Below, piece by piece: positions 1 to 33,102 of a stretch of 33,102 bases of DNA. The position numbers and the translations under genes were made by a program. The notes under the pieces were generated by a model. That model was not told the DNA's origin and searched no databases. It was given only the letters and a program-made list of their open reading frames with translations. Origin of the DNA: Archaeoglobi archaeon (GTDB lineage: Archaea; Halobacteriota; Archaeoglobi; Archaeoglobales; Archaeoglobaceae); the NCBI GenBank assembly GCA_029259335.1, contig JAPDIY010000021.1, positions 1-33,102 of the forward strand, in the 5' to 3' direction. Positions within the stretch are counted from its first letter, which is position 1, and each line of letters begins with the position of its first letter.

Positions 1-85
1 ATCCCCCTATCAACAAATCAATCATAGCGATCAACAACAAGATTGATTCTCCCCATTCAGAAATTGATTTTAACCGAGTAGCCAT
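1..85 (-). CDS. Possible 5' end of a small hydrophobic protein, cut by window edge
   Basis: An open minus-strand frame starts at an ATG (83-85), has an in-frame stop just upstream, and runs off the left edge after 28 codons. The visible product begins MATRLKSISEWGE and then becomes strongly hydrophobic (SILLLIAMIDLLIGG), as at the start of a membrane protein. No ribosome binding site is visible. A TTTTAAAATTG stretch at about 95-105 lies closer to the ATG than a normal TATA box would. It could be chance; I recognise no family. Confidence 0.2.
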   Translation of the reverse strand, partial: MATRLKSISEWGESILLLIAMIDLLIGG

Positions 86-385
86 AATATCTCAATTTTA
101 AAACTCATGTTCTCTTCTTCCCCTTCTTCTTGCATAAAGCTCTTGGAATGTCTTTGCATGGTAAAGGTTGATTGATGATCTTCAGAATAGATGGCTTGCA
201 GCAGTAGTTATCCCCCTCTTCTCCATCCGCATTTCATATTCAGATCCAGCTCTTTGTTCTTCTTAACCTTCCTGTAAACCTTTTCACATTAGCTTAGATA
301 TTTTTCTTACTTTTACGGAATCTTGCTTTCCGTGGCTTTCATCGGCAATTTTTGTTCCTATGGTTACATATACATCCTGTGCTCT
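86..385. other. Gene-poor, AT-rich stretch
   Basis: I find no convincing gene in these 300 bases. On the minus strand only short frames of about 20-30 codons are open (for example one ending in KCGWRRGG near 210), without clear starts or family resemblance. The base composition is visibly richer in A+T than the gene-dense DNA after the tRNA, which fits accessory or decaying DNA. Confidence 0.4.
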
Positions 386-413
386 ATGTTCCACATGGAA
401 CAATCTGGAACAT
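386..413. promoter_or_regulatory. Operator-like inverted and direct repeat
   Basis: ATGTTCCA (386-393) and TGGAACA (396-402) form an inverted repeat with a 2-base spacer. The same half-site recurs directly as TGGAACAT (406-413), exactly 10 bases, one helical turn, after the first. The cluster overlaps the likely start of the ribbon-helix-helix gene, the place expected for an autorepressor site. The repeat is seen directly; the operator role is inference. Confidence 0.35.
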
Positions 414-673
414 ATACTGAATCAACTTTCAGAAGGGATATTTTGGCAAAAAACAAACGCAGAAGGGTTAATTTACATATCAGAATTTCAAGAGAGAACT
501 ATATATTTCTTAGAAAATACTTAAGAAATCGCTTTTCAGAGACTATAAACAAACTGCTGGACTATTTGAGGACTGAGCAACCAGCAGAACTTAAAATTTT
601 AAGAATAGAGGGCAATAATGGGCTCGGGGGGAGTCGAACCCCCGACCTCCTGCGTGTGAGGCAGGCGTCATAA
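395..673 (+). CDS. Possible ribbon-helix-helix DNA-binding protein running into the tRNA gene
   Basis: From ATG 395 the frame encodes about 92 residues. Residues about 22-60 look like a ribbon-helix-helix (CopG/Arc-like) fold: a basic alternating strand (RRRVNLHIRIS), a helix (RENYIFLRKYLRN), a turn, and a second helix containing FSETINKLLDYLR. Such proteins are small dimeric repressors of plasmid, toxin-antitoxin or viral genes. The last roughly 18 codons lie antisense within tRNA-Val, giving the spurious-looking tail SRTPDLLRVRQAS, so the natural 3' end has probably been lost or replaced. ATG 386 and TTG 323 are alternative starts, but the longer N-terminus is hydrophobic and unlike the family. 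I am unsure that it is expressed. Confidence 0.35.
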   Translation: MEQSGTYTESTFRRDILAKNKRRRVNLHIRISRENYIFLRKYLRNRFSETINKLLDYLRTEQPAELKILRIEGNNGLGGSRTPDLLRVRQAS

Positions 674-691
674 CCACTAGACCACGAGCCC
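619..691 (-). tRNA. tRNA-Val (anticodon CAC)
   Basis: On the minus strand the sequence folds as a standard cloverleaf: acceptor GGGCTCG paired with CGAGCCC, D-arm with TAGTGGTTATGA, anticodon stem CCTGC/GCAGG enclosing loop CTCACAC (anticodon CAC), and T-arm containing GGTTCGACTCC. The discriminator base is A and CCA is not encoded. There is no intron. It reads valine GTG codons. The AT-rich accessory-looking DNA lies directly beyond its 3' end, the usual side for integrated elements. Confidence 0.96.
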
Positions 692-711
692 TTGTTTCTC
701 GTCTCATCTCA

Positions 712-723
712 TTATGTATTTAA
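712..723 (-). promoter_or_regulatory. TATA box of tRNA-Val
   Basis: TTAAATACATAA on the minus strand is centred about 27 bases before the 5' end of tRNA-Val, the normal archaeal TATA distance. Confidence 0.6.
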
Positions 724-917
724 TGTTTGTGCCATTGAAGCCTACTGATATAGCGATTGAAAGTGGTGGTGTCCCCCGACAAAAAAGCGACCCTGAGTGG
801 AGTGCCGCTGCGATGAGTATTAGCAGTGTCAGTGTTGTTACGAATTCTTTACTGTTGAGAAGAGCAAAAATTTGAAATGTGGAAAAAATTTTATCTTGAA
901 TGCCAAAAGAATCTGTG

Positions 918-2183
918 ATGACTCTGATAAAAGGTGCTAAGGTTCTAACACCGAAAGGGGTTGTTGAGGGCAACGTTCTGATTGAGGAGAACAAAATCGC
1001 TGCTGTTGGTGATGTTGCCGACAAGAGCGATGTTGTGATTGATGGCAGAAAGAAAGCTGTTATCCCCGGCCTCTTCAACACCCACACCCACGCAGCCATG
1101 GTTCTTTTCAGAAGCTACGCTGACGACATGGTTCTGCACGAGTGGCTTGAGAAGAAAATATGGCCTCTCGAAGCAAAGCTGGACAGTGAGGCAGTTTACT
1201 GGGGAACGAAGTTAGCTTGTATAGAGATGTTGAAAAGTGGGACTATCTTCTTTAACGATATGTACTTCTTCCCACCAGCAATAGCTAAGGCGGCTGAGGA
1301 GTGTGGAATAAGGGCATGCGTTTCTGCTGCTTTCTTCGACTTCTTCAACCCTGACCTTCTGGAAGAGAACCTGAAAAAAGCTCTCAAAGACTTGAAAGAG
1401 ATTGAGAAGTACAACGTTCTCAGGGCAATTGGGCCGCATGCAGTTTACACCGTAAGTCTCGATGGGCTTAGGAGGGCGGCGGAGATTGCTGAGGAGATGG
1501 ACTTGTTTGTCCACTTCCACCTTGCAGAGACAGAGAAAGAGGTTGTAGACTTCAAAAAGCAGCACGGAAAACCAATTACCAAAGCTCTCGACGAGATCGG
1601 ATTCCTAAGCAGCAGACTGATTGCTGCCCATAGCGTGTGGCTTGAGGATGCTGAAATCGAGCTTCTGGGTAAGAGAGGAGTTACTGTTTCGCACTGCCCA
1701 GCGAGCAACATGAAGCTGTGCGTTGGAAAAGCCATCAAATTTGAGGAGATGAAGAAGGCAGGAGTCAATTTCACCATCGGAACCGATGGGGCAGCGAGCA
1801 ACAACAACCTCGATATGCTTGAAGAGATGAAATTCGCAGCCCTGCTGCAAAAATTCCACTACAGCGATCCAACCCTTATGAAAGCCGAAGAGGTATTTGA
1901 AGCTGCTACTGTCAACGCAGCAAGAGCCTTTGGGCTTAAATCGGGTGTAATAGACGAGGGATATCTTGCAGACCTTGTTTTAATAGACCTAAAAAAGCCC
2001 TATTTGCAACCTGAGCACAACCTTGTTGCAAATCTTATCTATGCTGCTTCATCGGGATGCGTTGATACGGTGATTGTGGATGGAAGAATTGTTGTTGAAA
2101 ACGGATACTTCATGGGTGACGAGACTCAGGAGATAGAAATAATAGAGAAAACAGCAAAAATTGCCTTGGATCTTACCAATTAA
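918..2183 (+). CDS. mtaD: 5-methylthioadenosine/S-adenosylhomocysteine deaminase family amidohydrolase
   Basis: This amidohydrolase-superfamily enzyme probably deaminates the adenine ring of S-adenosylhomocysteine, methylthioadenosine or 5'-deoxyadenosine, recycling products of SAM-dependent and radical SAM reactions. Metal ligands are visible: HTH at residues 56-58, HFHLAE, the AHS histidine, and the aspartate in TIGTDGAASNNN. The C-terminus carries the usual composite-sandwich segment (LADLVLIDL). Length (421 residues) is normal. I chose ATG 918 over ATG 900: the product then begins MTLIKGAKVL as in the family, and a TATA-like AAAAAATTTTATC (883-895) lies 28 bases upstream, fitting a leaderless message. 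Its 3' end overlaps the convergent membrane-protein gene by 11 bases. The exact substrate cannot be read from sequence; an older name for this group is chlorohydrolase (AtzB/TrzA-like). Confidence 0.88.
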   Translation: MTLIKGAKVLTPKGVVEGNVLIEENKIAAVGDVADKSDVVIDGRKKAVIPGLFNTHTHAAMVLFRSYADDMVLHEWLEKKIWPLEAKLDSEAVYWGTKLACIEMLKSGTIFFNDMYFFPPAIAKAAEECGIRACVSAAFFDFFNPDLLEENLKKALKDLKEIEKYNVLRAIGPHAVYTVSLDGLRRAAEIAEEMDLFVHFHLAETEKEVVDFKKQHGKPITKALDEIGFLSSRLIAAHSVWLEDAEIELLGKRGVTVSHCPASNMKLCVGKAIKFEEMKKAGVNFTIGTDGAASNNNLDMLEEMKFAALLQKFHYSDPTLMKAEEVFEAATVNAARAFGLKSGVIDEGYLADLVLIDLKKPYLQPEHNLVANLIYAASSGCVDTVIVDGRIVVENGYFMGDETQEIEIIEKTAKIALDLTN

Positions 2184-2499
2184 GGGCTATTGTCCAGCTT
2201 ATGTACCAGCTTGAGAATGTCAGAAAAGCTATCCCTGCCCAGTCCTTACCCTCAAGTTCCACACCAATTTTTGGCATTATGAACTTCTGGATGTAGATCA
2301 GAAATACGAGGATTATTATTCCGAACGCATCTCTTTGCCTCATCTCTCCCGTAGCCAAAAAAGAGAGAATTCCAGCAACGACTCCCATTGCTATAGGTAT
2401 CAGAGTCTTCTTCAACTCTTTGGCCATATTGTACTCTTCTTCAACTTTGTCTGTTTTTCTTTCTCCTTTCCCGTGTTTTTTGTCAGACACCACTATCAC
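2173..2499 (-). CDS. Small membrane protein, EMC6-like
   Basis: This small integral membrane protein has about three hydrophobic segments ([49 protein letters not shown]) after a charged N-terminus. It resembles the short archaeal proteins annotated as EMC6-like, relatives of a subunit of the eukaryotic ER membrane complex that inserts membrane proteins; this is recalled family knowledge, not a search. A GTG start at 2497-2499 overlaps the thrS stop (GTGA), so translation is probably coupled to thrS. An internal ATG at 2425-2427 would give an 84-residue form starting MAKELKK, closer to the conserved core. The first 24 residues (lysine/glutamate rich) may therefore be non-native. Confidence 0.6.
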
Positions 2500-4355
2500 C
2501 TGAAGCTGGGGCGGGTAGATAAAAGCTTTGGCACCGGGAGTGGCATGAAGGGCTTACCCTCACACTCCCCCTTGACCCTTTCCACAAGTTCCTCAACTGT
2601 CAGTTCAGCCCTCTTCTGCTCTTTCTGCGTTGACTCCGCCCTGATAGTTACCGTAAGCTTTCCGCTCTGCACCTCCTTCTCTCCAAGCACCGCGATATAA
2701 GGTATCCACTCCGTCTGAGCGTCTCTTATTCTCTTACCCAGAGTCTCATTTCTGTCATCCACATCAACCCTGATACCCTCTCTTTCGATTTTTTCTGCAA
2801 TCTTAACAGCCTCCTCCATATATCTCTCACTGACCGGAATAACTCTTACCTGTGTTGGGCTCAACCAGACGGGGAGCATTGGAAGCTTTCCTTCATCGAG
2901 CATGAACTTTGCCTTTTCAAGCAGAGCGTACATAACCCTCTCTACCGCACCGCTGACTGAGCAGTGCAGGATGTATGGATACTTCTCCTTCCCATCAGCG
3001 TCAACATAGGTGATGTTGTATCTCTCAGCATTCTCAACATCAATCTGGACAGTTGAGAGAGCAGATGCTTTATCAAGAGCATCCACAAAGTTGAATTCAA
3101 ATTTCAGGACAAAGTAGAAGAAGCGGTGATCCCACATTTCGATCAGTATGGGTTTCTGCAAAACATCAACGAGGCTATGCACGAAATCCTTGTTCTCCTC
3201 GTAAAAGTCCCTTGTAACCCTTATAGCCACCTCGTAGTCGGCAGGATCAATTCCTATCTCTTTCAAAACCTCCACCGAAAGCCTGTACTGGCTGAAGAAC
3301 TCCTGCTTTGCCTGCTCCATGTCCTTAGCAATGGTATGCATGTCGGGCATTGTGAAAGCTCTGAGCCTTCTGAGACCAACAAGTTCTCCTCTCTGCTCCT
3401 TTCTGAAGGAATAGCGTGTTAGCTCGTAGATTTTCAGCGGTAAGTTGCGATAGGTAATGGTGGAGCTTGAGAGCATTAAAAACTGGCCAAAGCAGGCAGC
3501 GAAGCGAAGGAAGAACTCCCTCTTGTCTCCTCTGATTATGTACTGCCTCGCCGGAAAGCGCTCAAGATACCTGCGCAGTGTAGGATGGTTGCGGTCGTAC
3601 ATTATTGGAGTCTCTACCTCCATTGCACCATACTCTACACACTTTTTCGTTATGTACTGTTCGAGGAGGGTTTTTATCAGCCTCCCCTTTGGATAGTACC
3701 TTATGTGCCCCGAATCGCTTGCTGGTTCGTAATCAGCTATCTCAAGCCTTCGCATGTACTCGACATGCGGAGGGACAACATCAACAGCCCTTCTCTTCGC
3801 TATCTCGTAGTTCACAAACTTTCTAAGCTTCTCGTGACCCGTAAAATCAAACTTCTCAACCTCAATAAGCTGTTTTTCGGGTGTGAGAATGTACCAGTAA
3901 CTAACTACCTTCTCCTCCTCATCCTTCAGTGCCTTGGTAATCTCTGCCTCAGCTTCACCACCAATCTCCCTTGAAAGCTCGCTAAGTGGGTGACCCTTAC
4001 AGGATATCTTGAATGCCTTGTACCAGCCGAAGGGTGAGCGGTGAACCTCGAAGTCGGAAAGTTCAGCTTCGAGAATCTTTAAAAGCCTGACAGCAGTATC
4101 AGCATCAGCAAGATTTGAAGAAAGATGAGCGTAGGGATAGATCATTATTCTTTCAGTCCCAACCTTCCTTGCAACTTCTCTTATTTCTGCAGCAGCCTTC
4201 CTGGCAACCTCCTCGTCATCTCCCTTTTCAACTGAAGTAAATGCGACGAGAACTTCCTCAACCCTCTCTCCCTTACCATCAAAAGGTTCTGCAAGCTTTG
4301 TTTTCTTCTTCACCTCGTACTCCATGTAATCAGCGTGGATTAGCAGAAGTTTCAT
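2496..4355 (-). CDS. thrS: Threonyl-tRNA synthetase, archaeal type
   Basis: It charges tRNA-Thr with threonine. Residues 1 to about 140 ([15 protein letters not shown]...) are the archaeal editing domain, related to D-Tyr-tRNA deacylase, that removes mischarged serine. The class II core follows, with motif 2 around [21 protein letters not shown]. The probable zinc ligands are in ACFGQF, MPDMH and [12 protein letters not shown]. The C-terminal anticodon-binding domain starts near [19 protein letters not shown]. The length of 619 is normal for this type. It is the first gene of an operon with the small membrane protein behind it. A TATA-like AAAACTTTATTTTT sits 28 bases before the ATG, suggesting a leaderless message. 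Confidence 0.96.
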
Positions 4356-4375
4356 GGCTCAGCCAGTGTGCGGAG

Positions 4376-4389
4376 AAAAATAAAGTTTT
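4376..4389 (-). promoter_or_regulatory. TATA box of thrS
   Basis: AAAACTTTATTTTT on the minus strand is centred about 28 bases before the thrS ATG. Confidence 0.5.
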
Positions 4390-4440
4390 CTGAAAACCCA
4401 CTACCGCCAAGACGATTTTCGATAAGCCCAAAAGAAAAAA

Positions 4441-4452
4441 TTTTTTATATTG
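4441..4452 (+). promoter_or_regulatory. TATA box of the cytochrome b/HdrD-like operon
   Basis: TTTTTTATATTG is the strongest TATA-like element between the divergent thrS and cytochrome b genes. Transcription would start near 4472. That leaves a short leader containing AAGGTGGT (4475-4482) before ATG 4487. Confidence 0.5.
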
Positions 4453-4486
4453 CCTAAGGAAGGATGGAGAAGACAAGGTGGTAAGC

Positions 4487-5452
4487 ATGATATGGCTGCA
4501 AGCTCTGGTTTATTTCTCATTTACAGTCTTTGTACTGGTAGTGCTTGCGAAGGTGGTAAAGTACGCAACAATGCCAATACACCTGAGATGGGAGCTTTAT
4601 CCAGTGCCTCACGAAAAAGGCAGAGCGGAGCATGGAGGTAGCTATTTTGAAGAGGCGGACTGGTGGAAAAAGCCAAGAGAGACTACGCTTATAGGAGAAC
4701 TCAAGGACATGTTCATGGAAATGCTGTTCATAAAAAGAGTTTTCGAGCATAAGCGACCGCTATGGTGGTTCACGTATCCCTTCCATACCGGAATATATCT
4801 GATACTGACATGGTTTGCTCTCGTTTTCATTGGTGCTATCTTTGAAATCGCAGGATTTCCGATTTCTGCTGCATCAGTCCAGCAACTTGGATTTCTCTCG
4901 TGGCTTTCTCCACTGATATACTATCTCACATGGATAGTTGGCGTTCTGGCAATGGCACTTATGCTAATCTTCGGCCTTGGCTTGCTTTTCAGAAGGCTGG
5001 GAGATGAGGGAATGAGGAGCTACAGCGCACCAATTGATTACTTCAACCTGCTCTTCATCATAGCCGTCGTTGCTACCGGAATAGCAGCCTGGCAGTATGA
5101 TGGGGACTTTGCTGTTGCAAGGGCTTTCATGAAGTCGCTGATTACCTTCAGTCCGCTTCCGTCCATAAGCGGTGCTACAATCCTCCACGTGACTCTGCTC
5201 TCGCTTCTCTTCCTGTACTTACCCTTCACGAAGATGACGCACTTCTTTGGAAAGTACTTCACCTACCACAAGGTGCTGTGGGAGGATGAACCCAACCTGA
5301 GGGGTGGAGAGATCGAAAAAGAGGTGAAAAAAGTGCTGGGATACAGAATTAGCTGGAGTGCTCCACACATGAAGCCAGGGATGACGTGGGCCGATGAGGT
5401 GCTGAAGGTCAGCCCGAATGAGATAGATGTATGGAAAAAGGAGGAAAAGTGA
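4487..5452 (+). CDS. Membrane cytochrome b subunit (NarI/DsrM/HdrE-like)
   Basis: This is a membrane-anchored cytochrome b that exchanges electrons with the quinone pool (menaquinone in Archaeoglobus) for the iron-sulfur partner encoded next. Five hydrophobic segments fit the NarI/DsrM fold: one at the N-terminus, then around IYLILTWFALVFIGAIF, LSPLIYYLTWIVGVLAMALM, NLLFIIAVVATGIAAW and ATILHVTLLSLLFLYLPF. Candidate haem b ligands include histidines in YPFHTG, ILHVT and MTHFFG. A polar loop with HLRWELYPVPHE follows segment 1, as in DsrM-type proteins. ATG 4487 has AAGGTGGT just upstream; GTG 4478 in the same frame would add three residues. The stop overlaps the next gene's ribosome binding site, so the two are co-transcribed. 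Which exact complex (Hdr, Hme/Dsr or Tmc type) is not settled. Confidence 0.85.
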   Translation: MIWLQALVYFSFTVFVLVVLAKVVKYATMPIHLRWELYPVPHEKGRAEHGGSYFEEADWWKKPRETTLIGELKDMFMEMLFIKRVFEHKRPLWWFTYPFHTGIYLILTWFALVFIGAIFEIAGFPISAASVQQLGFLSWLSPLIYYLTWIVGVLAMALMLIFGLGLLFRRLGDEGMRSYSAPIDYFNLLFIIAVVATGIAAWQYDGDFAVARAFMKSLITFSPLPSISGATILHVTLLSLLFLYLPFTKMTHFFGKYFTYHKVLWEDEPNLRGGEIEKEVKKVLGYRISWSAPHMKPGMTWADEVLKVSPNEIDVWKKEEK

Positions 5453-5458
5453 GGTGAT
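5451..5458 (+). promoter_or_regulatory. Strong ribosome binding site for the HdrD-like gene
   Basis: GAGGTGAT is a full complement to the archaeal 16S rRNA 3' end. It overlaps the stop codon of the cytochrome b gene and sits 4 bases before ATG 5463. An out-of-frame ATG at 5459 opens only a three-codon frame, so 5463 is the start. Confidence 0.75.
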
Positions 5459-5462
5459 ATGA

Positions 5463-7073
5463 ATGGCTAAGGAGAATGTGAAGATTGAGGACATTTCAAA
5501 ACCGGTTGAACAGCTTGTGAAGCTTACGCTTGACGATCTCATGCCCCTCCCCCCACCCTACGATAAGCCCGGAGAGGAACCTGAACTGACCGAACCAACA
5601 CCAGACTGGAGAGAGAAATACGTAACGGATCTGGATGGCTACATAGCAATTGATCTACCATGGAAGCCAAAAACAAAAGAAGAGGAAGAAGAGCTGGTCA
5701 GAAAATTCCTGAGCGGATTGCAGAAGCTCCTCGACAAGGAGAACAACTGGACCTTCCTTCAGCCCCTGATGCTCAGTGTCGAATACTGTGCCCGCTGCCA
5801 GACTTGCAGCGATGCATGTCCGATTTATATTTCATCAGGAAGGAAAGAAATTTACCGCCCGACCTACAGGGCAGAGGTGCTGAGAAGGATAATTAAAAAG
5901 TATCTGACGCCTGGGGGAAAGATCAAGGCAAAGTTCACGGGAGATATAGATCTCAACGCAAACACCATTATAAGGCTGGCTGAAGATGCCTACAGATGCA
6001 CTCTATGCAGGAGATGTACTCAGACATGTCCAATTGGCGTTGACAATGGCCTTATAAGCCATGAGATAAGAAAGCTGTTCAGTCAGGAGATGGGAATTGC
6101 ACCAAAAGCTTTGCATGAACTGGGAACTGTTCAGCACTTGCAGAAAGGTTCCTCTACAGGTCTGACTCCGGATGGATTCAAAGACATAATTGAGTTCATA
6201 GAGGATGATATCGAGGAGAAGCTCGGAAGAAGGATAAAGATACCTGTGGACGAGAAGGGTGCAGAAATACTGCTCATTCATAACGCCGGAGAGTATCTTA
6301 GCTGGCCCGAAAACCCCGCAGCATTTGCAATTCTTTTTGAGGAGGCTGGAATAAGCTGGACGTTGAGCAGTGAACAGGTTGCTTACGATGCGGTCAACTA
6401 CGGAGTGTGGTACGACGATGTGCAGCTTGCAAGAGTTGCGACGAAACATACTGAAATCGCAGCCAAACTTGAGGTTGACAAAATTGTTGTCGGAGAGTGT
6501 GGGCATGCCCACAAAGCAATATCGGTTGTAGCAGATAGAGTTTTAGCCGATGAATACAATATACCGAGGGAAAGCTGCATGCCAATACTCTGGGACATAG
6601 TGAGAAAGAAGAAGATCAACTTCGATCCAGAGAAGAACAACTTCCCCGTAACACTCCACGACCCCTGCAACATGGTAAGACTGATGGGTGTGGTCGAGCC
6701 GCAGAGAAAGATACTGCGCGAACTCTGTCCCCAGTTCAGAGAGATGGAACCTCATGGTGTATACAACTACTGCTGCGGTGGAGGGAGCGGTTTCGCAATA
6801 ATGCAATCTATGAACTTCCCTGAGTGGAGAAGTGCTGTTGCGGCAAGAATGAAGTTCAAGCAAACGCTTGAAGCATTCAAAGACTGCATATCGCCTGAGA
6901 TAAACAAATATCTATGCGCTCCGTGCAGCAACTGCAAGGGTGCAATAAGAGACATGCTCGACTATTACAACGCCCCAGAGAAGTGCAGCATATACTATGG
7001 CGGACTTGTCGAGCTTATGGTCAACGCAATGGTTGATCTTGAGGAGCCGTTTATCGAATGGGAGTTCCACTAA
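5463..7073 (+). CDS. HdrD/DsrK-like iron-sulfur protein with CCG domains
   Basis: This is the cytoplasmic catalytic partner of the preceding cytochrome b, of the heterodisulfide reductase D/DsrK/HmeD/TmcB family. Two ferredoxin-type [4Fe-4S] motifs are complete: C109-C112-C115-C119 and C179-C182-C185-C189. Two CCG-type domains follow. The second is intact (HDPC at 402, CCGGG at 437-438, CAPC at 485-488) and can hold the special noncubane [4Fe-4S] cluster. The first lacks its CCG (GVWYDD stands in that region) and keeps only CGHAH. Having one active CCG is typical of DsrK-like proteins rather than true HdrD. The physiological partner could be a heterodisulfide, DsrC-like thiols or another redox carrier. 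The gene overlaps the convergent radical SAM gene by 4 bases (CTAA). Confidence 0.88.
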   Translation: MAKENVKIEDISKPVEQLVKLTLDDLMPLPPPYDKPGEEPELTEPTPDWREKYVTDLDGYIAIDLPWKPKTKEEEEELVRKFLSGLQKLLDKENNWTFLQPLMLSVEYCARCQTCSDACPIYISSGRKEIYRPTYRAEVLRRIIKKYLTPGGKIKAKFTGDIDLNANTIIRLAEDAYRCTLCRRCTQTCPIGVDNGLISHEIRKLFSQEMGIAPKALHELGTVQHLQKGSSTGLTPDGFKDIIEFIEDDIEEKLGRRIKIPVDEKGAEILLIHNAGEYLSWPENPAAFAILFEEAGISWTLSSEQVAYDAVNYGVWYDDVQLARVATKHTEIAAKLEVDKIVVGECGHAHKAISVVADRVLADEYNIPRESCMPILWDIVRKKKINFDPEKNNFPVTLHDPCNMVRLMGVVEPQRKILRELCPQFREMEPHGVYNYCCGGGSGFAIMQSMNFPEWRSAVAARMKFKQTLEAFKDCISPEINKYLCAPCSNCKGAIRDMLDYYNAPEKCSIYYGGLVELMVNAMVDLEEPFIEWEFH

Positions 7074-7957
7074 ATTTTTCTTCTATAATATTTTACGCTA
7101 CCAAATTCAACCTTTTCAAGTTCATCAGCCAGATCTTCAATCCTGAGATTCAGCTTTTTCAAATATCCCGCAAGAACATCTTCTCTCAGCGGATGCACCG
7201 ATGCAATAGATAGTACATCTTCCCTGCTTTTTATAGCAAATTCACCGCTTTCAGCCTCAATCAGAAGCTCAGTGTTAACGTATTTACCAAAGATCCGCTT
7301 TGCTTCGAGTATGAAATCCATGCTTACACCTCTTACCTTCTCTGCTGGGGGACGGGTTGGGATTGCGAGGTAGGCTGTGTGGGGTTTAAGCATACCCAGA
7401 AATTCTGCTATCTTTTCAACACTCTCCAGTGTCGCACAGCTATCAATCAGCATAGTTTCGGTGATAAGGATACCTGTGTATTCTTCAGCAAATCTCAGCA
7501 TTCCATCAAGGATTTTTTCAAGGTTCAAAGACCTGTGAGGACGGTTGATTTTTCTCCACGCCTTCTCCTCAACGGCATCCACCTTCAGTGAAACGAGATC
7601 AGCTTCGAGCAGATCAGCTTTCACATCCTCGCGAAACAGCAGGGAGGAGTTGGTTATCACCGCAACTCTGCCAAGCTCTTTCAACAACTCTATCTCAACA
7701 CCGAGGTTTGCATCGAGAGTCGGTTCTCCGTCAGGGACAAAGGAGATGTAGTCTACCTCACCAACCTCTCCCACTCTTCTCCTGACTTCTTTAAAGATGA
7801 GTTGAGGGTCAAAGAACTCTCTTCTCTCTACTGTGAGCTTATCAGTCCTACCAAGCTGGCAGTAAACGCAGGAATAGCTGCAGTACTTGAAGGGAATGTT
7901 ATTCACTCCGAGGCTTCTTCTGAGTCTTCTGGATGGTACAGGGCCAAATACGTGCAC
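7070..7957 (-). CDS. Radical SAM protein, COG0731-like
   Basis: The SAM-cleaving [4Fe-4S] motif is C26-x3-C30-x2-C33 (KYCSYSCVYCQLG). The N-terminal signature FGPVPSRRLRRSLGVN is typical of the COG0731 group of Fe-S oxidoreductases, distantly related to the wyosine enzyme Tyw1. The barrel follows (YISFVPDGEPTLD, AVITNSSLL, VSLKVDA). The reaction is unknown for this group. The start is GTG 7955-7957. The gene lies 24 bases downstream of the broken TrmB-like regulator on the same strand and has no obvious promoter of its own, so it may be read from that promoter. Its stop shares CTAA with the HdrD-like gene. Confidence 0.82.
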   Translation of the reverse strand: MHVFGPVPSRRLRRSLGVNNIPFKYCSYSCVYCQLGRTDKLTVERREFFDPQLIFKEVRRRVGEVGEVDYISFVPDGEPTLDANLGVEIELLKELGRVAVITNSSLLFREDVKADLLEADLVSLKVDAVEEKAWRKINRPHRSLNLEKILDGMLRFAEEYTGILITETMLIDSCATLESVEKIAEFLGMLKPHTAYLAIPTRPPAEKVRGVSMDFILEAKRIFGKYVNTELLIEAESGEFAIKSREDVLSIASVHPLREDVLAGYLKKLNLRIEDLADELEKVEFGSVKYYRRKI

Positions 7958-7981
7958 AAAAAAATTAACACGGCAGGACAG

Positions 7982-8820
7982 TTAAGTTTTTTGGGTATTA
8001 TCGGTTATCGTCTCGTATTCCCATATCAGATCGAAATACTTCTTCATTCCCGCAACCAAGCTGGGATTTTCGGTCACGGCTGCATCTCGCAGATAAAGGG
8101 GCATCTCCGGATCTTCAACAACAAATATCGCTTTTCCTGTCCTGTAGTCGTAGCTCGGATCAACTATGCTCCCCCTAAGCGGTAAGGATGTTTTGCTAAG
8201 TCTTATTTCCGCTTCTATGTCCGATCTGACCATCTTCATTACCTCAGACTGCACTTTCCTCGTTCTCTCATCAACGAATCTGTGACCGAGAAGTAGGATT
8301 TTTATCTCAACACCTCTTTCCGATGCCTCAATCAACTCTTTTCTAACTTTGGGATAATATTCAAAGCTTCTCGATATCACGTTTATTTCCCTTTTTGATT
8401 CAGCATACATAATCCTCGTCTCCCTCTCACTTGCTTCTCCCACACTAACAACTCTTATAAGCTCCTTAGGACGAAAACCGGAGGGAGAATATACAGAAGC
8501 AAACTCTTTCACGAGTTCTTCCTGCACCTTATCAAAAAACCGATTTTATCTTCATACTCCATCGTTATGTTTCTCCTAAGCCTCTGAGTGATTTCCTCAG
8601 GATTTCTTGCTCTGAATCTGACTGGGCGGGTGGGAATTTTATCAACCAGTCCAAGATCGGCAAGCTGATCCAGAACCTCGTAAACCTTAGCCCTCGGAAC
8701 TCCACTGAGCTCACTAACTTCCGATGCCTTTGCCTCTCCGCATTTTAGCAGTGAAATCAGAGCTTTTGCCTGATAAGCGCTTAAGCCGAGTTTTTCCAAA
8801 ACTCTTTCAACGTCGTCCAT
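7982..8820 (-). pseudogene. TrmB-like transcriptional regulator, split by a frameshift in a T6 run
   Basis: Two overlapping minus-strand frames encode the two halves of one TrmB-family regulator. The first (from ATG 8820, MDDVERVLEKLGLSAYQAKAL) holds the winged helix-turn-helix (SEVSELSGVPRAKVYEVLDQL) and stops at 8509. The second (7982-8527) holds the phospholipase-D-like C-terminal domain (INVISRSFEYYPKV, GVEIKILLLGHR). They join exactly at six T's on the minus strand (8534-8539). One more T, or a ribosomal -1 slip on T-TTT-TTG, restores a continuous helix (EDKIGF, then DKVQEELVKEF) and a protein of about 280 residues. TrmB proteins usually control sugar or central metabolism genes; here the divergent neighbour is a sugar-nucleotide epimerase relic. 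ATG 8820 is preferred because of a well-placed TATA box. Confidence 0.8.
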
Positions 8821-8837
8821 TGTTTCAATTTTGCACC

Positions 8838-8847
8838 TTAAATATTT
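8838..8847 (-). promoter_or_regulatory. TATA box of the TrmB-like gene
   Basis: AAATATTTAA on the minus strand is centred about 22-25 bases before ATG 8820. This supports that start and a nearly leaderless message. Confidence 0.5.
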
Positions 8848-8880
8848 TGCTACTACTGAAAGTAACAACAAAATGGAGGT

Positions 8881-9925
8881 GTGATTGAGGCAATACTGGT
8901 AACAGGTGCGGATGGGTACGTAGGATGGCCAGTTCTTCTTAGGCTTGCAGAAACTTTCTATGATGAAAGAGTGGTGGGAGTGGACAACTTTGCAAGAAGA
9001 AAGTGGGTGGAAGAAATCGGGTCTGTTTCGGCAAACCCCATCCTGTCTCCGGGAGAAAGAAAAAAGAGGGTCGAAGAACTGGGTAGGGTATCTTTTGTTG
9101 AGGGAGATTTGACTTCTAGAGAATTCGTAAATATGCTCATCAGAGTTTATAAGCCCGACACAATTCTACATCTTGCCGCCCAACCTTCAGCCCGTATTCT
9201 TAGATAAGCTGGGAGAAAGCTGTTTACACCCAGTACAACAACGTCTCCACTCTAAACCTTCTTTGGGCTTTAAAGGAAAATAATCTGCTTGAGACCTACT
9301 TTATAGCCGCGACGACAACCGGAGTTTACGGAGCACCGGAGTATCCTATTCCAGAGGGTTTCTACGAGGTTGAATACAAGGGAGGTAGAGATATTGTTCC
9401 ACACCCCCATATGGCAGGCAGCTTCTACCATATGAGCAAGTGCAATGATATTAACAACATGTATCTCGCTCATAAACAGTGGGGACTGCCTGTATCTGAT
9501 GTTAGGGTGGCCATCGTTACAGGCGCAACAACCGATGAAACCAAGGGGAAGATGGCAACACGCTTTGACTTCGACTTCTACTTTGGGGTTGTAACTCACA
9601 GATTCTGCGCGCAGGCTCTGATAGGATACCCAATAACAGTTTATGGAAAGGGTTTACAGGGCAAACCGTTTGTAACGGCAGTTGAAAAGCTACCTGAAGG
9701 TTTTAACATCTCAACACTTGCAGGGGGCGAGAGTCTTTCCGTCTTGGACATCGCAAAACTCGTGAAAAATACTCCGACGTAGATATTGCGCTGATTGAGA
9801 ATCCGAGAAAAAGTGAAACCCACACAAGAAACTTTGAGGCTGATACTGAGGAAGCAAAGCGTCTCATAGGATTTGAGGCTAAGAGGAGAGTTGAGGATGA
9901 AATCAGGCAGCAACTGGGTAAATAG
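8881..9925 (+). pseudogene. Broken NAD-dependent sugar-nucleotide epimerase (UDP-sulfoquinovose synthase-like)
   Basis: Joined across frames, the product has the NAD motif TGADGYVG, ILHLAAQPSA, the ATTTGVYG strand, a YHMSK catalytic motif and the RFDFDFYFGVVTHRFC and YGKGLQ segments typical of SQD1/Agl3-like short-chain dehydrogenases. Lesions seen: a missing C near 9190 (GCCCG where GCCCCG restores the frame); a TAG at 9201-9203 where the restored frame reads PYS-stop-IS (probably a former CAG); and a lost A in the A-run near 9774 (restoring KYSDVDIALIENP). An in-frame loss of about a dozen residues after GLQGKPF is likely, since the family normally has an ISLED-type segment there. The GTG start follows GGAGGT with no spacer, also abnormal. 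The relic ends at TAG 9923-9925. It probably made a sulfosugar nucleotide for lipid or glycan synthesis. Confidence 0.88.
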
Positions 9926-9970
9926 CGAACTTGGAAAGAGTGTTTGGGCAATCTTTGAACAAACCCAAAC

Positions 9971-9980
9971 ACATAAATTC
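9971..9980 (+). promoter_or_regulatory. TATA-like box of the adenosine-specific kinase family gene
   Basis: ACATAAATTC is centred about 26 bases before ATG 10001. Confidence 0.35.
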
Positions 9981-10000
9981 AGCAAAATGAATAAAGCTGC

Positions 10001-10489
10001 ATGAAACTTGAGAGAGTTGAGATTCTGAACCCTGACCTGAAATATCAGATAATTGTCGGTCAGGCAAACTTCTCCGTTTTTACCGTGGATGACCTGTTCA
10101 GGGCTCTGCTAACTGCAGTGCCAGGTATAAAAGTTGCCGTAGCGATGAATGAGGCTGCACCGAAACTTGTAAGAGTGACGGGCAACGACGAAGAGTTGAA
10201 GAAGCTCGCTGCGGAGAACGCACTGAGAATTGCAGCAAGCCACGTTTTTGTCGTTGTAACATCAAATGCTTTCCCGATAAACGTTCTGAATACGATAAAG
10301 CTGCATCCTGCGGTCTGCAACGTATTTGTGGCTTCAGCAAATCCCATTGAGATTATTGTAGCTGAAACAGAGCTTGGAAGAGCTGTGCTTGGAGCGGTTG
10401 ACGGTGCTGCCGTCATAAGGATCGAAAATGATGAAGAGAGAATGCAGAGAAGGGAGCTTTGCGAGAAGCTTGGATACAAGCTCGACTGA
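10001..10489 (+). CDS. Adenosine-specific kinase family protein (COG1839)
   Basis: This 162-residue cytoplasmic protein belongs to the small archaeal/bacterial family called adenosine-specific kinase (DUF355). Visible landmarks are the N-terminal MKLERVEI..N..LKYQIIVGQANF, a central GIKVAVAMNEAAPKLVR, HVFVVVTSNAFPINVLNTIK, and a glycine/alanine-rich stretch near the C-terminus (ELGRAVLGAVDG). The biochemical role rests on limited family evidence. The ATG is well defined. The gene ends 34 bases before leuS, which has its own TATA element. Confidence 0.85.
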   Translation: MKLERVEILNPDLKYQIIVGQANFSVFTVDDLFRALLTAVPGIKVAVAMNEAAPKLVRVTGNDEELKKLAAENALRIAASHVFVVVTSNAFPINVLNTIKLHPAVCNVFVASANPIEIIVAETELGRAVLGAVDGAAVIRIENDEERMQRRELCEKLGYKLD

Positions 10490-10491
10490 CA

Positions 10492-10502
10492 AAATTTTTA
10501 AT
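10492..10502 (+). promoter_or_regulatory. TATA box of leuS
   Basis: AAATTTTTAAT is centred about 27 bases before ATG 10524 and fits a leaderless leuS message. Confidence 0.5.
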
Positions 10503-10523
10503 CCCATCAACCAAGGCAACCGC

Positions 10524-13325
10524 ATGGCGGATTTCAGAGAAATTGAGAAGAAGTGGCAAAAAGTTTGGCAGGAATCAAGAATTTTTGAGGCTGATCCAGA
10601 TAATCGTCAGAAGTTTTTCATAACAATTCCCTACCCATACCTTAACGGTAATCTTCACGCAGGTCATACGAGGACGCTCACGATTGGAGATGCTTTTGCT
10701 AGATACATGAGGATGAAAGGCTATAACGTCCTCTTCCCCCTCGGCTTTCATGTCACTGGCACGCCCATTATAGGTCTTGCTGAACTGATAGCAAAGAGAG
10801 ATGAGAAGACAATCGAGGTGTACACGAAGTATCACGATGTTCCACTCGAAGACCTTCTTGAACTAACTACCCCAGAAAAAATTGTTGAATATTTCTCCAG
10901 AGAGGCTCTTCAGGCTTTGAAGAACATTGGGTACTCCATTGACTGGAGGAGGGTTTTCACGACAACAGATGAGGAATATCAGAGGTTCATTGAATGGCAG
11001 TACTGGAAGCTGAAGGAGATGGGGCTGATTGTCAAGGGAACGCATCCTGTCAGGTACTGCCCCCACGACCAGAATCCGGTTGAGGATCATGATCTGCTAA
11101 TGGGTGAGGGAGCAACTATTGTGGAGTTCACGGTAATCAAGTTCAAGCTTGAGGATGAAGATTTGGTTTTCCCCTGCGCCACTCTCCGTCCTGAAACTAT
11201 ATTTGGGGTTACCAATATCTGGGTCAAGCCGACGAAGTATGTCATTGCCGAAGTTGATGGAGAAAAGTGGTTTGTCAGCAGGGAAGCCTACGAGAAGCTC
11301 ACTTACACAGAGAAGTCAGTTAAGCAGATCAGAGAGGTAGATGCGAGAGAGTATATAGGGAAGTATGTCACTGTTCCGCTTGTGAACAGAAAGGTCCCGA
11401 TTCTACCTGCCGATTTTGTTGATACGGATAATGCCACCGGAGTCGTTATGAGTGTTCCGGCCCATGCTCCTTACGACTACGCAGCCATTGAGGATTTGAA
11501 GAGGGATGAGAAAAGGTTGCAGGAGTTTGGGATTGACAGAAGCGTTGTTGAAAACCTTAAACCAATAGTATTGATTGGAACATCAGAATTGAAAGGAGTT
11601 CCAGCTGAAGAAATCGCGAGGGAGCTTGGAGTCAGGAGTCAGAAGGATGTTGAGTTGTTGGAGAAGGCAACAAAGACACTCTACAAAAAGGAGTACCACA
11701 CAGGCGTAATGCTTGAAAACACGATGAACTACGCAAGGATGAAGGTCTCTGAGGCCAAAGAGAAGATACACGAGGATCTGATAAAAGCAGGTCTTGCCGA
11801 TGTTTTTTACGAGTTCAGCGAGAAGCCTGTTGTGTGCAGATGCGGGACGAAGTGCGTTGTTAAGGTTGTCAGAGATCAGTGGTTCCTGAACTACTCAAAC
11901 AGGGAGTGGAAAAACAAGGTTCTGAATCATCTCGAAAACATGCGCATAATCCCTAACTACTACAAGGAGGAGTTCAGGAACAAGATTGAGTGGTTGAAGG
12001 ACAAGGCCTGTGCCCGCAGGAAAGGTTTGGGGACAAGGATACCGTGGGACAAGGAGTGGCTGATAGAGAGCCTTTCAGACTCGACAATCTACATGGCTTA
12101 CTACATACTTGCCAAGTACATTAACGAGGGTGTTTTGAAAGCTGAAAATATGACTAACGAATTCCTCGACTACGTGTTGCTCGGAAAGGGAAATGCTGAG
12201 AGTGCTGCTAACTCTGCTGGGCTTGAAAAAGATGTTGTGGAGAGGATAAGGGCAGACTTTGAGTACTGGTATCCTGTTGATTTGAGAAGCAGTGGAAAAG
12301 ATCTAGTAGCAAATCACCTGCTCTTCTACCTCTTTCATCACGTTGCAATCTTCCCGCCGGAAAAATGGCCGAGAGCCATCGCAGTTAACGGCTACGTCAG
12401 CCTTGAAGGGAAAAAGATGAGCAAGAGCAAAGGACCACTGCTGACGATGAAAAGGGCTGTCCAGCAGTACGGGGCAGATGTAACGAGACTCTACATACTG
12501 CACGCTGCCGAATATGACAGCGATGCGGACTGGAAGAGCAGGGAGGTGGAAGGACTCGCCAACCACCTGAGAAGGTTTTACTCTCTTGTAAAAGATCACT
12601 ATCTCAAACAGCAGCAGAGGATGACAATGCTCGATCGCTGGCTGGTTAGCAGAATGCAAAGAGCAATAAGGGAAGTGAGAGATGCCATGGATAAACTGCA
12701 GACAAGAAGAGCCGTGAACGCAGCCTTTTTTGAAGTTATGAACGATGTGAGATGGTATCTGAGAAGAGGAGGAGAGAATCTTGTTATAATCCTTGACGAC
12801 TGGCTGAAGCTGCTCTCCCCCTTCGCCCCCCACATATGCGAGGATCTCTGGCATCTGAAGCACGATAGCTTTGTCAGCCTTGAATCATATCCGGAGTTTG
12901 ACGAGTCCAAGATTAACGAGGAGGCGGAGATGGCCGAGGAGTATCTGAAAAGACTGATTGAGGATATAATGGAGGTAAAGAAGTTCGTTGAAGGAGCCAA
13001 GGAGGTTTACATCCACCCTGCAGATGAGTGGAAAATTGAGGCTGCTAAGGTTGTGATTGATAGCAAGGATGTTGGGGAGGCGATTAAAAAGCTCATGCAG
13101 GACGAAGAAATGAGGAAGATAGGAAAGGAAGTTACGAACTTCGTAAAGAGAGTATTCAAGGACAGGAAGAAACTTGTAATTCTAAATGAAAAGGAGCTCA
13201 TTGAGAAAAACTCTGATTTTATTGAGTCTGAGACAGGATTGAAGCTCTCGCTCGACTCCTCAAAAGTCCCAGACGAGAAGAAGAGAGTCGCAATTCCAGG
13301 TAAGCCAGCGATATACGTGCTTTGA
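10524..13325 (+). CDS. leuS: Leucyl-tRNA synthetase, archaeal type
   Basis: This class I synthetase charges tRNA-Leu. The HIGH-type motif is H45-A-G-H48 (NGNLHAGHTRT) and the KMSKS motif is near residue 630 (GKKMSKSKG). The CP1 editing insert, which hydrolyses mischarged tRNA, spans roughly residues 180-450 and includes TLRPETIFGVTN and a DTDNATGVVMSVPAHAPYD segment. The C-terminus carries the archaeal extension (NSDFIESETGLKLSLD...AIPGKPAIYVL). The length of 933 is normal. A frame is open 32 codons further upstream, but that part overlaps the previous gene in another frame. ATG 10524 starts the expected MADFREIEKKWQ and has a TATA box at the right distance. Confidence 0.97.
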   Translation: MADFREIEKKWQKVWQESRIFEADPDNRQKFFITIPYPYLNGNLHAGHTRTLTIGDAFARYMRMKGYNVLFPLGFHVTGTPIIGLAELIAKRDEKTIEVYTKYHDVPLEDLLELTTPEKIVEYFSREALQALKNIGYSIDWRRVFTTTDEEYQRFIEWQYWKLKEMGLIVKGTHPVRYCPHDQNPVEDHDLLMGEGATIVEFTVIKFKLEDEDLVFPCATLRPETIFGVTNIWVKPTKYVIAEVDGEKWFVSREAYEKLTYTEKSVKQIREVDAREYIGKYVTVPLVNRKVPILPADFVDTDNATGVVMSVPAHAPYDYAAIEDLKRDEKRLQEFGIDRSVVENLKPIVLIGTSELKGVPAEEIARELGVRSQKDVELLEKATKTLYKKEYHTGVMLENTMNYARMKVSEAKEKIHEDLIKAGLADVFYEFSEKPVVCRCGTKCVVKVVRDQWFLNYSNREWKNKVLNHLENMRIIPNYYKEEFRNKIEWLKDKACARRKGLGTRIPWDKEWLIESLSDSTIYMAYYILAKYINEGVLKAENMTNEFLDYVLLGKGNAESAANSAGLEKDVVERIRADFEYWYPVDLRSSGKDLVANHLLFYLFHHVAIFPPEKWPRAIAVNGYVSLEGKKMSKSKGPLLTMKRAVQQYGADVTRLYILHAAEYDSDADWKSREVEGLANHLRRFYSLVKDHYLKQQQRMTMLDRWLVSRMQRAIREVRDAMDKLQTRRAVNAAFFEVMNDVRWYLRRGGENLVIILDDWLKLLSPFAPHICEDLWHLKHDSFVSLESYPEFDESKINEEAEMAEEYLKRLIEDIMEVKKFVEGAKEVYIHPADEWKIEAAKVVIDSKDVGEAIKKLMQDEEMRKIGKEVTNFVKRVFKDRKKLVILNEKELIEKNSDFIESETGLKLSLDSSKVPDEKKRVAIPGKPAIYVL

Positions 13326-13341
13326 TCTATCATACTGAAAC

Positions 13342-13355
13342 TTTTTTATATTTTT
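13342..13355 (+). promoter_or_regulatory. TATA box of the sensor/receiver/nuclease operon
   Basis: TTTTTTATATTTTT is centred 26 bases before ATG 13373, so the message is probably leaderless. Confidence 0.55.
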
Positions 13356-13372
13356 AATACAAAACTTTATCA

Positions 13373-15103
13373 ATGGACATTGACATCGAAATAATACCTG
13401 ACCCGATGATAATTACAGACAAAGATGGTAAGATAATCGCGCTAAATAGGTCAGCCAGAAAGCTCGGATTTTGCGATGGTATGAACATTCGTGATTATTT
13501 ACCCGCTGACACTACCGAAATTGAAAGGAATGGGAGAACGTACGAAGTAAGAACTTCAGAATCTGGCGATTTCAAGATCTATATTCTGAGAGACATCACG
13601 AAAAGAAAAGAAGTTGAGAAAAAACTAAAAGAGAGTGAACAGATGTACCGCACCCTTGTGGAACTGAGTCCGGACGCCATCGTCGTTCATGACGGACAAA
13701 GAATCGTATTTGCAAACAAACGTGCCGCAGAACTTTCTGGATTCGACAAACCGGAGGATATGGTCGGCTTACCCGTGTTGGATTTCATACATCCTGACTA
13801 CGTTGACCTTGTGAGAGAGAGGGTAATCAAGATGATAAGAAACGAAACGATCGCTCCTCCTATTGAAGAGAAATTTGTCTTACCAAATGGAAGTGTCAGA
13901 GATGTAGAAGCAAGTGCAAGCTTCATAACCTTCAACGGGAGGCCAGCGATTCTCCTTGTTGTCAGAGACATATCCGAGAAGAAGAGGATGGAAGAGGAGA
14001 TCGTCGAGAGCGAGAGGAAGTACAGAGATTTCTTCCGCAACTCTCTCGATATGATCGTAGTTACGGATCTCGAAGGGAACTTCGTTGAAGTTAACAGGGA
14101 ATTTGAAAAACTTTCTGGATACAGTAGAGACGAAGTCATCGGCAAAAATTTCAGATGTTTTTTCTCCAAAGAAGAGGCAGAGTATGTATTCAGGAAATAT
14201 AACGAAGCTTTCAGAGAGAGAAAAAATCTCTACGGACTTGAATTTAAATTTACAACAAAGTACGGGGAGACAAAATATGTGGAAGGTAATATAAGGCCTC
14301 TTATAAAAGATGGTAAATTCACTGGGTTTATCGCCAATTTCAGAGATATTACGGAAAGAAAAAGACTTGAAAACGAGCTTAAGAGGACTAATAAACTTCT
14401 CAGAACAATAAACCACGTTAATGAGTTGATCGTGAGAGAAAAGGACTTGCAGAAACTTATTGGAATGGCTGTGAAAGAGATCGGAGAGTACAGCAGTTAC
14501 GCATGGATAGCAATTTACAGAAATGAAAAGCTTAATCTCATCAGCACATCAGGAATAAATCTCGAAATCGTTAAACAGGAACTGGAGAGAGGTATGCACT
14601 GTGTTGAGAGAGCCGTTAAAGAGAGGCGACCAGTTGTGACTTACAGGGATGAGCACCCACGAAGTTGTCCGCACTCCAATACCCACAATGGCTATAACTG
14701 CTACGTTTTCCCGATTATGCACGATGAAAAACTCCTTGGTGTTATGGCGATTTACTCTGAAATCAGGATAAGCAACGAAGAGGTCAGGTTGCTGCAAACC
14801 CTTGCAGATGATATTGCGCTTGCCATCAACACAATTGAACTTGAAAAAATGAGGGAAAGGGCGCTTATGCAGATAGACCGAAATATAGAGCAGTTTGCAA
14901 TACTGGTTGACAAGATCAGAAATCCGCTTGCGGTTATTACGGGAATAGTAGAGATGCGATGTGATGATGAGACTAGGGGAAAGATTTTTGAAGCTGTAAA
15001 TAAAATAGAATCAATCATAGTGGAGCTTGAGAAAGGCTGGTTGGAATCGGAAGAGGTTAGGAAACTCCTCCGGGGGATGAGGAATGAAAATACTTCTGGT
15101 TGA
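13373..15103 (+). CDS. PAS-PAS-PAS-GAF sensor protein lacking kinase domains
   Basis: This cytoplasmic sensor has no membrane segment. Domains in order are PAS 1 (about 1-78, ending YILRDITKRK), PAS 2 (about 88-205, ending LVVRDISEKK), PAS 3 (about 212-330, ending NFRDITERK), GAF (about 345-490) and a helical end resembling the dimerisation domain of histidine kinases (ILVDKIRNPLAVITG). The position normally holding the phospho-accepting histidine is D513 (DKIRNP instead of HELRNP). No ATP-binding HATPase domain follows, as the protein ends at residue 576. It therefore cannot autophosphorylate in the usual way and probably acts by protein contact, perhaps with the receiver encoded next, whose start overlaps it by 20 bases. 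The GAF contains a Cys/His cluster (C432, H434, H438, C443) that might bind metal or haem. It would commonly be annotated as a histidine kinase. Confidence 0.88.
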   Translation: MDIDIEIIPDPMIITDKDGKIIALNRSARKLGFCDGMNIRDYLPADTTEIERNGRTYEVRTSESGDFKIYILRDITKRKEVEKKLKESEQMYRTLVELSPDAIVVHDGQRIVFANKRAAELSGFDKPEDMVGLPVLDFIHPDYVDLVRERVIKMIRNETIAPPIEEKFVLPNGSVRDVEASASFITFNGRPAILLVVRDISEKKRMEEEIVESERKYRDFFRNSLDMIVVTDLEGNFVEVNREFEKLSGYSRDEVIGKNFRCFFSKEEAEYVFRKYNEAFRERKNLYGLEFKFTTKYGETKYVEGNIRPLIKDGKFTGFIANFRDITERKRLENELKRTNKLLRTINHVNELIVREKDLQKLIGMAVKEIGEYSSYAWIAIYRNEKLNLISTSGINLEIVKQELERGMHCVERAVKERRPVVTYRDEHPRSCPHSNTHNGYNCYVFPIMHDEKLLGVMAIYSEIRISNEEVRLLQTLADDIALAINTIELEKMRERALMQIDRNIEQFAILVDKIRNPLAVITGIVEMRCDDETRGKIFEAVNKIESIIVELEKGWLESEEVRKLLRGMRNENTSG

Positions 15104-15425
15104 AGACGAGCCCGATCTGCTTGAGATTTTTGAACATATGCTCTCAGGTTACGAAATTATCAAGGCGAGCGATGGGAGAGAGGCAATTGAAAAGTTCAGA
15201 TCTTATCAGCCCGATCTTGTTCTGATGGATATAGAACTCCCCGAAATTGACGGGGTTGAGGCTACAAGGCATATTTTGAAAATAAAGCCTGATACAAAGG
15301 TTATTGCTATAACAGCATTCGCATCGAGAAGAGGAAGGGAAATACTTGCTGCAGGGGCGGTGGATGTTCTGAAGAAGCCTTTCAGAATGCAAGAGCTTCT
15401 TGAGACAGTGAAGAAGTACCTATGA
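15084..15425 (+). CDS. CheY-like response regulator receiver domain
   Basis: This is a stand-alone receiver of 113 residues. The acidic pocket is E7-D8-E9, the phosphorylation site is D49 (VLMDIELPEIDG), the switch residue is T77 and the conserved lysine is K98 before P99. No output domain is attached, so it signals by protein interaction. It overlaps the end of the PAS/GAF sensor and its own end overlaps the nuclease start (ATGA at 15422-15425), so all three are translated together. Since the neighbouring sensor lacks kinase residues, phosphate must come from another kinase or a small phosphodonor. Confidence 0.94.
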   Translation: MKILLVEDEPDLLEIFEHMLSGYEIIKASDGREAIEKFRSYQPDLVLMDIELPEIDGVEATRHILKIKPDTKVIAITAFASRRGREILAAGAVDVLKKPFRMQELLETVKKYL

Positions 15426-16063
15426 TTTACGCTGACAGCAGAGAACCGAAAAGGATCGTTGATAAGCTGAGAAAGCTTGGAGTTGATGTTGTCGTAAAAG
15501 GACTCGAAACTGGAGATTATGTAGTGAGGCACGGAAATTACGAGGTTGCAGTGGAGAGAAAGGAGGTTAACGATTTTCTGAATTCCATTGCCGATGGCAG
15601 AATATTTAGGCAGTGCCATGCCTTGTCTGCAAAATATCCGCTGTCATTTCTCGCCATTGTCGGAGACCTTGATGATGCTCTTGAGGAGAGGATGTTTAAC
15701 AGAGGTGCCGTCATATCAGCCATAGTTTCAATAGCTGTGAAGAACGTTCAGGGGCAGATAGTGCCGCTGATTTTTACCAGCGAGGGTGATTTCTGCCTTG
15801 CACTGAAGGCGATTGATACAAGGCTTACGAAGGGAGAGTTGAAGATACTACCAAGACTGAAAAAGGCTGAAAGGCCGGAAATAGCGATGCTGACAGCTAT
15901 TCCCGGTATAGGAGAGAAGAAGGCTGAAAAGCTGCTTGAAAGCTTTGGGACCGTTCAGAGAGTTGCAAATGCAAGTGTTGCAGAGCTCATGAGAGTTGAC
16001 GGAATAGGAGAGAAGCAGGCTAAGCAGATATACCGGCTTTTCAGAAAAAATGTAAGGAATTAA
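15422..16063 (+). CDS. XPF/ERCC4-family nuclease with helix-hairpin-helix domain
   Basis: This is a structure-specific endonuclease for branched DNA (flaps, forks) of the XPF/Mus81/Hef nuclease family. Catalytic residues are visible: D5 and E8, GDY with D32, and ERK at 45-47 followed by D51. A C-terminal tandem helix-hairpin-helix domain binds DNA (AIPGIGEKKAEKLLESFG and VDGIGEKQAKQIY). There is no helicase domain; many euryarchaea instead have the helicase-nuclease fusion Hef, so this is the short form like crenarchaeal XPF. The start overlaps the receiver gene by 4 bases. The stop overlaps the convergent DUF35 gene by 4 bases. Confidence 0.93.
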   Translation: MIYADSREPKRIVDKLRKLGVDVVVKGLETGDYVVRHGNYEVAVERKEVNDFLNSIADGRIFRQCHALSAKYPLSFLAIVGDLDDALEERMFNRGAVISAIVSIAVKNVQGQIVPLIFTSEGDFCLALKAIDTRLTKGELKILPRLKKAERPEIAMLTAIPGIGEKKAEKLLESFGTVQRVANASVAELMRVDGIGEKQAKQIYRLFRKNVRN

Positions 16064-16428
16064 TCTGCAAGAACGAATTTTGTTCCGTAGTTGATTATTC
16101 CATCCTCTCCATCTTCTCCATATCTTCTGAAGGCCTTTCTCACCCTCATGCCCGTTCTCACTTCACCGGGATCGCAGGAAAGCTGTGATATTATCCTTAC
16201 TCCGTTGTCAAGCTCTATAAGGGCAACAACGCACGGTTCACCTTCCCTTACGACAGTGTAACTCAGAACTCTGCCCTCATCGGGAAGTTTAACTTCCCTA
16301 ACCCTCCCCCTCCTTCTGCAGACTGGACAGAAGTTTCTGGGAGGGTAGTGATAGTTCCCGCAGTTCTCGCAGTAGCTACCCCTCAGATCATACCTGTATT
16401 TTATCTTTCTCCAGAATCTCGGAACCAA
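16060..16428 (-). CDS. DUF35 OB-fold/zinc-ribbon protein (acyl-CoA-binding partner)
   Basis: This third subunit of archaeal thiolase/HMG-CoA synthase complexes bridges the two enzymes and, in the known archaeal complex, contributes to a shared CoA site. The zinc ribbon (YCENCGNYHYPPRNFCPVC) is followed by the OB-fold (GRVLSYTVVREG, VVALIELDNG). I start it at TTG 16426-16428: the product then begins VPRFWRK as in the family, and a perfect GGAGGTGAT lies 3 bases upstream. A longer open frame to 16479 would overlap the thiolase gene. It is the last gene of the four-gene operon. Confidence 0.9.
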   Translation of the reverse strand: MVPRFWRKIKYRYDLRGSYCENCGNYHYPPRNFCPVCRRRGRVREVKLPDEGRVLSYTVVREGEPCVVALIELDNGVRIISQLSCDPGEVRTGMRVRKAFRRYGEDGEDGIINYGTKFVLAD

Positions 16429-16431
16429 ACT

Positions 16432-16440
16432 ATCACCTCC
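16432..16440 (-). promoter_or_regulatory. Ribosome binding site deciding the TTG start of DUF35
   Basis: GGAGGTGAT on the minus strand contains the thiolase stop codon (TGA) and lies 3 bases before TTG 16428. This is why the shorter, non-ATG start is preferred. Confidence 0.7.
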
Positions 16441-17587
16441 CAAGGATTGATACCACAGCAGTCGCTCCTGTCCCTCCAACGTTCAACGCCAAACCTTTCT
16501 CTGCATCAACCTGCCTCTTCCCAGCATCTCCTCTAAGCTGTAAGGTCAGCTCCACAATCTGCCTCACGCCAGTAGCCCCGACAGCATGTCCGCATGCTTT
16601 CAAGCCACCCGAAGGATTCACTGGCAGATCTCCATCGATCTCCGTCACACCCTCCCTGATCAACTCCGCCCCCCTCCCCTTCTCTGCAAAACCCAGATCC
16701 TCGTATGCAAGAATTTCGGCAATCGTGAAGGAATCGTGAACCTCTGCAACCTGAACATCCTTCGCCTTAATTCCTGCAAGCTTATACGCTTCTCTCGCTG
16801 CTTTAACAACAGCCTTCATCATCAGAACATCCTTTCTGCTGTGCAGAGCAATGTAGTCACTCGCCTGGGTGCATGCCTCAATGTAAACAGGTGTGTCAGT
16901 AATCTTCCTCGCCACTTCCTCGCTTGCAAGTATCACTGCAGCGGCACCATCACTTATGGAAGCACAGTCCAGAAGTTTCAGGGGATCGGCAACGTAGGGA
17001 GATTTCAGGACATCCTCTACCCTTATTTCTCTTCTGAACTGTGCTTTTGGATTCCTGACACCGTTCCTGTGATTTTTTACACTTACCATCGCCAGATCTT
17101 CCTCTGTTGTTCCAAAGCTTTCCATGTGCATTCTGGCCATTATGGCGTACAGGGCGGGGAGATTCCCCCCTACAAACCTTTCCCACTCCATATCAACCGA
17201 GGCAGAGAGGATCTCCATTGGATCTCCCACGTCGGTGACCTTCTCAGCTCCTGCAGCGATAACGATGTCATGCAAACCAGAAGCTACAGCCATGTAAGCC
17301 TGTCTCACCGCCAAACCCCCACTTGCATCTGCAGCCTCAACCCTCGTGGCTGGAATGCCGAACTCAGCCAAGCCTGCATAGTCTGCGATAAGCGCAGCTA
17401 TATGCTCCTGTCCAAGATATCTGCCGCCACTCATGTTCCCGACATACATTGCCTCTATCTCTCTTCCCTCTAAATCAGCATCAGCTAAAGCCTCTGCTCC
17501 TGCCTCCAGAACTATGTCCCTGAATCCTCTGTCCCAGAGTTCTCCAAACTGGCTGTATCCAACCCCAACAACTGCCACTCTCCTCAT
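16433..17587 (-). CDS. Archaeal thiolase-family protein with both catalytic cysteines replaced
   Basis: By fold and position this is the thiolase of the archaeal mevalonate entry operon, normally condensing two acetyl-CoA and passing acetoacetyl-CoA to HMG-CoA synthase. Landmarks are [40 protein letters not shown] and the GHAVGATG loop. The nucleophile motif, normally ACASGG, reads AADASGG (D87), and the HDCF motif reads HDSF (VHDSFTIAE). A cysteine occurs instead in KACGHAVG. Without the cysteines a normal covalent acyl-enzyme is not expected, so the protein may be structural, a decarboxylating or different ligase, or inactive. ATG 17587 is chosen because it gives [15 protein letters not shown] and overlaps the HMG-CoA synthase stop as ATGA; the open frame upstream to 17659 lies within that gene. 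Confidence 0.88.
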
Positions 17588-18615
17588 GCCTTTATCTTCC
17601 TCCTGTGTTTGAGATAAATCGCATAATCCACATACACTTTCCTCTCGATCTTGTCCCACACCGCAGGCTCTCTCGGATAGTCTTCAATCCTATCCGTAAC
17701 CCTGATGGCGAATGCATCACTTCCCGCTCCTGAGCCGAAGGAGACAAGCAGAATTCTCTCGTCGGGCTCGGCAACATCAAGTGTGGCACACAGGCCAAGC
17801 AGCGATGAGCCTGAGTATGTGTTCCCTATAGCCCTGACAACAAGCCCTTGATTGATTTTTTCAGTACTGAATCCTAGCATTTTAGCAGCTCTAACAGGGA
17901 ACTTGGCATTGGGCATGTGGAATACTGCGTAGTCAAAATCGTCTGGCTTATATCCGTGCTTCTCCATCAAACCCCTAGCTGCAGAAGTTACGTGTCTGAA
18001 GTATGCTGGTAAGCCAGTAAACCTACCACCATGACTTGGGTAGGGCTGCAGATCCCTCCTCCAGAAATCTGGGGTGTCGGATGTGTAGGAGTAAGTTGCC
18101 TCGATCTCGGCTATTGGATTACTGCCAATAATAAAAGCAGCGCCACCTGCTGCCGCGGCATACTCCAAAGCATCTCCCGGCCTTGCCTGACTTGTGTCTG
18201 AGCCTATGGCCAAACCATACTTAATCATCCCGGCCTTGACCATCGCATAGCAGATCTGCATTCCAGCAGTGCCAGCCTTGCAGGCAAACTCAAGATCGGC
18301 TGAGAAATAGTCATTTCCCACTCCAATAGCCTCACCGACTATCGTAGCTGTCGGCTTTACTGCATAGGGATGACTTTCCGACCCAACAAAAACCGCCCCT
18401 ATCTCCGAAGGGTCAATGCTGACTCTACTTATAGCTTCTCTCGCAGCCTCAACCGCTATTGTTGCAGCATCTTCATCCATACCCGGCACGGACTTCTCGT
18501 AAACCCCCAAACCGCCCTTGATCTTCTCTGCATCCTCTCCCCAAACTCTCGCAATCTCCTCAACCCTTATCCTGAACTTCGGGATGTAACTTCCGTAAGA
18601 TACTATTCCAATCAT
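17584..18615 (-). CDS. Hydroxymethylglutaryl-CoA synthase, archaeal type
   Basis: It condenses acetoacetyl-CoA with acetyl-CoA to HMG-CoA, the committed route to mevalonate and archaeal isoprenoid lipids. Catalytic residues are in place: E80 ([12 protein letters not shown]), C112 (LEFACKAGT) and a histidine in [10 protein letters not shown]. Length (343) matches the archaeal family. The start ATG 18615 overlaps the stop of the upstream regulator (ATGA), and its own stop overlaps the thiolase start in the same way, so a stoichiometric complex with thiolase and DUF35 is likely. Confidence 0.95.
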
Positions 18616-19301
18616 GCAAACTTCCTCCTCAACCTTTTTATCATTTTATCAATCTCCATTTCAGTAACGATCAGTGGAATCCTCTCAATTTCGGCAATCT
18701 TCACAGCAACACCATCCACGTTTGCAGCATCAATACCATGAAGAACAACCGCAGCAGGTTTCAGATTCGAAACTCTAACAGCGACCATCGGCGACCTCCC
18801 AGTTGACACTTGAGTGAAAACAATCGCCCTCTCGCTTGTTAAGCCATAAAGTCTGTAAAAATCGAAGGCGTTGAAGGACATTATGGCAACAAGGCTGTCA
18901 ACAAATGTATGGCCGTGAATTAGTCTCTCAAAATTATTCATCACTTCACCCTCCACAGCACTGCAGAAATCCTCAACCGATACAGCTTTTGAGTACTCAA
19001 CCATATCGAGGATTGCCTTGCTGTCTGATTCAATGATGTGTCTGTATTTCGAAAGCGTTGGATAACCTCTCTCCCTGTCCAGTTCAAGAAGAGACAGTAC
19101 AAACCTCTTTACGAAACTGATGCCCGGAGATCTCCTTCCTGATTCGTAGTCACTGATTACGGATGCTGAAATTCCAAGTTTCTTAGCAACCTCACTCTGA
19201 GTTGCACTGAATATGCCTCTCCACTTCCTCATAGCTTCTCCCGAACTCTCAGCCAGAACTATATTCCCGCATATCCTCTCTGCGATGCTGCGAAACTCCA
19301 C
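18612..19301 (-). CDS. Helix-turn-helix regulator of the HMG-CoA synthase operon (COG1709-like)
   Basis: An Xre/Cro-type helix-turn-helix occupies about residues 26-62 ([18 protein letters not shown], then [10 protein letters not shown]). A longer C-terminal domain of about 150 residues follows, containing [20 protein letters not shown] and ending in a Rossmann-like [17 protein letters not shown] stretch. This architecture is found upstream of HMG-CoA synthase genes in archaea, and the ATGA overlap with that gene supports control of isoprenoid synthesis, possibly sensing a pathway product (inference). The start is GTG 19299-19301. A TATA box 25 bases before it suggests a leaderless message. 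Confidence 0.85.
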
Positions 19302-19321
19302 AAGCTTAAAGTTACAACATC

Positions 19322-19331
19322 ATTTATAAAG
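19322..19331 (-). promoter_or_regulatory. TATA box of the regulator/HMG-CoA synthase operon
   Basis: TTTATAAATG on the minus strand is centred about 25 bases before GTG 19301. It is the only good promoter seen for the whole four-gene operon. Confidence 0.6.
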
Positions 19332-19395
19332 TTAACGGATAGTCGAAAGATGATTCGGCAATTGTTGAATTAAAGTTGAAATAGTCATATGCTAA

Positions 19396-19890
19396 ATGCC
19401 CGATATGGAAATCTGTTACAATCCCATTGGTATCGTTCACTCTCCATTTAAAAAGCCTGAGGGGACACCAATACAGGCTGCAGCGGCAAAGGGGGTAAAG
19501 GGACTCGTAGAAATCTTTCCAGAGTACGTTGACGGCCTGAAAGATCTTGACGGTTTCTCGCACATCATTCTGATTTACCACTTCCATCTTGCCAGGAAAA
19601 AGCTGCTGCTCGTTAAGCCCTTTCTTGATGATGAGCTAAGGGGTGTTTTTGCAACAAGAGCACCAAGCAGGCCTAATCCAATAGGCCTATCTGTTGTCAA
19701 ATTGAACGGAGTTGAGGAGAATATTCTTTACATCGAGAATGTGGATATACTTGATGGTACACCTCTGCTCGACATAAAACCGTGCATACCTGAATTTGAC
19801 TTCTGCAGAGTTGAGAGGACAGGATGGATTGAAAAGAGAATTCACAGAATGGATAGTAGAAAGGATGACGGAAGGTTTTCTAAGATCTGA
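19396..19890 (+). CDS. trmO: tRNA N6-threonylcarbamoyladenosine methyltransferase family protein (TrmO/TsaA, UPF0066)
   Basis: This beta-barrel SAM-dependent enzyme adds a methyl group to t6A at position 37 of tRNA reading ACY codons in the characterised members. Motifs are the N-terminal NPIGIVHSPFKKPEGTPIQ, VDGLKDLDGFSHIILIYHFH, and the signature RAPSRPNPIG (R92-G97 core) followed by LDGTPLLDIKPCIPEFD. Length (164) is typical of archaeal members. ATG 19396 or ATG 19405 could be the start. It is divergent from the HMG-CoA synthase operon regulator, and its end overlaps the convergent radical SAM gene by 11 bases. Confidence 0.9.
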   Translation: MPDMEICYNPIGIVHSPFKKPEGTPIQAAAAKGVKGLVEIFPEYVDGLKDLDGFSHIILIYHFHLARKKLLLVKPFLDDELRGVFATRAPSRPNPIGLSVVKLNGVEENILYIENVDILDGTPLLDIKPCIPEFDFCRVERTGWIEKRIHRMDSRKDDGRFSKI

Positions 19891-21013
19891 ATGTGCTTGG
19901 GATGTAAATACAGCATGGCTCTTCGGCTAAATAATCCCCAGTCATTGCATACGCCCTTGCTCTACTCCCTCCGCAGATTTTACGGTACTCACACACTCCA
20001 CACTTGCCTTTCAGCCTGTCCGGATCTTTTAAATTGACGAAGATTTCAGAGGTCGAGTAGATTTCGACCACACTCTTCTCTCTCACGTTACCCGCAACTA
20101 AAGGCAGAAAGCCGCTGGGATAAACCTCACCGATGTGACTTATGAAAAGCATTCCTCTACCATCTGTTATGCCTGCTGCCCTACGTATTCCATCTGTGCT
20201 CAGGCTTCTTCCATGACCGCCTGCAACCAGCTTCACGGCTTTTCCTTTCGGAAAGTCCTCGATCTTTTTAAGTAACTGCCAGTAAAGTTCACTTACTGAC
20301 GGCATCTCTCCTCTATCCCTAATGAGTTCGATCCTCCTTAGATGGGTTGCTGCGGAGCTTTTCACATTTAAACCGGTTTTCCTGCTCAGATCATAAAGCC
20401 AGCAGAGAACATCCTCAAATTGCTGCGGAGAAGGCATCATCTCGGCCTTTGCCCTTCCGGTCGGCACCACAAAGAATACATCCCACATTGTCGCCCCTGT
20501 TTCAAGGCAGAGCCGGGCTATATTCGGTAAATCTGGGATGTTATCTTTCGTAACAGTCGTGTTGATTTGGAAGGGAACGCCTGCTTTCTTGGCATTCTCA
20601 ATAATCCTCATGCTCATTCTGAAAGTACCTTTAACACCTCTGAAAGAGTCGTGCTTCTCCTCATTACTGCCATCAATGCTCACAGCAATTCTCGCAATCC
20701 CAGCTTCCTTTAACTCCTTCAGCTTTTCCGAAGTAGCCTTCTCGGTTCCGCTGAAGGCTATGGCAGTCCTGAAACCCTTTTGAGATGCGTAAGAGATGAT
20801 TTCAGCAACATCTTCCCTCATTAGCGGGTCTCCACCTGTTATGATGAGTAAAGGTTTTGGATTGAATTCCGAAAGCTGTTCGACAACTTTAAAGCACTCT
20901 TCCGTCGTTAACTCGGCAGGATTTCGCTTTCTGATAGCTTTAGCTCTGCAATGCTTGCAGGCGAGCATGCACGCCCTCGTAAGCTCCCAGAAGACTATGA
21001 AGGGAGAGTCCAT
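19880..21013 (-). CDS. SPASM-type radical SAM protein, AhbD/TIGR04053-like
   Basis: The radical SAM cluster motif is C15-x3-C19-x2-C22 (RACMLACKHC), followed by ITGGDPLMRED and RIAVSIDGSNEEKHD. The C-terminal SPASM region, for auxiliary Fe-S clusters, contains CGVCEYRKICGGSRARAYAM and ends with EEPCC. This layout matches AhbC/AhbD, the enzymes of the alternative haem pathway, and the close TIGR04053 family of unknown function. The serine in CGGSRARAY favours the latter as I recall it. Haem-related genes downstream (ccmE, ccmF, small cobaltochelatase) are consistent with a tetrapyrrole role but do not prove it. I use ATG 21013; TTG 21016 precedes it directly. Confidence 0.8.
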   Translation of the reverse strand: MDSPFIVFWELTRACMLACKHCRAKAIRKRNPAELTTEECFKVVEQLSEFNPKPLLIITGGDPLMREDVAEIISYASQKGFRTAIAFSGTEKATSEKLKELKEAGIARIAVSIDGSNEEKHDSFRGVKGTFRMSMRIIENAKKAGVPFQINTTVTKDNIPDLPNIARLCLETGATMWDVFFVVPTGRAKAEMMPSPQQFEDVLCWLYDLSRKTGLNVKSSAATHLRRIELIRDRGEMPSVSELYWQLLKKIEDFPKGKAVKLVAGGHGRSLSTDGIRRAAGITDGRGMLFISHIGEVYPSGFLPLVAGNVREKSVVEIYSTSEIFVNLKDPDRLKGKCGVCEYRKICGGSRARAYAMTGDYLAEEPCCIYIPSTFRS

Positions 21014-21085
21014 CAACAGTGAAAGAAAAAATAGGTGTTAATAACTGCTTCGCTTACTTTTCTCTCTTTGAAGCCACATGAAAAG

Positions 21086-21168
21086 TGCGGGGGGAGGGAT
21101 TCGAACCCTCGAACCCCTACGGGACGGGACCCTAAATCCCGCGCCTTTGACCGCTCGGCAACCCCCGC
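21086..21168 (-). tRNA. tRNA-Leu (anticodon TAG)
   Basis: The minus strand gives a class II cloverleaf: acceptor GCGGGGG/CCCCCGC, D-arm with CCGAGCGGTCAAAGGCG, anticodon stem CGGGA/TCCCG around loop TTTAGGG (anticodon TAG, reading CUA), a long variable arm (CCCGTAGGGG), and a T-arm with GGTTCGAATCC. The discriminator is A, CCA is not encoded, and there is no intron. Confidence 0.96.
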
Positions 21169-21188
21169 TTTTAACACCTCAGCACGCT

Positions 21189-21202
21189 GGTTTTTTAAAC
21201 TT
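21189..21202 (-). promoter_or_regulatory. TATA box of tRNA-Leu
   Basis: AAGTTTAAAAAACC on the minus strand is centred about 28 bases before the tRNA-Leu 5' end. Confidence 0.6.
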
Positions 21203-21241
21203 ACGATACTCTTTTAATGCCCTTCAATTTCCACTAAACTC

Positions 21242-21583
21242 ATGGGTAGCAAAAAGGTCAGCCTTGCAGCACTTCTAACATTCATAGCAATAGCCATTAT
21301 CGTCCTCTACCATAACATCTCTCCTTACATCACCCCCTCAGAACTACTGAACATGAATAATGCGTACAACGTTCAGGTTGTTGGCAAAATGAGCGATCTA
21401 AGGGTGAGAGACAACGTTACCTTTTTCAAACTGACTGATGGGAAAGCAGAAATAGAAGTTATATACAGAGGAAAGGTGCAGCAATACGATTCCGAAGTTG
21501 TTGTCGTCGGTGACTGGGATAATGGCACTCTGTACGCAGAAAAAATTTTAAGAAAGTGTCATACGGAGTACACAGGTGGTTAA
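21242..21583 (+). CDS. ccmE: CcmE-type haem chaperone, CxxxY form
   Basis: CcmE carries haem covalently to CcmF for attachment to apocytochrome c on the outer face of the membrane. One N-terminal membrane anchor (LAALLTFIAIAIIVLYH) is followed by an OB-fold (YNVQVVGKMSDL, FFKLTDGKAEIEVIYRGKV, VVVVGDW). The haem-binding motif near the end is C106-x3-Y110 (CHTEY) instead of the bacterial HxxxY. That matches the archaeal/Desulfovibrio-type Ccm variant known to use cysteine. The protein is short, ending just after the motif. It is directly followed by ccmF with no gap. Confidence 0.9.
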   Translation: MGSKKVSLAALLTFIAIAIIVLYHNISPYITPSELLNMNNAYNVQVVGKMSDLRVRDNVTFFKLTDGKAEIEVIYRGKVQQYDSEVVVVGDWDNGTLYAEKILRKCHTEYTGG

Positions 21584-23143
21584 TTGGAGATCGGGAATCT
21601 ACTGCTCATGTTTTCTTCACTGGCAGCAGTACTTTCAGCTTTGATGTTTTTGATTACTTTAAGGAATGGGAAACTTGGTAATGCGGTTATAGCTGAGAAC
21701 CTGTTGTATACATCCACATCTGCCTGTTTGGCGGCATTATTGCTTCTGGTTTACTACTTCATCACAGATAACTTTTCTATATGGTATGTGTATGTCAACT
21801 CAAATGTCGAAATGCCCGCAATCTACAAGCTGAGTGCCGTGTGGGCTGGTAAAGAGGGGAGTTTGCTGCTATGGACATTTTTAAATCTCCTCGTTACGTC
21901 TCTGTTTTTGTCAGCAGGTAAAAAGGACTGGACAAAGGTAAAGGCTGCCCTGACTATGACGGCTTTCACTTCATACTTGTTGTTCATCCTCACTTTTTTC
22001 TCTAACCCCTTCGTTGTGCTTCCCTACAATCCCAACAATGGCTACGGTTTAAATCCTCTTCTTAGGACGGTGGAAATGGTAATTCATCCTCCGATAGTCT
22101 TCCTAGCATACTCTCTTTCGGCCCTCCTGTTCTCCGTCATCCTCTCAGGTTCTGAACAGGCAGGTTCTGAACAGGAACAGATAGCGAGATTATCGTGGCT
22201 CTCTCTCACTCTTGGCATCATCATTGGAGGTTGGTGGGCATACAGAACCCTTGGATGGGGCGGATTCTGGGGATGGGATCCGGTGGAAAATTCTTCGCTC
22301 CTGCCGTGGTTAACTCTAACCCTTTACTTCCATCTGAGAAAGCACAGAGAAATATTCGCATACCTGACCTTTACTTCCGTCCTTTTTGCAACCTTTGTGA
22401 CAAGAGGGGGGGTTATAAGCTCCGTTCACAGTTTCGGTAGTGAGTACACAGATTATACATATCTCATCCCCCTTCTTTGTTCACTAATTCCAGTTTTAGT
22501 AAGGGCAAAAGAGTTTGGAGACATTAAAAGCGTATGCACTTCGCAACTACCGGTACTGTTTTCATCCGCCCTCATTGTTGTATTTCTGGGCACAGTGGCG
22601 AATTTAATTGTTAACGTTGAGAGGTCGTACTATTTAATCACTTTTCTACCGGTTTTTGCAATAATCGCCGCATTGGTAATACTGAAAATAAAGAAGATGA
22701 ATTCAGTGATAAAAATAATTCATTTAGGTGTAATTATCCTTTTTCTCGGCTCAGCGTCCGTGTGGTTATTCGAGCATCATGAAACACTCAATTTAGGCAC
22801 AGCAGATGGATTCAGGTTAGAGGATATTTTGATCAACGAGGATTCCGAGAAATTTACAGTCATATCGGAAATTCAAACACCTTACGGGATCGTTTATCCA
22901 AAATATCTGATTTACAAGATCGAAAGAAGAGACAGAGGTATTTCAACGGTAGAACTCATCAGCTACCCGTGGGTGGATCACTACTTCGCCCTCACAAATT
23001 TTGATCTAAACAAAAAAGAGGTTGTTCTGGAACATTACACCATCCCACTGATCTCAGCGGTCTGGATCGGCTCGGTTTTAATGGTCGCGGGTGGTATCCT
23101 AAGGTTCTCGGCAAGCAGCATTCACCGAACTAATGATTCTTAG
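21584..23143 (+). CDS. ccmF: CcmF-type cytochrome c haem lyase
   Basis: This polytopic membrane protein joins haem to apocytochrome c. The WWD signature is clear (GWGGFWGWDPVENSSLLPWL), and likely haem-ligand histidines occur in VIHPPIVFLAYS and ISSVHSFGS. About eleven hydrophobic segments can be counted. At 519 residues it is shorter than the bacterial protein (about 650) but normal for archaeal forms. It starts at TTG 21584, immediately after the ccmE stop, with AGGTGGT just upstream inside ccmE. CcmABC, CcmG and CcmH are not in this window; the CxxxY-type system is known to lack CcmG and CcmH. Confidence 0.92.
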   Translation: MEIGNLLLMFSSLAAVLSALMFLITLRNGKLGNAVIAENLLYTSTSACLAALLLLVYYFITDNFSIWYVYVNSNVEMPAIYKLSAVWAGKEGSLLLWTFLNLLVTSLFLSAGKKDWTKVKAALTMTAFTSYLLFILTFFSNPFVVLPYNPNNGYGLNPLLRTVEMVIHPPIVFLAYSLSALLFSVILSGSEQAGSEQEQIARLSWLSLTLGIIIGGWWAYRTLGWGGFWGWDPVENSSLLPWLTLTLYFHLRKHREIFAYLTFTSVLFATFVTRGGVISSVHSFGSEYTDYTYLIPLLCSLIPVLVRAKEFGDIKSVCTSQLPVLFSSALIVVFLGTVANLIVNVERSYYLITFLPVFAIIAALVILKIKKMNSVIKIIHLGVIILFLGSASVWLFEHHETLNLGTADGFRLEDILINEDSEKFTVISEIQTPYGIVYPKYLIYKIERRDRGISTVELISYPWVDHYFALTNFDLNKKEVVLEHYTIPLISAVWIGSVLMVAGGILRFSASSIHRTNDS

Positions 23144-23218
23144 AATGGTAGTACTTTTCACTCTCGAACCTTTTTTGAACAACAGCTGGTCAACGACGTA
23201 GGTGTGGAATTCCTCAAG

Positions 23219-23602
23219 TTAAGACCTTCCGATCCTGTAAACGGAGTTGAGTATTGCGTAGGTAACAAAGATGTCCTCGCCTATCGGCTCGCAGATGATG
23301 ACTTTCTTCCCATCGAACTCTCCTTCTTTTATCCCTTCCCCTTTCGGAAATCCGAGGATGTTGGGCAGGTCTTCTGTGACATGAAGTCCATAGGAGATGA
23401 ACAGCGGGACGACGTAAACTATATCACAGTCCATGTCTCTGATGACTTCGTCTGGCGATGGTTCTCTCCCACTTGCAGCAAATGCAATTCTCACATCATC
23501 AAAAGCCCCACTCTTTTCAATCCTCTTCCTGTGCAGCTCTATTACCTCTCTATAGTGCTTGAGCTTGCTTCCATGTCCAACGATAATCAGTCCCCTCTTC
23601 AC
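23219..23602 (-). CDS. cbiX: Small sirohydrochlorin cobaltochelatase (CbiX-S/CfbA type)
   Basis: It inserts cobalt (cobalamin pathway) or nickel (CfbA role in coenzyme F430) into sirohydrochlorin. The single-domain form of 127 residues acts as a homodimer. Metal-site histidines are H10 (IVGHGSK) and H74 (GLHVTED), and the PNILGFPKG region follows. The start is GTG 23600-23602. A TATA-like AATATTAAAAAAC lies about 25-30 bases upstream (23620-23633). It is convergent with ccmF across about 75 bases that include a TTTTTT run (23169-23175), a possible ccmF terminator. In a non-methanogen like Archaeoglobus the cobalt role is more likely. Confidence 0.92.
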
Positions 23603-23773
23603 GATACATTCTCTTTCACCAAATGTTTTTTAATATTCAGTCTCAGTTCCTGAAGGTCCATGTTGGTAAATGGCTCTGAACCCCACTAGTCAGATTTTCC
23701 TAAAGTTTTGGAGGTCTGCACCTTCCAGATACCATTCGAGATACGACGATGCCTCAAGGCAATCAAGCGATAA

Positions 23774-23785
23774 AGTTTTTAAATT
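23774..23785 (+). promoter_or_regulatory. TATA box of the small basic protein gene
   Basis: AGTTTTTAAATT is centred about 25 bases before ATG 23805. Confidence 0.5.
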
Positions 23786-23804
23786 GGGAGATTGATGGCC
23801 AGAC

Positions 23805-23990
23805 ATGGGTAAGACAGGCAGTGTAACGTGGGTAAAGATAAAGAAAAGGAACAGCAATGAGTACAGGCTTGTGCCAACAAAGTGGCAGGAGTACAAGAAG
23901 CCTGGACCAAACCAGAAGTACACCTCTAATGGCAAAAAGAGAAGAAGAATAAGGAGATCTCAGAAGTCCATACTGGGAGTTAGAAGCTAA
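23805..23990 (+). CDS. Small basic conserved archaeal protein (DUF5350-like)
   Basis: This 61-residue, strongly basic protein begins MGKTGSVTWVKIKKRN, has a middle TKWQEYKKPGPNQKYTS, and ends with a GKKRRRIRRSQKSILG tail. I recognise the sequence as a short conserved archaeal family (DUF5350 as I recall). The lysine/arginine content and small size suggest RNA or ribosome binding, but this is inference. It has its own TATA box and its stop shares CTAA with the convergent methyltransferase gene. Confidence 0.75.
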   Translation: MGKTGSVTWVKIKKRNSNEYRLVPTKWQEYKKPGPNQKYTSNGKKRRRIRRSQKSILGVRS

Positions 23991-24535
23991 ATTTTACGTT
24001 TTAAGGCTGCCAGATAATGAAAAGGCATCTCTTCAACCTTAACTATTTTAAAGCCGCTCACTGCCTCAATCTCTTCAGGGCTTACTCTCTCATCTAATGG
24101 TGGTCCAAATTCCATCTCTTCTTTTTTCCACTCTGCAACTACAATGTAGTCTGCTCTCCTTGCCCATTCTAAATACTCTGAAAAATCCTCCATTTCGTGT
24201 AGAACATTTGAGAATAGAGCCAAATTAATCTCAAAATCAATCTTTGGAGGATTTTCGGAAACTATAACACCAACATTCAGCACCTTTTCCTCTTCGAGCC
24301 GTTTTCTTAGCTTCTCAGCCATCTGAGTGCTTATTTCAACCGCATAAACTTTCTTGAAAACCTTTGCCAGCGGTAATGTTAGATACCCTGTCCCCGCTCC
24401 GATGTCGAAGGCTACGTTTTTCTTTAATCCCTCTAAACTTTCAATGAACTCAATGACCTTTTCTGGTGGAAAAACTCTTTTCCTCCAATCCGATTCGAGT
24501 ACATGAGCCCTATTCGGATCAAATTTGTGAGGCAT
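23987..24535 (-). CDS. Class I SAM-dependent methyltransferase
   Basis: The SAM-binding motif I is VAFDIGAGTGYLTLP (about residues 41-55), followed by the acidic end of strand 2 (VYAVEIS) and a motif near ALFSNVLHEMED. The fold resembles UbiE/ArsM-type small methyltransferases. The substrate is unknown. The start ATG 24535 has a good AAGGTGGT (24539-24546) upstream. The gene is divergent from the metallo-beta-lactamase-fold gene and overlaps the small basic protein gene tail to tail by 4 bases. Confidence 0.85.
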   Translation of the reverse strand: MPHKFDPNRAHVLESDWRKRVFPPEKVIEFIESLEGLKKNVAFDIGAGTGYLTLPLAKVFKKVYAVEISTQMAEKLRKRLEEEKVLNVGVIVSENPPKIDFEINLALFSNVLHEMEDFSEYLEWARRADYIVVAEWKKEEMEFGPPLDERVSPEEIEAVSGFKIVKVEEMPFHYLAALKRKI

Positions 24536-24568
24536 TCAACCACCTTAATCTCCTTCTTTTGTGCTTTC

Positions 24569-24581
24569 TATAAAAATTTCC
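24569..24581 (-). promoter_or_regulatory. TATA box of the methyltransferase gene
   Basis: A minus-strand AAATTTTTATAGA element lies about 40 bases before ATG 24535. It leaves a short leader that contains the AAGGTGGT ribosome binding site. Confidence 0.45.
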
Positions 24582-24601
24582 GCCATTGCAAAATTCAAAA
24601 A

Positions 24602-24614
24602 TCTTTAAAAAAAT
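24602..24614 (+). promoter_or_regulatory. TATA box of the MBL-fold hydrolase gene
   Basis: TCTTTAAAAAAAT is centred about 25 bases before ATG 24632, consistent with a leaderless message. Confidence 0.45.
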
Positions 24615-24631
24615 AACTATAGAGATACAAT

Positions 24632-25426
24632 ATGCTCATTTCAGAGGTGCATGGAGATGTAGAGGTCGTCAAAGTTGGATACGAGGTTAAAGGCAGAGTT
24701 TTGTACTGGGTCTATCTCTACTACTACAAGGGAATTCTGTTTGATACTGGCTGTCCACACACTGCCCAAGAGGTTTTTGACTATTTTAAGGATAGGGAAA
24801 TAAAAGCAGTGCTGATTACACACTATCACGAAGATCATATTGGAGCAGCAAAGCTTTTCGGAGAAATCACTGATGTCTATGCCCCTCCAGAATCGCTCGA
24901 AATTCTCAGAAACCCTCCAGAAATTCCTGAATATCGAAAAATAGGTTGGGGTCAGCCTGAGGGTTTCGAGGCAAAACCTGTGAGTGATACGATGAAGTTC
25001 GATGATGTCACCATCAAAGTTATCAAAACCCCCGGTCACAGCTTCGACCTCGTCAGCTATCTAACGGATAAAAAGCTCTTTTGCGGAGATTTGATAATTT
25101 CAACAAGCCAGATGGTTTGCATGAGAGAAGAAGACCTGATTAAGACGATTGAGTCCATAGAAAAGGTTCTGAAAGAAGATTTCGATTACGCTTACACTGG
25201 AGTGGGTGTTTCAACGAGAAAGGAGGCTGAAGATTACTACAGGTACCTGAAAAACCTTAAAGAAAAGGCAGAAAAGCTGTACAGCGAGGGTAAGAGCATC
25301 GAAGAAATAGTCAACGCAGTTTTTCCCAATCTAAGGCAGATGCCAATCCTGATGGAGTTCGTGAGCGAAAAGGAGTGGGCAAGGGAGAACATGGTCAAAT
25401 CACTTCTCGGATTGCCGAGAGACTGA
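24632..25426 (+). CDS. Metallo-beta-lactamase-fold hydrolase
   Basis: This is a zinc or iron hydrolase of the MBL superfamily. Metal ligands are H64-x-H66-x-D68-H69 (THYHEDHIG), the histidine in TPGHSFD, and the aspartate in FCGDLI. The family includes glyoxalase II, lactonases and thioesterases; the substrate cannot be told. The last 70 residues are helical and may form a dimer or substrate lid. The 3' end overlaps the convergent deoxyhypusine synthase-like gene by 27 bases. Confidence 0.88.
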   Translation: MLISEVHGDVEVVKVGYEVKGRVLYWVYLYYYKGILFDTGCPHTAQEVFDYFKDREIKAVLITHYHEDHIGAAKLFGEITDVYAPPESLEILRNPPEIPEYRKIGWGQPEGFEAKPVSDTMKFDDVTIKVIKTPGHSFDLVSYLTDKKLFCGDLIISTSQMVCMREEDLIKTIESIEKVLKEDFDYAYTGVGVSTRKEAEDYYRYLKNLKEKAEKLYSEGKSIEEIVNAVFPNLRQMPILMEFVSEKEWARENMVKSLLGLPRD

Positions 25427-26317
25427 TTTGTCGAGCATGTATGCATATAGGAGGGGCAGGGCGATGGTTGCATCACAGTAAACCGTAACCGCTTTTGCGT
25501 TTGGCTTAAGCTTGCACCAGCTCTTCGCCTCCTCAAGCGTTGCCCCGCTCAATCCTCCCCAGTGCGGCGAGTCAGTTGTTATCTGAACTGCATAATCAAA
25601 GCCCTCGGCAAGCAGCATGGCTTGGAGGGTGAAGTTCTTTGGCACTCCCCCACCGACGATGATTACCCCCATCTTCCTTTTCTGAAAGCAGAGGTCTATC
25701 ATTCTGTTTACATCCTTGAAAAAGTCTATCTGCAAGTTTTTGCGGTAAATGGTGACATGCAGACCAGCAATGGAGTCGTGGAGAGTAGGGCAGAAAACAG
25801 GAACCTTCTTATCCCAAGCTTTTCTCAGAAATGAGTTTTCATCCTCTATTCTCTTACCGATTTCCCAGAGAAACTCGTATGACGAGTAAAAACCATTTAA
25901 TTCAGATATTACCTGAGAAAGAAATTCCTCAATTCTCTCAAAAGCTTCCTGCTTTATGTAAACGTCATAAATCCTGTTTATGTTTTTCTCAGCCAGCTCA
26001 AGATCGTCGGCGTAGGGTGAGCCAATTTCGTGCCCCAAACCGAGTGACTCGGAAATTTCGTGCACCACATTCGCCCCTGTCGTAACGAGGCAGCTCACAA
26101 ATCCATTCTCGATCATTCCGCCAATTATCCTCCTCATTCCCGCGGGAACCATTGCTCCAGCAACTGTGAGAAACACAAAGGAATCGTTTTCTACCATTTC
26201 TTTGCAGATCTTCGCAGCTTCTCCAAGTCTTCTTGCGTTGAAAGCTGTTGAACCGAGCATTTCAACAAGATCTGAAGCTCTGATACCCTGTTTGATTTCT
26301 GGGCTTTTAACTTTCAT
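25400..26317 (-). CDS. Deoxyhypusine synthase family protein with altered substrate pocket
   Basis: True deoxyhypusine synthase uses NAD and spermidine to modify a lysine of initiation factor aIF5A. The fold landmarks are present: GAMVPAGMRRIIGGMIE, TTGANVVHE, VIIVGGGVPKNFTLQ, YAVQITTDSPHW, and the nucleophile lysine K269 in EEAKSWCK. Against the human enzyme recalled from memory, several spermidine-site residues differ: KHHIAN is KNFTLQ here (H288 to N, N292 to Q) and D316 in GSDSGA is L (GGLSGA). Glu, Trp and Lys of the EAxSWxK motif are kept. This may be a paralogue using another amine donor or acceptor, alongside a canonical gene elsewhere. Length (305) and ATG start are normal; TATA-like GATTTAAAC lies about 25 bases upstream. 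Confidence 0.85.
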   Translation of the reverse strand: MKVKSPEIKQGIRASDLVEMLGSTAFNARRLGEAAKICKEMVENDSFVFLTVAGAMVPAGMRRIIGGMIENGFVSCLVTTGANVVHEISESLGLGHEIGSPYADDLELAEKNINRIYDVYIKQEAFERIEEFLSQVISELNGFYSSYEFLWEIGKRIEDENSFLRKAWDKKVPVFCPTLHDSIAGLHVTIYRKNLQIDFFKDVNRMIDLCFQKRKMGVIIVGGGVPKNFTLQAMLLAEGFDYAVQITTDSPHWGGLSGATLEEAKSWCKLKPNAKAVTVYCDATIALPLLYAYMLDKSVSRQSEK

Positions 26318-26337
26318 GAATTTGCACTTTCGCTGGT

Positions 26338-26346
26338 GTTTAAATC
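26338..26346 (-). promoter_or_regulatory. TATA box of the deoxyhypusine synthase-like gene
   Basis: GATTTAAAC on the minus strand is centred about 25 bases before ATG 26317. Confidence 0.45.
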
Positions 26347-26357
26347 TCTTTCAAAAG

Positions 26358-26367
26358 GCATATATAC
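26358..26367 (+). promoter_or_regulatory. TATA box of mfnB
   Basis: GCATATATAC is centred 26 bases before ATG 26389, only about 20 bases from the divergent TATA box. This fixes ATG 26389 as a leaderless start. Confidence 0.55.
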
Positions 26368-26388
26368 CAGCGTATAGGCCATCCTTTG

Positions 26389-27096
26389 ATGAAGGTATTG
26401 GTTAGCCCCATGAGTATTGCTGAAGCAATTGAAGCCATAGAGGGAGGGGCGGATATCATCGATGTGAAAAATCCCGCTGAGGGCTCTCTTGGAGCCAATT
26501 TCCCTTGGGTGATCAGAGAGATATCAGAACTTGCGAGGAAGCATGGAAAAGAAATCAGCGCAACAACCGGTGATTTGCCTTACAAACCCGGTACTGCAAG
26601 CTTAGCCGCTCTCGGTGCAGCGGTTGCAGGGGCGGACTACATAAAGGTTGGACTTTACGGCGTGAGGAACGCTGAGGAGGCTTACGAAATGATGAGCGCC
26701 GTTACAAAGGCTGTTAAAGATTACGATCCGAGAAAGAAGGTTGTTGCTGCCGGATACGGAGACTTTTATAGGATTAATGCCGTATCACCTCTCGACCTTC
26801 CAGAGGTTGTATCAAAGGCTGGAGTAGACATTGTGATGGTTGACACCGCGATAAAGGATGGTACTGCGTTGTTCGATCACATGAAGATTGACGACATCCA
26901 GAGATTTGTCAAACTCGCTCACGATAATGGTTTGCTTGTAGCTCTTGCAGGAAATATTGGCTGGGGGCACATCGAATTGCTGAAGGAGCTATCCCCAGAT
27001 ATAATAGGCGTGAGATCAATTGTCTGCGAAGGAGACAGAAGCTCGATGATAAAGAGAGAACTCGTAGTAAGGCTTATGGAAGCTGTGCAGGGGTAG
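26389..27096 (+). CDS. mfnB: (5-formylfuran-3-yl)methyl phosphate synthase, methanofuran biosynthesis
   Basis: MfnB joins two glyceraldehyde-3-phosphate molecules into the furan precursor of methanofuran, the C1 carrier used in the archaeal methyl branch of the Wood-Ljungdahl route. Archaeoglobus uses it for lactate and CO2 metabolism. It is a TIM-barrel Schiff-base enzyme; D25 and K27 (IIDVKNPAEGSLGANFP) and K86 (YIKVGLYG) match the known active site. Length (235) is right. A TTG at 26386 directly precedes the chosen ATG 26389. The 3' end overlaps the convergent PhoU/TrkA-C gene by 23 bases. Confidence 0.95.
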   Translation: MKVLVSPMSIAEAIEAIEGGADIIDVKNPAEGSLGANFPWVIREISELARKHGKEISATTGDLPYKPGTASLAALGAAVAGADYIKVGLYGVRNAEEAYEMMSAVTKAVKDYDPRKKVVAAGYGDFYRINAVSPLDLPEVVSKAGVDIVMVDTAIKDGTALFDHMKIDDIQRFVKLAHDNGLLVALAGNIGWGHIELLKELSPDIIGVRSIVCEGDRSSMIKRELVVRLMEAVQG

Positions 27097-28261
27097 AGCA
27101 GAGCTTTAAAAGCTCCTTTTCTCCTTCTCTCGTCCCTTTCGCAATCAGCAGATCTCCGCTGAAGATCTTCGTTGAAGCAGTTGGTTTTGTAATCCACTCG
27201 TTTTTTCTCTTGATTGCGATAACGTGCATCCCTGTGTTGGTTTCAACTCTTGCCTCTCCGAGAGTCTTTCCGTTCAGTGGTGAGTTCTCGGAAACGGTTA
27301 TGAGGGTGAGAACCTCGTCAGTTTCCCTCATAGCCTCCTTAAAGATCACTGGGACATCCATTTTATCCAGCAAAACCTCGGAGATATCTCTTGCGGCATC
27401 CGCGATTAGTTCAGAGCAATAAGCTATCTCGATTATGGACATGAGGGGTTTTAGCTGCTCTTCAGTGAAATGCCGGCTGCTCTTCAGTATGTTCTTCTCG
27501 ATTTCAAACTTCATGTTGTCTATAACTTCTTCAAGGTAAACAACCTCCAGCGCTATTTCGTTGTTACCGTAGATCAGAGATGAGTATGCCAGATCGACTG
27601 CGAGTTCCGACAGGTTCTTCATCTCGATGAGAAGGTCAACAGCCGTGTCAAGCTCCTCAATCTTTATATCCTCGGGTTCTGGAGGTATCTGAATCGCCTT
27701 ACCCGTCACAACCTCGTAGAACTTTGGAACGGCATATGGATCCCCTCTCGCGAAAAGTAGGTCTCCCTTGTAGACCTTCGTGTTCCTATCAGGATTAAAA
27801 ATCCAACTAAATTCCCTTTTTATCGCTATAACCCTCATTCCTGTTCTTGTATGTAACCTCATATCTCCAAGGGTTTTCCCTGCTATCTCCGAGTCTTCTG
27901 GAACCTTTACTCTCACAACAGTCTCCTCTGAGTGGTATAGTATGAGATTCACAATTTCTTCGGAAAGCTTAAACCCTCTTAACACGAGGGAAGATATATC
28001 CCCAGCAGCGCTGCTTATTTTCTGTCCTGCATTCGCTATATGCAGAATTGATGAGACCTTTTCCGCATCCTCCACCCTTCTTGCTGCGAGAACTGAGACA
28101 ACTCTGATCTGCTTTAGCAGATCGAGAACCCTTGCCTCAAGCTCAAGGACTTCTTCAGCAATATCCTCATTGTTGTAAAGGATCGCAGAATAGGCAAGGT
28201 CAACCATCAGCTCTGTGGTATCTTTAATATCCACGAGCAGGTCTTTGACTGTGCGAGGCAT
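27074..28261 (-). CDS. Duplicated PhoU-like/TrkA-C regulator of ion transport
   Basis: The protein is two copies of one module: a PhoU-like helical bundle plus a TrkA-C (RCK-C) ligand domain. Helical halves begin LLVDIKDTTELMVDLAYSA (about residue 8) and LLIEMKNLSELAVDLAYSS (about 210). TrkA-C halves share GKTLGxxRxxTxTGMxVIAIKR and KxxxGDLLxAxG (about 128-175 and 325-375). There is no membrane segment and no RCK-N nucleotide domain. TrkA-C domains bind small ligands such as cyclic dinucleotides and gate potassium or other transporters, so this is probably a soluble partner or sensor for a channel encoded elsewhere. A TATA box 28-29 bases upstream suggests a leaderless message. Confidence 0.85.
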   Translation of the reverse strand: MPRTVKDLLVDIKDTTELMVDLAYSAILYNNEDIAEEVLELEARVLDLLKQIRVVSVLAARRVEDAEKVSSILHIANAGQKISSAAGDISSLVLRGFKLSEEIVNLILYHSEETVVRVKVPEDSEIAGKTLGDMRLHTRTGMRVIAIKREFSWIFNPDRNTKVYKGDLLFARGDPYAVPKFYEVVTGKAIQIPPEPEDIKIEELDTAVDLLIEMKNLSELAVDLAYSSLIYGNNEIALEVVYLEEVIDNMKFEIEKNILKSSRHFTEEQLKPLMSIIEIAYCSELIADAARDISEVLLDKMDVPVIFKEAMRETDEVLTLITVSENSPLNGKTLGEARVETNTGMHVIAIKRKNEWITKPTASTKIFSGDLLIAKGTREGEKELLKLCSTPAQLP

Positions 28262-28284
28262 TTCAATCTTCTCTAATCTTTCAT

Positions 28285-28295
28285 CATATATTAAT
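28285..28295 (-). promoter_or_regulatory. TATA box of the PhoU/TrkA-C gene
   Basis: ATTAATATATG on the minus strand is centred about 29 bases before ATG 28261. It overlaps the stop codon of the JAMM gene. Confidence 0.5.
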
Positions 28296-28656
28296 CTTCT
28301 TCAACCACTTCAAGCTCCACTTCCTTGCCACTCCTGTCGTAGCACTTCCAGCTTTTCTCGTCATATGGGTAGCACACTATGATGTGATACCTTCCGAATC
28401 TTGTAAATAAAGCCATGTCCTCACTCGATGGTCTGCAGCTTGGCGAGGGATGACTGTGGACGGTTCCGAATACTTTCATGCCGATGGGAAGCATGTCGAG
28501 ATGAATTACAGCGGAAACCGTGCCGGAGATGAAAGGGAGAAAAATGAGTTCGTCAATCACCTCCTTACTTCCGCTGAGTAGAGCTACAAATTCATCCGGA
28601 TGGGCGTTCTTTGCAGCCTCAAGTATTGTTGTTAAAAGACCCTTTGAGATTTTCAT
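28291..28656 (-). CDS. JAMM/MPN+ zinc metalloprotease
   Basis: This is a stand-alone JAMM-domain isopeptidase-like enzyme, the family that removes ubiquitin or ubiquitin-like SAMP tags. All catalytic and zinc residues are present: E22 (HPDEF), H67 and H69 (TVHSHPSPS) and D80 (SSED), giving the HxHx10D pattern. C74 corresponds to a cysteine in the structurally known Archaeoglobus protein. Length (121) and sequence strongly resemble that protein as I remember it, with scattered substitutions. Its ATG overlaps the stop of the leuC-like gene (ATGA), so the two are translated together, an unexpected pairing. Confidence 0.95.
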   Translation of the reverse strand: MKISKGLLTTILEAAKNAHPDEFVALLSGSKEVIDELIFLPFISGTVSAVIHLDMLPIGMKVFGTVHSHPSPSCRPSSEDMALFTRFGRYHIIVCYPYDEKSWKCYDRSGKEVELEVVEED

Positions 28657-29903
28657 AAGAACTCCCTTGGATCAGCTATTGCACCCTTGATCGCGCTTGC
28701 CGCTGCAGTTGCGGGTGATGATAGGTAGATAAATGCGTTCGGATTTCCCATTCGTCCTTTGAAGTTTCTGTTCTGGGTTGAAATGCAAACCTCTCCGTCA
28801 GCAAGAATGCCCTGATGTATGCCGACACAGGGTCCGCAGCCCGGAGAAAGAACAATTCCACCAGCCTCAACAAAAATCTTCAGCAGCCCTTTTTCCATTG
28901 CTTGAAGATAGACTCTTCTGCTTGCCGGAATAACTATGAGCCTGACACCCTTCTTAACCTTTCTCCCCTTAAGAATTCGGGCTGCAATCTCAAGATCTGA
29001 AAGCCTTCCGTTCGTGCAGGTTCCGATGTAAACCTGATTCACCTCTGTTCCCTCAACTTCGTCAATCTCGGCAACATTGTCAACGTTGTGGGGCTTTGCA
29101 ACCAGCGGTGCAAGATTGGAGACGTCAGTGTTAATCTCTCTCTCGTATTCGGCATCTTCATCAGCCCTGATCTCCCTGAAATCCTGCTCTCTCCCAAGTT
29201 CAGCAAGAAAATGTCTCGTGTTCTCGTCACTCTCAAACAGCCCGACCTTAGCACCACATTCAACAGCCATGTTTGCAATCGTCAATCTTTCCTCAGCCGT
29301 CATGCTGGCTGAACACTCTCCGTGAAACTCCAGAGCCTTGTAAGTTGCACCGCTAACACCCAAGTCACCGATAAGCTTGAGTATGATATCCTTCGCAAAA
29401 ACACCCTTCGGCATTTTCCCCGTAAGATTGATTCTGAATGTCTCCGGGACTCTGAACCAGTTTTTGCCAAGAGCTATAGCAACGGCAACGTCAGTAGAAC
29501 CCATACCGGTCGAGAACGCCCCTATTCCACCATAGGTGCATGTGTGGCTGTCTGCTCCTACAGCAAGGTCACCGGGCTTGACATATCTCTCAACCATAAG
29601 CTGGTGGATAATACCCTCACCCGGTGGGTTGAAATCAGCTCCAATCTTTTCCGCAAACTCGTAAATGAACTTTTGGTCATTGCTTAATTCTCTTCTTGGT
29701 GAGGGGGCTGCGTGGTCAACGAAGAAATGTGTCCTGTCAGCAGCCTTGATTTCGGTTCCAAGCTCCATAAGCTGCCTTATCGCCAGTGGTGCTGTACCAT
29801 CCTGCAGTGCAATCTGATCAATCTCTGCTACAACAAGATCGCCAGCATATGCGTCGCTTCTGGATTTTTCGCTGAGTATTTTCTCAGCTATGGTTTTGCC
29901 CAT
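28653..29903 (-). CDS. leuC: 3-isopropylmalate dehydratase large subunit (LeuC/aconitase family)
   Basis: This aconitase-family large subunit isomerises 2-isopropylmalate in leucine synthesis, or a related hydroxy-acid (homoaconitase, methylmalate) in archaeal variants. [4Fe-4S] cysteines are in IGTCTNGRLSD and SPGCGPCVG. Other markers are DHAAPSPRRELSNDQ, VGADSHTCTYGGIGAFSTGMGSTD and the final RNFKGRMGN. Length (416) fits archaeal LeuC. The small subunit (LeuD) is not next to it; the downstream gene is the JAMM protease. Substrate within the family cannot be assigned with certainty. A TATA box sits 26 bases before the ATG. Confidence 0.9.
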   Translation of the reverse strand: MGKTIAEKILSEKSRSDAYAGDLVVAEIDQIALQDGTAPLAIRQLMELGTEIKAADRTHFFVDHAAPSPRRELSNDQKFIYEFAEKIGADFNPPGEGIIHQLMVERYVKPGDLAVGADSHTCTYGGIGAFSTGMGSTDVAVAIALGKNWFRVPETFRINLTGKMPKGVFAKDIILKLIGDLGVSGATYKALEFHGECSASMTAEERLTIANMAVECGAKVGLFESDENTRHFLAELGREQDFREIRADEDAEYEREINTDVSNLAPLVAKPHNVDNVAEIDEVEGTEVNQVYIGTCTNGRLSDLEIAARILKGRKVKKGVRLIVIPASRRVYLQAMEKGLLKIFVEAGGIVLSPGCGPCVGIHQGILADGEVCISTQNRNFKGRMGNPNAFIYLSSPATAAASAIKGAIADPREFL

Positions 29904-29923
29904 GCTCAGGAGTTAATGTGAGA

Positions 29924-29936
29924 CTTTTTAAGTTAA
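29924..29936 (-). promoter_or_regulatory. TATA box of the leuC/JAMM operon
   Basis: AACTTAAAAAGTC on the minus strand is centred about 26 bases before ATG 29903. Confidence 0.5.
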
Positions 29937-29950
29937 CTGATTTCAAAGCA

Positions 29951-29960
29951 AAGTTTATAG
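29951..29960 (+). promoter_or_regulatory. TATA box of the Memo-family gene
   Basis: AAGTTTATAG is centred 27 bases before ATG 29983, a leaderless arrangement. Confidence 0.5.
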
Positions 29961-29982
29961 TGTTTCACGAGAAAAGTAATAC

Positions 29983-30768
29983 ATGAGGCATCCAGCAGTA
30001 GCCGGAAGTTTTTACCCGTCAAACAGGCAGTCACTTATTGCGATGCTCAGAGAGTACACAATGCCTATGAAGGATGATAGAGTTGTTGCCTGCGTATCTC
30101 CCCATGCGGGTTATGTTTACTCAGGCAAAACGGCGGGTAAGGTTCACTCTCTCCTTCCCGATGCGGAGACTTTCGTCATTGTAGGGCCCAACCATACGGG
30201 TGTTGGTTTACCTGTTGCCGTGTCCACTGACACGTGGGTTACTCCTTTGGGAGAAGTGGAGGTGGATCAGGAGTTCATCGATGCGATGCCCAAGATAATC
30301 GTGGATGTTGATGAAACGGCCCACAGGTACGAACACTCCTTGGAGGTTCAGGTTCCATTCCTGCAGTACCTCCATGAGGATTTCAAGATAGTGCCGATTT
30401 GCTTGGGACTGCAGGATGAAGAGACTGCAAAAGAGGTGGCAGAGGAAATTCTTGAGGCTGAAGAGCAGACGGGGAGGAAGGTTGTGGTTGTAGCATCCTC
30501 AGACATGCACCACTATCTGCCGGATGAGGAGTGCAGAAGATTGGACGAGATCGTGATAAACGCCATTCTCTCGATGGATGTCAGGAAGTACTATGAAACC
30601 ATCTACAAGCTTCAGGCGAGTGTGTGTGGTTATGGCTGCATAGCTGTGGCTATGAACTACGCAAAGGCAAAAAGGGCAAGAGCCGAGCTTGTTGACTACT
30701 CGACGAGCGGGGATGTTGCGGATAAGAGTGCTGTTGTTGGGTACGCGGGGGTAGTTTTCAGAATATAG
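29983..30768 (+). CDS. Memo-family protein (AmmeMemoRadiSam system protein B)
   Basis: This cytoplasmic protein has a fold related to extradiol dioxygenases (UPF0103/MEMO1). Conserved landmarks are RHPAVAGSFYP at the start, VSPHAGYVYSGKTAG, IVGPNHTGVG, EHSLEVQVPFLQYL, SSDMHHY, and VCGYGCIAVAM near the end. The histidines in PHAGY, PNHTG and DMHHY fit the metal-site pattern. In many genomes Memo occurs with AMMECR1 and a radical SAM protein; here it is alone, followed by a MaoC-like gene with its own promoter. Its reaction is not established; an archaeal link to isoprenoid genes is known from gene neighbourhoods. Confidence 0.93.
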   Translation: MRHPAVAGSFYPSNRQSLIAMLREYTMPMKDDRVVACVSPHAGYVYSGKTAGKVHSLLPDAETFVIVGPNHTGVGLPVAVSTDTWVTPLGEVEVDQEFIDAMPKIIVDVDETAHRYEHSLEVQVPFLQYLHEDFKIVPICLGLQDEETAKEVAEEILEAEEQTGRKVVVVASSDMHHYLPDEECRRLDEIVINAILSMDVRKYYETIYKLQASVCGYGCIAVAMNYAKAKRARAELVDYSTSGDVADKSAVVGYAGVVFRI

Positions 30769-30799
30769 GCCGAAGAGATGCTATTACACACCGGTTGAA

Positions 30800-30810
30800 T
30801 AATTTAAAAA
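30800..30810 (+). promoter_or_regulatory. TATA box of the MaoC-like gene
   Basis: TAATTTAAAAA is centred 27 bases before ATG 30832. An AAGGTGAAAT ribosome-binding-like element (30821-30830) also lies just before the ATG. Confidence 0.5.
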
Positions 30811-30831
30811 CCAGTCAGTCAAGGTGAAATT

Positions 30832-31284
30832 ATGAGAAACCTGTATTTTGAAGATATAGAAGTTGGAATGAAAATAGAGAGTGCAGCGAGAACAGTCACG
30901 GAAACGGACATCGTGATGTTTGCAGCTCTCACGGGTGACTGGAATCCGATACATACAGATGCCGAGTTTGCCAAGAACACGATTTTCGGGCAGAGAATTG
31001 CACATGGTCTATTAACTCTCTCCATAGTTGCCGGACTCCTTGTAAGACTCGGTTTAACGGAGAGAACGATTGTTGCTTTTTATGGCATCGACAAACTTCG
31101 CTTCACTAATCCCGTGTTTATAGGGGACACGATAAAGGCTGTTCTGGAAGTTGTTGGAAAGGAAGATAAAAAAGGGAAGCCCTATGGAGTTGTGGTTTAC
31201 GACATCAAAGGTGTGAAGCAGACAGGGGAAGTTGTGCTGAGCTACACATCGAGAGTAGCGATCTTGAAGAGAAGCTCAAATTGA
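30832..31284 (+). CDS. MaoC-like (R)-specific enoyl-CoA hydratase
   Basis: This single hot-dog-fold hydratase probably adds water to trans-enoyl-CoA to give (R)-3-hydroxyacyl-CoA. The catalytic pair is D36 and H41 in LTGDWNPIHTDAEFA, followed by IAHGLLTLSIVAGL and RFTNPVFIGDTIKA. Length (150) is typical. It fits the rich fatty-acid and CoA chemistry of Archaeoglobus. The end overlaps the convergent ogt gene by 9 bases. Confidence 0.92.
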   Translation: MRNLYFEDIEVGMKIESAARTVTETDIVMFAALTGDWNPIHTDAEFAKNTIFGQRIAHGLLTLSIVAGLLVRLGLTERTIVAFYGIDKLRFTNPVFIGDTIKAVLEVVGKEDKKGKPYGVVVYDIKGVKQTGEVVLSYTSRVAILKRSSN

Positions 31285-31704
31285 CTTCTCCAGTTTCAAC
31301 AACCTCTCTTTAATTTTTATGTCAAACGCCGAGTAGCCTCCAAGTCCACCCTTGGCAACAACTCTGTGGCACGGTATAATCACAGGTACTGGATTCCTCT
31401 TGACAGCCTGCCCCACAGCTCTTGGGGAGGTGTTCAGCTTCTTTGCGATCTCAGAATAGGCTGCCGTTCTGCCGTATGGTATCTTCGAAACTTCAGCAAG
31501 AACTTTCTCTGTGAATGGAGAAACCTTCAGTCTGACAGGTATGTTAAATTCAACCCTTTTTCCGTTGAAATACTCCTCGATTTGTTCTCTAAACTCCCCA
31601 TCTTCCGTGCTGAAAGCGGGTTTTTTCGAGAAAAAGGCACGGACAACTGCTCCGTTCTCAACCAAGACGTTAAAATAAATATCCTCCCAGAATACGGAAA
31701 ACAT
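31276..31704 (-). CDS. ogt: Methylated-DNA--protein-cysteine methyltransferase
   Basis: This suicide DNA-repair protein transfers alkyl groups from O6-alkylguanine to its own cysteine. The acceptor is C112 in IIPCHRVV. The DNA-binding helix-turn-helix has the usual FTEKVLAEVSKIPYGRTAAYSEIAKKL form with RAVGQAVKRNP (arginine finger region). The short N-terminal domain is typical of thermophilic archaeal Ogt. The start ATG shares one base with the stop of the NMN adenylyltransferase gene (TGATG), so they are co-translated. Confidence 0.95.
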   Translation of the reverse strand: MFSVFWEDIYFNVLVENGAVVRAFFSKKPAFSTEDGEFREQIEEYFNGKRVEFNIPVRLKVSPFTEKVLAEVSKIPYGRTAAYSEIAKKLNTSPRAVGQAVKRNPVPVIIPCHRVVAKGGLGGYSAFDIKIKERLLKLEKSI

Positions 31705-32228
31705 CAGAAGTCCCTTCCAGATATCTCTCTCAGCCTCTTTATCCCGTCAATTTCTTTGATAATCTCAGCGACAGATTTGGGGACGTATCTCTCCCAGTCT
31801 TCGCCCTCAAGCATCTTTTTCCTTATTTCTGTTCCATGATACTCGTTTCTGTTGTACATCTTTGTATGCCTGACGTTGAATCCCGCCTCCTTGAAAAGAC
31901 GATAGACGAGAGGGTTGTTCGTGTAAACGATGTCGAAGGGCGGAACCATGGAGCAGACGTGGGCCACCCAGAGGCTGTTTCTGTAGATGTCTTCAAGGGG
32001 TATAATGTAAACCTTGGTATCAATCCTAAGTTCTTCCTTTATCTCATCCACAGCCCTTGATATCATTAAAACTCTCTCACCTGCTGTAAACGGATTTTCT
32101 ATTGAATGGCTTTCCTGAGCACTGCCTATACCGATTATAAGCTCATCAACCTGAGTAATTATGTTTCTGATAACTTCGTGGTGTCCAAGATGGTATGGCT
32201 GGAATCTGCCGACGAAGAAAGCCCTCAT
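31704..32228 (-). CDS. nadM: Nicotinamide-nucleotide adenylyltransferase, archaeal type
   Basis: It joins NMN (or nicotinate mononucleotide) and ATP to make NAD. The nucleotidyltransferase motif is H13-x-x-H16 in VGRFQPYHLGHH. The second half has IGSAQESHSIENPFTAGER and the C-terminal motif region near EISGRDF. Length (174) is normal for the archaeal class. Its start overlaps the stop of the upstream radical SAM gene (ATGA), placing it in the middle of a three-gene operon. Confidence 0.95.
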   Translation of the reverse strand: MRAFFVGRFQPYHLGHHEVIRNIITQVDELIIGIGSAQESHSIENPFTAGERVLMISRAVDEIKEELRIDTKVYIIPLEDIYRNSLWVAHVCSMVPPFDIVYTNNPLVYRLFKEAGFNVRHTKMYNRNEYHGTEIRKKMLEGEDWERYVPKSVAEIIKEIDGIKRLREISGRDF

Positions 32229-33102
32229 CTTGGTCTCCTAACCACCCTCTTGATATCATCTTTCAGCCTTCTTCCTGTTCTTTTCTCCCACTCCTCTATC
32301 GGGATACCGTATTTCTCGTGGATAGCATCCCTGTATCTCTCAGGAATTACGTTAAAGGTACAGAAGGGAATTATTCTCCCGTCGGGACTCCCGTAGTGGA
32401 TCTCGCATCTCTCAACCCTCGCGATATCGTAATTGTAGAGGTCTTGGAAGTGCATCATGCCGATGAAGAGCGATTTCAGGTGGAATTGGCCAAGGGTGGA
32501 GTAGTCGTGCTTTACGAGCACATCAAAGAGAATCTTCGACACATTGAACCCTTTAGGAGCCTTCGAACTGTCAACAAATTTTCTGAGGTCGATAATATTC
32601 TTCAGCGCTTTTATGGTTTTCACTCTGCTCTTGGCTATCTCTTCTGCCTTTTCATTCAAAAACTCAAAAAGTCCCTCAACATCGACGAATCTTGTTATTG
32701 GAATCAGTTTTCCATCATCCTTGAAAATGTAGGTCGCCATACCACATGCGAAGTGAGTTGTAAGCTCGTACTGTGGATTTCCAGTCAAAGCTTCAACAAA
32801 TCTTGAAATCGGTGCAACGCTTGGAACTGGATAGAAGTCGTATCTGCTTATTTCTCCATCAGTCTGCTCCTCAATGGCCTTTATGCAATCTGGAATAGTG
32901 ATGCGGAACCGCTCCCTCTCCTTCTTCGGCATGCTGCCCACAAGGCTTACAGGCTGGAAGTTTACACCCCTTACGATGTCAATATTATCCGCAGCAAACC
33001 GAATTATATCTCCGAGCTGATGATCGTTCACACCTCTAATGACGGTGGGAACAAGAACTATGCCAAGTTGAGCTCTTCTGCAGTTTTCAAGAACTTTTGG
33101 AA
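32225..33102 (-). CDS. C-terminal part of a radical SAM enzyme, tetraether lipid synthase (Tes)-like
   Basis: The frame is open to the window end, so the gene is cut; 291 residues are visible. The apparent start at GTG 33031 is internal, because the same frame continues upstream with a conserved strand (LGIVLVPTVIRGVNDHQLG). The rest matches COG1964-type radical SAM proteins: GVNFQPVSLVG, HFACGMATYIFKDDGKLIP, and FCTFNVIPERYRDAIHEKYG with a GIPIEEWEKRTG tail. This group includes Tes, which couples two lipid tails into membrane-spanning tetraethers, plausible for a hyperthermophile. The radical SAM cysteine motif lies outside the window, so the assignment rests on the C-terminal domain only. 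It is the first visible gene of an operon with nadM and ogt. Confidence 0.78.
   Translation of the reverse strand, partial: PKVLENCRRAQLGIVLVPTVIRGVNDHQLGDIIRFAADNIDIVRGVNFQPVSLVGSMPKKERERFRITIPDCIKAIEEQTDGEISRYDFYPVPSVAPISRFVEALTGNPQYELTTHFACGMATYIFKDDGKLIPITRFVDVEGLFEFLNEKAEEIAKSRVKTIKALKNIIDLRKFVDSSKAPKGFNVSKILFDVLVKHDYSTLGQFHLKSLFIGMMHFQDLYNYDIARVERCEIHYGSPDGRIIPFCTFNVIPERYRDAIHEKYGIPIEEWEKRTGRRLKDDIKRVVRRPR

Follow-up and report, generated by a model that had tools for sequence, protein, structure and literature searches.

A TrmB-family regulator gene broken at a slippery-looking T run in an Archaeoglobi genome: probable recent decay within a redundant nucleotide-sugar cassette

The -1 product of the fucA1 gene of Sulfolobus solfataricus is experimentally proven and sets a precedent for -1 frameshifting in archaea. 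Its heptamer is A-AAA-AAT, accompanied by tandem rare codons; the region is 100% identical in close relatives, and other Sulfolobales have a full-length gene (PMC8211752). The usual -1 slippery motif allows any base except G at its position Z (PMC8211752). Predicted archaeal pseudogene frameshifts, for their part, fall in A/T tracts that resemble slippery sites (van Passel et al. 2007, as described in PMC8211752).

The window (the whole stretch of 33,102 nucleotides that was analysed) corresponds to contig C13 of G000, a draft genome in 101 contigs that is 89% complete. A gene on its minus strand is interrupted at a run of six T's:

7982..8820, minus strand: TrmB-family regulator gene, in two frames from a one-base deficit (N-terminal part 8509-8820, C-terminal part 7982-8539)
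8509..8820, minus strand: 0-frame product of 103 amino acids, a winged-HTH DNA-binding domain and short linker, then TGA (Pfam TrmB, PF01978, 9.5e-22)
7982..8539, minus strand: C-terminal half (PLD-like/TrmB effector-like), in the -1 frame
8534..8539, minus strand: T6 run, which with the next G forms U_UUU_UUG in the upstream frame

The minus strand at the junction is GAA GAT AAA ATC GGT TTT TTG ATA AGG TGC AGG AAG AAC TCG TGA. The 0 frame starts with ATG at 8820 and stops at 8509-8511, and the -1 frame has no stop between the T6 run and the one at 7982. The initial annotation had placed the split at this run, with U_UUU_UUG in frame, and had stated that a -1 slip (or one extra T) leads into the C-terminal domain; both statements hold, the sequence reading GGT TTT TTG and the -1 frame being open as described. 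The two halves are adjoining parts of one TrmB protein: the tblastn matches cover residues 1-95 and 95-278 and adjoin at the T run. (The protein joined across both frames served as a search query only.) A -1 shift at T6 yields a protein that is 83% identical in amino acid sequence to an intact paralogue on contig C64 of the same genome. The TrmB winged HTH lies in the N-terminal half, and the C-terminal half matches Regulator_TrmB and PLDc_2, in both cases below curated cut-offs. This copy has a single lesion, at the very point at which slipping back by one base would restore the frame.

Most likely the interruption reflects ordinary gene decay and not a programmed ribosome slip. The explanation that is preferred here, and regarded as probable, is that a TrmB-family repressor gene was inactivated recently, as part of a nucleotide-sugar cassette that is redundant and decaying. 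The junction is open in all nine other TrmB homologues that were read, and the heptamer is found in none of the eight full-length homologues examined. In G030 the junction is GAT TTT TTT GAC, with seven T's in frame, which appears to represent the ancestral-like state of the run; the C64 paralogue (GGG TTC TTT GAA) and the homologue in G007, Archaeoglobus sp. UBA230 (GGG TTT TAC GAA), are read straight through. Whenever an in-frame T7 (Phe-Phe) loses one T, U_UUU_UUG results automatically, and a -1 slip then mends the frame; a one-base homopolymer loss thus easily imitates a textbook slippery site. Moreover, slippery-type heptamers are common in the window: its intact genes contain 27 in-frame X_XXY_YYZ heptamers (Y = A/T) in 9,674 codons, and another T_TTT_TTG is among them. 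A near-identical locus from another strain was not found among the genomes compared (one per species).

The neighborhood of the gene is also damaged. Upstream of the TrmB start, in the opposite orientation, the window contains:

8845..8870, plus strand: operator-like inverted repeat TTTTGCTAC..GTAACAACA between TrmB and SQD1
8881..9676, plus strand: remnant of a divergent SQD1-like UDP-sulfoquinovose synthase gene
9190-9193, plus strand: SQD1 remnant lesion, -1 in a C run
9201-9203, plus strand: SQD1 remnant lesion, CAG to TAG
~9237-9242, plus strand: SQD1 remnant lesion, one Asn codon lost
9676..9677, plus strand: deletion junction, with ~1.93 kb missing relative to G007 and C64
9677..9925, plus strand: what is left of the third cassette gene, an NAD-dependent epimerase (its 3' end); an A run in it, at 9765-9769, carries a -1 change

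These lesions were called by aligning the window SQD1 with C64, G007 and G030. At 9676/9677 the alignment jumps 1,929 bp (G007 coordinates 2944 to 4874) and SQD1 is fused to the third gene; the rest of SQD1, all of epimerase 2 and most of epimerase 3 are deleted. Comparable damage is not seen in the window's other genes, which have long open frames (9,674 codons, ~29 kb of coding sequence, intact). A homologue of the radical SAM gene at 7070-7957 of the window is interrupted in G005 (C1:492036-492992), with a frame change near 492290 and internal stops. The initial annotation had held that an uninterrupted frame in orthologues, together with further random lesions in this copy, would speak against slippage at the run. 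The alignment with homologues gives the first, and the second holds for the divergent partner but not for TrmB itself.

An error of sequencing or assembly, with a true run of seven T's and an unbroken regulator, is considered unlikely. It would account for a one-base homopolymer difference in a draft genome of 101 contigs and for a TrmB gene that has no second lesion; three of the small cassette lesions, that of TrmB included, are -1 changes in or beside homopolymers. On the other hand, the window has about 38 further A/T runs of at least six bases, none of which breaks a gene, and the partner's nonsense substitution, codon loss and 1.93 kb deletion are not homopolymer errors.

An intact whole module is present in the same genome on C64, with the order TrmB <- -> SQD1-like -> epimerase -> epimerase (NAD-epimerases) and an open TrmB frame. 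In UBA230, which is of the same genus, an intact syntenic module lies between the same DsrK/HmeD-like and AdoK-LeuRS genes, and trees group the window copy with UBA230 at 83-84% ultrafast bootstrap (moderate support); because of this shared position and grouping, it was probably the window copy that was inherited vertically. That C64 might be contamination was considered and is unlikely: the ATPase beside its cassette is 86-97% identical in amino acids to those of congeners (97% to that of congener G003), its flank has 88% DNA identity to G003, and a second copy of this flank was not found in G000. Homology of C64 to G003 begins at 6610, just past the module, which would thus seem to occupy a genus-native but variable place. 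The intact cassette (L042:1-6600) adjoins a flippase-like gene and a PIN-type toxin-antitoxin pair, and G003 has a different gene there; the region is likely a surface-glycan island.

The window cassette (7958-9966) is flanked by two conserved blocks that have different neighbors in congeners, which marks it as a variable insertion site; homology of the window to G002 ends at 7957 and homology to G003 begins at 9967, bracketing the cassette exactly. In G003, glycosyltransferase-like genes lie beside the same AdoK-LeuRS block. The congener GB_MAG2_100 (G002:C58, L048:6871-7005) has retained just ~135 bp from the 3' end of this TrmB gene, in what looks to be an independent loss; this remnant adjoins apparent toxin-antitoxin gene fragments.

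The operator-like inverted repeat has a second copy in G000 at C64:3509-3534. A genome pattern built from the two cassette copies, with two mismatches allowed, occurs at the two cassettes only, so that the local target of the window regulator would be gone. A palindrome of the type TTGTTACCACT..AGTGGTAACAA is present in most homologous intergenic regions across Archaeoglobaceae, often beside a TATA-like AAATATTTT. In Geoglobus (L037), TrmB and SQD1 are apart and a similar palindrome precedes each. The intact protein most likely acts locally, repressing its own gene and a sugar pathway of the UDP-sulfoquinovose type. The intact SQD1-like protein of C64 matches PDB 1qrr at 2.3e-70 and NF041015 end to end; its score of 364 bits is below the 575-bit equivalog cut-off (NCBIfam), so that the assignment of its substrate is tentative.

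Programmed -1 ribosomal frameshifting at U_UUU_UUG, with a hairpin as stimulator (expected 5-9 nt beyond the heptamer), would make two forms of the regulator, one of 103 residues that binds DNA and a full-length one that also senses a ligand. It is quite improbable. The heptamer is in the right frame for it, fucA1 provides the archaeal precedent, and the one lesion of TrmB is just where a -1 slip would act; but Z is G here, outside the usual motif (PMC8211752), the heptamer and the interrupted frame are both absent from the homologues, and the divergent target genes are destroyed. A search for a stem-loop downstream of the heptamer, which the initial annotation had proposed, finds one:

8490..8527, minus strand: predicted 14-bp hairpin that begins 5 nt past the heptamer (-15.7 kcal/mol at 37 °C)

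Its stability at 37 °C would favor programming: with z about -4, it ranks within the most stable 0.4-0.9% when set against 234 coding segments and within the most stable 1% when set against synonymous recodings, hence in about the top 0.5-1% of both. The ranking is a single post hoc test. The homologous segments all fold more weakly, however, and the base pairs show no covariation among homologues beyond controls (shuffles, slides); in these comparisons the hairpin is not conserved. In the folding model it melts near 75-80 °C and is unfolded by 80 °C, and this range is close to that in which known Archaeoglobus grow. Striking as it is at 37 °C, the hairpin is for these reasons rejected as proof of programming. 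No Rfam elements were found within 7000-10500.

The C-terminal half is still conserved, which might also be taken to favor programming, but the dead partner gene is equally conserved. Relative to C64 and G007, TrmB has pN/pS of 0.13-0.15 (both halves similar) and six lineage-unique residues in 267, and the SQD1 remnant has pN/pS of 0.08 and eight lineage-unique residues in 256; with synonymous sites near saturation, only the comparison of TrmB with SQD1 is meaningful, and not the pN/pS values as such. The dN of TrmB is no higher than in intact copies, and the same is true of dead SQD1, so that the test is powerless for decay this recent. Because the dead remnant is conserved to the same degree, the low dN of the TrmB halves is read as recent decay and not as retained function, and conservation of the C-terminal half is rejected as proof of function.

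A further proposal, that the 103-residue DNA-binding product, by itself or together with a smaller share of -1 full-length protein, binds the C64 operator and sets its expression, and so serves as a trans modulator of the paralogue, is very doubtful. Transcriptional slippage on T6, giving mixed mRNAs and some full-length protein, can be all but dismissed: the run is homopolymeric, but six bases are short for efficient slippage and such a broken run is kept in no homologue.

Recent inactivation in a redundant cassette is thus the preferred account, and of the three options offered by the initial annotation (homopolymer error, recent inactivating mutation, programmed frameshifting or slippage) it is the one favored by the intact orthologues and the lesions of the partner; programmed frameshifting is disfavored, even though a stable stem-loop lies 5 nt downstream. 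What is directly observed in this account comprises the lesions, the intact copies, the synteny and the operator-like sites. The ancestral module would have consisted of TrmB divergent from SQD1-epimerase-epimerase, with the operator palindrome in between. At the window locus the bulk of the enzyme genes was lost to a deletion, and what remained was broken by point lesions; the regulator would have lost one T from its Phe-Phe T run, bringing a stop after the DNA-binding domain (no order of events is implied). The T6 lesion is taken to be present in the cell and not just in the assembly. With function supplied by the second, intact module on C64, redundancy presumably relaxed selection on the window cassette. 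Some full-length protein may still come from unprogrammed slipping on U6G. The locus also provides a worked control, in which the conservation of a suspect gene is weighed against that of a certainly dead neighbor. Should frameshifting be demonstrated here after all, it would add a rare example from archaea, in the gene of a transcription regulator.

The module resembles known systems to differing degrees. Likeness to the UDP-sulfoquinovose synthases SQD1 and Agl3 resides in the intact C64 partner, through its 1qrr and NF041015 matches, and the difference is in its 364 bits against the 575-bit cut-off. With the TrmB and TrmBL2 regulators (PDB 5bqt, 5box, 3qph) the regulator has in common the N-terminal winged HTH of Pfam TrmB and a length of about 270 residues; an intact homologue matches TrmBL2 (5bqt, 1.9e-10) over residues 2-179, and also TrmB (3qph). 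It is nevertheless far under the NCBIfam cut-offs for TrmB, TrmBL1 and TrmBL2, and it adjoins an SQD1-like gene with its own operator-like site. The window gene and fucA1 are alike in a slippery heptamer, a downstream stem-loop, a single -1 interruption and full-length homologues elsewhere; fucA1 differs in its heptamer, its tandem rare codons, the full identity of the region in close relatives and a -1 product demonstrated by experiment. The archaeal pseudogenes of van Passel et al. 2007 (via PMC8211752) share with it a slippery-looking frameshift in an A/T homopolymer of an otherwise recognizable gene, and what sets the present locus apart from them is that decay has independent grounds here: the divergent partner is damaged, and a second cassette in the same genome is intact.
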